Shown here: positions 1 through 64,000 of the stretch, piece by piece | How positions within the stretch are numbered: position 1 is the first letter of the stretch | Layout: the number at the start of each line of letters is the position of its first letter | Assembly: GCF_000170855.1 (NCBI RefSeq) | Contig: NZ_ABCQ01000004.1 | Coordinates: 1 to 64,000 of the forward strand | Length of the DNA: 64,000 nucleotides | From: Moritella sp. PE36 | GTDB lineage: Bacteria; Pseudomonadota; Gammaproteobacteria; Enterobacterales; Moritellaceae | Direction of reading: 5' to 3' | The notes under the pieces: model-generated | The model's database searches: none | What the model was told of the DNA's origin: nothing | The model's input: the letters and a program-made list of their open reading frames with translations, nothing else | Program-made: the position numbers and the translations under genes

Positions 1-2
1 CG

Positions 3-176
3 AGTGCCCGCTATCGCTTCTTTCTTTCAGACTTACACTTTGAACCTTATCCAACCGCCTCCATAATTAACTTCTATAAAGGTAATTTACAAGCGTTGCT
101 CAGTAATCCTTTCTTCAAAGATTTGCTCAATAAAAACGCGAGTTTAGTGCGTTTAAGTAAAGCCCAAAAGGGTTAA
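3..176 (+). CDS. 3' end of an unidentified gene (partial)
   Basis: An open frame runs in from the left edge of the window for 57 codons and ends at TAA 174-176. The fragment starts SARYRFFLSDLHFEPYPT and ends RLSKAQKG. It is rich in aromatic and basic residues and has no obvious membrane segment. Too little is present to name a family. It converges with the REC-TPR gene, with only 13 bp between the two stops. Confidence 0.5.
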   Translation, partial: SARYRFFLSDLHFEPYPTASIINFYKGNLQALLSNPFFKDLLNKNASLVRLSKAQKG

Positions 177-189
177 AAACAAGCCAACA

Positions 190-1863
190 TTAGCCATGAA
201 CTTGCTCCTTCAGGTTCAATTTATCGATGGCTAAATTAAACAGTTCATGTGTACGACGTTTTTGTTCTGTTGTGGGTCGGTTATCATTTTCGTAGATCCA
301 ATCACAGGATTTGAGCACACTTTCACGTTCATGGACACTGGTTTCTGATTGCGATTCAGAAGGGGTGGAAAGCGCGGTCAACTCAATGATCAAACGACAA
401 TTATCATAATGAAACGGGACCCGCTGGAAAGCTTGATGGGCATAGTAGATAGCTTGATTGGCCGCATTCTCCTGACGTTTTTTTTGTGCTTTCTCCGTCA
501 GTATTTTTCCTTCTTCTAAACGTTGTTGAATTTCATGTTTTGCACCATCCAACATCTTAACCTGGCTTAACATTAAGATATCATCATTGGTATTTTTACA
601 CAGTTCCTGCGCACGTAACACGGACTTTTCATACAGATCGGGGATCCCACATAATCCATATAGTCTGGTAATATTCAATTCTGTATAAAAGTCCACCACG
701 GGTTTGTCTGCAGTATTCAGCTTATGTACCACTATCAATGCACTTTTGATATCGCCGTTAATATAAGCAAGGATCCCAAGCCCTATTAATAAATTAAACT
801 CAGCGACACTATCCCCTTCAGCTTTAACACTAAAATCCTTAATTTTATACTGTGCTTGACTCACCAACTCATCATGATCTTTATCTACTTCGGTATATAA
901 ACTAGCAAGTAAAAGTGACACGTAAGTATTCATCGCAACACCGTAGCTATAACGGCTGGTTTCTTCCACTTTGGTAATAAAACGTTGAAATCCGGTCGCC
1001 GCTTTATCATGTTGCTGTAGCGCCGTATATAAATTGGCAAGGATGAGCTCGCGATGGGGATTTGCAGGGTTCACTTTATGTGCGATGTTAAATTCATGAA
1101 TCGCATCCGGTAGTTTATCTCTTATCATCATACAACCAGCAAGGCTTTGGCGAGCAACAGGCTGGCGCGGATGCTTTGCTAATATGTCCTTAAAAATATT
1201 CTCGGCTTTATCCAAATCACCAAGCGATTGATAGGTCTGCCCCAAGCCTATTTCAGACCAAATAGAGTCCGTTTCTTCACAGGATTTTTGATAAAATGCC
1301 AAGGCCTCCTCATGCCGTTTTAAACGCAATAAGCAATCACCATAAATACGATTAATATAATTGACATACTGCGGAAAACTGGCGCGATAGCCATCACATA
1401 AATTTAATACTAATTGATAATCTTGATTGTCCATTGCCGATAATAACGGGGCAATGACGGCTTTACGCGCTAATACGATTTCAATCCGATTAATAAACTC
1501 TTGAGAACAAAATGGCTTAAGTAAATAATCATCGGGTTCTAATTCAATAAAATGCGTTACTACAGAAACCGAACTATCACCAGTAACACAAATAAACACC
1601 GTATCACGTGCAATTAACTTACGCTGCTTTACTTCATCAAAAATAAGCGCACCATCAATGTGATGGTTCATGTTGTAATCGCAGATGACCACATCATAGC
1701 GATGCTGAGACAATAAACGGATGGCTTTTAAACTGTCAGTAGTACTATAAATAAAATCATTCGAAACACCGGCACTGTTAAGCATCCAACGTATTAAAGA
1801 TATGCTAAAAGTTGAGTCATCAATGACTAAAATCTTTTTCTTATTTATCACATTACCCCCCAA
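190..1863 (-). CDS. Response regulator with CheY-like receiver and TPR repeats
   Basis: The protein has up to 557 aa. Residues about 10-130 form a CheY-like receiver: an acidic pair in VIDDS, the phospho-acceptor Asp in VICDYNM, and the conserved Lys in LLKPF. The remaining ~420 residues are helical TPR-like repeats (for example WSEIGLGQTYQSLGDLDKAE). No DNA-binding or enzymatic output domain is visible, so it probably acts through protein-protein contacts. The start is uncertain: a TTG at 1863 follows AAGGA closely, and a GTG at 1851 follows a run of G. No partner kinase is adjacent. The receiver and TPR calls are firm; the physiological role is unknown. Confidence 0.8.
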   Translation of the reverse strand: MGGNVINKKKILVIDDSTFSISLIRWMLNSAGVSNDFIYSTTDSLKAIRLLSQHRYDVVICDYNMNHHIDGALIFDEVKQRKLIARDTVFICVTGDSSVSVVTHFIELEPDDYLLKPFCSQEFINRIEIVLARKAVIAPLLSAMDNQDYQLVLNLCDGYRASFPQYVNYINRIYGDCLLRLKRHEEALAFYQKSCEETDSIWSEIGLGQTYQSLGDLDKAENIFKDILAKHPRQPVARQSLAGCMMIRDKLPDAIHEFNIAHKVNPANPHRELILANLYTALQQHDKAATGFQRFITKVEETSRYSYGVAMNTYVSLLLASLYTEVDKDHDELVSQAQYKIKDFSVKAEGDSVAEFNLLIGLGILAYINGDIKSALIVVHKLNTADKPVVDFYTELNITRLYGLCGIPDLYEKSVLRAQELCKNTNDDILMLSQVKMLDGAKHEIQQRLEEGKILTEKAQKKRQENAANQAIYYAHQAFQRVPFHYDNCRLIIELTALSTPSESQSETSVHERESVLKSCDWIYENDNRPTTEQKRRTHELFNLAIDKLNLKEQVHG

Positions 1864-2056
1864 AATCCTTTTGAAAAATAACCTTATTAAATGAAACTCT
1901 GCCTTACTAAATATAGGACATAAGATACTATATGTTATTAAAATACCACAAAAAAATTAATGTTATTATGATTTACAGTGTTTTTATTATAAAAATACCG
2001 CTAACAGTAAATAAAGCGTTAGCGGTATGTGATATCACGGTGAAAGTGTGACTTTA

Positions 2057-2179
2057 CTATTTAGCTGATAGTTGCACCATCTCGAACTGTGTATCACCAG
2101 TCATACCCGCTTGTTGAGTCTCCAGTAATGCTTTTGGTGCGGTTGCCACAAAACGGTATTCAGCTTTAACCAGTGTAAT
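2057..2179 (-). pseudogene. Short coding-like remnant, 3' end only
   Basis: In the ~520 bp between the REC-TPR gene and the small membrane ORF, a minus-strand frame reads AEYRFVATAPKALLETQQ and continues to QFEMVQLSAK before a TAG at 2057-2059. Upstream of about 2179 the frame is closed by a stop and no start codon or RBS is seen. It looks like the C-terminal tail of a deleted gene. The family was not recognised. The rest of the gap is A+T-rich and shows nothing else. Confidence 0.3.
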
Positions 2180-2381
2180 GACTTAGGGAAACATTAAGCG
2201 GTTTGTTTAAGTAGCTTAATGACCATCGAACAATTTAGAATTAACAACTTACTTAGGTGATAAAGTGAAATAAACACTACTCCTGAATACATATTTACTC
2301 ATTAATGTGATCACATACGCTTAAGCATATGTAATTTAATGTATAATTCTGAACATATAAACGGCTTTAAAAGATGAGATT

Positions 2382-2588
2382 ATGATTAGAAAGTACTGCA
2401 AATTTTCAATAAGCAATCCAAAACTCCATAAATTGCATATTGCTTTATTGCTATTTATAGCGGTGTATTCGACCTACGAGTTATTAGAAAATCATAATTT
2501 AATCTTTGCTTTAGGCTTTGTGGTTGTCATTCCATCACTATTTTTATTTGCTAAATCAGCAGAGTACGCGAGAAAGTACTTTCCCTAA
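2382..2588 (+). CDS. Small membrane protein, 68 aa, unknown function
   Basis: The ORF encodes 68 aa with two hydrophobic stretches (about residues 20-33 and 41-57) between basic ends, which suggests a two-helix inner-membrane protein. It is followed by a strong terminator hairpin shared with cstA. No family was recognised. Length, composition and the terminator support a real gene, but there is no clear Shine-Dalgarno sequence. Confidence 0.45.
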   Translation: MIRKYCKFSISNPKLHKLHIALLLFIAVYSTYELLENHNLIFALGFVVVIPSLFLFAKSAEYARKYFP

Positions 2589-2627
2589 AGAATCGGTAAC
2601 ACTGCTCAAGCAACTACCCCATAAATA

Positions 2628-2654
2628 ATAAAGGCTGCACAATGCAGCCTTTAT
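2628..2654. terminator. Bidirectional terminator between the small membrane ORF and cstA
   Basis: ATAAAGGCTGCA and TGCAGCCTTTAT form a perfect 12-bp stem with a 3-nt loop. It lies just downstream of both converging genes. Confidence 0.8.
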
Positions 2655-2675
2655 CGTTAACCTGTAAACGAATGC

Positions 2676-4145
2676 TTAGTTATTCATCGCAGGTTTACGT
2701 CTAGAGTGCATCAATACTAATCCAACCAGACCAATTGCACCAACCGCAATACCCACAGGTTGACTCACTTCGTGTGGTAAACCAAGTCCAATACCAGCCG
2801 TCACGATATACGACACCGTGATACTGGTGCCCACAACAGCAGGTAAACTAACAATCCAGTGGAACGCCCCGCGATCAAATAAATACTTGGTTGCTAACCA
2901 CAATACACTGGTAGAAAGTAGCATATTTGAGAATGCAAAATAGCGCCAAATGAGTGAGAAATCAATTTTAGTCATGAAGTAAGCAATGACGAGGATTGGC
3001 ACCGCAACTAATAAACGATTACGCATACTTTGTGGGATTTTAAATGCATCAATAATCGTTAAACGCAAAGAACGGAATGCCGTATCACCTGAGGTGATCG
3101 GGAAAATCGCCACGGCAATAATCGCCATAATGCCACCAGCAGCGCCAAGATATGTGGTCGCAACTTGATTAACAACCAAACCTGGACCACCCGCATCAAG
3201 GACACTTTTTAGTTCCACATAACCACCAGGGAATGCCGCGATACCCGCTAATGCCCATACACAAGCAACAATACCTTCACACATCATCGCGCCATAATAG
3301 ACTGGGCGAACATATTTCTCATTAGTTAAACAGCGAGCCATAATCGGAGCTTGCGTTGAATGGAAACCACTGATTGCACCACAAGTAATAGTCACAAATA
3401 GTAATGGCCAAACAGGTAGTCCATCAGGGTTCGGTTCTAACAAATCATTGTTGTAATGACTGTGATCGAAATACGCGAATATATCACCGATTTCAGGTAA
3501 CTGTGGCGCACTAAATATTAATGCAATAGCCATAGATAATGTCATTACGATCATTAACAAGCCAAAAATTGGGTACAATTTAGTAATAATCTTATCAATC
3601 GGTAACATGGTTGCTAAGAAATAATAAGCTAAGATCACTAATACCCAGAACACATTATTAGCCAAGAATGTATCTTCAAAATAAGATAAATTACTTAACA
3701 GACCTGCTGGGCTCATAATAAACACGACACCAACAAAGAATAACAGCATCGCAGTAAAAACGAGCATCACACCTTTAAAGTAGACATTAAAATAATGCCC
3801 TGCAATTTCCGGTAAACTTTTACCATCTTCTTTAATACTGAGTACACCAGAATAATAATCATGTACTGCACCACCAATAATATTGCCCAATACAATCCAC
3901 ACTAATGCGATAGGACCATATAACGCGCCTAAAATAGGGCCAAAAATAGGGCCTACTCCGGCAATATTAAGAAATTGAATAAGGAAGGCTTTAACGGGGT
4001 GAACGGGAACATAATCCACGCCATCTGCAAAGCGAGCTTGGGGTGTTTTTGCGAGAGGGTCGATACCCGCTTGGCGTTCTACAAAGGGACTGTAAAACTT
4101 GTAAGCGAGCAGCAAGGCTGCAATACAAATAAAGAAAATCAGCAT
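2676..4145 (-). CDS. cstA: Carbon starvation protein A family peptide/pyruvate transporter
   Basis: The 489-aa protein is almost entirely hydrophobic, with more than ten predicted membrane spans. It carries CstA-family signatures: the N-terminal FADGVDYVPVHP segment, GVGPIFGPILGALYGP, and GAVHDYYSGVLSIKEDGKSL. It belongs to the short CstA type; the E. coli protein is about 700 aa. CstA proteins import peptides or pyruvate under carbon limitation. The gene stands alone, with a terminator downstream and a ~220-bp A+T-rich upstream region. The substrate cannot be decided from sequence. Confidence 0.88.
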   Translation of the reverse strand: MLIFFICIAALLLAYKFYSPFVERQAGIDPLAKTPQARFADGVDYVPVHPVKAFLIQFLNIAGVGPIFGPILGALYGPIALVWIVLGNIIGGAVHDYYSGVLSIKEDGKSLPEIAGHYFNVYFKGVMLVFTAMLLFFVGVVFIMSPAGLLSNLSYFEDTFLANNVFWVLVILAYYFLATMLPIDKIITKLYPIFGLLMIVMTLSMAIALIFSAPQLPEIGDIFAYFDHSHYNNDLLEPNPDGLPVWPLLFVTITCGAISGFHSTQAPIMARCLTNEKYVRPVYYGAMMCEGIVACVWALAGIAAFPGGYVELKSVLDAGGPGLVVNQVATTYLGAAGGIMAIIAVAIFPITSGDTAFRSLRLTIIDAFKIPQSMRNRLLVAVPILVIAYFMTKIDFSLIWRYFAFSNMLLSTSVLWLATKYLFDRGAFHWIVSLPAVVGTSITVSYIVTAGIGLGLPHEVSQPVGIAVGAIGLVGLVLMHSRRKPAMNN

Positions 4146-4310
4146 TTAAAGGTCATCCATGTTGTGAAGTTAAAAGCTTTTGCTATTAATGTCATAAACT
4201 TACACCCAAGCTAAAAGTTATCAACCCTTAATAGGTATTCCCGTGCACTATGTCGTGTTTTGCGCTCAACTAAAAAGACCATAAACAATAATTATGCTTA
4301 CGCTATCAAT

Positions 4311-4336
4311 AAAAAAAACCAGTACAAGACTGGTTT
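4311..4336 (-). terminator. Rho-independent terminator of malP-malQ-glgB
   Basis: On the minus strand AACCAGT-CTTGT-ACTGGTT is followed by a run of eight T. It lies ~30 bp after the glgB stop. Confidence 0.8.
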
Positions 4337-4365
4337 GATTAATATATTATAGTTAAAACGAGCAC

Positions 4366-6303
4366 TTATTTGGTCATGTTGTGCCAGCGATAAAACACCG
4401 TCGACAGCGGCGGCAACGTTAAGCGTAACGAATCGCTCAGCCCCTGACTCTGCACTTTCTCACTATCAGCACTGCTGACTACCGGATAATTACTACCCGC
4501 ATAATACTCAGCATCGGTATTTAATAACAGTTCATAACGACCTGCATTCGGAATACCAAGACGGAAGTTATCCCTTGGTATGGGCGTAAAGTTACTGATC
4601 ACCAAAATACGTTCGCCACTCTCGCTAATACGTTCATGGGCTAACACACTTTCGGTGTTGTTATCTTGTAAGCGCCACTCAAAACCGGCTGGGTCGCAAT
4701 CAAGTTGGTACAAGGCCGTTTCACTTTGATACAACTGGTTTAAATCTGCGATTAACTGCTGCACACCGGCATTTTTAGGATCTTGTAATAACGCCCAATC
4801 CAATTCGGCATCATGATCCCATTCGCGTGATTGCGCTATCTCAGCCCCCATGAAGTTGAGCTTTTTACCCGGTTGGCCATACATATAACCCATGTAAGCC
4901 CGTAAATTAGCAAATTTCTGCCATTCATCACCGGGCATTTTACCCAATAATGAGCCTTTGCCATAAACCACTTCATCATGGGATAAGGCTAATACATAGT
5001 TTTCACTAAATGCATAAACTAACGGGAACGTGATGGTATCGTGATGGTATTTACGGTTAATCGGCTCTTCCTGCATGTAGTTTAGACTATCGTGCATCCA
5101 GCCCATGTTCCATTTAAAACCAAAACCTAAGCCACCTAAGAAAGTCGGTTTCGATACCCCAGGGTAAGCCGTCGACTCTTCTGCAATCGTCATGGCATTA
5201 GGGAAGTGGTTATAAATCTCTTCATTCATCCACTTTAATACCTTGATGGTATCGTAGTTATGATTGCCGCCATCACAGTTAGGGATCCATTCGCCATCAT
5301 TACGCGAATAATCCAGATACAACATAGATGCAACAGCATCAACGCGGATACCATCGACATGAAACTGCTCGAACCAATACAAGCTATTCGATACTAAAAA
5401 TCGCTGTACATGATCTTTACCACAGTCATAAATATAACTGTGCCAGTCTTGATGCCAGCCACGTTTCGGGTCGGGATCATTAAATAACGCCGTGCCATCG
5501 AAATTGGCTAAACCGTGATCATCGGCAGGGAAATGCGCAGGTACCCAATCGATGATGACACCGATGCCAGCTTGGTGACACTGATCAACAAAAAATTTAA
5601 AGTCATCAGGGTGACCAAAACGACTGGTCGGCGCAAACAGTCCAATCGGTTGATAACCCCAAGAACCATAGAACGGATGTTCTGAAATTGGCATCAATTC
5701 AACATGGGTATAATGCATTTTTTGTAGATACGGGATCAGCTTTGCTGCTAATTGACGATAATTTAAAAACGCATCGTTTTCATCTCGCAGCCAAGACCCG
5801 ACATGGAGTTCATAAAATGATAATGCTTGTTTGTGTTTTTCGGTAACAGCACGTTGTTGCCAGCGATCATCTTGCCATTGATAGCTGTCTTGCTGATACA
5901 CCAAGGAAGCAAATGAAGGGTACTGCTCGGCATGTGCCCCCCATGGATCGGCTTTATGTGGCAGGCTCTTACCATTACTATCCACAATGGCAAACTTATA
6001 CCGCTCACCAACGTTTAAGTCCGCAATGAATACTCCCCACAAGCCAGCGTCCAATTGGCGCAAAGCATGATCGTTAGTATTCCAGTCATTAAAGTCACCA
6101 ATCACGCTGACATTACTGGCATGCGGGGCAAAAATTAAAAAACGGACACCGGATATTTGTTTGCCTGCATGAGTGAAACTGACGCATTGCGCCCCCATCT
6201 CTGTATGCATTAATTTTGGCGTGTGTAATGTTTCCATACTTGGCATCAAGCCAGGATACGCGTCAAGGTTGTGGATCACGGCCACATTAGAAACCAACTT
6301 CAT
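4366..6303 (-). CDS. glgB: 1,4-alpha-glucan branching enzyme (GH13)
   Basis: GlgB cuts alpha-1,4-glucan chains and re-attaches them as alpha-1,6 branches. An N-terminal CBM48 domain ([10 protein letters not shown]) precedes a GH13 barrel. The barrel holds the nucleophile Asp in DGIRVDAV, the acid/base Glu in IAEES and the transition-state Asp in LSHDE. A C-terminal beta domain follows. At about 645 aa it lacks the extra N1 domain of the 728-aa E. coli enzyme. The upstream ATG at 6321 overlaps the malQ stop (TAATG). The ATG at 6303 is preferred because AAAGGA lies six bases before it. As third gene of the operon, it places branching together with maltodextrin breakdown. Confidence 0.93.
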
Positions 6304-6320
6304 TGAAATTCCTTTATTCA

Positions 6321-8501
6321 TTACTCGCGGCTGGCTTTCGCGCGGGCAGCAGTCAACTCTGCGGTTAAATAGTTAACGTTCGGGCAGCTGAACATGTCAT
6401 CCAATGTTGCTGATAGTTTACGACGCCAATTCGGGTATTCATCTACCGTTCCTGGTACGTTAACAGGCTTATCCATGGCTAGCCAGTCTTCGAGCTGTAA
6501 ACTCAACAAGCTACTTGAGCCTGCCGCTAAATGTAATTGTAAGCTGTTACTCAGTGCTTGGTCCATCGGCACATAGTCGGCATTGCGACCCACCGATTCC
6601 GCCAGTTTACCGTGCCACGATACACTATTGAGTATTTCTTGTTTCGACTTGCTACGATCATCAAACAAACCATTCAGCTGTGCTTGATCAGGATACAATC
6701 CAATCGTTTGACCTAATTTAAGATCTTCACAATGCCAGAAGCCACGCAATGTCGGCATGTCATGGGTACACAATGTGGCCATTGATTGCGGTTGATAATG
6801 TGCAGGTGAGAAGTAGCCACCATCTTCTGCCGTTTCAAAAAAGAATACTTTGTAAGAATGAATACCCGCGTCACTTAACAAGCTCACGATCTCATCAGGC
6901 ACGGTGCCAAGATCCTCACCAATCACCGCGCACTGGTGACGCTGACTTTCTAACGCCAAAATAGACAACATATCCTGCACCGGATAATACATATAAGCGC
7001 CAGATGTGGCATTTTCACCTTTTGGTATCCACCACAGACGCAATAGTCCTAATACATGATCGATACGCAAGGCACCACAATGCTGCATGTTGGCACGTAA
7101 TAGTTGAATAAAGGCATCATAACCCGTGGCTTTTAACTGCGCTGGATTAAGCGGCGGCAACCCCCAATTCTGTCCTAAAGGCCCTAATACATCGGGTGGT
7201 GCGCCAATGCTAACATCTTGACATAAGGTACCGTCATCCGCCCATACTTCAGCACCACTATCGGCAACGCCAACAGCAAGATCACGATAAATGCCCATAT
7301 TCATCCCTTGTGCTAAGGCAAATTTTTGCACATCGGCGATCTGCTCATCCGCAATCCACTGCAAGTACATATAACGCTGAATCGCAGGCTGGTTTTGTTT
7401 AATAAACGCTTGTACTGCATCGCTATTGATATCACGTAATTCAGCAGGAAATACTTGCCAACCCCATACGCTATCATCTTTGTCGTGCAGCTGTTGATGC
7501 AGCGCATCGAAGCTTGCTTGATGTAATAAGCTATTGCCACCTTTCGCCACAAACGCAGCAAAATCTTGTGCTCGTTGGCTGTTTTTCGCTAAATGACGTT
7601 GTTGGAACTCAGTAAATAACAGCGGTAATACGCTCATTTTCAAACGTGATACTTCACTGTAATCAACCCATTCAGTAGCACGAACAGCATGTAAAGCTTG
7701 CTGGAACTCATTGCTACCGACACGCTCTTGCGCCGCTGAGCACAAGGCAAATTCAGGTACAGCAGACACATCTATGTATAACAGATTTAACCAACGGCGA
7801 GATGACGGGCTGTATGGGCTCGCACCTTCAGGATTAGCTGGAAATAAAGAATGAATTGGATTTAAGCCAACAAAATCACCACCACGCGCGGCAATATCAG
7901 CCACCAGCTGTTTCAGGTCGCCAAAATCACCGATACCCCAGTTATGATCGGTTTTCAGAGTATACAACTGCACGCTTGGGCCCCAAGACTTGTTGCCTTG
8001 TTCAATCGACGGCTGTTTGTAACACGCTTTGGGTGCAACGATGAGTGTCATTTCATAAGGCGATTTACGACGACGGCGTAATACCTGTAATTTGTGATAA
8101 CCCAAGGCAAGATCATTGGGTAAAGAAAAAGTAAGCACCCCGCCGTCACCACGCGTATCGGTGACAATTTGCGATTGCAGATACCCCTCAACAACCTCAC
8201 CTTGTTCCGTCTCTAGCTGCCAGCTAAAATCACTGACTCTGGCGCTTAGCCCCAAATTCAGTTCAATATGAATGGGCTCACCTTTTTTAACCACTTTCAC
8301 CGCGGCTAGGATTGGCGTTTGATGTTTTTTATCCGCCGACGCCAGTAGCGTTTGTTCAGATTCAGTGTCATAACCTAGCGCAGCTAATAGGCGCGTTAGC
8401 GTATCATCGGAAACTACTTCATTGTTACCCCAAGCATTGGTATAGCTATCTGTGATACCCGCTTGTGCAGCAACTTGTTTCAGCACATTAATTTGTTCCA
8501 T
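6321..8501 (-). CDS. malQ: 4-alpha-glucanotransferase (amylomaltase, GH77)
   Basis: MalQ disproportionates maltodextrins, releasing glucose and building longer chains for MalP. The protein has ~726 aa, with an N-terminal extension as in enterobacterial MalQ followed by the GH77 barrel. Visible motifs are [12 protein letters not shown], the nucleophile Asp in [17 protein letters not shown] and the [10 protein letters not shown] segment. An ATG at 8513 is in frame, but GGAGG lies 7 bp before the ATG at 8501, so the latter is chosen. The gap to malP is 18 bp and the next gene starts at the malQ stop, so the three genes are co-transcribed. Confidence 0.94.
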
Positions 8502-8519
8502 TTTACCCTCCATGAATAC

Positions 8520-10976
8520 TTAACGGCTAACCGCGTTTAGTTGCCAAATGTTGTTAGCATAATCACGAATACTACGATCAGAGCTGAACTTGCCATTACG
8601 TGCGGTATTTAAAATTGCCATTTTAGCCCAGCCCTCTTGGTTACCATACTGCGTATCAATACGTGCTTGCGCTCGCACATAATCGGCAAAGTCAGCCAGT
8701 GCCAGGTACGGGTCACCGCCTTCTAACAAACTATGACGTGTCGCATTAAGTAAGCCTGGTTGACCGGGCGTAAACTCATCACCCGCCAGCAGATCCAGCG
8801 ACGCACGCAGTAATCTGTCTGAGTTATAATAATCGTAGGGGTTATAACCTTGCGCCTGCAGTGCTTGCACTTCATCAACATTAAGACCAAAAATAAAAAT
8901 GTTGTCATCACCGACTTCTTCACGGATCTCAACATTGGCACCATCCATCGTGCCGACAGTTAATGCACCATTCAGAGCCATCTTCATATTACCAGTTCCC
9001 GACGCTTCTTTACCCGCCGTTGATATCTGTTCAGACACATCCGCAGCCGGAATAATTATTTCAGCGAGACTGACTCGATAGTCAGGCATAAATACCACTT
9101 TCAAGGTATCACCGATTCGCGGATCATTGTTAATCTTTTCTGCTACCTTGTTAATTGCAAAGATAATTTCTTTAGCTAGCTCATATCCTGGCGCTGCTTT
9201 TGAAGCAAAAATAAACACTCTTGGCTGCATTTTGAAATCAGCGTCATTAATTAAACGATGATACAGCGACAAGATATGTAATAAATTAAGGTGCTGACGT
9301 TTATATTCATGTAGACGTTTAATTTGCACATCGAAGATCGCATCTGGGTTAATCGTGAGCCCCATATTTTCAGCAACCCAATCTGCTAAACGTTGTTTGT
9401 TGGCTTTTTTAACGCGCATAAAGTCCGTTTGGAATTGACTGTCGTCAGCAAATTTTTCTAATTTTTGCAGCTGATCCAGGTCTTTGATCCAACCAGATCC
9501 AATCTTACTGCTGATTAGCGCTGACAGTTTTGGATTACAGAACTTCAACCAACGACGTGGTGTCACACCATTGGTCACATTGTGTAATCGCCCCGGGAAC
9601 AACTCATTAAACTCTGGGAATAAATCACGTTTAACCAACTCAGAGTGCATCGCAGCAACACCATTGACCGCATAAGTACTGGCGACACATAAGTTAGCCA
9701 TACGCACACGACGTTCGTCCCCTTCTTGGATAATTGACAGCTTACGCAACTTCTCAACATCACCCGGCCACTTGTCAGCTACTTGCCCCATTAGGCGTAA
9801 ATTGATATCAAAGATGATCTCCATATGACGGGGTAATAACGTCTTCATCAAGCTCTCACCCCAGGTTTCTAATGCTTCAGGTAACAAGGTATGATTGGTA
9901 TAAGCAAATGTTTTTGAACTGATCGCCCAGGCATCATCCCAACTTAATTTATGTACATCTAGCAATATGCGCAATAGCTCAGGGATAGCAATTGTTGGAT
10001 GTGTGTCATTAAGTTGAATTGACTCTAACTTAGCTAAATCCAGAATCGAATGACCCGCGGCTTGATGACGACGTAAAATATCCGCCACAGAACAAGCACA
10101 ATGGAAGTACTGTTGCATTAAGCGCAGTTCTTTACCCTTATCGTGATTATCATTTGGGTATAATACTTTGGTCAGGTTACCCGCCTGTATATGACTTGCT
10201 TGCGCTGCAACGTAATTACCTTCGTCAAAACGTTCAAGGTTAAACGGCGCTGGCGCACGACATTCCCATAACCGCAGTGGATACACGGAGTTATTGTTAT
10301 AACCAACAATCGGTAAATCCCACGCCACGCCTTCTACGTGTAAACCCGGTAACCAACGACGTAGATTTAGGCCGTCATTATCTGTGTACTCTTCTACCTT
10401 GCCGTAAAAACCGACTTTTTGTGCTAGTTCCGGGCGAATCACTTCCCACGGGTAACCCGTTTCATCGCGCCATACATCCGGCGCTTCTTGTTGACGACCG
10501 TCATTAAAACTTTGCTTAAACAGGCCATATTCATAATGTAGGCCATAACCTACCGCAGGGTATTCTTCGGCTGCCAGTGAATCCATAAAACAAGCGGCAA
10601 GACGGCCTAAACCACCATTACCTAATGCCGGATCACGTTCTTCTTCTAATAAGTCAGTCAGGTTTTGACCAAACTCAGCCATTGCTACTGTCACTTCTTC
10701 ATACAATCCCATGCTAATGAGGTTATTACCAGTAAGACGACCAATCAGAAACTCTAATGATAAGTAGTTAACACTGCGGGCATTTTTGATTTTCGGATCT
10801 TGCTCTGTCGCCAGTAAATTCATGGTTGTGGTTTCGGCTAGCGCATACTCCATCGCTAAGCGCCACGTGTGGGCATCCGCTTGCTCTGGAGAGGTGACTA
10901 ATTTTGTTACTAGGTATTTATTAACCGCGGCCTGGAATGCTGTTTTATTAAAGCGTTTATTTACTGTCGATTTCAT
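8520..10976 (-). CDS. malP: Maltodextrin/glycogen phosphorylase
   Basis: This PLP enzyme phosphorolyses alpha-1,4-glucans to glucose-1-phosphate. At 818 aa it is close to the ~797 aa of E. coli MalP. The active-site blocks EERDPALGNGGLGRLAACF and KEASGTGNMKMALNGA (with the PLP lysine) are intact, and the substrate loop GYNNNSVYPLRLW is present. It is first in a malP-malQ-glgB operon and diverges from malT across 440 bp that contain MalT-like boxes. The gene order and divergent malT favour MalP over GlgP. Confidence 0.93.
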   Translation of the reverse strand: MKSTVNKRFNKTAFQAAVNKYLVTKLVTSPEQADAHTWRLAMEYALAETTTMNLLATEQDPKIKNARSVNYLSLEFLIGRLTGNNLISMGLYEEVTVAMAEFGQNLTDLLEEERDPALGNGGLGRLAACFMDSLAAEEYPAVGYGLHYEYGLFKQSFNDGRQQEAPDVWRDETGYPWEVIRPELAQKVGFYGKVEEYTDNDGLNLRRWLPGLHVEGVAWDLPIVGYNNNSVYPLRLWECRAPAPFNLERFDEGNYVAAQASHIQAGNLTKVLYPNDNHDKGKELRLMQQYFHCACSVADILRRHQAAGHSILDLAKLESIQLNDTHPTIAIPELLRILLDVHKLSWDDAWAISSKTFAYTNHTLLPEALETWGESLMKTLLPRHMEIIFDINLRLMGQVADKWPGDVEKLRKLSIIQEGDERRVRMANLCVASTYAVNGVAAMHSELVKRDLFPEFNELFPGRLHNVTNGVTPRRWLKFCNPKLSALISSKIGSGWIKDLDQLQKLEKFADDSQFQTDFMRVKKANKQRLADWVAENMGLTINPDAIFDVQIKRLHEYKRQHLNLLHILSLYHRLINDADFKMQPRVFIFASKAAPGYELAKEIIFAINKVAEKINNDPRIGDTLKVVFMPDYRVSLAEIIIPAADVSEQISTAGKEASGTGNMKMALNGALTVGTMDGANVEIREEVGDDNIFIFGLNVDEVQALQAQGYNPYDYYNSDRLLRASLDLLAGDEFTPGQPGLLNATRHSLLEGGDPYLALADFADYVRAQARIDTQYGNQEGWAKMAILNTARNGKFSSDRSIRDYANNIWQLNAVSR

Positions 10977-11104
10977 CTTACATCCTAATCTTTATGCTGT
11001 ATTCGGTTTTGTGACTAAACCAAAAATTCAAAGTTGAAGTTAAAGTTAGATAACGTTAACTATAAAATTAAGTAAAAAGTCAATGTGATAAATCTTGCCC
11101 TAAT

Positions 11105-11225
11105 CCGTAAACGCCAACATCCTCCTACGCCGACAAATTAAAGGAGGAGTAGCGTAGGCGTAGACGTGTCGACTTCTAGGCTGGCGTGATAGAGTTCGCA
11201 GTTTATGGGGGAGGATGAGCATATT
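11105..11225. promoter_or_regulatory. Candidate MalT boxes in the malP-malT intergenic region
   Basis: G-rich boxes resembling the MalT consensus (GGGGATGAGG-like) occur three times: GGAGGATG on the minus strand (11118-11125), GGAGGAG on the plus strand (11143-11149), and GGGGGAGGATGAGC ending at 11220. The same GGAGGATGA word occurs upstream of lamB. Elsewhere the 440-bp gap is A+T-rich, with TAACTAAGTT-like repeats near 11330-11365. The assignment rests on motif similarity and context. Confidence 0.55.
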
Positions 11226-11416
11226 TAAGTGATGTGAAGCGTATTATTTGCTTACCTGAATGTAACAAAGTGAAACAAACAATGGGCTTATCACCGTTTT
11301 TCCAATCATAATTAGGTACTATTTAGTTGTTACTTAGTTATTGTTTAAATAATAACTAAGTGAAAAAGCAGTAAGACGCGATCTCGCCTTCATACTCAGA
11401 CAAATAAGAACAACTT

Positions 11417-14128
11417 ATGTGGATTACATCAAAATTAAATCGCCCAACTCGTCTACACAATTCTATCTCCCGCACGCGGATTTTAGGTCACCTTCAAGAT
11501 GCGGCGTTTAATAAATTAGTCTTATTTCGTTCACCTGCGGGTTATGGCAAAACTACCATGGCAGCGCAATGGCTCAAAGACCACAGCCAGGTAGGTTGGT
11601 TTAATATCGATGAAACCGATAACGATACGTTTCGCTTTGTGAACTATTTTATTCAAGCCATTAACAAAGTCACCGAGCAAGCTTGTATCAATTCGCAAGC
11701 ACTGGCCGAACGTCGCCAATATAGCTCGCTGCCTAATTTATTTAGTGAACTGTTTGCCGAATTGGCGAATTATCAAAGTGAATTTTATCTGGTGTTAGAT
11801 GACTATCACTGTATTAATAATGACGAGATCCATGAAGGGTTACGTTTCTTTCTTAAATACATGCCCGCAAACTGCACCCTAGTCGTTACTAGTCGTACTT
11901 TACCGCCGCTCAATACCGCTAACTTGCGCATTCGCGATCTCCTTATTGAACTCGACAGTGAATTGTTAGCGTTTGATGACCAAGAAATAGCGCAATTTTT
12001 TGAACAGCGCATTGGCTGTAGTATGAGCGATGCCGAGATCCAAAAATTACAACAAAAAATCGAAGGCTGGCCATCGGCATTACAATTAATCGCCTTGCAA
12101 GCAAAACAGAAAAAACACAGTGTCGCTGAATCGACAGAATGGATCTCGCAGATCAAGCAATCTCATCTTTGGGATTATTTGGCCGAAGAAGTTTTTGATT
12201 TATTAGACAAACCATTACAAGTATTTTTAATGCAATGCTCGGTATTTACCATTTTCAATACCAGCTTGATCACCGAATTTTTTGACAATGAAGCGGCAAA
12301 TAACTTATTAGAATCATTAGATAAACACGGGTTGTTCCTGCATTCGCTCGAAGGTGAGCAACACTGGTATCGATTCCACAATCTGTTTTCTGATTTTTTA
12401 AAACACCAACGCCATACCAAGCTTGCGCAGTCGAGTAAGCAATTACATAAAGATGCTGCGCGCGCTTGGTTAAAACATGATAATCCTCAACAAGCCTTAT
12501 TCCATGCCCAGCGTGCCAAAGACAATACGTTAACCGCCGATATCTTATTAGCACACGGCTGGCACATGTTTAATCAGGGTGAACTAGCAAACTTAGAAAC
12601 CACGATTAGTCTGTTGCAACCTGATACCTTATACCAAAGCCCGCGCCTACCGTTATTACGCGCTTGGTTAGCTCAAAGTCAACACAGTTATGATCAAGTC
12701 GGTGATTTACTGGCGCAGGCATTAATCGAATTAAAACAGCGTAATATAGAGTTAACCTTGGCGCAACAAGGCGAATTCAACGCCCTGCGTGCGCAAGTGG
12801 CAATGAATCAAAACAACCCGGAACTGGCCTTACAACTGGCTGAAAATGCCTTAGAACAGCTGGACCCCGGTAATTATCGCAGTCGAATTGTCGCCACGTC
12901 GGTGATCGGTGAAGTCAACCATGTACTCGGCCATTTAGCTCGTGCTCTGTCGATGATGCAACAAGCAGAACGCATGGCACGTCAATACCATGTTTACCCG
13001 CAAGCACTTTGGGCCCTGTTACAACAAAGTGAGATATTGATTGCCCAAGGTCATATCCAATCGGCGTTCGAATTACTCGACAATGCCGACCAACTGGCGG
13101 ATAAACAGCACTTACAACAGCTGCCGCTCTATGAGTTTTTGCAACGCATTCGCAGTCAGATCTATTGGCGTTGGAATCACCTAGATCTTGCTGAGGAATT
13201 CGCCCATAAAGGCTTAAATGTACTGCCGAAATATTGCCAATCTAAATATTTACAATCGTATGCCATCTTAGCGCGGGTACATATTGCCCGTGGCGAACTG
13301 GATAAAGCCGGTCGTTATATAGATCTGTGTGGCGAGCTTATCGACCAATCAGATTACCATGCCGACTGGGTAGCCAATGCTAACTTTTCGCAATTGTTAT
13401 ACTGGCAAGCAAAAGGCAACAATACAGCGATTGAACACTGGTTAGCACAAAGCAAACCAGTAGCAGATAATGCCTGTAATCACTTTACCCAGAGTCACGG
13501 GCGAAATCTGGCACGGGCTTATATACTGACAGAAAACTATACGCAGGCACTGCAGACCCTAACCCATTTACAACAAGCAGCGACAAGCCATCAACTGGTC
13601 TTCGAACAGCAAAAAAATGCCACGCTCGAAGCCGTACTCTACGGACAATCAGGTGAGCAAGCCCAAGCATTAGACAAGCTAAAAACCGCACTGACATTGG
13701 CCAATACCACCAGCTCAATTTGTGATTTTTTGATTGACGCCAAAGTGATTGCGGAATTGCTTAACAGCTTATTAAAACAAGGTGGTATGGCTGAGTTAGA
13801 ACGTTATCGTGCTGAAAAACTACTGGCTGAAATGTCGATAAAACGTCACAACCGCGCAGTTTATTTTGATAAAGACTTTGTGCATAAACTGTTGAACAAC
13901 CAAGATGTACCAGAGTTAATTCGTACCAGCCCCCTGACCCACCGAGAATGGCAAGTACTTGGCTTGATTTACTCGCGTTACAGCAATGAACAGATCTCGA
14001 TAGAGTTAGATGTGGCTTCTACGACCATCAAAACCCATATTCGTAATCTGTATCAAAAGTTGAATATTGCTAATCGTAGAGAGGCGATTGAAACTGCAGA
14101 GAACTTATTGAAGATGATAGGTTATTAA
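11417..14128 (+). CDS. malT: MalT, ATP- and maltotriose-dependent activator of mal genes
   Basis: The protein has 903 aa, matching E. coli MalT (901 aa). It is a STAND ATPase. Walker A is SPAGYGKTT (about residues 38-46), and Walker B is YLVLDDYH. A TPR-like superhelical sensor covers about residues 350-800. A C-terminal LuxR-type helix-turn-helix (LTHREWQVLGLI ... STTIKTHIRNLYQKL) binds DNA. In the family, ATP and maltotriose drive self-assembly and activation. It diverges from malPQ-glgB and should also control malGFE, malK and lamB in this window. A terminator follows. Confidence 0.95.
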   Translation: MWITSKLNRPTRLHNSISRTRILGHLQDAAFNKLVLFRSPAGYGKTTMAAQWLKDHSQVGWFNIDETDNDTFRFVNYFIQAINKVTEQACINSQALAERRQYSSLPNLFSELFAELANYQSEFYLVLDDYHCINNDEIHEGLRFFLKYMPANCTLVVTSRTLPPLNTANLRIRDLLIELDSELLAFDDQEIAQFFEQRIGCSMSDAEIQKLQQKIEGWPSALQLIALQAKQKKHSVAESTEWISQIKQSHLWDYLAEEVFDLLDKPLQVFLMQCSVFTIFNTSLITEFFDNEAANNLLESLDKHGLFLHSLEGEQHWYRFHNLFSDFLKHQRHTKLAQSSKQLHKDAARAWLKHDNPQQALFHAQRAKDNTLTADILLAHGWHMFNQGELANLETTISLLQPDTLYQSPRLPLLRAWLAQSQHSYDQVGDLLAQALIELKQRNIELTLAQQGEFNALRAQVAMNQNNPELALQLAENALEQLDPGNYRSRIVATSVIGEVNHVLGHLARALSMMQQAERMARQYHVYPQALWALLQQSEILIAQGHIQSAFELLDNADQLADKQHLQQLPLYEFLQRIRSQIYWRWNHLDLAEEFAHKGLNVLPKYCQSKYLQSYAILARVHIARGELDKAGRYIDLCGELIDQSDYHADWVANANFSQLLYWQAKGNNTAIEHWLAQSKPVADNACNHFTQSHGRNLARAYILTENYTQALQTLTHLQQAATSHQLVFEQQKNATLEAVLYGQSGEQAQALDKLKTALTLANTTSSICDFLIDAKVIAELLNSLLKQGGMAELERYRAEKLLAEMSIKRHNRAVYFDKDFVHKLLNNQDVPELIRTSPLTHREWQVLGLIYSRYSNEQISIELDVASTTIKTHIRNLYQKLNIANRREAIETAENLLKMIGY

Positions 14129-14154
14129 TCCGTACTCATAATCTTAATGCACTT

Positions 14155-14198
14155 AAATGCTAGCGGCCGATCTAACATGGTACCGTTAGCATTTTTTC
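14155..14198 (+). terminator. Terminator of malT
   Basis: AAATGCTAGCGG pairs with CCGTTAGCATTT across a 16-nt loop and is followed by a T-run. Confidence 0.7.
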
Positions 14199-14268
14199 TA
14201 TGGTAATCGGACTATTTTTTATATTTTACAGGCTAATGACACCGAGTAACACCGACTATAAACCCACA

Positions 14269-15165
14269 TTAGAAATCAACATTCTGTTTCAAGTAATCAA
14301 TTAATTTCGAGGCTCTGGAACTCAATAGCTGTCGTCTATACCAAACGGCATAAACATCTCTACTTGCACCTTGCCAATTTGGTAAAACCCGAACCAATTG
14401 CTGATTTTTGAGTTCCTCTTTTATCTCAGTTGATGGTAGCAACGTGATGCCTAACCCACTCATTGAAAACTGCTTTGCAACCTGTAGATCATTAACCAAT
14501 ATTTTGCTTTTTCTAGGTTTGAAGACTACTCGGTTGTTCGTATTAGCACATTCAAATAACTCCCATGAAGCTGTCAAAGGGTCTGTAATAATTATGTCTG
14601 CGTCGTCAAGATCTTGGGGCTGCGCTAGCATGCCTTGGGACTCTATATACAGAGGGCTCGCAACAAGCATGGTTTCTATTCAGCCTAACTTAAGCGAGGT
14701 AAGATCTGAGTCTTTTTGTTTACCAACTCTAATAGCAAAATCAGCATTGGAAGAATAGAATTCGGTAAGGGTATTACTTAATTCCAGCTCCAAATCTATT
14801 TCAGGGCTTTGATGCAAATAACAAGACATATATCTTTGCAAGCAACTGGCAACCAAATTGGTTGGAGCAAGTACTTTGATGTGGCCTTTGTCTCCTGATA
14901 TATCGTTTTGAATTTCATTGATAATCGAATCAACCGAGTTTACATGGAAGTATGCGTTGTCAAAAAGCTTATGCCCTTCTCTCGTCATTTCAAAATTGTG
15001 ACTACTTCTATTCAATAGCTTACAGCCAAACTCAACTTCTAATGCTTTTATACGTCTACTCACGGTAGATGCCGGGATTTTCAAACTTTCACTGGCTGAC
15101 TTTAGGCTACCAGCTTCCACAACCGCTATAAATAACGAAATATCATCAAACATACTCAATTCCAT
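14269..15165 (-). pseudogene. LysR-family regulator interrupted by an in-frame TGA
   Basis: The N-terminal part (15165-14680) has a LysR winged HTH (DDISLFIAVVEAGSLKSAS ... STVSRRIKALE). After a TGA at 14680-14682 the same frame continues as IETMLVASPLYI and on through the C-terminal effector domain to 14269. No frameshift is needed: the two halves together make a normal ~298-codon LysR. The lost codon may have been CGA (Arg), but that is a guess. It diverges from the DUF2798 gene at 15263, its probable former target. A sequencing error or stop readthrough would be the alternatives to a genuine nonsense mutation. Confidence 0.8.
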
Positions 15166-15262
15166 ATATGGGTTTCATGAACCCAAATTAAGGTCTAGAT
15201 ATCATTATCGCTACAAAATATAGTACTTGTCATCAATCATTAACATCTTCGAGGTATTTAGT

Positions 15263-15472
15263 ATGAAGCAACGTATTTTGTTTACTGTAATAATGTCATT
15301 TTTCCTTTCCTCATTAATGACATTGTGGGTAACGTATATCAATCTAGGAAAGACACCTGACTTTTTAAACATGTGGGGAAATGCATTCCTGTTAGCATGG
15401 CCTGCAGCTGGCGTTATTTCGTTTATTATTTCCCCCCTAGCACAACGCATTACACATAAAGTTTTAGGGTAG
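15263..15472 (+). CDS. DUF2798 family two-helix membrane protein
   Basis: The 69-aa protein has two transmembrane helices (about residues 5-25 and 40-60) linked by NLGKTPDFLNMWGNAFLLAWP, a DUF2798-like pattern. The start at ATG 15263 is chosen because GAGG lies 9-12 bp upstream; an upstream in-frame extension has no RBS. It is divergent from the broken LysR gene, the common arrangement for a LysR target. Function is unknown. Confidence 0.65.
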   Translation: MKQRILFTVIMSFFLSSLMTLWVTYINLGKTPDFLNMWGNAFLLAWPAAGVISFIISPLAQRITHKVLG

Positions 15473-15529
15473 CTCTGCACACGAACCCTAAGCTCTTCGG
15501 CACCATCATCTTAGTAAGATGATGGAAGG

Positions 15530-16480
15530 CTATTCATTAACAGACAAACCTTTGCAACGACGAATAATGATTTCACGTAACCAATTGTGACCAAGATCCT
15601 TATCTTTATTTTGATGCCAAAATAGAGTGTAAGCCATAAGAGGGAGTGGTGTTGGTAACGGTAAAATAATTAGGTCAAGCTGTGCCGCTATATCACGAGC
15701 AAAGTGGCTCGGAGCGGTCAAAACAAAATCGGTATGAGTACATAAGTTTGCCGCGTTATTGAAATCAGGAACATAAATCGCGATATCTCTGGTTAAGCCT
15801 TTTTCCGCTAATTTGTAATCCAACAACCAGCGGTCATTTTTCAGACTTCGAACTTGTATATGCCGTTGACGTAAATAGTTATCCTGATCCCAAGTTTGCT
15901 TGAGTAATGGATGATTTTTGCGAACCAGGCAACTTTGAGAGTCTTGGCACAGTTCATAACAATGAATACCTTTTGGCGGCATTAAGGTAAGTATCGCATC
16001 TTGTGGATTGAGATCTTTACCTGTGATACCAAAATCAAGCTCACCATTTCGTAAGCGTTCGAATGTCTCACTATCCCAACTTTGGTTATCAAGGATAATA
16101 TTGGGAGCTTCCGCAAAAATATCACCAAGAAATTGCGGTAAGAACAGTGCATAGACATTTTCAACCACTGCCATTTTGAAGCGTCGCTGACTCGTTGTTG
16201 GAACAAATTTCTTCGGCGCCGTTAGTTGCTCAATATTAAATAGCAGAGCTTCAAGTTGTGGTGCTAAATCCAGGGCGTATTGAGTCGGCTGAATACCATA
16301 TGCGGAACGAATAAACAACGGATCATCAAATTGTTCGCGTAATCTATTGAGGCTTTTGCTGACTGCAGATTGGCTTAGATGCAAGCGATCGGCAGCATGA
16401 GTTACACTGCATTCGTCTAATAAAATATACAAACACACTAACAAATTAAGATCGAGTCGTGCCAACTTATCAAAAGACAT
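15530..16480 (-). CDS. LysR-family transcriptional regulator
   Basis: The 316-aa protein has an N-terminal winged HTH (CSVTHAADRLHLSQSAVSKS) and a LysR substrate-binding domain. The N-terminus LARLDLNLLVCLYILLDECS resembles the NodD/LeuO-like branch. It diverges from the Bcr/CflA-type efflux gene with a 117-bp gap, so it probably controls that pump and itself. The inducer is unknown. Confidence 0.85.
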   Translation of the reverse strand: MSFDKLARLDLNLLVCLYILLDECSVTHAADRLHLSQSAVSKSLNRLREQFDDPLFIRSAYGIQPTQYALDLAPQLEALLFNIEQLTAPKKFVPTTSQRRFKMAVVENVYALFLPQFLGDIFAEAPNIILDNQSWDSETFERLRNGELDFGITGKDLNPQDAILTLMPPKGIHCYELCQDSQSCLVRKNHPLLKQTWDQDNYLRQRHIQVRSLKNDRWLLDYKLAEKGLTRDIAIYVPDFNNAANLCTHTDFVLTAPSHFARDIAAQLDLIILPLPTPLPLMAYTLFWHQNKDKDLGHNWLREIIIRRCKGLSVNE

Positions 16481-16597
16481 AAAACCTCATAAAATAAAGA
16501 TATTCCATAGTGAAATAACTATGCTGAATATAAACCATTTCTATTCATATCTTCAAGGATTTAGATTATCAGCATTATAATCTTTTAGGAAAATGAT

Positions 16598-17794
16598 GTG
16601 AGATTTTCAATTTCTACTAATACTCGACTTGTTGCCCTCGTGGTTACTCTCGTTCTGTTTAATCCTTTGGCCATTGACATTTATCTACCAGCACTACCTG
16701 TAATGGCTGAAGCATTTTCTGTCGACGTTACTCGGCTACAAGATACCGTGACCTGGTTTATGTTTAGCCTGGGAGTTGGACAATTATTGGCTGGCCCATT
16801 GGCTGATCGCTTTGGACGCCGTCCTATCGCATTAGGAGGCATACTCATCTACGCTTTGAGTTCAGCTTTGGCGTATACTGCCGATACTCTAAACTTGCTA
16901 TTGATGGCTCGTTTGTTACAAGGGTTTGGAGCTTGTGCAACATCGGTAGCAGCATTTGCAGCAGTGCGTGACAGCTTTGGCCCAGAAAAGAGCGGTCGTA
17001 TGATCAGCTACCTTAATGGTGCGATTTGCTGTGTTCCAGTATTAGCACCACTCCTCGGCACTTGGTTGACACATCACTTTGGCTGGCGTTCTAACTTTAG
17101 CTTTATGTTAGGCTTTTCTGTCATTGCAGGTATCTTTGTCGTATTACACTTCAAAGAAACTCGCCCAGATAATACCGATGTAGAAGAAACCTTATTCAGT
17201 TTTTCACGTTATTTCTCAATACTGCGTGAACCGATTTTTTTATTTCACGCAACGTTATGCATGCTAGCTATGGCTGTAATTCTGGCTTATGTTACATCAG
17301 CACCGGTGTGGTTAATGACGACGTTAGGACTAAATATGAACCAATTTATAGTATGGTTTGGTATTAACGCCGTTCTGAATATTTTGTCATGTTTAATAGC
17401 ACCTAAATTTATGGACCGACTAGGTACTCGCCGTACCCTATATGCGGGATTAATTATCTTGGTTATTTCCGGGGCTATGATGCTTAACTTGAGTGGCATC
17501 CAACAAGCATGGGCTTTTATGATACCAACGTTTATGACCTCGTTAGGCTTTGCATTTATTTTTGGGGCCTCTGCAGGTAAGGCTCTAGCACCGTTTGGTG
17601 ACCGCGCAGGAACAGCTGCCGCATTGCTTGGTTTGTTTCAAATGAGTGGCGCTGGGGCAATGGTGAGCTTGACGCAACGTCTTGAGTTAACCACCCCGTT
17701 GTTATTAACATTACATATGTGGTTATTTATCCCAGGGTTAATTCTATTTTTATCAAAGCTAGGTAATAAATGGCATACACCTCAAGAAAATTGA
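16598..17794 (+). CDS. MFS multidrug efflux transporter, Bcr/CflA type
   Basis: The 398-aa protein has 12 predicted membrane helices. The DHA1 signatures are visible: FNPLAIDIYLPALPVMAE in helix 1, the loop 2-3 motif GPLADRFGRRPI, and the helix 5 motif C region with LNGAICCVPVLAPLLGTWL. These place it in the Bcr/CflA family of proton-driven drug exporters. The start is GTG at 16598 with AGGA upstream; a nearby ATG (16596) is followed immediately by a stop. Regulation is probably by the divergent LysR. Substrates are not predictable. Confidence 0.87.
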   Translation: MRFSISTNTRLVALVVTLVLFNPLAIDIYLPALPVMAEAFSVDVTRLQDTVTWFMFSLGVGQLLAGPLADRFGRRPIALGGILIYALSSALAYTADTLNLLLMARLLQGFGACATSVAAFAAVRDSFGPEKSGRMISYLNGAICCVPVLAPLLGTWLTHHFGWRSNFSFMLGFSVIAGIFVVLHFKETRPDNTDVEETLFSFSRYFSILREPIFLFHATLCMLAMAVILAYVTSAPVWLMTTLGLNMNQFIVWFGINAVLNILSCLIAPKFMDRLGTRRTLYAGLIILVISGAMMLNLSGIQQAWAFMIPTFMTSLGFAFIFGASAGKALAPFGDRAGTAAALLGLFQMSGAGAMVSLTQRLELTTPLLLTLHMWLFIPGLILFLSKLGNKWHTPQEN

Positions 17795-17829
17795 GCAAAA
17801 CTACAACCACATTTTGTAGAAGGTAATTG

Positions 17830-17960
17830 TAGTGGCTAAGTAATACTGGCCACCGCTTTTGATTCATTCTTATAAATTATTAGATGTGAGAAACTTTCTA
17901 CGTTACTCGCATAAGCAAATGGATGGCAAATCGATATGAGTATATTGTGAGTGGTTGCGG
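17830..17960 (+). repeat. Dispersed repeat R1 (left part)
   Basis: The copy begins with GTGGCTAAGTAATACTGGCC, followed by the conserved CATTCTTATAAATTAT, a GGATGGCAAATCGATATGA segment and ATATTGTGAGT. The right half seen in other copies is missing. The 337-bp gap between the efflux gene and the TipAS gene otherwise holds only a terminator hairpin. Confidence 0.7.
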
Positions 17961-18086
17961 CTATAAATTGGTTTGTCGCCGTTTGTTACATATATGCAAC
18001 CTCGTAGCTTGTGGCCAGGTTTATACAACTACAAGTGTTAATCCTGTTTTGATACTCGACGGGCAGGCTAGAGCTATTTAGATATC

Positions 18087-18116
18087 TTAAGTCGCGGGAA
18101 GTTACCCGCGACTTAA
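18087..18116. terminator. Strong hairpin downstream of the TipAS-domain gene
   Basis: TTAAGTCGCGGG and CCCGCGACTTAA form a perfect 12-bp stem around a 6-nt loop, placed just after the TipAS gene stop on the minus strand. Confidence 0.75.
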
Positions 18117-18130
18117 CTATCTATGTGATA

Positions 18131-18514
18131 TTATAACTTTTTAATCGCAAATTCCGATATCGAATCAGCAAGGAAATTGACCATTTGGGGATGGTATGTA
18201 TTGTGAAATACTTTCATATCCTGATTTTCTTGGTAAAAAATCCCCATACCAATATAGGCCTCTTTTGAAGGCGTGTAAAAGCGACAAGCAATTTGATAAT
18301 GTTTTTCTATTATCCCTTGAACCTTATTACTATTACACTTCGCTATATCAATATATGTTGCTAGCTCTTTATATAGTGTATCCCAATCTTTATGGACTTT
18401 ATCACGCTCAACATGCTCCCAGTTATTACTATTAGAAAGACTTTGAGCTTGTTCTTCACTAAGAGCTACACGACATTTATTTAAATATTCTTTACTTAAT
18501 TTACTCATATTCAT
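18131..18514 (-). CDS. Stand-alone TipAS-domain (antibiotic-recognition-like) protein
   Basis: About 127 aa. The helical pattern matches the TipAS ligand-binding domain of MerR-family TipA regulators: a W..VERDKVHKDWDTLYKEL segment, an RFYTPSKEAYIGMGIFY segment and a terminal NFLADSISEFAIKKL helix. No MerR HTH is attached, so this is the drug-binding module alone, as in small thiopeptide- or albicidin-binding proteins. The ATG at 18514 has AGGGG 8 bp upstream; a longer in-frame extension to 18592 lacks an RBS. Upstream are a short leader-like ORF and a hairpin. Function as a drug-sequestering protein is inferred. Confidence 0.65.
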   Translation of the reverse strand: MNMSKLSKEYLNKCRVALSEEQAQSLSNSNNWEHVERDKVHKDWDTLYKELATYIDIAKCNSNKVQGIIEKHYQIACRFYTPSKEAYIGMGIFYQENQDMKVFHNTYHPQMVNFLADSISEFAIKKL

Positions 18515-18630
18515 AATTAGTACCCCTGACGCAACAAATGTAGATACGCCTGAACAAAAATTCATTAGGGGGTAACTATTAACCCTAAACACTACAAATG
18601 AATAAAAGTAGCTTTAGAAGTTAATATTAG

Positions 18631-18651
18631 ACCCCGGTTATAATACCGGGC
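18631..18651 (-). promoter_or_regulatory. Hairpin between short leader ORF and TipAS gene
   Basis: On the minus strand CCCGGT-ATTATA-ACCGGG forms a 6-bp G+C-rich stem ~15 bp after the short ORF stop. With that ORF it resembles an attenuation arrangement. No long T-run follows, so termination there is uncertain. Confidence 0.4.
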
Positions 18652-18666
18652 AGGGAAGAAAGTAAA

Positions 18667-18714
18667 TTAAAGAACTAACTTTCTGCGAGCCCAGTTAGTG
18701 TTAGATACAATCAT
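18667..18714 (-). CDS. 15-codon leader-like ORF upstream of the TipAS gene
   Basis: The minus-strand ORF reads MIVSNTNWARRKLVL and a stop. It has an exceptionally good Shine-Dalgarno (GGAGGG, 7 bp before ATG). It is followed by a G+C-rich hairpin and then, ~150 bp later, the TipAS-domain gene. The short length, strong RBS and position fit a regulatory leader peptide whose translation is sensed by stalling ribosomes. The interpretation is inferred; the sequence elements are directly visible. The ~440 bp upstream (18728-19156) hold nothing I can name. Confidence 0.45.
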   Translation of the reverse strand: MIVSNTNWARRKLVL

Positions 18715-19156
18715 CAAAAATCCCTCCTATAATAGATAAATTAGATTTAATACAAAGTGTTAACTAAGTATTAACTGGATGTAGCCGCAGTATATTGCAA
18801 GCCTTACAAATTAACAACCAATGTCAATTTCATAAATATATCGAAACCACTTTTAAAGGTCCTTTTTCTTTAGTGACATTTTAAACTTGCCTTAACAGTC
18901 ATTTCACTACTCAGGTAAAAAGTCCTCTCTAACGCTTATTTTATCCCTTTAAAACCAATTTTAACCCATAATTCTGGATGGTTCATTTTGCGCTGTCTTA
19001 GTGAATATCCCTTTCGCGTCGATTCTAATTGAAATGCTTGTTTCTAATGTTTTTGTAATATGGGATACAAGTCACTATAGGAGGGAGATAGCCTTTGCAT
19101 AATATCTAATCTAACCAAGGCTGGATCATAATTGAACTCACAATAGGGTTCGCGTG

Positions 19157-19330
19157 TGCTGTTGTGATATGACAAATTCCTCACATGAGAAAGTGTAGGG
19201 TAAATCGACATAAATGTATTGAGAATGAGTAACTGCTCTAACACACTTAGGGGCAAGTTCGGCTTAGGGCTTAAGCTTTAAAGAATAGTGTTGCATTACT
19301 TAAAATGTATCTTAAGCTGTACACCGTTAC
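19157..19330 (+). repeat. Dispersed repeat R2 (inner/right part)
   Basis: It contains GATATGACAAATT, ATTGAGAATGAGTAA, CTCTAACACACTTAGGGGCA and AGTTCGGCTTAGGG, followed by a TAAGCTTTAAAGAATAGTG tail shared with R3 (about 20720-20760). The GTGGCTAAGTAAT end is not present. Confidence 0.65.
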
Positions 19331-19371
19331 CAATACAGTAACCTTCCTATTTATTTTAATGGATTCATTTC

Positions 19372-20073
19372 ATGTCTAGAAGCCAACGACTCTTTGACTT
19401 ACTCCAACTGTTACGCTGTCATAAATACCCTGTCTCAGCAGCACACTTAGCTCAAGAACTGAGTGTAAGTGTTCGTACTATCTACCGTGATATAGCGACA
19501 TTACAAGCACAAGGTGCGGAGATTCAAGGCGAAGCTGGCCTTGGTTACGTATTGAAACCGACGTTTACGCTACCTCCATTAATGTTTTCAGCAGAAGAGT
19601 TAGAAGCTCTCCTGTTAGGAGCTGATTGGGTTGGAAAACAGGCTAATGGTGAGTTGAATAAAGCCGCAAAAAACGCTATTGCTAAAATTTCATCAGTATT
19701 ACCAGAAAATCACATTGTGAAGCGAAGCGCGGATATCATGCGTGTAGCTTCTATCATTGAAGTACCAGAATTAACGACAGAACTATCATATATTAGAGAT
19801 GCCATCAAACATCAGTATAAAGCTGAGATTGACTATCAAGATTCTCAAGGAAATCCTAGCTCACGGATAATATGGCCTATTCTTATAGGTTTATTCCAGT
19901 ACCATTATGTTCTAGTGGCTTGGTGTGAGACAAGAGATACATTTCGTAATTTTAGGCTAGATAGAATAGAACTGTGGCAGTCCCTTGAGCAAAAGTACCG
20001 ACCTAATCGTCGTAATTTACTGAAAAAATGGCAGGAAATAGAAGGCATTAGTGAGAAAGAAATTCGCTACTGA
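19372..20073 (+). CDS. YafY-type HTH/WYL-domain transcriptional regulator
   Basis: The 233-aa protein has an N-terminal DeoR-like HTH (HLAQELSVSVRTIYRDIATLQ). The C-terminal half carries a WYL-like ligand-sensing domain (AEIDYQDSQGNPSSRIIWPIL and VAWCETRDTFRNFRLDRI). The overall layout matches YafY-family regulators. The next gene (VOC protein) follows 64 bp downstream on the same strand, the usual pairing of a regulator with its detoxification target. The pair is bracketed by repeats R2 and R3. Confidence 0.85.
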   Translation: MSRSQRLFDLLQLLRCHKYPVSAAHLAQELSVSVRTIYRDIATLQAQGAEIQGEAGLGYVLKPTFTLPPLMFSAEELEALLLGADWVGKQANGELNKAAKNAIAKISSVLPENHIVKRSADIMRVASIIEVPELTTELSYIRDAIKHQYKAEIDYQDSQGNPSSRIIWPILIGLFQYHYVLVAWCETRDTFRNFRLDRIELWQSLEQKYRPNRRNLLKKWQEIEGISEKEIRY

Positions 20074-20137
20074 CAAAAACTGTCACTCACATTCATTATA
20101 TTACTAACTCAATCAGTTGTACTTTTTAGGAACTTAT

Positions 20138-20506
20138 ATGTTTAAAATCGATTCCTTTGTTCTTTATGTCGAAAATATTGAAATCAGCAAAAATTTTTAC
20201 ACCAATACTTTTGAATGTGACGGTGAAGTTTTATCGCCAACATTTATTTCTTTCTCATTAGGCGATGGGGTTAGCGTTGAGTTAAAACAACTCGCACAAG
20301 TTTCTCCAAAAGCTCATATTACTGGTGGCGGTACAGAACTATCCTTAATGGTAGATAATTCAAAAGTATTACATCACCTTTACGAGCAATGGGAAAACAA
20401 AGGAGTTAAATTCATTCAAACTCCTGTAGAGTTGATTTTTGGTATTACATTTGTTGCGATTGATCCAGATGGACATCGAATTAGGGTCTTTACGCAGAAT
20501 AAATAA
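20138..20506 (+). CDS. VOC-family (glyoxalase/bleomycin-resistance-like) protein
   Basis: The 122-aa protein shows the VOC fold pattern: FVLYVENIEISKNFYTNTF at the N-terminus and VAIDPDGHRIRVFTQ at the C-terminus. This is one VOC repeat pair, typical of homodimeric members. The ATG at 20138 is chosen over an upstream TTG because TTTAGGA lies before it. VOC proteins bind metals and act as isomerases, dioxygenases or drug-binding proteins. The exact substrate is unknown. Confidence 0.8.
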   Translation: MFKIDSFVLYVENIEISKNFYTNTFECDGEVLSPTFISFSLGDGVSVELKQLAQVSPKAHITGGGTELSLMVDNSKVLHHLYEQWENKGVKFIQTPVELIFGITFVAIDPDGHRIRVFTQNK

Positions 20507-20519
20507 AGAACGATATGCA

Positions 20520-20775
20520 GTGGCTAAGTAATATTGGCCACTATTTTCGGTTCATTCTTGTAAATTATGTTATGTGAAAAGCAACTCACAATCATCGCAT
20601 GAACAAATGTATGGCAAACCGATATGAACATATAATTGATGAGTTGAAGCATATACGAAATGGGGCAGTTTCGGCTTAAAGTGATCACCCTAAGCCATTG
20701 ATGGACATAAATGGCTTAGAGCTTATGCTTTAAATAAGACGTTTCGCATTATTGAAAGTATGGTTAAGAAATTGA
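20520..20775 (+). repeat. Dispersed repeat R3
   Basis: It begins GTGGCTAAGTAATATTGGCC, continues CATTCTTGTAAATTAT, ATGGCAAACCGATATGAACA and GGGGCAGTTTCGGCTTA, then the palindromic GGCTTAaagTGATCAcccTAAGCC block. It shares its right tail with R2. It abuts the IS982 remnant. Confidence 0.7.
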
Positions 20776-20785
20776 ACTAAAGCTA

Positions 20786-21095
20786 GCTTTGAACAAATTA
20801 ATAGATTTATTCTGTGATATCGATGATTTCTTTAAAAATTCATACATAAGTGGAAAAATAATAATTTAAAGTGGTTAACACAAGCGTAATGAGGCAAGTC
20901 GTCTGTCTCGCTGAGAAATACTGACCATTATTATTGCATGTCACATCTCCGTAATTTCAAGAACTATTATCTTGGGCTTATTCGTCGTTACCACCTTCAA
21001 TATTTCCCAAATTTACTTAGCTATCCCCATTTTTAGACGTAATACCATCAGTTCTCGTCCAGATAAATGGTATAGGGCAGTACTGTACACCTCCT
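20786..21095 (+). pseudogene. Degenerate IS982-family transposase remnant
   Basis: Conceptual translation in shifting frames gives NKLIDLFCDIDDFF, LAE.LTIII and a FK(N)YYLG-like segment followed by RRYHLQYFPNLLSYPHF. These match the order of N-terminal motifs in IS982 transposases. Several stops and frameshifts are present and the catalytic region is missing. The ~740 bp between the VOC gene and the LysR gene contain only this remnant, R3 and A+T-rich DNA. Confidence 0.55.
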
Positions 21096-21249
21096 TAATT
21101 TGGAAAACATAATCCTAATCGAGGTTAATTACAATATTTTCGAATACCAAATAAGAGATATTTAGTGTATTTTAATGATTCAAAACAATAGTTAATCTAA
21201 TCAATCCTCCGTTTATATTTGATGAACGCAATCGAGTTATAGGTAGTAC

Positions 21250-22140
21250 ATGGAACGACAGTTTTTACGTAAAAATGGAATCACCTTAGAGCAATTAAGA
21301 TGCTTCGTGTGTGTTTATGAGACAAGAAGCATTACAAGTGCAACCCATACACTCGCTAAAACGCAATCAGCAGTAACATTAACACTCCAAAAATTTGAAG
21401 AAACCATTGGACAAGAGCTTTTTATTCGACGCGCTGGAAAAAATTTAGATAGGACTGAAAATGCGCAAGGAGTCTATATCAATGCGATTGACATATTAAA
21501 GCGTGTCAATACCCTGTGTAACGCAACAAAAGAAGTTGTTAGGGTTGGTATTCCCGACGACCTTTCAATGAATCAAATTATCAAGTTACAAAATTATCTA
21601 TTGTCATATTTTGTGGGCCGTATGGTTACATTCACTGTGGATAAAAACTCAAACCATAAATTGCAATTTTCTAATGGAAACATTGACCTTTATTTTCATA
21701 AGAAATTAAAGGTATCCACGGACACTCCCCTATTGTACGAAGGCAGGTTCCTTTATACTTCAAAGCTAATATGGGTTAGTAAAGAAAGGATTAATGTTGA
21801 CCTTATTGACTTTTTACCTTTGGTATCTTTCCACGAAGGGTGCATACCACGAGCAAGTCTAGATCACGCACTTGCACTTCTCCAAGTACCACATGAAATT
21901 ATGTTTGAGTCATTCAGCTGGACACAAAATATAGAAGCAATTAAATTCGGTTTTGGCGTAGGTGTCATACTCGATAGTATGCATACGGATGATTTGGTCG
22001 TACTTGGCTCAAATGATGGTTTTCCTGAACTTTGGGATATAGATATTTATTTGATTGGTCGACAAGGTTTTAAAGATGAACGACTTGCCGACGGGTTAAG
22101 CAATCTATTTAATCGACAAACTCCGATTGAGGGAGAGTAA
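21250..22140 (+). CDS. LysR-family regulator facing the dioxygenase/ilvA operon
   Basis: The 296-aa protein has an N-terminal HTH (RSITSATHTLAKTQSAVTLTL) and a LysR-like effector domain. It is convergent with the five-gene operon and its 3' end overlaps the threonine dehydratase gene by 32 bp. It is therefore the nearest candidate regulator, although it does not share a divergent promoter with the operon. The ligand is unknown; an amino acid is plausible given the neighbours. Confidence 0.8.
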   Translation: MERQFLRKNGITLEQLRCFVCVYETRSITSATHTLAKTQSAVTLTLQKFEETIGQELFIRRAGKNLDRTENAQGVYINAIDILKRVNTLCNATKEVVRVGIPDDLSMNQIIKLQNYLLSYFVGRMVTFTVDKNSNHKLQFSNGNIDLYFHKKLKVSTDTPLLYEGRFLYTSKLIWVSKERINVDLIDFLPLVSFHEGCIPRASLDHALALLQVPHEIMFESFSWTQNIEAIKFGFGVGVILDSMHTDDLVVLGSNDGFPELWDIDIYLIGRQGFKDERLADGLSNLFNRQTPIEGE

Positions 22141-23626
22141 CATCACTGATTGTACAAGAGTATTTTTCTAAAAACTCTTGTACACAAGGTTTGTAATTTG
22201 CCTCAATACCAAGTAGTAAGCTACAAAAACTCGATCCATCTTTTCGATAATTTATTGCAGTGAAGTCTACATTTGAATATATATGCTGTAAAATTATAAG
22301 TAGCTGCCCTTTCTTTTCAGGAAACTCGAACCTATAAAATTTCTCAGATTTTTTGGATGTAGTTAAGTTAGAATCACCTATCATAAATCTAAGATGAGAT
22401 TTCCCTACATCTGAATCCGTCATATCCAGCGCTTTGTAACCATTTTCTCGTAAAAGATCTAATGTTGAATTAACTAACGATGTGTCGTCAACAGAGCTGA
22501 AACTTACCATTATGTTGGCTTGCTCTGAAGCCGATTTCCTGTATTTAAGCTCAGTGATATCCACCTCTGAAAGTTGGTCCACTAATTTAATTAACTCACC
22601 TTGTTTTTCAGGAATGGTTAAATACACCAATTTTTCTTTTTTTTGCCCTAAATTACACCGCTGAGCAACATATTCGAGTTTTTGAAAATTCATGTTGCTA
22701 CCTGATAAAATAACGCCAATTTTTTTACCTTTTATATGATGATCTTTAAGGTATTTATATGCACCAGCTAAGCCTACTGCACCACTTCCTTCTGCAATAG
22801 CACGTGTATCTTCATGGATATACTGAATTGCTGAACATACTTCATCTTTAGAGACTGTCATGTGATCATCAATAGCATCTTTACATATCTCATAAGGTAG
22901 TTTTCCTATTTGTCCTACAGCGACTCCATCTGAAAATGAACATATACTATCCAATTTAGATATTACTTTTGCTCTCAGAGATACCCCCAGAGTCTGTGCT
23001 CCTTCAGGCTCAACAGCAATAATTTTTGTTGATGGACTAAGCGTATTCATCGCTATGGTTAACCCAGCTAAGAGGCCACCACCACCGACTTGTACAAATA
23101 GGTAGTCCAATTGTTCAACTTGTGATGCGAACTCCAGACCAATGGTCCCTTGACCACAAATAACCTCAATATCATCAAATGGATGAATTAAACTTAGATC
23201 ACGAGAATCAGCTAAATTATATGCGTAACGATATGCTTCATCATAGTTAACACCATGTAAAACGACATTAGCTCCATAACTTCTCACTGCATCGACTTTT
23301 ATCTTAGGAGTCGTATCTGGCATAACAATCGTAGCTGTTGTACCAAGTTCTTTGCAGACTTTCGCGACACCTTGAGCGTGGTTACCAGCAGACGCGGCAA
23401 CAACACCTCGATTCAATTGTATTAAAGGAAGCGATATAATCTTCTGATATGCTCCTCGTATTTTGAATGAATTAATATCTTGTAGATCTTCACGTTTTAA
23501 ATAAATGTCATTGTTAGTTTGTTTAGATAGGTTTACTAACCGATCTACTGGTGTTGGTTTTAGGTAGTCGAAAACAGGAGATGTTACAATTTTGTTGAAA
23601 TAGGATTCTATTATTTGAATTTGCAT
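22109..23626 (-). CDS. ilvA: Threonine dehydratase, biosynthetic IlvA-like
   Basis: IlvA-type PLP enzymes deaminate threonine to 2-oxobutyrate, the first step to isoleucine. The 505-aa length matches biosynthetic IlvA. The catalytic domain (about 1-330) has the PLP lysine in INSFKIRGAYQ, the SAGNHAQGV loop, and the glycine-rich VGGGGLLAGL. Two ACT-like regulatory domains follow (KEKLVYLTIPEKQGELIKL and SEKFYRFEFPEKKGQLLII). It is the last gene of the operon, 10 bp after the desaturase, with AAGG near its start. Its place here suggests precursor supply or a resistant copy rather than housekeeping, but that is inference. Confidence 0.88.
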   Translation of the reverse strand: MQIQIIESYFNKIVTSPVFDYLKPTPVDRLVNLSKQTNNDIYLKREDLQDINSFKIRGAYQKIISLPLIQLNRGVVAASAGNHAQGVAKVCKELGTTATIVMPDTTPKIKVDAVRSYGANVVLHGVNYDEAYRYAYNLADSRDLSLIHPFDDIEVICGQGTIGLEFASQVEQLDYLFVQVGGGGLLAGLTIAMNTLSPSTKIIAVEPEGAQTLGVSLRAKVISKLDSICSFSDGVAVGQIGKLPYEICKDAIDDHMTVSKDEVCSAIQYIHEDTRAIAEGSGAVGLAGAYKYLKDHHIKGKKIGVILSGSNMNFQKLEYVAQRCNLGQKKEKLVYLTIPEKQGELIKLVDQLSEVDITELKYRKSASEQANIMVSFSSVDDTSLVNSTLDLLRENGYKALDMTDSDVGKSHLRFMIGDSNLTTSKKSEKFYRFEFPEKKGQLLIILQHIYSNVDFTAINYRKDGSSFCSLLLGIEANYKPCVQEFLEKYSCTISDVTLPQSEFVD

Positions 23627-23636
23627 GCTGACTACC

Positions 23637-24767
23637 TTAATCTATGTTATTTTCGATCTGATTCGTAACTACTGGTGACAGTGCTAATTGATCAAAAACT
23701 ATTCCAATTGCATTATGGATCCCCCAAACCTCTAAGTAAGGAGGCTCTTCTTCATGAATCTTCAAGATAGCGTCATTGCGGAGTTGAGCAGCGTTAACCC
23801 AGTTAACCACGATAGGGTGACGATGATGAAAGTCGTGTTGAGGTAAATCGCCAACAAGAATAAATAGCCTAACTGGTAGATGATAAGCTAAATTACACAC
23901 GTACCACATGAATAAATTATTGCGCTTAACGGGATACTGTAAGCCGCAAAATCGTCCCCAAGAAATATCAGCGTAGAAATAAGGAGTATTTTTCCTATTC
24001 TCCAAGTTTCCGTACCACAAATGTTCACTAATAATCTCAATGAATGCACTTATTTGATATAAAATTACTAGCGCCAAGAATATAAAGATAAATGCTGAGT
24101 AATTTTGTTGTTCGATAATCAACCATCCCACTAAGCAATAGTAAGATAGAGATATGGCAGTGCGAATCGGCTTAGTACTGTTAATATTGTATGCTAATCG
24201 TTTTAGTATAAATTTAATGTGGAAAAGTGGGGAAACTAAGCATAACCAAAAGCTTAAGCGTAATTCTTGTGCTGTCAATCCCGGTTTTACACCTGACTTA
24301 GTAAGAAAAATAAGAATTGGATCTCTTTCCGTTGCAAAACTGTCTGGCGCATGGTGTGTCTTACAGTGATCTTTTTTATAACTATGATAATCTTGACTCA
24401 AAGTAATAATTGAACAAAATTCGCCTATCAGCATATCGAATAACTCGTTACCACTTAGACGATTATGCACCGCTTGGTGTATTACTACTGCAGCTAGCCT
24501 TCGTGACATTGCAACTATGAGAAGGGCACAAACTCCTTGCACGTAGTAATTGTAAGATACTAAAACGCCGTATAGACCACCAAATAATCCCAAAATTGTA
24601 AATAAAGTATATGTACACCAATTAAAAACAGTATTTGTTGTTTTAGTTGAATGAGCTTTTCCTGTTAACCATGTGGAAAATCTATTTGGTATTAAACTAT
24701 TGTCATATGAGTCTCTAATTTCTTGAGATAATTTTGGATTCACGTTGGGATTGTTTTGTATATTCAT
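23637..24767 (-). CDS. Membrane di-iron desaturase/hydroxylase-like protein
   Basis: The 376-aa protein has hydrophobic helices near residues 47-87, 175-190, 205-245 and 285-305. The histidine boxes of the fatty-acid-desaturase superfamily are intact: H97-x3-H101, H134-x3-HH (138/139) and H311-xx-HH (314/315). An extra SEHLWYG segment (H249) and H295 are also present. Such enzymes use a di-iron centre and electrons from ferredoxin; a ferredoxin gene lies 7 bp upstream. Most members act on lipids. RtxC of rhizobitoxine synthesis is a relative that desaturates an amino-acid derivative, which would suit this operon. The substrate is unproven. Confidence 0.8.
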   Translation of the reverse strand: MNIQNNPNVNPKLSQEIRDSYDNSLIPNRFSTWLTGKAHSTKTTNTVFNWCTYTLFTILGLFGGLYGVLVSYNYYVQGVCALLIVAMSRRLAAVVIHQAVHNRLSGNELFDMLIGEFCSIITLSQDYHSYKKDHCKTHHAPDSFATERDPILIFLTKSGVKPGLTAQELRLSFWLCLVSPLFHIKFILKRLAYNINSTKPIRTAISLSYYCLVGWLIIEQQNYSAFIFIFLALVILYQISAFIEIISEHLWYGNLENRKNTPYFYADISWGRFCGLQYPVKRNNLFMWYVCNLAYHLPVRLFILVGDLPQHDFHHRHPIVVNWVNAAQLRNDAILKIHEEEPPYLEVWGIHNAIGIVFDQLALSPVVTNQIENNID

Positions 24768-24774
24768 TTTAGAC

Positions 24775-25020
24775 CTATTGGATTATTTCTATATCAGTTT
24801 CTGGATAACTTTGACAAGCTAATGGCTTTTGGCTGTAGTTTTTAAGCTCTCCAGAAACTAGTTGAAACCTACACTGACCACATACACCTGAGCCACAGTT
24901 GTGTCGCATCGAAACATTGTTCTCAATGGCAGCCTGTAATATTGTTTTTTTAGAGGTCGTCTCAAACGTTTTTTTGTTCATTGTAATAGTTACTTTTTTA
25001 CCTATTAACCAACTAAGCAT
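24775..25020 (-). CDS. [2Fe-2S] plant-type ferredoxin
   Basis: The 81-aa protein has the cluster ligands C42-x4-C47-x2-C50 (RHNCGSGVCGQCRF) and C69 in PLACQ. The fold pattern is that of ferredoxin domains that feed oxygenases and desaturases. The start overlaps the exporter stop by 8 bp and the desaturase follows after 7 bp, so it is very likely the electron donor to that enzyme. No ferredoxin reductase is encoded nearby, so a housekeeping reductase would be needed. Confidence 0.88.
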   Translation of the reverse strand: MLSWLIGKKVTITMNKKTFETTSKKTILQAAIENNVSMRHNCGSGVCGQCRFQLVSGELKNYSQKPLACQSYPETDIEIIQ

Positions 25021-25903
25021 TTTTCATATTGCCTTTTATGTAATTGATTGAATTGTAGGTAATTAAAGATAGTAAAATCACTATCACACCAGATATCTCA
25101 ATGTGGGTCAGTTTCAAATCATAAATAATTACATCTAACGAAAGAGCTACTATCGGATATACAAATGACATGATCGCTAAACTGGAAATATCTGATTTTT
25201 CATAAGCACCATAAAGAAATATGTACATAAATCCAGTATGTACTAGTCCTAAAATTATCAGGTTGTGGCCAGTCGGTATATTCGCAATGAAATTATCAAC
25301 ATCAACAAAATTTATGAATACGACGCATCCAATGCACAAGTGACACATGGCTATAAATGTGGGTTTTAATTTTGTGATTTTCTTTGTGTAAATTGTCGAT
25401 ATAGCATAAAGGGTTGCAGCTACTAGAGCGTTAATTACACCGGAAACTTTAACTTCGCTTTGTTGGATATCCCCACCTAAAACGACAATAACAAGCCCAA
25501 TAAAGGCGATGACAATTAGAATTAAGCTCTCTAACTTTATCTTTTCTTTAAGTAAAAATGCACCAAGAATCATGAGAATAAAAGGCTGAGTATTGTAAAT
25601 TACGGTTGTTATTCCGATGGAAAGTGTTTTATATGACTCGAATAGAAATAACCAGTTGAATACCAATGTTAGACCTCCAACGAGCAGCATTAGTAGAGTT
25701 TTAAACGTGATATCAGCTCGGTCTGGATATAACTTGAAGATCCAGACATAGCCAAATAAAAATAGAGCCCCAATTATACAGCGAACAAAAACGATGTTAG
25801 CTGAAACCTGTTGTGACTCTAATGCGAAATAACCAATCGAGCCAGAAAGAATCATCGCAATTAGCATGTATAAGCGACCTATAGTGTCTGTCGAATACTT
25901 CAT
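25013..25903 (-). CDS. EamA/DMT-superfamily exporter (RhtA-like)
   Basis: The 296-aa protein has ten predicted helices in two EamA repeats; the second starts near SGVINALVAATLYAIST. Members such as RhtA and YdcZ-like proteins export amino acids and small metabolites. The start (25903) follows the dioxygenase stop with one base between (TGAAATG), showing translational coupling. In Bacillus thuringiensis an RhtA-type exporter is paired with isoleucine dioxygenase, so export of the modified amino acid is the likely role here (inference). Confidence 0.8.
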   Translation of the reverse strand: MKYSTDTIGRLYMLIAMILSGSIGYFALESQQVSANIVFVRCIIGALFLFGYVWIFKLYPDRADITFKTLLMLLVGGLTLVFNWLFLFESYKTLSIGITTVIYNTQPFILMILGAFLLKEKIKLESLILIVIAFIGLVIVVLGGDIQQSEVKVSGVINALVAATLYAISTIYTKKITKLKPTFIAMCHLCIGCVVFINFVDVDNFIANIPTGHNLIILGLVHTGFMYIFLYGAYEKSDISSLAIMSFVYPIVALSLDVIIYDLKLTHIEISGVIVILLSLITYNSINYIKGNMKNA

Positions 25904-25904
25904 T

Positions 25905-26618
25905 TCAATAGTGTCCTTGGTTTTGTTGAGAGGGATTTTCTAAATTGATAAGCATAACGTCTCTACGAGAAGTACCACTGGACGAGCCGATAGGAGTAAC
26001 GGCATGCTTTAAAGAAGGGTCAACAACTAGACAATCCATAAAATGAGTTAACCGTATGACATTGGTCGGCATATCATCGAAACCTGAGATAACATTATCA
26101 GCTCCTAATGTATTAGCTGTAAGGTTTATTAGATGAATAAAAACAAGAGGTTCGTCATCTTGGTGTAACCAAACAGGAGAGCTATATGAAGCCTCTCCTT
26201 CTTGGGCTTGATAGCGTATAAAGTGTATGCTGATATTGGCTGTTGCTGCGTCATTTAACTCACAATACTTTCGAATGTATGGTTCATGTTCACGAAATAA
26301 AGCCTTAAATACAGGTATGTTTAGAAGGCTACCTTCAATAGTATTAAATGAACGTGACATTCCTCCATTTAAGTTATTAGCGTTACCTGATTGAAAATAG
26401 TTCTGAGTGGAAGCTTTTAGAAGCTTACGCGTAGAGTAGTGATACTCTACTTTTAGCATGCCTCTAATTCTGACTGGAGAGTATGGGTCCAAATCAATAT
26501 TATCATTGAAGAACTCTCTGAAGTCTGATATTTCATTCAATTCTAAGCTGTGGTCAGATAATAGAGCAGAACCTTTAATGAATTTAAATCCGTTTACGTA
26601 TGGGTATGGAATATCCAT
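25905..26618 (-). CDS. 2OG-Fe(II) dioxygenase, BsmA/isoleucine-dioxygenase type
   Basis: The 237-aa protein matches the 2OG-Fe_Oxy_2 family of free-amino-acid hydroxylases, which includes isoleucine 4-hydroxylase IDO. Visible are the iron triad H152-x-D154 (VWLHQDDEPLVFIHLINL) and H205 (DPSLKHAVTPIG), with R219 in TSRRDVMLIN as probable 2-oxoglutarate ligand. The conserved block VIRLTHFMDCLVVDPS is typical of the family. The ATG at 26618 is chosen because AAGGAA lies 6 bp upstream; an earlier ATG (26663) has none. It is first in the five-gene operon, with the IS66 remnant beginning ~140 bp upstream. The substrate is predicted to be a branched-chain or related amino acid. Confidence 0.82.
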   Translation of the reverse strand: MDIPYPYVNGFKFIKGSALLSDHSLELNEISDFREFFNDNIDLDPYSPVRIRGMLKVEYHYSTRKLLKASTQNYFQSGNANNLNGGMSRSFNTIEGSLLNIPVFKALFREHEPYIRKYCELNDAATANISIHFIRYQAQEGEASYSSPVWLHQDDEPLVFIHLINLTANTLGADNVISGFDDMPTNVIRLTHFMDCLVVDPSLKHAVTPIGSSSGTSRRDVMLINLENPSQQNQGHY

Positions 26619-26781
26619 GTGTATTTCCTTTTTGTTTGGGTATGGAAATACTATATTCATCATAAGCCTTTGAATAATTTTATTTATTTATGACTTATGA
26701 CTTTTTTTAATGGGTCAGAGAGTTTAGATGAAAATGGATATGATGTAAGTAAGCATAGTTAGGCGGTGAAGCCTGATATCA

Positions 26782-28261
26782 TCAGGCGTCTAGGTCTGCA
26801 TTCCAAGGTAATAAATCACTTAAATCAGCAAATTCATCCCGTTGCGGCAGTTCTGTGAAGAGTTTTTGGAAGTATAAATACGGGTTTATATCGTTCGCAC
26901 GACAAGTCATCACAATACTGTAAAGTACTGCGCTCGCGTCTGCACCATCCACTGATTGGCTGAACATCCAATTTTTACGACTTGTGGTAAATGGCCTAAC
27001 ATCCCGTTCGGTAATGTTATTATCAATCCCTAATTCACCCGAATTAAGATAGCTCCTCAGCTTTTCCCATTGATTTAAGGTATAGCTAATGGCCACGCCT
27101 ATTTTACTTTTCGGGGTGACTGTTGTTGCACTTTTTCTTAGCCATTCATGAAATTGCTGCAAGACTGGTTTGGCTTTTTTCTCAATTGCGTAAAGCGATT
27201 GAATGTAATTTAATGCCACGGTGGCTTTGCCAGTTTTTTTGGGCTGCGCGGTTAAGGGGCATCGTGAAACTTACGTCTTGCATGAGCCCAGCAACCAACA
27301 GGAATAATATCGTCGATATTTTCATAAGCACTGTAACCATCGCATTGTAAGTAACCTGCAAACCCAGCTAAGAATGTTTTAGGGCAGCGACGTGCGCGAC
27401 TCGGTTGGTAATCGTAGATTACAACCGGCTTTGCCGTGTATTCATTACTACGATAAACCCACATGTATGATTTTTGCTGTGCAGTTCGATCTTTTTCATC
27501 AAGTACTTGGATCGTTGTTTCATCTGCGCAGAGCGTTGATTGAGCAAGTAAATGTGTTTTCATTACCGCTATTAATGGGCTGAGTAATTCAGCGCTTTTA
27601 ATACACCAATTAGCCAATGTGCCTCGGGTGATTTCAAGACCACCGCGAGCAAAGATATCAGTCAAACGATAGAGCGGTAATGCATCGCAGTATTTAGCAA
27701 CGACAACAGCGGCAAGCGCTTCGGGGCTAGCAATGCTGCCAGGTATTGGCTGTGCTGGTTTTGGGGCGGTTACTACTGATGAGCTAATGGACGTTGCTTC
27801 GCATTCACGGCAAGCATATTTAGTTTGTCTGTGTTTAATAACGCTGATTTTTTCTGGAATGATCTTAACTTGTTCGCTTATCTGTTCACCACACGCATGC
27901 ATATCATGGCCACAGCATGAGCATGTTGGCGTCTCGATAACGTAAGACTTTTCTTCTCGTTCAAGATGTTTTGGTAAGTCCTTTTCGTACGCGAGGTTTG
28001 CTTTCTGATTGGTTTTCTTCAGCTTCGTTAAATGTGCCCTTTGGCATCTTTTCACTGCGTGAACCAAATTCTTTTTTACGGTTGATTTTTAACTGCTCTA
28101 AAGCAATGTTAAGGCTGCTTTGAAGCTTTTTATTTTTAGCAGATAACACTTTGTCATCTGTATTCAAATCGATACTTTTAGAGCTAAGCACCTGATTTTA
28201 CGCTGCAACTTTCCAGAATTTGTTTTAATTTTTCAATATCATCAGGTAGTTCTGTTGTCAT
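26782..28261 (-). pseudogene. tnpC: IS66 transposase TnpC, frameshifted
   Basis: The start MTTELPDDIEKLKQIL (28261) stops at 28184. The frame then shifts to LEQLKINRKKEFGSRSEKMP, again near 28020 to the zinc-binding CSCCGHDM and catalytic parts (LCADETTIQVLDEK, LQCDGYSAYENI), and again near 27240 to the C-terminal LGIDNNITERDVRPF block. All IS66 TnpC domains are recognisable but split over four frames, so no functional transposase can be made. Confidence 0.85.
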
Positions 28262-28345
28262 TTATTAGCGCTCAATACAAGTAGATAGCGCTAGTTTGCC
28301 TGTTGTATTGGATCATGCAACACTCAATTGTCGATCCAGTGACGA

Positions 28346-28696
28346 TCACCTCACTGCGAGACCATTTAAAGGCTTGTGTGCATGAGCGGTTTCTAATGAT
28401 AATCCTGAGAGCAACCAATTTAGCTGATGTTGGTTGATTGTCAGTACGTCTTGCTCATCAGTAGCGCAAGGCCACTTAAACCGGCCTTTCTCTAAGCGCC
28501 GATAATAAAGCCAGAAACCATTGGTATCCCAAAATAAGATCTTAATTTTGTCGCGATGGCGATTACAAAAAATAAACCAAGCTTCGCTCAGCGGGTCCAT
28601 TTCCAGTACATCACTGACAATTAAAGATAAGCCGTCAATGGATTTACGCATATCTGTATGTCCAGTAACGAGGTAGATCAGCTTGTGTGGTGTCAT
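28346..28696 (-). CDS. tnpB: IS66 accessory protein TnpB
   Basis: The 116-aa protein matches IS66 TnpB (Orf2): LVTGHTDMRKSIDGLSLIV, a RHRDKIKILFWDTNGFWLYYRRLEKGRF block and a C-terminal LNWLLSGL. The reading frame is intact. It overlaps the tnpA stop by the ATGA arrangement at 28693-28696. With tnpA and tnpC broken it can have no transposition role by itself. Confidence 0.9.
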   Translation of the reverse strand: MTPHKLIYLVTGHTDMRKSIDGLSLIVSDVLEMDPLSEAWFIFCNRHRDKIKILFWDTNGFWLYYRRLEKGRFKWPCATDEQDVLTINQHQLNWLLSGLSLETAHAHKPLNGLAVR

Positions 28697-29001
28697 GCTG
28701 ATAACACGCTTAAAAATTGCTGTAATTTACTCGGTTCTAATGACGCGGGAAATGAAAATTGATAACCATTAGGTAATGTTAGAGTGAGTTGCTCGTCAGG
28801 TTTAGTTTCAGGAAATACGAGTGGTATAACCTTCTGCTTATTTGTTCTTTTTGGTGATAGCTAGCTTAGTTTTTTAGCCCAGAAATTAAATGTGGATACG
28901 GTAATGTTATTGCGTTTACAGAATTCTGATTTGTTTAGGCCACTTTCAGCTTGCAGCTGAAATATGCGCTGCCAATGTTGTTCTTTTTTATTTTGTAACA
29001 T
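28693..29001 (-). pseudogene. tnpA: IS66 TnpA with nonsense codon
   Basis: The reading MLQNKKEQHWQRIFQLQAES and KSEFCKRNNITVSTFNFWAKK is the IS66 TnpA helix-turn-helix. It is stopped by TAG at 28861-28863, after which the same frame continues LSPKRTNKQKVIPLVFPE to the normal end. Only one base change is needed to restore it. Confidence 0.82.
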
Positions 29002-29193
29002 GGTTTTATCCCTTCATTTAATGAAGAGATAATCATGCAATAACTGAAAATATTTGGTAGGTGGGGTTAACTAACCGTGTATGGACACAACCTCTATTGC
29101 AAGTAAAATTTATAAATTTGTCTATTGAAGTATTGTAACAGTGGGTTTCATTAATTTTATTTCAGACCTTTAGGTTGGCTAACGCTAAATGTA

Positions 29194-29397
29194 TAACGGC
29201 TAAGCAATACTGACCACTATTTTAAGTTAATTCTTGTAAATTATAAGACATGATAAATCCTTCCCTCCTTGCATTATCAAATATATGGCAAACAGATATG
29301 ATCATATTGCGAATGAGTAAAAGATCTAACACGAAACGGGGCAAACTTGGCTTAGAGTGAACACCCTAAGCGGTTGATGGACATAACCTTGTTATAT
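29194..29397 (+). repeat. Dispersed repeat R4
   Basis: It begins CGGCTAAGCAATACTGACC, then ATTCTTGTAAATTAT, ATGGCAAACAGATATGATCA, CTAACACGAAACGGGGCA, and a GGCTTAGAGTGAACACCCTAAGC palindrome, ending CATAACCTTGTTAT. The rest of the gap from the IS66 end to 29535 holds nothing identifiable. Confidence 0.7.
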
Positions 29398-29534
29398 TTA
29401 TTATACTAGCGGATGGTTATACTTATTAGATTTTATAGGGGAAGTGAAAGAATCTAACTGATACCCTCACCCCATTTGAACTTCTAAACGGTAACTTCAA
29501 CTTTATAACATGTAGTTATGTGGTTTTTAACAAC

Positions 29535-29873
29535 TTATGCAAAGAAACAAAAAGCTAAAGGCAACAAACTAGCTATGAAGAATCTATGACCTAAATTTGT
29601 ACTTTCCAACTTGGTAATAGTTGTTGTTTTAGGTGAATTGTTTTCTATTAAACTGCTAGCAACTACTCCAGCGACATTACTCGGATCACTGTACCCGACC
29701 TTATGACCTGAGAATGAAAACACTGTTCCCAATCCAATTAGTAGTAGCATCGAATAAAATGCATAATCACTTGCAAATAAGATATTCAAGTCGCCAGAAG
29801 TAAACTCAAACACATAAATAGCGCTAAAAGACAGAAAATTCGATAAGGTTATGAATACTATTAATTTTCTCAT
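29535..29873 (-). CDS. Small membrane protein of unknown function
   Basis: 112 aa with an N-terminal hydrophobic helix (about 3-22), a second (about 35-53) and a C-terminal one (about 97-110). The start MRKLIVFITL at 29873 is chosen over an upstream codon because AAAGGA lies 8-13 bp before it. It begins 4 bp after the stop of a preceding 59-aa ORF, suggesting a two-gene unit. No family was recognised. The region resembles integron-cassette DNA in style. Confidence 0.5.
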   Translation of the reverse strand: MRKLIVFITLSNFLSFSAIYVFEFTSGDLNILFASDYAFYSMLLLIGLGTVFSFSGHKVGYSDPSNVAGVVASSLIENNSPKTTTITKLESTNLGHRFFIASLLPLAFCFFA

Positions 29874-29877
29874 TTTA

Positions 29878-30057
29878 CTATCCTTTCCACCTATTGCCAT
29901 ATGACGCCATTTTAAGATTTCCTAGGTGATACTTATTTTCAAATGGCTCAAAATCACTCGTTTCATAACATTCACTATAAAATTTTGAGACTGTGCCTAA
30001 ATCAATAATAAGGTCAGTCAAGACCCAGCTAAATTGATTTACCTTTTCAAGATCCAT
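29878..30057 (-). CDS. Small ORF, 59 aa, unknown
   Basis: The ORF starts MDLEKVNQFSWVLTDLIIDL, continues VSKFYSECYETSDFEPFE and ends MASYGNRWKG at a TAG (29878-29880). Its acidic, natural-looking composition and the close fit to the downstream membrane-protein gene favour coding. The upstream Shine-Dalgarno is weak. Function is unknown. Confidence 0.4.
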   Translation of the reverse strand: MDLEKVNQFSWVLTDLIIDLGTVSKFYSECYETSDFEPFENKYHLGNLKMASYGNRWKG

Positions 30058-30084
30058 TCAAAGTCTCATAAACTACGGAAAAGA

Positions 30085-30137
30085 ACATAACGTGTATAAT
30101 ACCGACGTCTTCATAAGACTTTTAAACGACGGATAAT
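30085..30137 (-). repeat. Possible degenerate attC remnant
   Basis: On the minus strand the stretch TATTATCCGTCGTTTAAA nearly copies the 3' arm of the attC-like site at 36139-36237 (TATTATCCGTCGCTTTAAA). It is followed by CGTTATGT, similar to an attC R' box. The 5' arm could not be found, so this is at best a decayed site. Confidence 0.35.
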
Positions 30138-30231
30138 ACTTTAAATATCACCTTAAACTAATTTTAAAATCAATGCATTACATACTTTTTATTAATCTGA
30201 TATTGACCACGTTATTCCGAAAAATTGAGAC

Positions 30232-30261
30232 TTTTACTTATAGGGCGCTCTATAAGTAAAA
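30232..30261. terminator. Terminator-like hairpin
   Basis: TTTTACTTATAG and CTATAAGTAAAA form a 12-bp stem with a 6-nt loop. It lies between small genes in an otherwise non-coding, A+T-rich stretch (30058-30390). Confidence 0.6.
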
Positions 30262-30392
30262 TAATGAAGAATAGAAGCTATATATTTAAGCTCATTAGGT
30301 TTTTACAAAAAGTGAAACTAAAACGTTTGGCAATATAAGTAACCCATGTTTAGCAAATAATGCATTACATAAAGTATGATGAAATTGACTTG

Positions 30393-30542
30393 TTAGCCGA
30401 TCAACTTATAGGAGAAAACAAACTCTTTATCTGGTTTACAGCTTAGCATCTTAAACAAGATATCAAAGTCTGTTACGTTTTTCTGATGTGCTCTCCAGAT
30501 TGCTGATGTATCGCCTAAGGTCACAACTAACTGCCCAGCCAT
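30393..30542 (-). CDS. Short ORF, possibly a gene fragment
   Basis: A minus-strand frame starting MAGQLVVTLGDTSAIWRAHQ ends at TAA 30393-30395. The frame is open further upstream to about 30609 (DLSYIIDTISKSRRVQLI) without a start, so it may be the 3' part of a truncated gene. Its stop lies in a CTAACAAG sequence like the start of an attC site. No family was recognised. Confidence 0.35.
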   Translation of the reverse strand: MAGQLVVTLGDTSAIWRAHQKNVTDFDILFKMLSCKPDKEFVFSYKLIG

Positions 30543-30640
30543 TATTAACTGAACTCTACGAGACTTACTTATTGTATCGATGATGTAAGATAAGTCGCCA
30601 GCCGCTACCTATTCCATCTGTCGTTCCCGCATTAAATTTT

Positions 30641-30910
30641 TCAATAATGGCGGGCGTCATGGCTTCTTCGAAGGTGCGTACACCAACTGTTTTTTAGGTT
30701 TATAAAGATCGAGTATAAAGATAGAAATTGAGTCCAAATAATTATTTTCTTATACCCTTCATTCTGTGCTTGAAGAATAAGTTCGCTAAGTAATCTATGA
30801 CCTAAATTATTATTTCTATAGTCTTTTTTAACCGCAAGAAGATGAACTTCCACCTCATCTTCTTTTGCCAATTTTCTAGCATTAGAAGTCGAGGGAACCA
30901 TTACAACCAT
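30641..30910 (-). pseudogene. Truncated GNAT acetyltransferase
   Basis: The fragment holds the acetyl-CoA-binding strand and helix of GNAT enzymes (EVEVHLLAVKKDYRNNNLGHRLLSELI). The N-terminal ~60-70 residues of a normal GNAT are absent. The C-terminal sequence after KKIIIWTQ is not GNAT-like, suggesting a frameshift or fusion with unrelated DNA. The upstream break lies just before the lipase/lipoxygenase-like module, consistent with that module having replaced part of this gene. Confidence 0.55.
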
Positions 30911-31034
30911 TCCTGCTTGCCCATCCCCACATCCTGTATCGCTTCCCTTTTATAAATAAGCCCATTAATCGACTTAGTATTGATAGAAATTATACGACCG
31001 TCGTTGCTTGCTGTATTAAAATTTAACGAATATC

Positions 31035-31066
31035 TAAGTACCACTACTGGACAATAGTGGTACTTA
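31035..31066 (-). terminator. Terminator after the class-3 lipase gene
   Basis: TAAGTACCACTA and TAGTGGTACTTA form a perfect 12-bp stem with an 8-nt loop, ~40 bp downstream of the lipase stop. Confidence 0.7.
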
Positions 31067-31102
31067 ATGGTGGCAGAGCTACCCTTGTTAATCAGCCGCG
31101 TA

Positions 31103-32116
31103 TTACAGCTGCCCAGCAAACAATTCAAACACAGGGATGTCATTGTCATCCAGCATGCCCATGGCTTCGGGATAGCCCACCACATGCTGGTATATACCTT
31201 GTGCCAAATAGTTATACAACAAAGGCTTAAATCGACCTTGTATAGGCTCAGCGTCAGCCTCAATTTGTTGATAGCCTTTACGCCACGACAAAGCTAGCAT
31301 GGCCGAGATCATGCCAATCACAAGCGGCCCAGGCAGCAGAAAATCGGACTTGTATAACAAGAACAACTTGCGCAGAGACTTTTGATTCCAGGCATGGGGG
31401 GCTACATCTAAGGAGTTAGCCACACGAATACACTCGCCCTCTGCAAAGCGCTGATCGGAATACGTGGCGAAGTCTTTATTACCTGCGGAAGGGCCTGCAA
31501 AAGCAACCGTCGATATTTTTGCGCTCTCAGGCAATTTTTCGCCCTGGATATCCTTCAGCCACAAAGCCAGTGTCGGCGCTAAAGCACCACCCAGACTGTG
31601 CCCCGTCACGCAGATATCAACGGCGTCTTTACCCTCAATGTCGCCCTGTAAAAATTCTAATAAGCTCTTACCCTCTCCAGGTACGCCGGGTTCCGCAATC
31701 ATTTCCTGTAACTTGGTTATGCCAATTTCAGTGCTCTTAGAAATTTTTGGTTTCAACTTAGCTGCAGGTTTTCCGTACTGCCATGGCACCATGCAGGTCA
31801 CTTGAAAATCTTCTATTAACCAGTCTTTCAGCCCCACCGGGTTAGTGCCGCGTATGCCTATAACATAACGTGACGGATCTTTAATATTGCGCACCAGGTA
31901 CATTAAGTTGTCATCAAACAAGGCAAGGTCAAAGATAAATACTCCCGGCCCCCAGACCAACTCCCATTCATCTTTAACAGGTGCCCAGCTGGTTAAGGCA
32001 TGCTTAATATCTTTCTCAATTTTTTGAGCATTACACTTATCGGGACCAATTAAATCAAATCCATAATAAGACATATAAGCAAAGGCCAACATGGTTTGGC
32101 TTTTTGAATAACTCAT
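31103..32116 (-). CDS. Class-3 lipase (alpha/beta hydrolase)
   Basis: The 337-aa protein shows the Lipase_3 pattern: the VIGIRGT strand near the oxyanion site (about 85-91), the nucleophile elbow TGHSLGGA (Ser174), a probable Asp237 in NSLDVAPH and a probable His311 in IYQHVVGY. There is no signal peptide, but a hydrophobic stretch near 261-276 may contact membranes. It lies 78 bp downstream of the lipoxygenase-like gene on the same strand with a terminator after it, so the two form a unit. Class-3 lipases cleave acyl esters of glycerolipids, which could supply free polyunsaturated fatty acid to the neighbour (inference). Confidence 0.85.
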   Translation of the reverse strand: MSYSKSQTMLAFAYMSYYGFDLIGPDKCNAQKIEKDIKHALTSWAPVKDEWELVWGPGVFIFDLALFDDNLMYLVRNIKDPSRYVIGIRGTNPVGLKDWLIEDFQVTCMVPWQYGKPAAKLKPKISKSTEIGITKLQEMIAEPGVPGEGKSLLEFLQGDIEGKDAVDICVTGHSLGGALAPTLALWLKDIQGEKLPESAKISTVAFAGPSAGNKDFATYSDQRFAEGECIRVANSLDVAPHAWNQKSLRKLFLLYKSDFLLPGPLVIGMISAMLALSWRKGYQQIEADAEPIQGRFKPLLYNYLAQGIYQHVVGYPEAMGMLDDNDIPVFELFAGQL

Positions 32117-32194
32117 GATCTATTTCCTTTTCATTAGGCACGGTAAACCCTCCATCAAGCAAATGCTTAACAGAGGGACTTATTACCGCGTTAA

Positions 32195-34873
32195 TTAATA
32201 ACCAGGTCCGGTATGCAGTACTGAGGGTATTGCACGGAAATAGTTGTAGTTGCGCTGCTTATCTTCTTCCGTAGCAGTCCACTCAGTCTCTAACTTAGCA
32301 AGATCTTCTTGCAGCTGGTCAAACACCTTGTGCATGTCGTCCTTATACTTAGCATCGACACCATTGAGCAGGTTAGTAAAGTCACCTTGCAGTAGCGTGA
32401 ATCTAGCCTTGCCGGTTGCCAATGCCACGAATGCCAAAGAGCGCCATTCATTAATAGCGGGGGTGCCGCCATCCACAGGCACTTGAACCTTACTAATGCG
32501 AGGGTCCAGAGCCGCACGTATCCCCGTTGTGCCATAAACCTGATGACGAACAACCGTGTGGTGAATAGTGTCCGAAGCAAAGCGTGCAATACCCGCCTTA
32601 GTCTGGAAGCCCTCGTAACGTGCAGGTAAACCCTTGACCATGACTTGTAACAAGCCAGCGTGGAAATCTTGCAAGTACTTATCCGCTTGTACCGCAGCAT
32701 CATCCGTATAAATAATATCGATCAATGCTGTGGTATAGCCATTCCAGATTTTAGCGTAATCTAACTCCCACTTAATACAGGCATTCGGCAATAGCTCGCC
32801 GGGCTTACCCGCAGAACCCTGCATAGTCAGCATCGCAGCACGCGCTTCAAAATCTTCATCTGCGCCATACTCGAAGTTGGAATAGCAGTCGTTTAAGTGG
32901 TGCACCAAGCTATCATGGGTAGTCGCAAAGACCTGACTAAACACCGCGCCCTCTTGAACCAAGTGTTCGGTAGTAATTTCTTCCGCCAACTCGTGGGCAA
33001 AGAAGTGCAAATACATGAATGTTCTGAATGGATGCGCCCACTGCCCTTGCGCCTCAAAGGCGTCATGCATAGCTACTTCAACCAGGTTATAAGTCATATG
33101 TATTTCAGCCAAGTGCTTACCGCTGATCACTTGATAATACATAGACGCTAAGACCAAGCTTTCCGCACGACGGAAGCTAGGGCTGCGTGGATCGACTGGC
33201 AATACATCCGTGGTATGAGGTGCTACTACAGAAATCAATTCCAAGCGCTGTTTTGTGCTGTTTACTTTAAAGTAAGCCGCACCACCATAGGACTCATAAT
33301 CAGACTTGGTTTCATAGTTTTCTAAGAAGCTGAAATCAATGGTCAAGATACCCTCGCCCATTTCTGGTGCAGGCTTTAAGAAAGGCGAAGCCACACCAGA
33401 CTCGGCCAAATACCCCAACAACTGGCCTTCTTTAAAAGCAGCAATCACAGGCTCAGGCGCTGTGTCCATCTTGCCGCCGTCGGGTAGATGTAAACCAAAT
33501 ATTTTCTTCGTAAACAAGCCAGGCCAGTATTCAGAACCGTCGCTCCAAATAGCCATACGCTTTTTATTGGTCAAGGGGATTTTAACATTCGCCTGAGGCA
33601 GGTAGTGATCCAGTATCGCCATGACAGAGAAAGCGGTCCTTGCTGTCTTTATCAATTTTTTAAACAGAGTGACTGATTCCTCGATATTAACAACGGCAGG
33701 AATACTCAAACGCTGCAGTAAAAACTCGGGGTGCACTTGATAGTATGGCTTCAAGGTGGTTTTTGCAGGTGGCTTTTTACCACCATAAACTTCCGTCAAA
33801 TTAAACGGATGAGGAAAACGGTCTGCGCTAACCAAAAAGAAATACAGCGGCGACCAAATCGTATTACTCAACATTACGAGGAAACCACCGAGGGTCTTCG
33901 GCAATAAAACCACCGTCAATACCAAACCTGTAATACAAGCACCCACAAAACCCCATAGAGCCAAAGAGCCCTCTGGTAGCACCACTGCAACTGACTGAGA
34001 AAAGCTAATGTCCGCAGCTGTCACGTTTAAGATTGCGCTGTACAGTAGAACACCAGAGATCGTACTAATCGTATGAAAGGCTGTGCTCTTCCAGGGAGTC
34101 GCGGTACCGATCAACAATGCCGTTAGCTGCAATGCAGCCTGTCCCACTAGCAACCACGCAATGATTTCTCCGCCTGCAGGGATTGTACCGGTGAGCACCA
34201 TTATTATTTGTGCAACCTGAATACCCGCCAGCACTAATGGTACTAGGGCCTGTGCACCGCCAAAGAACAAGGCGAAACCCAAACCAAAGCAGGCGCCGCC
34301 CGCAAGATAGAGCATGGTAAAGCGCATGTCTGCATGAGTCACAACCATACAAGTAATAAAGAAGAAGATGGTAGTAACCACAGGGGCTAAATTTAATAGG
34401 CGAAGATTTAAAATGAATACGCCAAACTTAGTTCGCGTTTGCTGAAAGGCGTGACCGCTCAGTAACAAACCCAGTTCAAACAACATACCCAAAACACTAC
34501 CGATGATAGTGAACAAGAAAGGCACCCACGTCCACGCGGCCATATTCGCCCCAGCCTGAGGTGGTTTCAAAAAGGTAAACAAATCACCCACCCAAGCCAA
34601 GCCTGTAACAGCGGGATTGAACAGCTGAATAAACATAATGCTAGACAGCGTTGCCATAAACAACAAACTCAATATAGAAAAAATTGAGGGCAAGATTGCA
34701 TAGGTAGGCTGTTCTGGTTTTTGAAAGCGGACTTCATCCGCATATTGAATAGGTATGGGGGTAGGTATAGGTGATCTTTTTATTTGTCTGACGACGTCGT
34801 TACCGACACTTTTAATTGATGCAGTATCCTGTCCCGCATCATCCTTCAGTTGAACTGCAGTTTCCTTTTTCAT
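32195..34873 (-). CDS. Membrane protein with C-terminal lipoxygenase-like domain
   Basis: 892 aa. After a proline-rich cytoplasmic start, about nine membrane helices span residues 58-350. The C-terminal ~500 residues resemble lipoxygenases: LTIDFSFLENY and GGAAYFKV, then H587-x4-H592, NLVE (596-599), H614-x8-H623 (HPFRTFMYLHF), and a late HHTVVRH block (771-777). By the H-x17-H-x8-H spacing, the position of one iron-binding His is Asn596. The C-terminus is GPGY instead of the usual Ile. A membrane-fused lipoxygenase domain is unusual. It may oxygenate polyunsaturated acyl chains with the downstream lipase. The family call is moderately sure; activity is not. Confidence 0.65.
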   Translation of the reverse strand: MKKETAVQLKDDAGQDTASIKSVGNDVVRQIKRSPIPTPIPIQYADEVRFQKPEQPTYAILPSIFSILSLLFMATLSSIMFIQLFNPAVTGLAWVGDLFTFLKPPQAGANMAAWTWVPFLFTIIGSVLGMLFELGLLLSGHAFQQTRTKFGVFILNLRLLNLAPVVTTIFFFITCMVVTHADMRFTMLYLAGGACFGLGFALFFGGAQALVPLVLAGIQVAQIIMVLTGTIPAGGEIIAWLLVGQAALQLTALLIGTATPWKSTAFHTISTISGVLLYSAILNVTAADISFSQSVAVVLPEGSLALWGFVGACITGLVLTVVLLPKTLGGFLVMLSNTIWSPLYFFLVSADRFPHPFNLTEVYGGKKPPAKTTLKPYYQVHPEFLLQRLSIPAVVNIEESVTLFKKLIKTARTAFSVMAILDHYLPQANVKIPLTNKKRMAIWSDGSEYWPGLFTKKIFGLHLPDGGKMDTAPEPVIAAFKEGQLLGYLAESGVASPFLKPAPEMGEGILTIDFSFLENYETKSDYESYGGAAYFKVNSTKQRLELISVVAPHTTDVLPVDPRSPSFRRAESLVLASMYYQVISGKHLAEIHMTYNLVEVAMHDAFEAQGQWAHPFRTFMYLHFFAHELAEEITTEHLVQEGAVFSQVFATTHDSLVHHLNDCYSNFEYGADEDFEARAAMLTMQGSAGKPGELLPNACIKWELDYAKIWNGYTTALIDIIYTDDAAVQADKYLQDFHAGLLQVMVKGLPARYEGFQTKAGIARFASDTIHHTVVRHQVYGTTGIRAALDPRISKVQVPVDGGTPAINEWRSLAFVALATGKARFTLLQGDFTNLLNGVDAKYKDDMHKVFDQLQEDLAKLETEWTATEEDKQRNYNYFRAIPSVLHTGPGY

Positions 34874-34914
34874 GTAAGTCCCTTTTGCTTATTTATTATT
34901 TAAGTGAGAGTTTT

Positions 34915-35182
34915 ATCCGACATTCCGCACGTAGTTTTGGCAATTCTTTCGAAGGAGTTGCCTACACGTTCGTAAAAGATACGATTGTTGCCCATGATGG
35001 ATTTTTAAATGTGAATAAGAATGCAATATGAAATTTAAGCAATGTACCACCCCATCAATAGTTCAGAAGAAAGACAATATATTAATATGGCATGGAAACT
35101 TTTTAATATTCAATAAGTAATAATTATTGTGATCTACTCACCAGTAATAATATCTATTTAGGGATGCGGAATGTCGGTTTTA
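34915..35182. repeat. Inverted repeat pair upstream of the lipoxygenase-like gene
   Basis: CCGACATTCCGCA at about 34918-34930 is repeated in inverse orientation (TGCGGAATGTCGG) at about 35164-35176. The ~270-bp span between them could be a small non-autonomous element. No coding function is clear inside it. Confidence 0.45.
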
Positions 35183-35340
35183 TAATTATTACTAACAAAA
35201 AACTGGGATTACCATAGCAGAAAATGAAGATCATGCCTGTCCAATTGGTGCCAATGAAGTCAAAATTCTTGAAGGTGCCAATAGTCTTGAAAAACAGGAA
35301 TTATTGGAAAAATCAATCATGTTTGCTAACACAGAAAGGG
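35183..35340 (+). pseudogene. Coding-like fragment, unknown family
   Basis: One frame reads KTGITIAENEDHACPIGANE, then VKILEGANSLEKQELLEKSI and MFANTER before running into repeat R5. The sequence has clear protein character but no start. It looks like a gene remnant cut by the repeat. Family not recognised. Confidence 0.35.
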
Positions 35341-35395
35341 GCAGTTTCGGCTTAGAGCGATCACCCTAAGCCATTGATGGACAAAACCTTGTTAG
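35326..35395 (+). repeat. Dispersed repeat R5 (right part)
   Basis: It contains CTAACACAGAAAGGGGCAG, the GGCTTAGAGCGATCACCCTAAGCC palindrome and GACAAAACCTTGTTAG, as in R3 and R4. The left half is missing. Confidence 0.7.
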
Positions 35396-35462
35396 AACAT
35401 TTATTCAGATAAGGTTTTGTATTGGAAACTTCTAAGCAAGTGGCCAAATTCACTGTACCACT

Positions 35463-35496
35463 TAAATAAGGTGTCGGCTGCGCGACACCTTATTTA
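35463..35496. terminator. Strong terminator at the end of the DUF3781 gene
   Basis: TAAATAAGGTGTCG and CGACACCTTATTTA form a 14-bp stem with a 6-nt loop. It overlaps the DUF3781 stop codon. Confidence 0.8.
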
Positions 35497-35798
35497 TAGT
35501 TGGAGTTTTTTATCCGCGGACTCTTGTTAATTATCTTTGCTGTGATGATAGTAAAACTATGGGAGTTAACAGTTAAAATTGTATTTCTCTCAACGCATTT
35601 GAAATAATGATTTTTACCCTTCGTTTCTATATCCTCAAGAGGAGTTGATAAAAGAATTTCTTTTAAATATCCCTCTGTTTCAATGTCTGAAAAATGAGTG
35701 ACATTTAGGTTTTTTCTTATTCTCACAAATCCTAAAGGAGTATTTTTAAAACCTTTAGTTATTGATACTTTCAAAGCTTGATTCATACGTAAACTCAT
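35490..35798 (-). CDS. DUF3781-family protein
   Basis: 102 aa. Motifs KNTPLGFVRIRKNLN, IETKGKNHYFKC and the terminal LTVNSHSFTIITAKII match DUF3781, a small family often found near mobile DNA. The ATG at 35798 lies directly after the 3' end of an attC-like site, as in integron cassettes; the longer upstream frame runs through that site and is rejected. Function is unknown. Confidence 0.65.
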   Translation of the reverse strand: MSLRMNQALKVSITKGFKNTPLGFVRIRKNLNVTHFSDIETEGYLKEILLSTPLEDIETKGKNHYFKCVERNTILTVNSHSFTIITAKIINKSPRIKNSNYK

Positions 35799-35799
35799 A

Positions 35800-35895
35800 C
35801 CAGCGCCCAAATAACAGGCTAAGTAATAATTGGTTAAAATTGTGTAGCGAAACGTAGCCAACTGTTACGTGTCCTTGTTGATTTTCTTGTTATAT
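35800..35895 (-). repeat. attC-like site (C)
   Basis: On the minus strand it begins TATAACAAGAAAATCAACAA, has a central GTAACAGTTGGC ... ACCAATTA imperfect pairing and ends CTGTTATTTGGGCGCTG. The outer arms pair imperfectly (AAATCAACAAGG against AAATAACAGG). This is the layout of Vibrio-type attC sites, with the R' box altered (GCTG for GTTA). It separates the DUF3955 and DUF3781 genes. Confidence 0.6.
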
Positions 35896-35900
35896 GCAAT

Positions 35901-36125
35901 TTACTTTTTGTGAAACGAACAGCGTATTTTTTGTATTATAAAAAACAATAAAAATAAAATGCCAACAGTAATACTTATCACACCAAGTGGCATGAACATA
36001 CTCTCATGAAGAACACCGTCACTATCTACAAACTGATAAAAGATATTTTCGGCTATTATAAAAATCAATCCCAAACCAAGCGAAATCAGGGCAAGAGTAA
36101 GAGCTTTATTAGTGAAAAAATTCAT
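35901..36125 (-). CDS. DUF3955-family small membrane protein
   Basis: 74 aa with two membrane helices (about 8-27 and 45-64) joined by YQFVDSDGVLHESMFMPLG, the DUF3955 hallmark. It starts just after attC-like site B and ends just before site C, so it forms a complete cassette-like unit. Function is unknown. Confidence 0.7.
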   Translation of the reverse strand: MNFFTNKALTLALISLGLGLIFIIAENIFYQFVDSDGVLHESMFMPLGVISITVGILFLLFFIIQKIRCSFHKK

Positions 36126-36138
36126 TTAGCCTCCTGCA

Positions 36139-36237
36139 TATAACGCCGTTTAAAGCGACGGATAATAGCTTGCTAAAATGTGAAACGAAGTGGAACCGAG
36201 CAAGCTGTTACGAATCCGACTTGAAAACCCTTGTTAG
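36139..36237 (-). repeat. attC-like site (B), best preserved
   Basis: On the minus strand it runs from CTAACAAGGGTTTTCAAGTC through GTAACAGCTTGCT and AGCAAGCTATTATC to TTTAAACGGCGTTATATGC. Inner arms AGCTTGCT/AGCAAGCT pair perfectly and the outer arms pair imperfectly with unpaired bases. The CTAAC and GTTAT core boxes are intact. This is a convincing integron recombination site. Confidence 0.8.
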
Positions 36238-36267
36238 ATTTTGTGCACTAAACTCAATTCTACAACG

Positions 36268-36654
36268 TTAAGCCAGTGTTTTAGCAACTAATGCTGAATC
36301 TAAATATGCACGAACCCGTACTATTTGGCTATTCTCAAATTCGCAAACCCAACAATAACGATTATGAAACTCAGCCCCTTTTTTTGTTACTGAATTGGCA
36401 ATCAATTCAATTGAAGCTGAACTCCCATCAGTAATACAAGAAACTAATTTCAATGATAAAGGTGACTCTAATACTTCGTTTAATTTTGAAATTGTCCCCG
36501 AAATGAAGTCTTGCTTAGATGTAAAGATACCTGCAAGCGGATGAGTTCCAGTTACTTCCCATACAACATCATCATGGACATGTGCAAAGAACCCTTGGGG
36601 GTTTCCATTTTCCAGATGCGAAAACAATTCAATTAACCATTCACGATTGATCAT
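36268..36654 (-). CDS. NTF2-like/SnoaL-like protein
   Basis: The 128-aa protein has the NTF2-like pattern: an N-terminal helix pair (WLIELFSHLENGNPQGFFAH), VVWEVTGTHPLAGIF, and late strands with FHNRYCWVCEFENSQIVRVR. Such proteins are small isomerases, hydrolases or binding proteins; no catalytic set can be assigned. It lies between attC-like sites A and B, as an integron cassette would. Confidence 0.75.
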   Translation of the reverse strand: MINREWLIELFSHLENGNPQGFFAHVHDDVVWEVTGTHPLAGIFTSKQDFISGTISKLNEVLESPLSLKLVSCITDGSSASIELIANSVTKKGAEFHNRYCWVCEFENSQIVRVRAYLDSALVAKTLA

Positions 36655-36688
36655 AATTTCCTACTTATAATGTACAGAATTCAATAAA

Positions 36689-36745
36689 ATCTAACGCCCA
36701 AATAATGGGTAAAAAGTGGCTTGGCATCTTGATTTTATCATTGTA
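36689..36745 (-). repeat. attC-like site (A), partly decayed
   Basis: It lies directly after the methyltransferase stop on the minus strand. The 3' arm TTATTTGGGCGTTAGAT is a good R' box. The 5' arm (TTACAATGATAAAATCAAGA) resembles the start of site C but with TTAC in place of TAAC. Confidence 0.5.
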
Positions 36746-36747
36746 AT

Positions 36748-37479
36748 CTAGCTTTGTTTTACAGCTACGATTGTTTGAAAACCGTTCCTATTACTTGACT
36801 CTTCAATTTTAAAGCCAATATTAGAAAGTTGTTTTTCTACCCACTCGACAGAGAGTCGAATCTTACGATAAGAACTTTTATTAAGTTCCCATTTATCATT
36901 TTTTTTGATGTAAACAATGTCATGTATCTTAACTGTTTCACACTCATATTCTAAAAAACAGGTGAAGATGATATTTTCGTCACTTCTCACTGGAATAAAT
37001 CTATCTGTATCTTTAAGTTCTGTAGATAAGTCACGAAACGTTAGAATTAACGTCCCACCATCCTCAAGCGAACTAAATGAGTTCTGGAATATAGTTAAAG
37101 CGTCATTTTTCGATTTTAGATGCGTAATTGTATCAGTCATACAGACTATCAATTCACAATTAGTACTAAGATGGTCCCTGAAATTTAAAATATCATCATT
37201 GATGGTAACGAGTGACTTATTATTAGAGTTCGACCTTAGCTCATCCAATAATTTTTGGCTAAGGTCTATTGCTGTTACATTAAAACCGAGTTCTGCCAAA
37301 GGGATAGATTGAAAGCCAGATCCCGCACCTAAATCAAAAGCGATACCAGAAGATGAGGGAGTAATGTTTCTATTTTGAAAGAACTCTAAATTACTTCTTT
37401 TTGCTTCATCAAATCCACCCATTAGCCATGTATATACATCAGATAATAGGCTTTCATAATGTTCTTCCACACTCACCAT
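36748..37479 (-). CDS. Class I SAM-dependent methyltransferase
   Basis: About 243 aa. Motif I is AFDLGAGSGFQSIPLAELGF, followed by TAIDLSQKLLDEL, NDDIL and an LIVCMTDTITHL segment, as in small-molecule methyltransferases. The start at 37479 is chosen because AGGAG lies ~9 bp upstream; an earlier ATG (37500) has none. It precedes attC-like site A, so it may be the first cassette of this array. The substrate is unknown. Confidence 0.8.
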   Translation of the reverse strand: MVSVEEHYESLLSDVYTWLMGGFDEAKRSNLEFFQNRNITPSSSGIAFDLGAGSGFQSIPLAELGFNVTAIDLSQKLLDELRSNSNNKSLVTINDDILNFRDHLSTNCELIVCMTDTITHLKSKNDALTIFQNSFSSLEDGGTLILTFRDLSTELKDTDRFIPVRSDENIIFTCFLEYECETVKIHDIVYIKKNDKWELNKSSYRKIRLSVEWVEKQLSNIGFKIEESSNRNGFQTIVAVKQS

Positions 37480-37570
37480 TAGTACTTCTCCTGTAGACAC
37501 TTATCATTCCACTCATAAATAGGTAGTTAAAATTACAGTACATTGTATTTAATTAATAGGAATATTTAAG

Positions 37571-37715
37571 ACTGAGTGGTCAATTTCGATGAGTAACTTT
37601 GATATAACAAATTACTCCCATTTTTCACATGATAAAATGTATGGCGAACTTCCATGAACAAAACATGGGGGAGTAAAAAATCTAACTCGATTTGGGGCAA
37701 ATACGTGTTAGGTTC
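37571..37715 (+). repeat. Dispersed repeat R6 (diverged)
   Basis: It contains AACAAATTACTCCC, CACATGATAAAATGTATGGC, CATGAACAA and the palindromic CTAACTCGATTTGGGGCAAA ... CGTGTTAG. The terminal GGCTAAGTAAT motif is eroded to GTGGTCAATTTCG. Confidence 0.55.
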
Positions 37716-37734
37716 TCTGATCTGAGCCAATATT

Positions 37735-38505
37735 TTATAAATGCACTCGTTTTGTAAATACCTTTGGCGTTATTTTGGCTATTTTTTTACATTCACGTGT
37801 CATATGTGATTGATCGCTGAAACCATGGCTTAGAGCCAAATCGGCAAGGTTACTATCAGGGATTTCACGAAGCACATTTATCACAGATTTCACGCGTAAA
37901 ATACGTTGATAATGCTTAGGGGTTAACCCTAACCACCTTTGGAACTGACGTTCAATCTGACGCTGACTGATCGTAATAGCATTGCAAAGTTGTGTAGGTG
38001 TTTGCGACTTTTCTATAGCTTTAAGAGCTTGATCTAATTGAATCGGAATTGGACATGACAAATCTAACGAATCTATCAACCAGCGGTATAATGTTGTGAT
38101 ACATGCGAAGTGACCACGAATCGATGTAAGTGACTCACTTAAAGCTTGTAGTGCTAATGTCATTTTACTATCAGCAGTTACTATTTTCGGTTCGTCGTAA
38201 CGCTTCCCAAGCACACCGACCCCGATTGCTGGATGAAAACGTAACCCAACCAATTTAGATCCCGGTGGAAGAGAAATTTTCTGGGCACACTTACTGACAG
38301 GTAATGCTATCACCCCCGTAGGGAAACTCACATCTCCAAGCTTAATCGCGGATCCAAGATTAAATATGATACCGCTACATGCATCACCATGTAACCAGTG
38401 CTCGATAGCCTCAGAACTATGAACCGACGCAGACCATATCCCTTGAATGTAAGGCGACAACAACCCTTTAGGCTGAATTAATTTAAATTCTAACGAGGAT
38501 TTCAA
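37735..38505 (-). CDS. AraC-family transcriptional regulator
   Basis: The 256-aa protein has an N-terminal sensor domain (HWLHGDACSGIIFNLG ... LVGLRFHPAIG) and a C-terminal AraC HTH pair (SQRQIERQFQRWLGLTPKHYQRI and LADLALSHGFSDQSHMTREC). It lies 16 bp downstream of the AhpD-like gene on the same strand, so the pair is an operon and the regulator probably controls it. The pair is bracketed by repeats R6 and R7. The inducer is unknown. Confidence 0.85.
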   Translation of the reverse strand: MKSSLEFKLIQPKGLLSPYIQGIWSASVHSSEAIEHWLHGDACSGIIFNLGSAIKLGDVSFPTGVIALPVSKCAQKISLPPGSKLVGLRFHPAIGVGVLGKRYDEPKIVTADSKMTLALQALSESLTSIRGHFACITTLYRWLIDSLDLSCPIPIQLDQALKAIEKSQTPTQLCNAITISQRQIERQFQRWLGLTPKHYQRILRVKSVINVLREIPDSNLADLALSHGFSDQSHMTRECKKIAKITPKVFTKRVHL

Positions 38506-38521
38506 ATGTTAAAATCTCCTT

Positions 38522-38983
38522 TTAGCTTGGCTTATAACTACCAACTTCTGGTTTAAAAGCTTTAGCAATACGATTCCAACTGTTAATAGCATTGACAGCC
38601 AAGGTCAAATCGACCAGACCCGGCTCACCAAATATCCCTACTGTACTTTGGTACAGGCGGTCTGGTACCGACAGTCCTGATGTAATACATTCAGCCCAAT
38701 GTAAAGCACTCTGTTCGGCTTCTGTATACAACGGCATATCTTGCCAAGCTGATAATCCAATTAGACGTTCAACAAGTTCACCTTGCTTTAATGCATCTTT
38801 ACTGTGCATATCGATGCAAAATGCACATTGATTAATCTGAGATACACGTAATTTAACGAGTTCCCATATTGCAATCGTCAAGGTTGGTGACAGACTAAAT
38901 TGTTGCTGAAGACACCTTTCTTGTCTTAATAAAATAGTCATTAATTTTGGTGACACTGCATAATAATTAATTCTATAGGTCAT
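38522..38983 (-). CDS. Carboxymuconolactone decarboxylase/AhpD-like protein
   Basis: The 153-aa protein has the AhpD-like signature NQCAFCIDMHSKDALKQGE, with the CxxC pair and the conserved His two residues after the second Cys. The rest (WQDMPLYTEAEQSALHWAE, then DLTLAVNAINSWNRIA) is typical of stress-related CMD proteins. AhpD-like proteins reduce peroxides through the CxxC thiols. It is first in an operon with the AraC regulator. Confidence 0.87.
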   Translation of the reverse strand: MTYRINYYAVSPKLMTILLRQERCLQQQFSLSPTLTIAIWELVKLRVSQINQCAFCIDMHSKDALKQGELVERLIGLSAWQDMPLYTEAEQSALHWAECITSGLSVPDRLYQSTVGIFGEPGLVDLTLAVNAINSWNRIAKAFKPEVGSYKPS

Positions 38984-39070
38984 AACAATACCGCTCTTAA
39001 AAATACAAGAATAAACAATACACGGTCTTATTTATTGAAGATTTTCGACATCACCGAAACCGGATGATGT

Positions 39071-39298
39071 AGTGGCTAAGTAATACTGTTCGCGGCTTTC
39101 GAATCACTCCTGTTAATTATGCTGTATGAGAAACAGATATACTTATATTATGAATGAGTAGAAGCCCTAACTCACTTAGGGGCAGAATCGAGTTGAAGTG
39201 ATTATAAAACCGATAGTGATTGGTGTAGTTGGGATTGAGGCACTTGTGGTACAAAGCCCCTTACAAAACTACAAATCAGTGGCCAATATTACTTAACC
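39071..39298 (+). repeat. Dispersed repeat R7, with both ends (MITE-like)
   Basis: The left end GTGGCTAAGTAATACTG and the right end CAGTGGCCAATATTACTTAACC are inverted copies, giving a ~228-bp element. The inside has the family blocks ATATTATGAATGAGTAGAAG and CTAACTCACTTAGGGGCAG. This copy defines the termini of the repeat family. The gap between the AhpD-like gene and mtgA holds nothing else. Confidence 0.7.
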
Positions 39299-39335
39299 TC
39301 AACAGCCTGATCACCGTTCAGGGTATTGGCTTTTG

Positions 39336-40040
39336 TTATAAATTTTTCAGGTAAGCCACTCCGCCTAATGATCGCACCGAGTTTTGAATTTGTGCCGCAC
39401 GGTTTAGCACATAGGAAGAAGGGGCTGCAGCAGACATTCGCTTTGGGTTGGGTAATACGGCAGCTAACAAAGCGGCCTGATAAGCACTTATTTGTGCGGG
39501 TGACCGGGCAAATAATTTGCGACTCGCCGCTCCTACCCCATATACTCCAGGTGCAAATTCAACCACATTAAGATAAATCTCTAAGATTCTACGTTTCGGC
39601 AGAAACACCTCTATCAAGATCGTGAAGTATGCTTCTAACCCTTTTCTAAGTAAGCTTCGTCCGGGCCACAAATAAAGATTTTTAACCAATTGTTGGCTAA
39701 TGGTGCTCGCTCCGCGCGTTTGTTCACGGTTTTCAGTTAATGCTTTATAAAGAGAGTCAAAATCAAAACCAAAATGGTCTGGAAATTTCTGATCTTCCGA
39801 TGCAACGATCGCAATTGGCAGCGTTTTAGCAATGTTTTCGTAGGGTACCCAATCTAAAGGGATTATTTTTTTATCGGCAATGCTCTCTTGAATAATGAAG
39901 GTGGTAGTAAAAGGATTTAACCAACGCAAAGGTAGGGTCAGCATGATACTCGCCATAAACAAGCTGGAGAAAGTAATCACAGCATAACCTAATATGCGCT
40001 TTTTCAAACTCTTCTGATGAGCCGTTTTGTTTTTTTTCAT
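39336..40040 (-). CDS. mtgA: Monofunctional peptidoglycan glycosyltransferase
   Basis: The 234-aa GT51 enzyme polymerises lipid II into glycan strands. One N-terminal membrane anchor (about 13-38) precedes the catalytic domain, which has the Glu of ASEDQKFPDHFGFD, RGASTISQQLVKNLYLW, the KRRILEIYLNVVEFAPGVYG block and AALLAAVLPNP. The length equals E. coli MtgA. No transpeptidase domain follows. It marks the return to core genes at the right border of the accessory island. Confidence 0.93.
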   Translation of the reverse strand: MKKNKTAHQKSLKKRILGYAVITFSSLFMASIMLTLPLRWLNPFTTTFIIQESIADKKIIPLDWVPYENIAKTLPIAIVASEDQKFPDHFGFDFDSLYKALTENREQTRGASTISQQLVKNLYLWPGRSLLRKGLEAYFTILIEVFLPKRRILEIYLNVVEFAPGVYGVGAASRKLFARSPAQISAYQAALLAAVLPNPKRMSAAAPSSYVLNRAAQIQNSVRSLGGVAYLKNL

Positions 40041-40196
40041 TGTTAATAATCTAAGAAAAAATTAGTTCTATTATAGCAACATTTTTTATTTTGCATGATT
40101 AAATCAGTGAGGTTGAAGGGGAAGTGAATAAATATCACTTAACCAATACAGGTTACAGAGGCCCGTTAATGTAGGATTTATTTCAAATAAATAGCG

Positions 40197-40256
40197 CAAA
40201 AAAAACCAGCGGTCAGTACTTTTTTATTAAATAGTAAAAGTACATCATCCACTGGC
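40197..40256 (-). terminator. Terminator of malEFG
   Basis: GTACTTTT and AAAAGTAC pair inside a longer stem ending in CCAG/CTGG. On the minus strand it is followed by a run of eight T. Confidence 0.65.
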
Positions 40257-40305
40257 TATAGTTATAGATTTTGTTATATAAGAACCATTAAAAGGTTAGC
40301 TAACC

Positions 40306-41196
40306 CTACCCTTTCACACCACCTGACGTGAGGCCGCCAACTAACCAGCGTTGGGCAATTAAGAATACCGCTGTGATAGGTAATGCCGACAACACAGCTG
40401 CCGCGGCAAAGTCACCCCACAGATAATTTTGTGGATACAGATACTGTTGCATGCCTACTGCTAAGGTATAGTTATTCACGTCAGACAATAATAGCGAGGC
40501 TACTGGTACTTCGGTTACCGCAGCGATGAACGCGAGGATAAAGACTACCGCCAGTATTGGCACCGAAAGTGGTAACAACACCAAACGGAATGCTTGCCAA
40601 GGCGTAGCGCCATCCAATGCAGCCGCTTCTTCTAATGAACCATCTATCGATTCAAAGTAACCTTTAATCGTCCATACATGCAGGGCAATGCCGCCCAGAT
40701 AAGCAAAGATCAGACCGCCGTGGGTATTCAGCCCCAAGAACGGCACATACTGCCCTAATTTATCAAACAAGGCATACAAAGCGACCAAAGCTAATACTGC
40801 TGGGAACATCTGGAAGATCATCATCGCTTTTAAGATGGTGTCTTTACCACCGAAACGTAAACGTGCAAATGCATACGCAGACGTGGTCGACAGCGCTACA
40901 ATCATCACCGACGATATCGCCGCTACTTTTACCGAGTTCCACAACCACAACAACACTGGGAATGGCGGCGGGGTAATACTGCCATCCGCATTCGTTACCG
41001 AGAAACCTAACGCTAAACGCCAGTGATCTAATGTCGGTGATGTCGGAATAATGCCACCCGTCGCAAAGTTGCCTTCACGTAACGAAATTGCCACGACCAT
41101 AACCAATGGGAAAATAATCACCACCAGCAGCGCACACAGTGCCAAGTGAGCAGCCCACACCCGATATTTTAATGATTTCCCTTGTACCATAGCCAT
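40306..41196 (-). CDS. malG: Maltose/maltodextrin ABC transporter permease
   Basis: The 296-aa protein matches E. coli MalG in length, with six membrane helices. The EAA loop [24 protein letters not shown], which docks on MalK, is intact, and the C-terminus ([14 protein letters not shown]) is the MalG type that reaches the MalK interface. It is last in the malE-malF-malG operon, 52 bp after malF. Confidence 0.95.
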
Positions 41197-41248
41197 ACTG
41201 TTACTCCTCGATTTACTTTAGGTAATTGTTGTAGATAATTGCTGTGGA

Positions 41249-42847
41249 TTACTTTTCTGACAACTTGGTGAAACGTAAGTTAAAGAGCGCTAAACCACCC
41301 ACTAACAAGAAGATAAGCGTCGTAATTGCACTGGCTAAGCCAAAGTCTTGGCCACCAGCACCTTCAAAGGCAATGCGATAGGTGTAGTTAACTAACAAGT
41401 CGGTATAACCCGCTGGTTCACTGGTACCTATCATGTTTGGTCCGCCCTGCGTTAACAGCTGGATCAGTACAAAGTTATTAAAGTTAAACGAGAAGCTGGC
41501 AATCATTAACGGCATTAATGGTTTCATCATCATCGGGAACGTAATGTTCTTGAAGTTTTGCAGCGGACCAGCACCATCCAATGCCGATGCTTCATATAAA
41601 TCATCCGGGATTGATTTCAACATACCCATGCTTAAGATCATCATGTACGGGAAACCTAACCAAATATTAACCATCAATACCATGGCTTTAGCCGAGATTG
41701 GATCAGAGAACCAACTTGGTGACAAACCAAACATGGCTTCTAACACCATATTAATTTCACCGAAGCTTTGGTTAAATAGCCCTTTGAAGATCAAGATAGA
41801 AATAAATGACGGTACGGCATAAGGTAAAATTAACAGCATGCGATAAATAGCGCGGCCACGTAATGCTTCCCACTGCACGATACTCGCCAGTACCAACCCG
41901 ATGATCACAGTGGCTACCACAGATAACCCAGAGAAAATTATCGTCCAAAAGAAAATGTTAATGAAGGGTTCTTTAATACCATCATCTTGCCAAATACGCT
42001 CAAAGTTGGCGGTACCAATCACCACCGTAAAACCAGGCGATATCGGGTCGCCAATATAGTTACCTTCGGCATCAATAGTTTGATAAAAACCAGTTTCCAC
42101 ATTTGGAATAAGCACCGTTTTATCTTGGTTATTAATTAACGTAGTACCGTCTTTCTCGACACTGTAAAGCGGCTGTACGGCGGCAAATTTACGTAACCCG
42201 CTCATGCGAATTTCATTACCATTAGGTAATACCAAGTCCACCGTATTTAACGTCGCGCGGTTTTTAATAATTTCTTTTATTTTCGCTTTGCTACCAACAA
42301 CGTCATCTGTCGCGGTTAGCACTAAACGTCGGTTTTCTGGCTGAGTTAAATTAATCTCATCGGTGACTAATAACTGCGCACCGTCTTTAATCGCAAGGCG
42401 ATAGCCATTTTCACTGCGATACAAATCGAATTTATAACTGTCACCACTTTGATAGGTACTATCTAGCAACACCGATTGGGCCCGTTCAAACGACAACTGG
42501 TTTTTGGCACTGTAATTGGTAAACGCGATACCCACCGTATACACCAGCGGGAAAATAATGAATAAGATCATACCCGCGACACCCGGATAAATATAACGGT
42601 GTGCGTAGGTCTTTTTACTACCAAAAATATACAAAGCTAACGAGGTTAAAATCAACGTTAATACCGCAAATGACGTCTCACCGCGTGAGTACATCAATAC
42701 TGACGCATAACCATTCATTAACCCAATCAGTGTGAGGGTGCACCATTTGATAAAATGCGGAGAAATAAATCGAGAATTGACTTGGTCGGGAGTCTGTTGA
42801 GAGTCTGGTGTATCACCCAGAATTTCAGCTACTTTAACAGTCTGCAT
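41249..42847 (-). CDS. malF: Maltose/maltodextrin ABC transporter permease
   Basis: The 532-aa protein (E. coli MalF 514 aa) has N-terminal helices and a large periplasmic P2 loop (about 120-300) that contacts MalE. The transmembrane core follows, with the EAA loop YEASALDGAGPLQNFKNITF. It assembles with MalG and two MalK. It follows malE by ~100 bp. Confidence 0.95.
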   Translation of the reverse strand: MQTVKVAEILGDTPDSQQTPDQVNSRFISPHFIKWCTLTLIGLMNGYASVLMYSRGETSFAVLTLILTSLALYIFGSKKTYAHRYIYPGVAGMILFIIFPLVYTVGIAFTNYSAKNQLSFERAQSVLLDSTYQSGDSYKFDLYRSENGYRLAIKDGAQLLVTDEINLTQPENRRLVLTATDDVVGSKAKIKEIIKNRATLNTVDLVLPNGNEIRMSGLRKFAAVQPLYSVEKDGTTLINNQDKTVLIPNVETGFYQTIDAEGNYIGDPISPGFTVVIGTANFERIWQDDGIKEPFINIFFWTIIFSGLSVVATVIIGLVLASIVQWEALRGRAIYRMLLILPYAVPSFISILIFKGLFNQSFGEINMVLEAMFGLSPSWFSDPISAKAMVLMVNIWLGFPYMMILSMGMLKSIPDDLYEASALDGAGPLQNFKNITFPMMMKPLMPLMIASFSFNFNNFVLIQLLTQGGPNMIGTSEPAGYTDLLVNYTYRIAFEGAGGQDFGLASAITTLIFLLVGGLALFNLRFTKLSEK

Positions 42848-42947
42848 GGAAGAACCTACCTAATAAACAGCAAGAGGAGAGATAACCTCCCCTCATATCT
42901 TATTACTTAACTATTAATAAAACAGAAAGTACTAAAACGGATAAACG

Positions 42948-44126
42948 TTATTTCGTCATCTGTTTTTCTGCATCACTTAATGCCGCATCAATCGATTGAC
43001 GACCATCAACAATATTAATGATGGCATTTTTAGTCGCGCCCCAGAATGCATTCATTTGTGGGATGTTCGGCATGATCTCACCATTCATCGCATTACCCAT
43101 CGTCGCTGCAATACGGCTATCACTCGCCAGTTGTTGCTGAAATGATGTCAGCGCAACCGCGCCCAATGGTTTGTCGTTATTCACTTTAGCCAAACCTTCA
43201 TTGGTCAGTAAATAATTTTCGATAAATTCAACCGCTAAATCTTTATTTGGTGACGCAGTACTGATACCCGCGGTTAATATCCCGACAAACGGTTTCGAAT
43301 GCTGGCCATTAAATTTCGGTAACTCAACGACGCCATAATTAATCTCAGATTTGTCTATGTTGCCCCATGACCACGGACCATTGATCGTCATCGCCACATT
43401 ACCTTTGATAAACTCAGACTCTGATACCGAGTAATCCATATCGGGTGAAATGACGTTATCTGCTAATAGTTTTTGTACTAACTGCATACTGCTTTTAACG
43501 CCCGCATTATTCACGCCAGCGTCTTTAACATCATAACCGCTGGCATTGGCTTTAAATGCATAACCACCGTCAGCCGCCATGAGTGGCCAAGTGAAGTACG
43601 GTTCTTTTAGATTCCACATAATTGCCGACTTGCCCTGGGTTTTAAGCTGCTTGTCTAATGCCGCTATGTCTTCCCAGTTCTTTGGCGGTGTTTTAATTAA
43701 GTCTTTATTATAGATAAGTGAGAGTGATTCAACCGCAACTGGATAGCCGATGTATTTACCTTTGTATTTTACCGCATCCCAAGTAAAGTCAATCATGCTG
43801 TCTTTTAACTCTTTAGATGGTTTAACCTCAGCTAATAAACCGGCTTGAGCATAACCACCAAACCGGTCATGTGCCCAAAATATGATATCTGGACCATCAC
43901 CTGTTGCAGCGACTTGTGGGAACTTGTCTTGTAAGCTGTCTGGATGTGCAACAGTTACCTTAATGCCGGTATCAGCTTCAAACAGCTTACCGACTTCAGC
44001 AAGACCGTTGTAACCTTTATCACCGTTAATCCAAATCGTTAACTGGCCTTCTTCAATAGCAGCAAAGGCAGAAAAAGAGTTCATTGCAGTTAGTAGTGCT
44101 ACCGCCGTTAAGGTTTTTCTCATCAC
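42948..44126 (-). CDS. malE: Periplasmic maltose/maltodextrin-binding protein
   Basis: The 392-aa protein has a Sec signal peptide ([22 protein letters not shown], written here in part; cleavage near AFA-AIEEG). The mature part starts [21 protein letters not shown], as in E. coli MalE. Sugar-site segments such as [15 protein letters not shown] and [11 protein letters not shown] are kept. It delivers maltodextrins to MalFGK2. It is first in the operon and diverges from malK across ~395 bp with MalT-like boxes. Confidence 0.95.
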
Positions 44127-44204
44127 TTATATCCTTATTAAATTAGCTTTCAAACTTACCAGACAAGTTGTCTGCGTTGGAGGGTATAGTCATACAAAAA
44201 GCCA

Positions 44205-44440
44205 TTGCCTACATCATCCTTTATCCTACGCCTAGCTCCCGCAAAGCCAAAAGCGTGAACTTGAACAATATATTTTACTTAGTTGATTAATAAAGGCGAT
44301 AAAAATGCGATGGCTCGCACACTAATCAGTGATTAAATACCTATTTAGAGCGATAATAAAGCAACAATAAATAAAATGTGATCCATGCACTCCTCCCATC
44401 TTCTCCACCCTAAAAGTTTTTGCCAAGGATGATGCAGTGT
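44205..44440. promoter_or_regulatory. Candidate MalT boxes in the malE-malK intergenic region
   Basis: GGATGATG occurs on the minus strand (44213-44220) and again on the plus strand within GGATGATGC (44427-44435). A minus-strand GGGAGGAG lies at about 44391-44398 next to GGTGGAGAAG. Paired direct and inverted boxes between divergent malE and malK are as expected for MalT control. A TGTGATCC sequence (44378-44385) might be a CRP half-site. Confidence 0.5.
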
Positions 44441-44520
44441 AAGGGCATATAAAACACACTATCAACATCGAAGAATGCTGTATAAGATATTCTAATTAAT
44501 CATAAAAAAGGACTCGCGAG

Positions 44521-45630
44521 ATGGCAAGTGTCACGTTAAACAATGTATGTAAAGCCTATGATGATGTACTTATTTCTGAAAACATAAATCTCGAAATAAA
44601 TGATGGTGAATTTGTTGTTTTCGTGGGTCCATCAGGTTGCGGTAAGTCAACCTTGTTACGCTGTATTGCCGGGCTTGAAGATATCACATCAGGTGATCTA
44701 TTTATTGGCGGTAAACGCATGAATGATGTCGAACCCTCAAAACGTGGAGTCGGTATGGTATTCCAATCTTATGCACTTTACCCCCACTTAGATTTAACCG
44801 ATAACATGTCATTTGGCTTAAAATTAGCAAAAGCAGATAAGCAGTTAATCAAAGATCGGGTGAAACATGCGGCCGATATTCTGCAGCTAACACCATTACT
44901 CGATCGCAAACCTAAATCGTTATCCGGTGGTCAACGTCAACGCGTCGCGATTGGCCGAACCTTAGTATCACAACCGAAAGTATTTTTATTAGATGAACCG
45001 CTGTCAAATTTGGATGCTGCATTGCGGGTAAAAATGCGCATTGAATTAGCCAAGCTACACAAGCAATTGGGCTGTACGATGATCTACGTAACCCATGATC
45101 AAGTTGAAGCGATGACCATGGCCGATAAGATCGTGGTACTCGATGGTGGTAATGTGGCACAATTTGGCGCACCGTTAGATATTTATCATTATCCTAAAAA
45201 TTTGTTTGTGGCCGGTTTTATTGGTTCACCAAAAATGAACTTCATTAACGTGCATATCCAAGCGGTAGAAGCAGAGCGTGTTGAAGTACTGTTACCTAAT
45301 TGCCAGAGTGTTTGGATCCCTGTTGATGGTAAAACGGTTAATGCAGGAGATGAAATGACGTTAGGTATTCGCCCAGAACATTTAGTACCAACTGAACACG
45401 CAGATATCGTGATTACGGGTGAAACTATTGTAGTAGAAAAACTGGGTAATGAAACACAAGTCTATTTGCACATTGAAGGCAGTGACGAAGATGTTATTTA
45501 TCGCGTTGCTGATACACTATCCATTGATGCTGGTGAGAAATTGGATATTGGTATTCCAGCACACCGTTGCCATTTGTTCCACAAAGATGGTTTGGCGTGC
45601 CAGCGTTTGCACAAAGAAACGACGCGTTAA
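44521..45630 (+). CDS. malK: Maltose/maltodextrin ABC transporter ATPase
   Basis: The 369-aa protein (E. coli 371 aa) energises MalFG. Walker A is GPSGCGKST, the signature is [13 protein letters not shown], Walker B is [12 protein letters not shown], and the switch His lies in [16 protein letters not shown]-terminal regulatory domain (about 240-369) holds GIRPEHL. It is transcribed alone, divergent from malEFG; in E. coli malK is followed by lamB, but here lamB lies 3 kb away. Confidence 0.96.
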
Positions 45631-45651
45631 TAGCTCACAACGCTCTATAAA

Positions 45652-45676
45652 CGAGTTAGCTAGCCTAGCTAACTCG
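45652..45676 (+). terminator. Hairpin downstream of malK
   Basis: CGAGTTAGCTA and TAGCTAACTCG pair around a short loop, ~20 bp after malK. No T-run follows on either strand. Confidence 0.55.
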
Positions 45677-45734
45677 ACATTGCCCCAAGTTGTACGTTAC
45701 TCAGTTAGGCATAATGCTGGGGGATTCTAAAGAG

Positions 45735-46817
45735 TTAAACCTTAAGGCACAAGGTATTAACAACGAATTGAAATCCATTTTTACCTTTATTTTTTACTTG
45801 ATACATGGCTTTATCTGCTTGAGATATTAATTCTTTTGGGATTAATGTATGGTCAGGGAAAAATGAAATCCCAATAGATGCACTCAAATTGACACTTAAA
45901 TTATTTATCATTACAGGTTGGTTTAAAGATACTCGTAATCTCTTTGCTACCTTTTCAATACTGCGAATATCTCTAACATCAGTAAGCAAAACCACAAACT
46001 CATCGCCACCATAGCGAGCCGCAGTATCTGTAGATCTCAAACAACAAGATATACGTTTAGCTTGCTCTATAAGGACTTGGTCACCAAAATCATGCCCCAT
46101 TTTATCATTAATAAACTTGAAACCGTCGAGGTCAATAAAAAGTATTGCCACTTTAGTATCTTCTATTTCTGCCCTCGCACATGCTTGTTTTAACCTGCCA
46201 AATAGGAGATACCGATTAGCAAGTTGGGTTAACTGATCGTGATTAGCAAGGTAAGTGATCTTTTCTTCAGATTCCCGACGTTCTTTAATCTCTTTTTCTA
46301 GGTATTGTGTGCGTTTAGACACTATTGTTTCCAACATAACGCTATGTTGGCTGAGGGCTTGCTCGGCAACTTTGCTCTCGGTGATATCAATTGAAGAAAT
46401 AATTAAGTAGTCTACATTTGCGTTACTATCAAGTACTGGTGTAATGGTTGAATGATACCATATACGCACATTTTCGAGGTTTGTTATCGGACTCTCTTGT
46501 GTAACAACCTGCTTTGTCGCTATCGCTTTATTCATGCACTTAGTCATTGTACGTTTAAAGCTTTCAGGATAAAAACTGAACGGATAAGGTTTACCATAAT
46601 ACTTTTCAACGTCATCAATTTTTAACGCGTTAACTCCCGCTGCATTCATATATTTCAAATTAAAATCAAGGTCAACGGCCTTGTTGCAAACAGGCGTACT
46701 TTCAAGCCAAACTAAATGCTCCTCACTCATTATTGGTGGTGGAGAAGCCTGTTGACGCTGGATTTCTAACTCTTGCACTCGAGACAAAAGTTGCTCATAA
46801 GTCGGTTTAGTATTCAC
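45735..46817 (-). CDS. PAS-GGDEF diguanylate cyclase
   Basis: The 360-aa protein has an N-terminal coiled segment, a PAS domain (about 30-150) ending SSIDITESK, a coiled linker, and a GGDEF domain with the intact active site RYGGDEF (270-274). The c-di-GMP inhibitory site RSTD (261-264) lies five residues before it. It should make cyclic-di-GMP in response to a PAS signal. No membrane helix is seen, so it is cytoplasmic. The start is at 46817, with AAAGG-type sequence upstream. Confidence 0.9.
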   Translation of the reverse strand: MNTKPTYEQLLSRVQELEIQRQQASPPPIMSEEHLVWLESTPVCNKAVDLDFNLKYMNAAGVNALKIDDVEKYYGKPYPFSFYPESFKRTMTKCMNKAIATKQVVTQESPITNLENVRIWYHSTITPVLDSNANVDYLIISSIDITESKVAEQALSQHSVMLETIVSKRTQYLEKEIKERRESEEKITYLANHDQLTQLANRYLLFGRLKQACARAEIEDTKVAILFIDLDGFKFINDKMGHDFGDQVLIEQAKRISCCLRSTDTAARYGGDEFVVLLTDVRDIRSIEKVAKRLRVSLNQPVMINNLSVNLSASIGISFFPDHTLIPKELISQADKAMYQVKNKGKNGFQFVVNTLCLKV

Positions 46818-47146
46818 AAAGGAACCCCCTATCCTTCAAATCAACTTCACAGCCATCCTACGTGAAGCACTTGTCACTAACTATAAAACATAACTTATTA
46901 ACAATTTAATAACAAGTCATTGTTCCGCTATCGGCACACATCGTCATAAAGTTGATCGGCGAGCGGCATATTAGTTGTAGTTCGGACTGCTCCGTCAAAT
47001 TTTAGGAACCGTATTTTTGGGAGCAATTTTGAACTTGCATACTTGCGGTATTGTGAATTTTTAAGGTACTCTTTCGTATGCGATTAAGACCAGTCGAGTG
47101 CGCACAGCGGAAGTGTTGTGGTTATGCAGTAACGTCAGAGGTAAGA

Positions 47147-48016
47147 ATGAACGTTGAATATATGAAAGGATTTCTATTAACCGCTTTTGGCGTGCTCATA
47201 CTTAGCTTCGACGCGCTGATGATCCGCTTAATTGAAGCTCATTCCTTCGACCTGCTGTTCTGGCGCGGGTTATTACTCAGTCTGGTCGCTGCAGTCTGGT
47301 GCCGATACAGCATGCCTAAGCAAGCCATGTTCTGCTTTGATGCCCCTTTTATCCGCTCATCACTGCTATTTGTTATTAGCACCATTAGTTTTGTGTGCGC
47401 AGTTAACCTCACCTCAGTCGCTAATGTGTTGGTGATTATAAGTGCACAACCCTTGTTTTCCGCGGTGATGGCGAGAGTATTTTATGGTGAAAAGTCACCT
47501 CTCGTCACCTGGATAGCCATTGTTATCTCGATGCTAGGCGTATCTTGGGTGCTGGCAGGCTCTTGGCAAAGCCCCAATTTGATAGGCGATCTGCTCGCGC
47601 TACTGTGTGGTATTACACTCGCAGCCAAGTTTGTGAACGACCGCGCTGTGAGTCATCGCAATATGACCCCTGTGCTGATTTCAGCCAGTATTATGATCGC
47701 CGCCATCAGCGTAGTCGCAGGCGATCCCATGGCATTGCAAGGAAACAGTTGGGGTTGGATGCTGCTCTATTGTCTCGTCGTGATCCCGTTGGCGTTTATC
47801 TTGATTAGTATCGGGCCTATGCGGATCCCCGCAGCAGAGGTCGGCATGCTGATGCTGTTGGAAACGGCTGCAGGACCGCTTTGGATCTGGCTAGTGTTAA
47901 ACGAAGTCCCCAGCACAAAAGCACTTCAGGGTGGCAGTGTCGTTATCGCCACCTTGCTAATACACGGCCTAATTAGGTGGAGAAGTAATAAAGTTAGAAT
48001 TAAAGCTACTGCATAG
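47147..48016 (+). CDS. EamA/DMT-superfamily transporter
   Basis: About 289 aa with ten predicted membrane helices in two EamA halves (FLLTAFGVLILSFDALMIRL; GDLLALLCGITLAAKFVNDR). The ATG at 47147 has GAGGT ~6 bp upstream; the longer frame from 47078 has a Cys/Arg-rich, unlikely N-terminus and is rejected. The family exports or imports small metabolites; the substrate is unknown. The ~330 bp upstream show no other gene. Confidence 0.82.
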   Translation: MNVEYMKGFLLTAFGVLILSFDALMIRLIEAHSFDLLFWRGLLLSLVAAVWCRYSMPKQAMFCFDAPFIRSSLLFVISTISFVCAVNLTSVANVLVIISAQPLFSAVMARVFYGEKSPLVTWIAIVISMLGVSWVLAGSWQSPNLIGDLLALLCGITLAAKFVNDRAVSHRNMTPVLISASIMIAAISVVAGDPMALQGNSWGWMLLYCLVVIPLAFILISIGPMRIPAAEVGMLMLLETAAGPLWIWLVLNEVPSTKALQGGSVVIATLLIHGLIRWRSNKVRIKATA

Positions 48017-48080
48017 GTTTTTATACCGTGACCAATGTAAATTGAAGGACTATTATTTTTATCTAAAATAGGCACAGTAA

Positions 48081-48563
48081 GTGATGAAACTCATACAACT
48101 AAATGACATCCAGATTAAAATGCTTATCCAGTCTGGTGATAAGCCTAAAGATCTTACGTTTATTGAGCGTTCTATTCCACCTATACATGTTTTGGTTCGC
48201 TCAATGGATCTTCGCCATAATCGAGTAGACGTGATCTGGGCGTTGCCTTATTTCATCCGAACACACTCTCAAATTATTGGTGCCTGTGGTTTCAAGGACG
48301 CCCCAAAAAACAGTTGTATTGAAATTGGCTATAATGTGGCACCTGATGCCCAAGGTTTGGGCATCGCAACTTCCGCGGTTAAACAACTCAGCCAAATTGC
48401 ATTTGACTCTGCTTTAGTTGATACGGTTATTGCTCTGATTGCTTCAGATAACAAAGCCTCACTAAATGTCGTTCAAAAAAATGGATTTTCATTCAAAGAA
48501 TTTATCGTTGACTTCGATGGTGAACAATTAGAATCCTGGGAATTGAATAAAGGTGTTCGTTAA
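48081..48563 (+). CDS. GNAT acetyltransferase, RimJ/RimL-like
   Basis: The 160-aa protein has the acetyl-CoA loop DAQGLGIATSAVKQL, preceded by IEIGYNVAP, and NKASLNVVQKNGF near the C-terminus. This is the pattern of RimJ/RimL/SpeG-like acetyltransferases. It lies 65 bp after the EamA gene on the same strand and before a hairpin. The substrate cannot be predicted. Confidence 0.82.
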   Translation: MMKLIQLNDIQIKMLIQSGDKPKDLTFIERSIPPIHVLVRSMDLRHNRVDVIWALPYFIRTHSQIIGACGFKDAPKNSCIEIGYNVAPDAQGLGIATSAVKQLSQIAFDSALVDTVIALIASDNKASLNVVQKNGFSFKEFIVDFDGEQLESWELNKGVR

Positions 48564-48593
48564 TAGGGCGTAACCCCATTCGAACAACAAAAA

Positions 48594-48622
48594 AACACCT
48601 AACAGCTTTCACCGTTAGGCAT
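48594..48622. terminator. Terminator-like hairpin between the GNAT gene and lamB
   Basis: CCTAAC and GTTAGG pair with extension by AAC/GTT-type pairs around a 10-nt loop. It lies after both converging genes. Confidence 0.5.
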
Positions 48623-48709
48623 CTTTATGATTCGGGGTTTTTGCTGCAAACAAAAATGACTCCCCTTTAACTATCTTGCTTGCTACTTATGCACGCTGCA
48701 TACAAGGTA

Positions 48710-49987
48710 TTAGAACCAAGCTTCAACTTGCATACCTATAGTATAGTCGCTATCGCCTTTACTTGAGCCCATAGTTGTACCTTCGTCATCAGTTAAATAT
48801 GACGCAAATACTCGTAGTTCAGGTCGAGCCCAGAAACTGTCGCCCATTGACCATGCTTGAGCGATAGTCACTTTGCTGCCGCCTTTATCTTCTGTACCTT
48901 TAGATTCAGAAAACACACCTAGTTCCAAAATGGTTTTCATGTTCTGGTTCCATTTGTACATAGGACGAACTACAGCACTGAATAGCTCATGCTCTTCTTC
49001 TGCTAAACCTACATCAGCAGAATTTGCATACATTAATTGATGGCCAACTTCGATGTTATCGCCAAAGCTCACCACGCCCCAGTTAATTACACGATAACCC
49101 GTAGCATCATTCTGTTCACCAGAACGGTCAAACCATGCTCCCGCACCTAGCGCAGCCATTTGCGTACCGTAAGAACTGGTACCATATTGCAATACAGTTT
49201 GGTTAAAGCCGTTGCTTAAGCCCTGCTGTAAAATGGCTGTTAACATCACACCATCATCAGCTTTAACGGTTTGATTTTCTTTTTCATTAGCAAAGTTATA
49301 TACCGCAGCAACTTCTAACGTCGCATTGTTCCATAGGTTGATACCCGCATAACGTGCATCAAAGATATGGCCATTTACCGACTCTGATTTTTTACCAATC
49401 ACGCCCCATGTAGGTGCTGTAACACCGTCTGGATTATGGATGTAACCATATTCATCTTCATCAGTCTTTTGATTACCATCATCTAACATCCACGCCAGTG
49501 ATAATTTACCAGGGCCAACACTTAAGTTTTCAATACCACCACCAGCACCACCAGATGTATTTAAGAAGTAGAAATCGGTAATATGAATATCTTTACGTTG
49601 GTAGTAACGTTTACCCGCCCACATTGTTGCTTCTTTATCACTAGCAATCAGGCCTGTTGCTTGCACGTTAAATTGCGCAACGTTAAAGTCACCATCTTCC
49701 CAACCATTATTACCTGAGTTGCCTTGCGCTATCATCGCGTCAACAACCCATTTTTGATCTTCCATACCCTCTATTTTTGGTAATTCTTGGCGGAAACCAA
49801 ACTCTGCGTACAGGTCATTTTCATTACCTAAACGACCAATCTTATTTTTTTCAAACGAGTAATTTTCACCATTGTTACCGCTAAGTCCAGTGCCAGCTCG
49901 CATATAGCCATTAAAATCAACAGCGCCAACAGCAGAAGTAAGTAAGGCAGCAGATACAGCAATTGCAACACGATTTAAATTTTTCAT
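48710..49987 (-). CDS. lamB: Maltoporin
   Basis: About 425 aa. The signal peptide is MKNLNRVAIAVSAALLTS with cleavage at AVGA-VDFNGY; the mature start VDFNGYMRAGTGLS is the LamB hallmark. The sequence is beta-strand-rich with a C-terminal VEAWF ending in Phe, as outer-membrane porins require. It lets maltodextrins diffuse across the outer membrane. The ATG at 49987 is chosen because it gives a standard signal peptide; an upstream ATG adds 11 polar residues. It is single-gene and not linked to malK; no malM is present. Confidence 0.93.
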   Translation of the reverse strand: MKNLNRVAIAVSAALLTSAVGAVDFNGYMRAGTGLSGNNGENYSFEKNKIGRLGNENDLYAEFGFRQELPKIEGMEDQKWVVDAMIAQGNSGNNGWEDGDFNVAQFNVQATGLIASDKEATMWAGKRYYQRKDIHITDFYFLNTSGGAGGGIENLSVGPGKLSLAWMLDDGNQKTDEDEYGYIHNPDGVTAPTWGVIGKKSESVNGHIFDARYAGINLWNNATLEVAAVYNFANEKENQTVKADDGVMLTAILQQGLSNGFNQTVLQYGTSSYGTQMAALGAGAWFDRSGEQNDATGYRVINWGVVSFGDNIEVGHQLMYANSADVGLAEEEHELFSAVVRPMYKWNQNMKTILELGVFSESKGTEDKGGSKVTIAQAWSMGDSFWARPELRVFASYLTDDEGTTMGSSKGDSDYTIGMQVEAWF

Positions 49988-50089
49988 ATATTCTAAATCC
50001 TTGAAAGAGTTTGGTTTCATTTTTTTAAGGCGGTGGTCTCATTGCTCACTGCCTCGAAGACAAATTCATACTAAGATGTTTTAAAATAA

Positions 50090-50132
50090 TCGACCTCCTC
50101 CACCCCCGGTTAATTTAAGGAGGATGAAAAAG
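50090..50132. promoter_or_regulatory. Candidate MalT boxes upstream of lamB
   Basis: GGAGGATGA (50119-50127, plus strand) and the inverse GGGGGTGGAGGAGG (50094-50107, minus strand) lie ~105-145 bp before the lamB start. They match boxes in the malP-malT region. The rest of the ~540-bp gap to the LruC-domain gene is A+T-rich with no gene. Confidence 0.5.
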
Positions 50133-50556
50133 GCTGAGAAAACCGTAAGCGGGATTTTTTATGAGTCAGATCACTTAACTAGGGCGTATTTAGGCAATGG
50201 TTAAACGCAAGGGGGAAATGTAGTGTTAGCTCGATCATGTTTTGCGGCATAAAAGCGTATTTTAGTCATCAGAACAACCTAAAATGACCCAAATTTACAA
50301 GTGTGATCTAGCCAGCAAACTCCAGTATTAATGTATAAATACTGACGTGGTGAATGAACTTATCCCTAACTGACGACTACACCAAGAAAATCCACGCATC
50401 TGCAAATTGATTCTTATTATGCTTTGCAATTTGCAAATCCATCTAAAGAAATCACATTAAATCATTGTTTATACGGTAAATAGCAATTGGCTTAAAATAT
50501 GCATTGCAACTTAAGTACATAGCAAAATGCATTTCCAAGGACTGAGGAATGAACAT

Positions 50557-52689
50557 ATGATCAAATTTTCCTATCTACGTTATATATTCGTCTCGTTATT
50601 ACTCTATGTAACGACTCCTCACTTGCTCTATGCTGCGCCTTTTGACCTCTGCCCTACCGAGGCATTTCTATCTCAATACACCAATAACGCTACCCATTAT
50701 AAGTCAGTAGATTTATCCACAGGTGCAGTGAGCACAATACAAATTGACGATAACTTAGGCTCAGATTCAGTTAATGCCATTGCCTTCAATGAAACCGATC
50801 GCTACATTTACGGATTTAATAAGCAACTACTTTCTTTAGTCAGATTTGACCGTGATTTTAAAGCCACCGTATTACCGTTTAAAAATCCGCCTACTAACAA
50901 TTTTTATGTCGCTGATATTTCCAATAATAACTATTATTTTTACCGCTGGAATGTTGGTCTTTTCTATACGTCGTTGGATGCCAGCGATCCCGACTACCTC
51001 ACCATCATACAAGTAACCGGGGCTAATCAAAGCATGGGCATTGCCGACTTTGCCTTTCATCCTATCGACGGCAACTTATATGCGGTTGAAAGTTTGACAG
51101 GCGATCTATATCAAATAAACCCAACAGATGGGTCTGCAATTGTCGTCGCTAATACCGGATTCACCGCTTCCGGCAGTGCGTTTGGTGCCGCTTATTTCGA
51201 TATTTTAGGTAACCTTTATTTTGTCCGCAACAATGACGGTAATGTTTATCGTACCGATATTACTGATCCGAATAATATTTCGGGTGCGACCGTGTATTTT
51301 GCCCAAGCAGCTCCGACCAACAGTAATGACGGAGCTCGCTGTGCCAGTGCCCCGGTGATCTCTTCTAATACCGATTATGGGGATGCGCCAGACTCTTACG
51401 GCACCACACTGGCAAATAATGGTGCCCGCCATTTGATTAACTATCACAACCACTTTTTAGGCTCGAGTATTGATGCCGAATCCGATGCGAGAATTTATCC
51501 GAGTTCAGATGAAAGTGTCAGTATTAAGGATGAAGACGGAATCATATTTAAAACCAGCCTGATCCCAGGTTTAGACGCTCAAGTCAATGTGGTCGTTGGT
51601 GGTGAAGCAACGAGTTACCTCAATGCCTGGTTTGACTGGAATCGTGATGGTGACTTCAATGATGCCAACGAACGAGCCATCAGTGGTTTACAACTATTAC
51701 CTGGTAGTCATGATGTGCTGTTTCGAGTACCGGATGGTGCCACTCCTGGCGCAAGCTGGTCACGCTTTCGCCTCGGCAGTATCGCGGATATAAGTAATAA
51801 TGGCGGTTATGTTTATGGCGAAGTCGAAGATTATCAAATCAACATCACAACAGCCAATACCACCTATTTGTATTATCCAAGTAAATATGATTTTGTTACC
51901 ATCGCGTACGAAGATATGTGGCCAGAAATCGGGGATTATGATTTTAATGATGTATTGATGTACTATCGCGTCACACTCGTCATGCAAAACAGTAAAGTTG
52001 CTAGAATAGATGTGTCAGGGCAACTCGCCGCCTACGGTGCTGATTATTCCAATGGTTTTGCGATAAAATTACCTGGGATAGCACGTTCACAAATAAATGA
52101 AGGTCTTATTAAACTCCGTCATAATGGCCTAGTATTACAAGATGAAGCACCATTAGAACAAGGTCAAACTAATGCTGTTGTGATCATTACAGAAAACCTC
52201 AAACATACTTTTCTAAAAAGTAATTGTGGGTTAAGTTTTTATCGCACTGAGCTTGGTTGTGCAAATAACGATCTGTTCACATTTGATATTACCATCCCAT
52301 TCATCACACCTATCAATTTCTCAGCTATGCCAGCTATGCCATTAGACCCGTTCATCTTTGGTAGTGAAAATCGCAGTCGTAATGATTTCTACGGCAGTAC
52401 CATGCCTGGTCGCGCTTTTGAAGTTCATTTAGCTGATATGCCCGTTACCGATCTTGGTAGTACCAGCTATTTTGGCCAGCATGATGATCGCTCACTACCA
52501 CCATCACGAACTTACAGAGATAAGCGTAATTTACCTTGGGCGATAGAAGTCGGCAGTCAGTGGACTCCTGCCTATGAAGGTACGGATATTTCCATTGCTT
52601 ATCCAGAGTTTATTAACTTCATTCTCAGTGATGGACAGCTAAATACCAATTGGTTCAATCACCCGATCACAAATAAAACGTATCAGTAG
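50557..52689 (+). CDS. LruC-domain secreted/surface protein with GEVED module
   Basis: About 710 aa with a signal peptide (cleavage near LLYA-APFDL). The N-terminal ~250 residues look like a beta-propeller (YIYGFNKQLLSLVRFD; GNLYAVESLTGDLYQIN). A GEVED module follows (DYGDAPDSYGTT ... YVYGEVEDYQI). The C-terminal part is a LruC domain, with the acidic DMWPEIGDYDFNDVLMYYR motif likely to bind calcium. The ATG at 50557 follows GAGG. A lipoprotein gene follows after 8 bp. The pair is probably surface-exposed; the role is unknown. Confidence 0.75.
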   Translation: MIKFSYLRYIFVSLLLYVTTPHLLYAAPFDLCPTEAFLSQYTNNATHYKSVDLSTGAVSTIQIDDNLGSDSVNAIAFNETDRYIYGFNKQLLSLVRFDRDFKATVLPFKNPPTNNFYVADISNNNYYFYRWNVGLFYTSLDASDPDYLTIIQVTGANQSMGIADFAFHPIDGNLYAVESLTGDLYQINPTDGSAIVVANTGFTASGSAFGAAYFDILGNLYFVRNNDGNVYRTDITDPNNISGATVYFAQAAPTNSNDGARCASAPVISSNTDYGDAPDSYGTTLANNGARHLINYHNHFLGSSIDAESDARIYPSSDESVSIKDEDGIIFKTSLIPGLDAQVNVVVGGEATSYLNAWFDWNRDGDFNDANERAISGLQLLPGSHDVLFRVPDGATPGASWSRFRLGSIADISNNGGYVYGEVEDYQINITTANTTYLYYPSKYDFVTIAYEDMWPEIGDYDFNDVLMYYRVTLVMQNSKVARIDVSGQLAAYGADYSNGFAIKLPGIARSQINEGLIKLRHNGLVLQDEAPLEQGQTNAVVIITENLKHTFLKSNCGLSFYRTELGCANNDLFTFDITIPFITPINFSAMPAMPLDPFIFGSENRSRNDFYGSTMPGRAFEVHLADMPVTDLGSTSYFGQHDDRSLPPSRTYRDKRNLPWAIEVGSQWTPAYEGTDISIAYPEFINFILSDGQLNTNWFNHPITNKTYQ

Positions 52690-52697
52690 GTATCGCT

Positions 52698-53213
52698 ATG
52701 ACATTTAAACAAAAAATATTCATCTGCACGGTTATTTGCATGTCTATTTCGGCATGTGGCGGCAGCGATTCACCATCTGGAAACTCTAGCACGCCATCAG
52801 GCAATCCGGCAGCGACTACAGTGGACGGTGCTAAGCAAGAACTGACCCAGGATGAAGACAGCTTTATTCCAACAGCAAGCAACGACAACAGCTTACAAAA
52901 TATCAATGCATCAAGTGCCTTGAACTATCAAGCATCAACCACTATGCAATTACAGATAGATTCAAATAGTGCTCAACCTTGTAATATAAATATTTACAAA
53001 CAATACGATAAATTTTTAGGCCCGGTGTTTGCTCCAAATCCCGATAGCCAGGTCATACAAATAAATTCTGATACTTGTAGTTATTCAGGCCCCATTTATA
53101 TTTTAAACCAACAACAAAGGCTATTAGCTGAAGTTGTGTCATTACAGCATGCAACGACCAGTTACCATGAAATCATCATCTCCAGCAATACCATTACCCT
53201 TCGCCTTAATTAG
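52698..53213 (+). CDS. Small lipoprotein partner of the LruC-domain protein
   Basis: The 171-aa protein has a lipoprotein signal with lipobox SISAC (Cys at about 20), followed by a low-complexity Gly/Ser/Pro tether (GGSDSPSGNSST). The C-terminal half has no recognised domain but has a strand-rich pattern and two Cys that could pair. It lies 8 bp after the LruC gene, so it is co-translated and probably works with it. Function is unknown. Confidence 0.65.
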   Translation: MTFKQKIFICTVICMSISACGGSDSPSGNSSTPSGNPAATTVDGAKQELTQDEDSFIPTASNDNSLQNINASSALNYQASTTMQLQIDSNSAQPCNINIYKQYDKFLGPVFAPNPDSQVIQINSDTCSYSGPIYILNQQQRLLAEVVSLQHATTSYHEIIISSNTITLRLN

Positions 53214-53229
53214 CAGAACCTTAATGAGT

Positions 53230-53259
53230 GAAAAGTCTATCTTTGTATGGACTTTTTCA
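53230..53259 (+). terminator. Terminator of the LruC/lipoprotein operon
   Basis: GAAAAGTC and GACTTTTTC pair around a 12-nt loop with a T-rich 3' arm, 17 bp after the lipoprotein stop. Confidence 0.6.
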
Positions 53260-53284
53260 TTCCACAATAAGCCACAAGCACATA

Positions 53285-53548
53285 TATACCCAAGTTACTT
53301 CAAGATGCTATATCAGAGACTAGCTGGGATGTCAGAGCAAGGCACAAGATGCAGATAATGGTTATTCCATTTTCAAATATTGTAACGCTGCACTGTTATT
53401 CCAGCTAGCCTCCCGTAGGGCAAACCGAATGAATGAATTTCCGGCGTTATGAACTCTTGATTTAGAATAACTAAATCATCGACTTCATGCCTTGAATCTC
53501 CGCTCCTTTCGATTTGCTGATTGTGCATTTTGAAGTAGCTTGGGTATA
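53285..53548. repeat. MITE-like element with 24-bp terminal inverted repeats
   Basis: The left end TATACCCAAGTTACTTCAAG (continuing ATGC) is the inverse of the right end GCATTTTGAAGTAGCTTGGG (continuing TATA), with two mismatches, giving a 264-bp non-coding element. The ends resemble repeats common in Vibrio/Photobacterium-type genomes (recalled, not searched). The right end lies 34 bp before the BaeS-type kinase gene, so it may carry part of that promoter. Confidence 0.7.
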
Positions 53549-53582
53549 ATCATCTTGATTCTCTCATTCAAAGGTCACTTAA

Positions 53583-55004
53583 ATGCGTTTAACCATTTTC
53601 CATAAATTGTTTATCTCGTTAATGCTCATTAGCATGCTGATGATGGTCGGCATGGCATTACTGATCAACAATAGCTTTCAAAATGGCTTTCAAAGCTATC
53701 TTAATCAAAGTGAAGTCGAAAAAGTCGAGTCGATGGCTGAAGATATCAGTGACTATTATTCATCAGACCAGGGTTGGCGCCAGCTACAACAGCAACCAGA
53801 ATTATGGGACAGACTCTTACGAAATATTGGTGAATATCCCCGAAGACCCAAGGATCACTCCGGTCCGACATCCAGAAAAAGCCGACCTGATTACAACCGA
53901 CTCGAAGCACGGCTTAATTTATTAGATAAAGATGAAAATTCCATTATTGGCAAGCGTAAGAATTTACGTCGTTTACATGCCAACATACAAATCACCAAGG
54001 TTGCGATCACCAAAAATGAACAAACAATTGGCTGGTTATCCATTATTCAAAGAGAAAATATTAAAGGTCATTTAGCCGAACGCTTCCTGCGCCAACAGTT
54101 GGACAATTTTTATTGGATTGCAGCTTGGGCAGCCCTGTTTTCATTTATTGTTGCTGCGTTATTGGTTCGTCACCTTTTAAAACCTTTAAAAAGCTTACAC
54201 TCTGCAGCAAAATCACTGTCTAATGGTAATTTTAATTATCACATTGATGTGCGCGGTAAAGATGAACTCGCTGAACTATCCCTCGCATTTAATTTATTAA
54301 CCTCCACCTTAAAGACTCAGAAATTATCACGAGAGCAATGGCTCGCCGATATTTCTCATGAACTGCGAACCCCGATTGCGGTCTTGCTCAGTGAAATTGA
54401 AGCCATTGAAGACGGTATCCGCCAACCAGAGCCAAAATATATTAGGTCATTACACGATCAAGTCATTACTCTCACCCGCTTAGTTGATGACTTATATTCA
54501 TTATCTCAATCAGACAGTGGTATCCTTATCGACACATCACATACTGTCGATATCACTAATATTATCAATAATATTGCCAATCAAAACGAAGTGCGTTTGA
54601 CGGATAAACATATTGCCATTCAACGTTTATACGATCACAGTCAACCGACACTATTAAAAGCGGATGCTAAATCATTGGCCCAACTTATCGGCAACCTATT
54701 CGAAAACAGCTATCGTTACACAGATAAAAATGGGCAAATACAAATTAACTTACAACAAACTAATGACCATATATTATTAACCATTGAAGATAGTGCACCC
54801 GCGGTGCCTGAAGATGCATTACCTAAACTGTTTGATCGCTTATACCGCGTAGACAAATCCCGCAGTCGTGCTAATGGTGGTTCCGGTTTGGGTTTATCTA
54901 TTTGTGAAAACATCGTCAAGATGCATAATGGCAAAATCAGTGCACAGCATTCCGAACTTGGCGGTTTAAAAATTGCTATATCACTTCCAATTAAGGACGA
55001 TTAA
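53583..55004 (+). CDS. baeS: BaeS-type sensor histidine kinase
   Basis: The 473-aa protein has two membrane helices (about 7-28 and 178-198) around a ~150-residue periplasmic sensor. HAMP, HisKA with the phospho-acceptor His in DISHELRTPIAVLLSEIEA, and HATPase (N box NLFENSYRYTDK, G boxes SGLGLSICENIV) follow. The H-box and partner match BaeS. The response regulator gene follows after 3 bp. In E. coli BaeS senses envelope stress; here the sensor domain is only loosely alike, so the signal may differ. Confidence 0.85.
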   Translation: MRLTIFHKLFISLMLISMLMMVGMALLINNSFQNGFQSYLNQSEVEKVESMAEDISDYYSSDQGWRQLQQQPELWDRLLRNIGEYPRRPKDHSGPTSRKSRPDYNRLEARLNLLDKDENSIIGKRKNLRRLHANIQITKVAITKNEQTIGWLSIIQRENIKGHLAERFLRQQLDNFYWIAAWAALFSFIVAALLVRHLLKPLKSLHSAAKSLSNGNFNYHIDVRGKDELAELSLAFNLLTSTLKTQKLSREQWLADISHELRTPIAVLLSEIEAIEDGIRQPEPKYIRSLHDQVITLTRLVDDLYSLSQSDSGILIDTSHTVDITNIINNIANQNEVRLTDKHIAIQRLYDHSQPTLLKADAKSLAQLIGNLFENSYRYTDKNGQIQINLQQTNDHILLTIEDSAPAVPEDALPKLFDRLYRVDKSRSRANGGSGLGLSICENIVKMHNGKISAQHSELGGLKIAISLPIKDD

Positions 55005-55007
55005 TCC

Positions 55008-55688
55008 ATGACACAGCCAGCAAAAACAATACTCGTGGTTGAAGATGAGCCGTCACTGGCCATCGTTTTATGTGAATACCTTGCTCAGGCCGGATTTCAA
55101 ACCCACATCATTGATAATGGCCTTGAGGTAATTGACTGGGTGAAGCAAAAACATCCTGACCTGCTTATTCTCGATTTAATGCTGCCTAATCGTGATGGCC
55201 TCGATATCTATCGTGAATTACGTACCTTTAGCCAAGTACCCGTTGTTATGGCGACCGCCCGTGTCGATGAAATTGACCGCTTATTAGGGCTTGAGCTGGG
55301 TGCTGATGATTATATCTGCAAGCCATACAGCCCTCGAGAAGTCGTCGCTCGCATCAAAAATGTATTACGCCGAACAGTCGAGGTGGCGGCATCATCACCA
55401 CAACATGGGCTGACGATTAATGATAAACAAATGAAAGCCACATTTGACAGTAACGAACTCACCTTAACACCCGCCGAATTTCGTCTGTTAAGCTTCTTTA
55501 ATCACCATCCCGGCCAAGTATTTAACCGAGACCAACTGATGCAAGAGATTTATGCTGACCATCGTTTAGTTACCGACCGCACCATTGATAGTCACATCAA
55601 AAACTTACGTAAAAAATTACAAGATGTAGCGCCTGATAATGAATACATAAAATCCATTTACGGGGTTGGTTACAGATTCACCCTATAA
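55008..55688 (+). CDS. baeR: BaeR-type OmpR-family response regulator
   Basis: The 226-aa protein has a receiver with the acidic pair in VVEDEPS, the phospho-Asp in LLILDLMLPNRDGLDI, and the stretch EIDRLLGLELGADDYICKPY that closely follows BaeR. A winged HTH follows (LTPAEFRLLSFF ... RTIDSHIKNLRKKLQ). It is co-translated with the kinase. The EF-hand gene 140 bp downstream is a candidate target. Confidence 0.88.
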   Translation: MTQPAKTILVVEDEPSLAIVLCEYLAQAGFQTHIIDNGLEVIDWVKQKHPDLLILDLMLPNRDGLDIYRELRTFSQVPVVMATARVDEIDRLLGLELGADDYICKPYSPREVVARIKNVLRRTVEVAASSPQHGLTINDKQMKATFDSNELTLTPAEFRLLSFFNHHPGQVFNRDQLMQEIYADHRLVTDRTIDSHIKNLRKKLQDVAPDNEYIKSIYGVGYRFTL

Positions 55689-55831
55689 TTATGTCTTTTT
55701 TTTAAATTATGCTTAATCTCCACATTTTCTCCATAATTCCTGCGCATTTGTTGCTTATAGTTACTCCATCAACAGGTTAACTCACGGTGAGTTAATCTTG
55801 TTAAGCTAACAACAAGCAACAAAGTGAGAGC

Positions 55832-56383
55832 ATGATGAAAAAGATATTATTTATTACCGCAGCCTTATTAACAGCGATGACAACCACTACATTTGCTTAT
55901 GCAGATAGTGACCACAAACAACGCAATCATGTGTCTTTTGAACAAATGGACACCAACCAAGATGGCAAAATTGCTAAAAATGAAGCAACCGGTCGTTTAG
56001 CCGAAAATTTTGATAAATACGATACTGATAACGACGGTTTCATTACCAAAGCGGAGTTGCCAAACAAAGGTCGACATCATAAAGGCAAGATGTTTGCAAA
56101 GATGGACACTGACAATGATGGTAAAATTTCAAAAGATGAAGCAACCGGTCGTTTAGCCGAAAACTTTGATAAATACGATACTGACAACGACGGTTTCATT
56201 ACCAAAGCGGATATGCCAAACAAAGGTCGACATCATAAAGGTAAAATGTTCAAAAAAATGGACACCGACAATGATGGTCAAATATCTAAACAAGAAATGA
56301 ATCAACACTTTGATAAACTAGATACGAATGGTGATGGTTTCATTTCTAAAGATGAATTAATGAAAAAGCATAAGCAAGGCTAA
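55832..56383 (+). CDS. Exported EF-hand calcium-binding protein with duplicated module
   Basis: The 183-aa protein has a signal peptide (cleavage near AYA-DSDHK) and six EF-hand loops of the DxDxDG type (DTNQDGKIAKNE, DTDNDGFITKAE, DTDNDGKISKDE, DTDNDGFITKAD, DTDNDGQISKQE, DTNGDGFISKDE). The fourth has Asp at loop position 12. A 156-bp (52-codon) unit is tandemly repeated almost unchanged at about 55980-56135 and 56136-56291, so the duplication is recent. A basic GRHHKGKM linker recurs. Located behind baeSR, it may be an envelope-stress output; calcium binding is likely, role unknown. Confidence 0.8.
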   Translation: MMKKILFITAALLTAMTTTTFAYADSDHKQRNHVSFEQMDTNQDGKIAKNEATGRLAENFDKYDTDNDGFITKAELPNKGRHHKGKMFAKMDTDNDGKISKDEATGRLAENFDKYDTDNDGFITKADMPNKGRHHKGKMFKKMDTDNDGQISKQEMNQHFDKLDTNGDGFISKDELMKKHKQG

Positions 56384-56420
56384 TACAATATCGAAATAGC
56401 GTCTTGTTCCGAGATAAAAT

Positions 56421-56450
56421 AAAGGGTGGCCACCGCCACCCTAGTCTTTA
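56421..56450. terminator. Hairpin between EF-hand gene and bluB
   Basis: AGGGTGGC and GCCACCCT form a perfect 8-bp stem with a 4-nt loop, between two converging genes. Confidence 0.65.
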
Positions 56451-56500
56451 TCAGATCACGTGCTCAATTAACCAAACTATGCGGCTTTATCCTCAGTAAC

Positions 56501-57148
56501 TTATTTTGGTGACCATTTTTCTTCATGAATAGCAGCATCAATATCACGACGTGGTAACCAACCTAACTTTTCGAGTTCTGGTTTATCATTAAAGTGAGTG
56601 ACATAACCAACACACAAATAAGCAATAATATTAATCTCTTCAGGAATACCGAGTGCATCTTTCAACACCGAATCATGAATAATACTGACCCAACCAACGC
56701 CCAGATTTTCCGCTCGAGCCGCTAACCACAAATTCTGCACAGCACATACCGTACTATACAAATCCATTTCACTATTAATTGTTCGGCCAATAACGGTGGG
56801 ACCATTACGGCTACGATCGCAAGTAACACAGATCCCCAATGGCGCGTCTAAAATACCTTCTAATTTCAACTTCCGGTATTGCTCCGCTTTTTCATCCGTA
56901 AACATCGCGGCAGATTCAGCATGAGCAGACTCAAAGCCAATTTTTATTTTTTCTTTCGTGGCTTTATTCTTAACCAGAATAAAATCCCAGGGCTGCATAA
57001 AACCAACACTCGGCGCATGGTGAGCAGCTGTTAATATCCGTTTCAGTACATCATCAGGGATGAGATCAGGTTTAAACTGTCCACGTACATCTCGTCGAGA
57101 AAATATAGTTTTATAAACCGCATCTCTTTCATCTTCCGTTATTTTCAT
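56501..57148 (-). CDS. bluB: BluB-like nitroreductase-fold protein (5,6-dimethylbenzimidazole synthase)
   Basis: The 215-aa protein matches BluB, which cannibalises FMNH2 to make the lower ligand of vitamin B12. Visible blocks are FSRRDVRGQFKPDLIPDDVL, HHAPSVGFMQPWDFIL (the BluB-type FMN loop), GRTINSEMDLYSTVCAVQNL, and RAENLGVGWVSII. No other cobalamin genes lie nearby and no B12 riboswitch was seen in the ~270-bp upstream region. It is monocistronic. Confidence 0.85.
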   Translation of the reverse strand: MKITEDERDAVYKTIFSRRDVRGQFKPDLIPDDVLKRILTAAHHAPSVGFMQPWDFILVKNKATKEKIKIGFESAHAESAAMFTDEKAEQYRKLKLEGILDAPLGICVTCDRSRNGPTVIGRTINSEMDLYSTVCAVQNLWLAARAENLGVGWVSIIHDSVLKDALGIPEEINIIAYLCVGYVTHFNDKPELEKLGWLPRRDIDAAIHEEKWSPK

Positions 57149-57415
57149 TTCGTCTCGATCACGCTAGCAATATAATAATGTATTAATTATCTAATTAAAT
57201 CACTGAGGAAGTAAAGCCGCAGTTGCCACCGCTTCAGCATGGCTTAGACTGCTCAAACCTGCTAACAAGCCATGTTTACATCATTTTTGAACGCCCATAT
57301 GAAATAAAATGTTAACTAGATCATGTTTATTCGTGTAAAAGCTCCTTTTACCACCTGAATTACATAAGATGAAGCTAACCAATAAATGTGACCTCGCTAA
57401 CAAACTGAGTGATTT

Positions 57416-59416
57416 ATGTCTAAACCTTATCCCCTTGGTGCCAACTTGCAATCTGCCAACAGCTTAAAACCACAAGGCTGTAACTTTGCGATATACGCAC
57501 CAGACTGCAGCAGCTTGCAGCTAGTATTGTTTAATGGCAAAAACCAACGCAGCTTCACCATCGAAAACAAATATGCTGGTATTCATCATATTTTCATTAG
57601 CGATATTAATGCCGGGCAAGAATATGGCTTCTCAAGCAATATCGATGGTCAAGATTGGTTGTTACTCGACCCGTATGCCAAAGCCGTCAGCAAAGCCCCT
57701 TATTATGAACCACCTTACAGTGCCGATAAAAGCTGGCATCTTACTAAAGCACTCGTCACCGATAATGCATTTGATTGGCAAGGCGTGCCACAACCTGACG
57801 TACCACTGGCAGAAACGATCTTATTAGAAACGCATACCAAAGGTTTCAGCCAATTAAATCCCGCAATCACCTCTGCACAGCCGGGTAGCTATCAAGCATT
57901 ATCAGACCCAGCAAATATTACCTTATTAAAACAACAAGGCATTACCAGTATACAACTGCTACCGATTGCGGTGTGTATGCACGAACCGCACTTATTAAAT
58001 CAACAAGGGGTGAATTATTGGGGCTACAGTACGCTTGCCTTTATGGCACCCGATCCACGTTATGCCACAGTAGATGCCGTAACAGAATTAAAAACAGCGA
58101 TCAGAGAATTACATAAAAACGGCATTGAAGTGATCTTAGATGTGGTATTTAACCATACCGCAGAAGGTGGCCAAGATGGGCCAATATTCAATTTAAAAGC
58201 GCTCGACCATCGTTATTACTTGCGTGATGAAAACGGTCTACGTAACTACACAGGTTGCGGCAATAGCCTAGACTTGACCCATCAAGCCAGTCTTAATCTA
58301 GTCATGGATAGTCTACGTTATTGGGTAACAGAATATCATATTGACGGTTTCCGTTTTGATTTGGCCGCGACACTGGGGCGTAATGGTGATCGCTTTAACC
58401 AACAAGCCCCCTTTTTCCACGCGGTTGCGCAAGATCCGATTTTAAAACCGACCAAACTTATTGCTGAACCTTGGGATATTGGCCCTGATGGTTACCAGTT
58501 GGGCTATTTCCCCGATGGCTGGAACGAATGTAATGATAAATTCCGCGATACGGTACGCAGCTTTTGGCGTGGCGATCACGGTTACTTAAAAGATTTTGCC
58601 ACCCGAATCATGGGATCTCGTCACTTCTTTAGTGGCGGACGCTGGCCACACAAACTGCCGGTCAATTATATCGCCTATCATGATGGCTTTACCCTGCAAG
58701 ATTTAGTGTCTTACAACGACAAGCACAACAGTGCCAACGGCGAAAATAACCGCGATGGTCATGGTGATAACCGCTCGTACAACTGCGGGGTTGAAGGTGA
58801 CACTGATGATGTTGCAGTGATTGCCTTTCGTGAAAAACAAAAACGTAATCTGATCACCACATTACTGTTTAGTTTTGGTATTCCCCATATATTGGCTGCG
58901 GATACTGTGTCTCATACCCAAGGCGGTAACAATAATGCCTACTGTCAGGATAACGAGATAAGCTGGCTAAACTGGCAAATGGACGACGTAAAACAAGAAT
59001 TTAAAGACTGGTTAAGTAAGATGATCGCAGCACGTAAACAATATATGTTGCCATTCATTAATGCCTTTACTGGTGATGGTCGTAATGATCATCGTATTAG
59101 TTGGTATTGCAGTAATGGTGACATGATGCAGCAGCATGACTGGGAACATCAAATCAGTTTAGGCCTGCATCTCGGTCTTGGTACTGATGGCGATGAATTA
59201 TTGTTGATATTTAACCAAGTCGATACCCCTATCGATTTTAAACTGCCTGATGTACCGCCGACTTGGCATCGTGTTTGTGATACCAGTTCGATGCAGCTTG
59301 CACCATTAAATGTAAACGATCACTATCAACTAGCTGGCCGCTCTATGGTAATACTACAACGCAGTGGTGTCGGTGTTATGAATCGTACTGGTACTAGCAC
59401 TGTCGATACTATCTAA
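57416..59416 (+). CDS. glgX: Glycogen debranching enzyme, isoamylase type (GH13)
   Basis: The 666-aa protein (E. coli GlgX 657 aa) has an N-terminal CBM48 domain and a GH13 barrel with DVVFNHTAEGG, the nucleophile Asp in DGFRFDLAATLGRNG, the acid Glu in LIAEPWDIG, and AYHDGFTLQDLVSYNDKHN. It cuts alpha-1,6 branches of phosphorylase-limited glycogen. It is separate from the malP-malQ-glgB operon but complements it. Its last 63 bp overlap the 3' end of lifO on the other strand. Confidence 0.93.
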   Translation: MSKPYPLGANLQSANSLKPQGCNFAIYAPDCSSLQLVLFNGKNQRSFTIENKYAGIHHIFISDINAGQEYGFSSNIDGQDWLLLDPYAKAVSKAPYYEPPYSADKSWHLTKALVTDNAFDWQGVPQPDVPLAETILLETHTKGFSQLNPAITSAQPGSYQALSDPANITLLKQQGITSIQLLPIAVCMHEPHLLNQQGVNYWGYSTLAFMAPDPRYATVDAVTELKTAIRELHKNGIEVILDVVFNHTAEGGQDGPIFNLKALDHRYYLRDENGLRNYTGCGNSLDLTHQASLNLVMDSLRYWVTEYHIDGFRFDLAATLGRNGDRFNQQAPFFHAVAQDPILKPTKLIAEPWDIGPDGYQLGYFPDGWNECNDKFRDTVRSFWRGDHGYLKDFATRIMGSRHFFSGGRWPHKLPVNYIAYHDGFTLQDLVSYNDKHNSANGENNRDGHGDNRSYNCGVEGDTDDVAVIAFREKQKRNLITTLLFSFGIPHILAADTVSHTQGGNNNAYCQDNEISWLNWQMDDVKQEFKDWLSKMIAARKQYMLPFINAFTGDGRNDHRISWYCSNGDMMQQHDWEHQISLGLHLGLGTDGDELLLIFNQVDTPIDFKLPDVPPTWHRVCDTSSMQLAPLNVNDHYQLAGRSMVILQRSGVGVMNRTGTSTVDTI

Positions 59417-60520
59417 TGCCCTAACACGTTTAATTTCTTGGGGGGTAAAATATACCTCCCGCAATTGCGCTATCTCTAGCTGTTGTTGCTCACTGTCGCT
59501 ATTATAATAAGCACTGTGAGTAGTAATAACAGCGAGTTGTTCTCTGTATTCATCGAGTTTGACTTGCCACTGCTGACGCTGTGCATCCAGCTCAGATAAA
59601 CGATCGACCACTTCGGGTGAAAATGATTGTTGGGTGAAATCTTGCAGTTCAGTCTGACTTGCCCCTTGTGCTTGCAAGGTCTGATACTGCTCACGATATT
59701 GATTTAATTGATTAGCGTTATGCTGTTGCGTCAATAACCAAGCCGGTGCTGTGGTATCTAACTCTGCTTTCGCGGATTGTTTCTCTACTGTACTTAATTC
59801 ACTATTTTTATTAATACTTGCCACGCTCAACATGTAGGTTTCGTATTCATCTGATTGACCAAAAAAAGCATCTATGACATCAAGGTCTAAATAAGTTACT
59901 CGCGCATCTAACACCATTTCGCGAACTTCAATGACATTTTCTAACGCATATTCACCGACATTATCAGGATCGATACCCTGTTCAAATTGCTGCTTGATCG
60001 CAGTGACCTCATTAAGATACTGCAAATAACCCGTTAATATCGAGAGAGCCTGAGTCAGCGCAGGATCAACGAGTTGTAACTTTAGGCTATGTTTAATGCG
60101 AGCGACAATCATGTCTAAACCTTCTTCACCCATTGCTGAGAGATAAAAGTCGAATAAATGCTGAATTTTTTTATTAATCACCAGCTCACCATCCTCATTA
60201 ACATCCAGTGTTAGTGGTAATGTTGAACCTAATAATGAACTTGGTAATAACAACGGCACTGCTTGTTGCTGCTGTGTATTTGCAGTAACAACGTCATCGC
60301 CCTGATTAACCAAGGCAGCTATCGCTTCAGGTGCTAATGGGTAGCTAACCTGTTGCGGTACGATTATTTTCGGTTCGATTATTAAGGGTTCTATTGTCGG
60401 CGCTTGTGTAGCAGCAATGGATTGCGCATCATCCTGCGACAAAAATTGCACACCACCGGCAACGGCAATAACCGCTGATAACGCAGTAACAATAATAAAT
60501 GATTTTGGTTTCGGTGACAT
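59354..60520 (-). CDS. lifO: Lipase-specific foldase (Lif) / lipase chaperone
   Basis: The 388-aa protein has an N-terminal membrane anchor (about 8-24), a variable linker, and the Lif domain with the steric-chaperone signature LFDFYLSAMGEEGLD. Extended coiled helices follow (AQRQQWQVKLDEYREQL). Foldases of this family sit on the periplasmic face of the inner membrane and fold family-I lipases before type II secretion. lipA lies directly upstream on the same strand. A strong hairpin lies in the 135-bp gap between them. Confidence 0.9.
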   Translation of the reverse strand: MSPKPKSFIIVTALSAVIAVAGGVQFLSQDDAQSIAATQAPTIEPLIIEPKIIVPQQVSYPLAPEAIAALVNQGDDVVTANTQQQQAVPLLLPSSLLGSTLPLTLDVNEDGELVINKKIQHLFDFYLSAMGEEGLDMIVARIKHSLKLQLVDPALTQALSILTGYLQYLNEVTAIKQQFEQGIDPDNVGEYALENVIEVREMVLDARVTYLDLDVIDAFFGQSDEYETYMLSVASINKNSELSTVEKQSAKAELDTTAPAWLLTQQHNANQLNQYREQYQTLQAQGASQTELQDFTQQSFSPEVVDRLSELDAQRQQWQVKLDEYREQLAVITTHSAYYNSDSEQQQLEIAQLREVYFTPQEIKRVRALDSIDSASTSTIHNTDTTAL

Positions 60521-60603
60521 AACCAGGCTCCCTATAACTCACTTCTGCTTATACTAAACACTGTAAATAGCTAATACTGTAAATAATTAAGCACGGTAAA
60601 TAG

Positions 60604-60634
60604 TTAAGCACTGTCCTTTGTCCACAGTGCTTAA
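60604..60634 (-). promoter_or_regulatory. Hairpin between lipA and lifO
   Basis: TTAAGCACTGT and ACAGTGCTTAA form a perfect 11-bp stem with a 9-nt loop, just after the lipA stop. It lacks a long T-run, so it could be an attenuator or an mRNA-stabilising element that yields more LipA than LifO. Confidence 0.5.
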
Positions 60635-60655
60635 CCACACATTTAAAATAACCAG

Positions 60656-61645
60656 TTACAGTCCAGCGCTCGTTAAACGCTTAGCATGTGCCACATATAA
60701 AGGTAATGGACTGGTGCTACCTAAACCACGTAAGCCAAACATGCCATTAATTTCATCCGCATGGTTCATGGTGTAATCATCACGGATCACTTTACCTAAG
60801 TGTGACGAGCAACGACCCACAACACCATCATTAGCTTCATCAATCGTAAGATAAGTAACGGCCAGTAAACCATCGGCAAGATCGAGGACATTAGAGTTGA
60901 ACAATGGGTTGTATGTGCCGCCCCATGAATAATAAGCCACACCGTTCACGTTATGATCGCCGTCATTTACTGAGTAATCATAAACCCAGTTTGGCCACCA
61001 CCACGAGCCCGCGTTATAGCTTGGCGTGGCTTTACACTCACCTTGTCTTAACCCTTCAGGATATTTGGCATTGAAAATAGCCGCGTCTTTAGAATTCAAG
61101 GCTTCGAGTGATCCCATCGCATTGGCTTGCTGCTCATTATTACCAGTTGCAATAGATAACAAGCTTGCTACAGCATTACCAATGGCCATCGCAGGACCTT
61201 CTAATGGCGAATCTTTAATTAAATCCGCAGTGCCAGAACCTCGATGTGGAGAACCAACAGAAGTAACCGAAGCCACGAGGCCAGGTCGAACAGAGGCAAC
61301 ATAGCGTGAATCAATCCCACCTTGCGAATGACCAATTAAATTAAATTTTTCAGCGCCAGTGATCGCACTGAGTTGTTCTAAATAACTGAGTAACTGTTCG
61401 CCACGTACTTCGCTGGTATCATAGCCACTCACTTGCGGTGTATATACGTCAGTCGCGCCAACATCGGCTAACGCCCCTTTTACACCGTAAAAATAATCTG
61501 CTAACACACTATCAAAACCAGCTAAGCCATGGACTAATACCACCGGATATTTGGTTTTCCCCGAGGTATCAGCATGTACAGGGGTCACGATGAAACACAA
61601 GGTTCCAACTAAGACAGAGAGTAAAGTCCGAATTTTCTTTAACAT
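60656..61645 (-). CDS. lipA: Secreted triacylglycerol lipase, family I
   Basis: The 329-aa protein has a Sec signal (cleavage near PVHA-DTSGK). The alpha/beta hydrolase core holds YPVVLVHGLAGFD (oxyanion HG), the nucleophile in LIGHSQGGIDSRY (Ser107), the Asp region ANDGVVGRCSSHLGKVI and the catalytic His in NHADEING. Two Cys (ECKATPS and GRCSSH) are placed for the family disulfide. It resembles Pseudomonas/Vibrio family-I lipases, which need the Lif foldase encoded next. Extracellular lipid hydrolysis is the expected role. Confidence 0.92.
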   Translation of the reverse strand: MLKKIRTLLSVLVGTLCFIVTPVHADTSGKTKYPVVLVHGLAGFDSVLADYFYGVKGALADVGATDVYTPQVSGYDTSEVRGEQLLSYLEQLSAITGAEKFNLIGHSQGGIDSRYVASVRPGLVASVTSVGSPHRGSGTADLIKDSPLEGPAMAIGNAVASLLSIATGNNEQQANAMGSLEALNSKDAAIFNAKYPEGLRQGECKATPSYNAGSWWWPNWVYDYSVNDGDHNVNGVAYYSWGGTYNPLFNSNVLDLADGLLAVTYLTIDEANDGVVGRCSSHLGKVIRDDYTMNHADEINGMFGLRGLGSTSPLPLYVAHAKRLTSAGL

Positions 61646-62062
61646 ACCTAATCCTTTATTTTTGAGTTATCGCAAAATGCGCACCCGTTAGTGACAACCT
61701 GTCCGGTTTAAGCGCAAGAAAAGTTATAACGTAAAAAAACAACAGGTACAACCAGATAATACGGAAAAGATTTATTGATTATCAATAAGCGTAAACAACA
61801 GATTATTAGACTGGATATGTTACTGATAGAAGCGTTAATGAAAGGTAAATAGATACCATTAGTGTATAAAAACCAGATTATAAATGGCAACTTCGATAAA
61901 GGATATTGCGTTATTATAGTCACGTTGATTTATAAGGTATTGTTTATTAAAAATATTATTGTGGAGCGCTGAATGATATTAAATTAAACCTTATATAAAA
62001 TACTTTATATTTATCAGACCTGGATCATACTAAAGCATGAGATTTATTTAGAAGCAGATATA

Positions 62063-62092
62063 AAAAAACCAGTAATTAGATTACTGGTTTAA
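62063..62092 (-). terminator. Terminator of the epmC-yfcL operon
   Basis: On the minus strand AAACCAGTAAT and ATTACTGGTTT pair around a short loop and are followed by a T-run. The ~520 bp between lipA and yfcL contain this hairpin and otherwise nothing I can support. Confidence 0.8.
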
Positions 62093-62166
62093 AATGATAG
62101 CCGCTTTAATTTGTGATAACACGCGTTAAGAGGTGGCCTGATTAGTCATAATCATTTAATCGAATA

Positions 62167-62436
62167 TCAATGTTTGTTGATAGCATCCCACATGCTAAGT
62201 ACCAACTCCTGTTTTCGAGGGGTTAGCTCATTAGCAACAAGTGCATCTCGTAAACTGTGCACGACCTGAAATTTAATGTCGTGGGGATAGATTTTACCTA
62301 TATTTTCGCACTTCGCCGTAGCGAAAGTAACATGGCTGTGTAAATACTCAGCCGCAAATAATTGATCCGACGTTCCTTGTTCTACAAATCCATCAAGCCT
62401 TTCCATTAGCTTGCTTTGATAAGTAGCTTTAGACAA
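62167..62436 (-). CDS. yfcL: YfcL-family protein
   Basis: The 89-aa protein is similar to YfcL: LMERLDGFVEQGTSDQLFAAEYLHSH in the N-terminal half and a helical C-terminus. yfcL lies next to epmC (yfcM) in enterobacteria too, which supports the call. It starts 3 bp after the ATP-NAD-kinase-like gene. Function is unknown. Confidence 0.75.
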   Translation of the reverse strand: MSKATYQSKLMERLDGFVEQGTSDQLFAAEYLHSHVTFATAKCENIGKIYPHDIKFQVVHSLRDALVANELTPRKQELVLSMWDAINKH

Positions 62437-62439
62437 TGA

Positions 62440-63573
62440 TTAATCCTCATACTCTGGGTTGGCGACACGATACATGATGTAATCACGATAACCTGTGGTT
62501 ACACGAATAAAACCTGATAATGCTTGGTCTAATTCAACATCCCCTGTGTCTACGATTAAGGGACGTCCTGCTAATGCCGACAGCTTAGTTTTGGTTGCCA
62601 GCACTATAATATTTTCTTTGCCGATTTGTTTAATTAACTGCGGCGACAGTTGTTGATTACCACGACCAAAAATATGACCCTGACCACCAATTAAAGTGAT
62701 CACTAATTTACAGGGTTTATCTTGCGTTAACGCGATTAACTGCGCTGCCGTTTGGTCCGAAGCAATCAATGCATGCTGATGCACAACATCAACACCTAAT
62801 AAGGTATTATCCAGTCCCAGTTCAGCCATGGTGAATGCCACCGTTGATCCAGAACCCATAATGTAATATTCATCTTCCATATCTGCTATTACATCGGCAG
62901 CTATGTCTGTTAATACTAATTCGTCTGATTCAATACCGCCCATTTTTACGCTTTGTACATAACGTAAATCAGACGGCACCATCATCTCGCCATAGCGTTT
63001 GGCTTTCACTTTACCTTGGCGAAATGCAACTTCATCAATATCCATCACATCGGCATCAGCCAAAGTAACCAGTTCGCCTAAAATCAATCGACGTACCACA
63101 CAACCGGCGGCTTTCGGTGTCACACCATACACGCCCGAATGGATCTTACAGCCTGCTGGTACACCTAATACCGGTACCGTATCATTAATCGTGGCGCAAA
63201 TATTACGCGCGGTACCATCTCCACCAGCAAACAATAACAAATCAATATCTTGTGCTAATAATGCAGCAACTGCTGCATAGGTATCTTGTTCTGTCGTAAT
63301 ATCACTTTCAGGTCGATAAGCCACTGCAACATCAAAGCCTAGCTCTAAACTGCAACGTTCACCCATTTCACCACCCGCAGTGACAACGGTAAAACGCTGA
63401 GCAAGATCAGAAAACTGACCCAATGCTTGTAACATACGGTTGTTAGCTTGCGGAATAGCACCTAAACTAAGCGCCTGCTGGGCAACATTATCACTGCCTT
63501 TTAATGCCACAGTGCCACCAACACCAGCAACTGGATTAACTATAATACCCAGTTTAAACGGCTTCACATTCAT
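62440..63573 (-). CDS. ATP-NAD kinase/AcoX-like family protein
   Basis: About 377 aa. The N-terminal part has LGIIVNPVAGVGG and LLLFAGGDGTARNI, the NAD-kinase-fold GGDGT motif. The C-terminal part (YYIMGSGSTVAFTMAELGLD; LIGGQGHIFGRGNQQLSP) matches the COG3199 group of predicted kinases rather than classical NadK. The ATG at 63573 is chosen because GAGGT lies ~5 bp before it; it overlaps the epmC end by 20 bp. Substrate is unknown. Confidence 0.8.
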   Translation of the reverse strand: MNVKPFKLGIIVNPVAGVGGTVALKGSDNVAQQALSLGAIPQANNRMLQALGQFSDLAQRFTVVTAGGEMGERCSLELGFDVAVAYRPESDITTEQDTYAAVAALLAQDIDLLLFAGGDGTARNICATINDTVPVLGVPAGCKIHSGVYGVTPKAAGCVVRRLILGELVTLADADVMDIDEVAFRQGKVKAKRYGEMMVPSDLRYVQSVKMGGIESDELVLTDIAADVIADMEDEYYIMGSGSTVAFTMAELGLDNTLLGVDVVHQHALIASDQTAAQLIALTQDKPCKLVITLIGGQGHIFGRGNQQLSPQLIKQIGKENIIVLATKTKLSALAGRPLIVDTGDVELDQALSGFIRVTTGYRDYIMYRVANPEYED

Positions 63574-64000
63574 ACATACCTCGATAATCAAAATCTGCTA
63601 ATGCCAACGGTTTGGTGTTGTAATACGCTTGTAATGCATTGACGAAGGCTTGTGTGCGTATTGATAAGCCATTTTCTAAATAATGTTGTACTTGCTTGTG
63701 GATCTTGTGTTGAAAAGCCAATCGGTCAATAACAATATCAGCCAAGTTATCCGCACTGACGCGGAACGAAGCTCCAGCGGCAACACAAATAATCCATTCA
63801 ATCGCTTGCGGTACTATTTCTACTTTTTCAAATTCAGCTTGCTGCTGCGCATTACGGCCATCAGCTATATACCAGTAACCAAAATCGACCAATTGATGAC
63901 GGGCTAATCCCGCGACTAACCAATGTGATATCTCATGCATGCCACTGGCAAAGAAACCATGAGCAAAAATAATACGGTGATGAGCACAACTTACATATTG
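63554..64000 (-). CDS. epmC: Elongation factor P hydroxylase (partial, 5' end outside window)
   Basis: 148 codons are visible, and the frame continues past the right edge. The sequence holds the metal-binding HRIIFAHGFFASGMHEISHW segment (in part) and LVDFGYWYIADGRN, typical of EpmC/YfcM. EpmC hydroxylates the lysylated lysine of EF-P. Together with the ATP-NAD-kinase-like gene and yfcL it forms a tight operon (20-bp overlap, then a 3-bp gap). Confidence 0.85.
   Translation of the reverse strand, partial: QYVSCAHHRIIFAHGFFASGMHEISHWLVAGLARHQLVDFGYWYIADGRNAQQQAEFEKVEIVPQAIEWIICVAAGASFRVSADNLADIVIDRLAFQHKIHKQVQHYLENGLSIRTQAFVNALQAYYNTKPLALADFDYRGMYECEAV

Follow-up and report, generated by a model that had tools for sequence, protein, structure and literature searches.

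The closest described systems are the Hil and IDO operons. According to the part of PMC3684760 available to us, the Hil operon has the order HilR-HilP-HilA-HilB-HilC, joined in some members by HilD/HilE, RhtA or PALP genes, and occurs in Pantoea, Pseudomonas, Rahnella and Xenorhabdus, with HilA and HilB dihydroxylating isoleucine to 4,4'-dihydroxyisoleucine; the IDO operon of Bacillus thuringiensis leads through 4-hydroxyisoleucine to AMKP, with export by RhtA, and PF10014 enzymes also work on leucine, threonine and methionine. The original prediction for the locus described here, that no pathway with its five genes was known, overlooked the Hil operon as that source presents it; in the open-licence library that we searched, no description of the exact five-gene set was found.

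Our window, the whole stretch of DNA analysed, comprises positions 1 to 64,000 of contig NZ_ABCQ01000004.1 (GCF_000170855.1) of Moritella sp. PE36. We think it reasonably likely that it holds a LysR-controlled operon for the synthesis and export of an oxidised amino acid of the isoleucine type, a variant of the Hil and IDO operons with a membrane di-iron enzyme (DES) and a ferredoxin in HilA's place and a desensitised 2-oxobutyrate-forming enzyme. Five ORFs, all open and all on the minus strand, occupy 22109-26618 (Table 1); recomputed coordinates give gaps of 1, -8, 7 and 10 bp in transcription order, the EamA gene overlapping the ferredoxin gene by 8 bp. Coordinates, gaps and family matches all agree with the five tightly coupled, intact genes originally proposed, and the start of DIOX at 26618 is preferred to the alternative at 26663 by a good ribosome site and by agreement with relatives. 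Of the cofactor residues said to be intact, the DIOX iron ligands, the four ferredoxin cysteines and K62 of IlvA, which we take to be the PLP lysine, are indeed present. The prediction had left out the convergent LysR gene, the upstream IS66 element and the second IlvA of the genome. The LysR gene overlaps ilvA by 32 bp at its 3' end, and at two other loci (L016, 60%; L017, 47%) an orthologue is likewise placed and oriented; its product is a candidate regulator of the operon.

Table 1. Features of the operon and its surroundings in the window
Feature	Position	Strand	Evidence
LysR-type regulator gene	21250..22140	+	HTH_1 6.3e-13
ilvA-like threonine deaminase, two regulatory domains	22109..23626	-	TIGR01124 1.5e-157; PALP 1.4e-72 and two Thr_dehydrat_C stretches
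DES, membrane di-iron enzyme (desaturase/AlkB superfamily)	23637..24767	-	NCBIfam GntB 3.8e-14 (below cut-off), histidine boxes, AF2 fold
[2Fe-2S] ferredoxin, YfaE-like	24775..25020	-	Fer2 1.8e-11; YfaE 4.8e-11, best NCBIfam model, below cut-off
EamA/RhtA-type exporter	25013..25903	-	EamA 5.5e-29
DIOX, PF10014 2OG-Fe(II) amino-acid dioxygenase, IDO/HilB type	25905..26618	-	2OG-Fe_Oxy_2 3.1e-31
Presumed promoter/regulatory region of the operon	26619..26740	-	no match in Rfam; no convincing LysR box shared with relatives
IS66-family insertion element adjoining the operon	26741..29081	-	TnpB_IS66 4.4e-41; DDE_Tnp_IS66 9.5e-59 and 2.1e-26

Marinomonas alcarazii and Vibrio sp. RE86 carry the identical five-gene order together with the convergent LysR gene, and since this order recurs in two other genera, the gene set is not a product of chance. 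Regular separation of the genes in homologous operons, named beforehand as evidence against a joint function, is thus not what we see in the two closest loci. Beyond them, DES, DIOX, EamA and IlvA are all present at L103, differently ordered and next to a phage-type integrase, and L018 (Aliiroseovarius) has DES, DIOX and EamA rearranged, with a citramalate-synthase-like gene between DES and DIOX (TIGR00977 1e-125, 420 bits against a cut-off of 450) and no IlvA in the block. Both therefore retain four functions in new orders and speak for cohesion, whereas Pseudomonas cedrina L020, with DES, LysR and EamA and neither DIOX nor IlvA within its 6.5-kb contig, counts against it. EamA homologues occur at five other DES loci (L016, L017, L018, L020 and L103). 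Since the Aliiroseovarius genome yields no match to the window IlvA at E<=1e-60, its citramalate synthase could also be the host's general route.

DIOX matches the IDO structure 6lnh (3.5e-29) and the NCBIfam HilB model (2.2e-33), the latter at 115 bits against a cut-off of 350; judged by these comparisons it is a member of the PF10014 family, with HilB orthology unproven by score. The iron triad H159/D161/H212 (IDO numbering) and the backbone-binding residues Y143, S153, P155 and R227 are retained in all four DIOX proteins and in the HilB-like protein of L098, a locus that resembles the Hil operon by gene order and size. At the position of IDO F206, HilB and 4/4 DIOX proteins have V (roles of the pocket residues as given in the accessible part of PMC10180240).

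Pfam gives nothing for the window DES at E<=1, and the only NCBIfam model it matches is GntB, at 52.8 bits against a cut-off of 380; the same model matches 11/11 members of the DES family, each scanned alone. The three histidine boxes of the membrane di-iron desaturase/hydroxylase superfamily are present, with H97, H101, H134, H138, H249, H311, H314 and H315 invariant in all 11 and H139 nearly so. A PDB sequence search gave a single chance-level row (E 0.62) and Foldseek with the AF2 model no match at E<=0.001; the fold call comes from VIA-align, by which the model matches the AlkB/SCD1 fold and lies nearer AlkB than SCD1, a weak guide to function. DES is likely an amino-acid side-chain hydroxylase or desaturase, and hydroxylation appears likelier because GntB, its only named family, is a hydroxylase and, more weakly, because of the fold; the desaturation step originally proposed loses ground on the same two points. 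The ferredoxin, whose cysteines 42, 47, 50 and 69 are found in all three operons (window, Marinomonas, Vibrio), is the probable electron donor of DES; no ferredoxin gene lies beside DES in L018 or L103.

Other DES genes also keep amino-acid company. Genes for AzlCD-type branched-chain amino-acid exporters lie beside DES in L012, L013, L070 and L071 (AzlD in L013 was not detected by phmmer), and in L017 such genes stand immediately upstream of the whole operon. In L012, L070 and L071 they form AraC-AzlC-AzlD-DES cassettes, the DES of L070/L071 being 30% identical to that of the window, and in actinobacteria and Hyalangium there are GlmS/GlmE-DES clusters, in which DES adjoins genes resembling those of glutamate mutase, both arrangements without an operon-type DIOX or IlvA alongside; we know of no description of either. 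It would be a bold and rather doubtful extension to see in the DES family membrane di-iron oxygenases for free beta-methyl (2-amino-3-methyl) amino acids, isoleucine-type beside IlvA, CimA or AzlCD and 3-methylaspartate beside glutamate mutase, which would attack the methyl branch as HilA does and, with DIOX, give an undescribed isoleucine antimetabolite, a feedback-proof IlvA or, convergently, CimA feeding the pathway and immunising the producer. Here we take the 4' carbon of isoleucine in HilA's numbering to be the beta-methyl group, which the NMR table of PMC3684760 fits.

The operon IlvA scores 525 bits with TIGR01124, above the cut-off of 411.3, and 543 bits with PRK09224, short of 577; it is about 42-44% identical to a second IlvA of the PE36 genome, on C108. 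At the positions of E. coli F352 and R362 it has L and V. F352 is missing in 4/4 operon IlvAs and retained in 33 of 34 copies presumed to be housekeeping ones, and R362 is missing in 4/4 and retained in 31 of 34; W458 and F463 are retained in 0/4 vs 34/34. The exceptions are L116 (L/H at F352/R362) and two further copies without R362. For comparison 29 of 30 loci were used (L123, the same gene as L002, was dropped), taken as the best-scoring of 96 genomes above the cut-off among 143, which biases the sample towards canonical copies. Changes common to the operon IlvAs are weakly concentrated in the regulatory part (9/56 vs 6/100 conserved columns, Fisher p 0.05, in a test that counts kin sequences as independent), and the bootstrap of the IlvA tree had not settled. 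A further feedback-resistance change in IlvA is L447F. IlvA and CimA both lead to 2-oxobutyrate, the isoleucine precursor, and the suggestion that IlvA supplies a precursor is strengthened by its apparent swap for citramalate synthase and by the lost feedback residues. We predict that the operon IlvA is insensitive to isoleucine. In the accessible parts of PMC6393993 and PMC12830291, relief of isoleucine feedback in E. coli IlvA concerns F352A+R362F; for F352L/R362V desensitisation is a prediction only.

Upstream of the operon, no riboswitch or attenuator was found in Rfam at E<=1, and an alignment of the upstream regions of three operons gave no convincing conserved LysR box. Promoter-like sites are at chance level (24 vs 27.7 expected) and terminator-like sites number 6 vs 4.4. 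The transposase gene of the IS66 element is broken into two ORFs, and the element, its ends estimated from the limits of same-genus matches, is repeated in same-genus genomes, with dispersed repeats also bordering the operon; terminal inverted repeats of 14 bp or more were not found. Plasmid searches gave no match to the IS66 region and nothing beyond two weak matches to DIOX. The operon was not found in 10 congeners, among the matches listed, although DES gives a match in one of them, G373, that is weak and distant (E 5e-6). The window DIOX, EamA, ferredoxin, IlvA and LysR are closer to their Marinomonas than to their Vibrio counterparts, and the DES tree groups the window with Vibrio (95/82). 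On these comparisons identities alone make a mixed case for transfer and absence from the 10 congeners is the stronger argument; the operon, which looks mobile and occurs in bacteria of remote kinship, was probably acquired horizontally.

Taken together, these observations suggest a mechanism in which the operon IlvA would convert threonine to 2-oxobutyrate without the isoleucine brake, and the host's ordinary pathway would fill the isoleucine pool. DES, with electrons from the operon ferredoxin, would then oxidise the isoleucine side chain, judging from its GntB similarity and context most likely by hydroxylation, in HilA's role. By homology DIOX would use 2-oxoglutarate and Fe(II) to hydroxylate C4, and its favoured substrate may be the DES product, just as 4'-hydroxyisoleucine is that of HilB; the EamA protein would export the product, expected to be a dihydroxy-isoleucine or unsaturated hydroxy-isoleucine, probably an isoleucine antimetabolite and possibly a growth inhibitor of competitors. 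Of the original proposal of amino-acid modification and export, the isoleucine-family part is thus supported, the desaturation part less so. Furanomycin was considered as the product and rejected; its reported origin is polyketide, and the available text on it gives no genes.

Several other readings deserve consideration. The superfamily to which DES belongs performs both desaturation and hydroxylation, and in 6/11 family members Pfam recognises FA_desaturase at E<=1, the best at 1.1e-16, so that a true desaturase making an unsaturated amino acid, like RtxC of rhizobitoxine synthesis as originally suggested, is conceivable, if on the unlikely side. Superfamily membership and the DesA matches of 2/11 members (best 4.8e-09) would suit an ordinary lipid desaturase in an incidental place, which we find scarcely credible given the amino-acid company: EamA or AzlC lies in the adjacent block at 10/29 DES loci (the expectation for EamA, over 5 kb on each side and with 51 domain matches counted as about 26 proteins, is about 5%), and a GlmS-like gene is next to DES at 13/29. 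The substrate could also be another amino acid derived from 2-oxobutyrate, for example 2-aminobutyrate, one transamination away from the product of IlvA and CimA, giving a vinylglycine- or 4-hydroxythreonine-like compound. Threonine is among the substrates of PF10014 enzymes in the available text of PMC3684760, and mischarging of a small amino acid could account for the AlaX-type tRNA-editing gene of L018 (NF040865 2.8e-51, below cut-off). However, the five genes include no dedicated aminotransferase, the DIOX pocket follows IDO/HilB and DES repeatedly has the AzlCD genes for branched-chain export as neighbours, and we regard this substrate as improbable. On the side against our preferred reading, neither DIOX nor DES (53 vs 380 bits) is a proven orthologue, of HilB and GntB respectively, and the AlaX-like gene hints at a smaller product.

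For IlvA/CimA, the main role may be self-resistance, with supply secondary: an analogue-proof entry enzyme would sustain the flow to isoleucine when the housekeeping copy is falsely inhibited by the product. The loss of the isoleucine-feedback residues fits, as does the second IlvA with F352 and R362 in each of the window, Marinomonas and Vibrio genomes, and inhibition by AMKP, the IDO-operon product, is confined to minimal medium, presumably as amino acids reverse it (PMC3684760, available part). On the other hand, the operon IlvA of G1057 is the only match there at E<=1e-50 and may therefore be its sole IlvA, and sequence does not separate supply from protection; we see this as a genuine possibility, short of an even one. 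The broken IS66 element and dispersed repeats at its border, and its absence from the congeners, could mark the operon as a silent island in decay, but all ORFs are open, catalytic residues are kept and gene order is conserved across genera, which makes silence most improbable. In the isoleucine-type pathway that we prefer, the desensitised IlvA would guard the producer against false feedback as well as feed it.

If true, this would show that isoleucine dihydroxylation, as Hil operons perform it, has a second, unrelated enzyme solution in a membrane di-iron protein with its ferredoxin, and would link dihydroxylation to a threonine deaminase that is desensitised to feedback in nature and carries a defined signature of residues. 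DES beside IlvA, CimA, AzlCD or glutamate mutase would then be a marker for unknown exported amino-acid antimetabolites, and IlvA enzymes desensitised in nature, like an amino-acid enzyme that oxidises C-H bonds, are of practical interest too. With the Hil operon the locus shares LysR, a PF10014 dioxygenase and a second isoleucine-type oxygenase, as well as the RhtA/EamA and PALP genes of some Hil members, and between its DIOX and the HilB-like protein of L098 identity is 33%, both having V at IDO position 206. It differs from that operon in that, of the tandem pair hilA (PF13640) and hilB (PF10014), only the PF10014 family is found among the six genes, and of the LysR regulator HilR, the binding protein HilP and the dehydrogenase HilC only a LysR protein; HilD and HilE are likewise missing, with DES and ferredoxin instead, PE36-type loci have a full IlvA or CimA-like gene, and their LysR proteins, placed convergently, are 23-30% identical to that of L098 (the window's 27%). 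GntB, the guanitoxin L-arginine gamma-hydroxylase (NF041365), is the sole and far sub-threshold NCBIfam relative of the window DES. The IDO operon, finally, is alike in that an exporter of the RhtA family accompanies an isoleucine dioxygenase of PF10014, and the present operon departs from it by lacking a short-chain dehydrogenase and by adding DES, ferredoxin and IlvA.

The five genes lie in the window where they had been placed, with spacings of 1, -8, 7 and 10 bp when the coordinates were rechecked, and the families claimed for them are borne out by Pfam and NCBIfam together or, for the membrane di-iron enzyme (DES), by NCBIfam only. As judged from sequence comparison, the genes have evolved as a unit. 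A single scan of contigs with DES as the query gave 19 loci; the closest two (Marinomonas alcarazii, L016; Vibrio sp. RE86, L017) show the identical order of dioxygenase (DIOX), EamA exporter, ferredoxin, DES and threonine deaminase (IlvA), likewise keep the convergent LysR gene, and share with the window (3/3) an 8-bp overlap between the EamA and ferredoxin genes. A DIOX profile search of 398 genomes of the phylum (E<=1e-20) returned three matches, namely the window, a Hil-like operon (L098, genome G471) and a locus with the rearranged order DES-DIOX-EamA-IlvA adjoining a phage-type integrase (L103, genome G1057). Another version, AlaX-DES-CimA-DIOX-EamA, is found in Aliiroseovarius crassostreae (L018), where the matches behind the names AlaX and CimA score 174 and 420 bits, short of the curated cut-offs of 300 and 450 bits, respectively. 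In Pseudomonas cedrina (L020) DES is accompanied by LysR and EamA genes, and the contig, 6.5 kb long, contains neither DIOX nor IlvA. The operon is uncommon: of 394 genomes in the order, 4 have a DES match at E below 1e-100, including the window genome and RE86, and the other two carry cassettes with AzlCD, the branched-chain amino-acid exporter genes. A cluster within 5 kb in L099, comprising a DIOX-like fragment, a distant DES, an EamA gene and two transporter-like ORFs (by eye), is possibly another variant.

Features of the window and of the loci compared with it
Feature	Location	Strand	Remark
LysR gene	window 21250-22140	+	convergent with ilvA, 32-bp overlap
ilvA	window 22109-23626	-	
DES	window 23637-24767	-	
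[2Fe-2S] ferredoxin	window 24775-25020	-	
EamA exporter	window 25013-25903	-	
DIOX	window 25905-26618	-	
IS66 element			directly upstream of operon; transposase gene split
Dispersed repeats	window 18898-19275, 20598-21069		parts match several places in same-genus genomes; one adjoins the operon island
Stand-alone TipAS antibiotic-recognition domain protein	window 18131-18592		PF07739, 9e-14; neighbours: WYL regulator, glyoxalase-family gene
Two more PF10014-like dioxygenases	G000 (window genome) C88:12137-12769, C128:94197-94727		215-aa frame resembling the C128 one matched in 10/10 congeners
AlaX-type tRNA-editing gene	L018:8262-8981		first gene of the Aliiroseovarius version; NF040865, 2.8e-51, below cut-off
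DUF2000 gene	L013:8999-9433		adjoins DES; AzlC next
DES and HalD-type amino-acid halogenase genes	L072:8591-10491		adjoining
IlvA-like ORF region	L098:9623-12987		ORF match 2e-57
Possible variant cluster	L099:439-5540		

Within its genus, the operon is probably an island of the window genome. Positions 21070-26740 had no nucleotide match among the matches listed for 10 other genomes of the genus, apart from a piece of ilvA (178-189 bp at 70-72%, among the same matches). An initial DES search found a match in 0/10 congeners, and a later DES profile gave a weak one (5e-6) in a single congener, G373. The G+C content of the operon is 34-38% throughout.

The proposed role of IlvA in precursor supply is supported by two lines, the apparent replacement by CimA and the loss of feedback residues. 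IlvA and citramalate synthase (CimA), though unrelated as enzymes, both lead to 2-oxobutyrate, so the operon seems to need this compound. No match to the window IlvA was found in the Aliiroseovarius genome at E<=1e-60, and its CimA may therefore also serve the host. As for feedback, the F352A and R362F changes together abolish isoleucine inhibition of E. coli IlvA (PMC6393993, PMC12830291). A first alignment had F and R at these positions in the E. coli enzyme and four other-copy IlvAs, and L and V in 3/3 operon copies. In a larger comparison of 34 presumed housekeeping IlvAs with four operon IlvAs, F352 was retained in 33/34 versus 0/4, R362 in 31/34 versus 0/4, and both W458 and F463 in 34/34 versus 0/4; among the presumed housekeeping copies, L116 carries L/H at 352/362 and two more are missing R362. 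Going by these residues, the operon IlvA looks desensitised to isoleucine. The L103 enzyme has F at position 447, a feedback-resistance change. Since the operon IlvAs group in the tree (support 99/93) and may be one clade, the losses would not be four independent events. The window genome has another IlvA (contig C108, 44% identical to the operon copy), and G1057 has no second one at E<=1e-50.

By sequence, DIOX belongs with IDO and HilB in PF10014, matching the IDO structure 6lnh at 3.5e-29 and the HilB model with 115 bits, under the model cut-off. All IDO residues reported in PMC10180240 to contact iron and the amino-acid backbone are preserved in it, and IDO F206 is replaced by V in 4/4 DIOX and in the L098 HilB. 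That DIOX acts after DES would fit, because the natural substrate of HilB is isoleucine previously hydroxylated by HilA (PMC3684760), though one pocket residue is weak evidence. The substrate itself is tentatively assigned from homology and genomic context, and a rival, 2-aminobutyrate, is slightly favoured by the AlaX-like gene of L018, a candidate for self-resistance against mischarging by the product.

Relatives of DES also keep other genomic company. In actinobacteria and Hyalangium they are followed by GlmS-like genes at 13/13 loci (L019, L022-L025, L027-L034), with GlmE detected in 12 and an aminotransferase in 6, and a PLP decarboxylase-like gene lies 5' of DES in both loci scanned for it (L023, L032). 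Four-gene AraC-AzlC-AzlD-DES cassettes (L012, L070, L071; AraC named by eye in the latter two) occur in two genomes from the same order as the window and on a Klebsiella plasmid. DUF2000 genes adjoin DES in L013 and L073, and the L072 DES has an aminotransferase-like gene nearby, as well as genes recognised by eye as ATP-grasp and EamA.

The published Hil operon comprises LysR, HilP, HilA, HilB and HilC, with RhtA exporters or a PALP gene in some members, and 4,4'-dihydroxyisoleucine is the product of HilA and HilB (PMC3684760). L098 resembles such an operon in the order and size of its genes, HilB alone having been compared in detail, and it has no DES. Its IlvA-like ORF lies where the sequence covered ends, 2.6 kb past the final gene of Hil type, and an IlvC-like ORF (by eye) is also within 3 kb, so the Hil genes there adjoin isoleucine-pathway genes. 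The main idea of the original prediction, amino-acid modification and export, is upheld, and hydroxylation is a better default than desaturation. The window operon would resemble the Hil operon in its working, but it is without HilA, HilP and HilC and is therefore not a Hil operon member.
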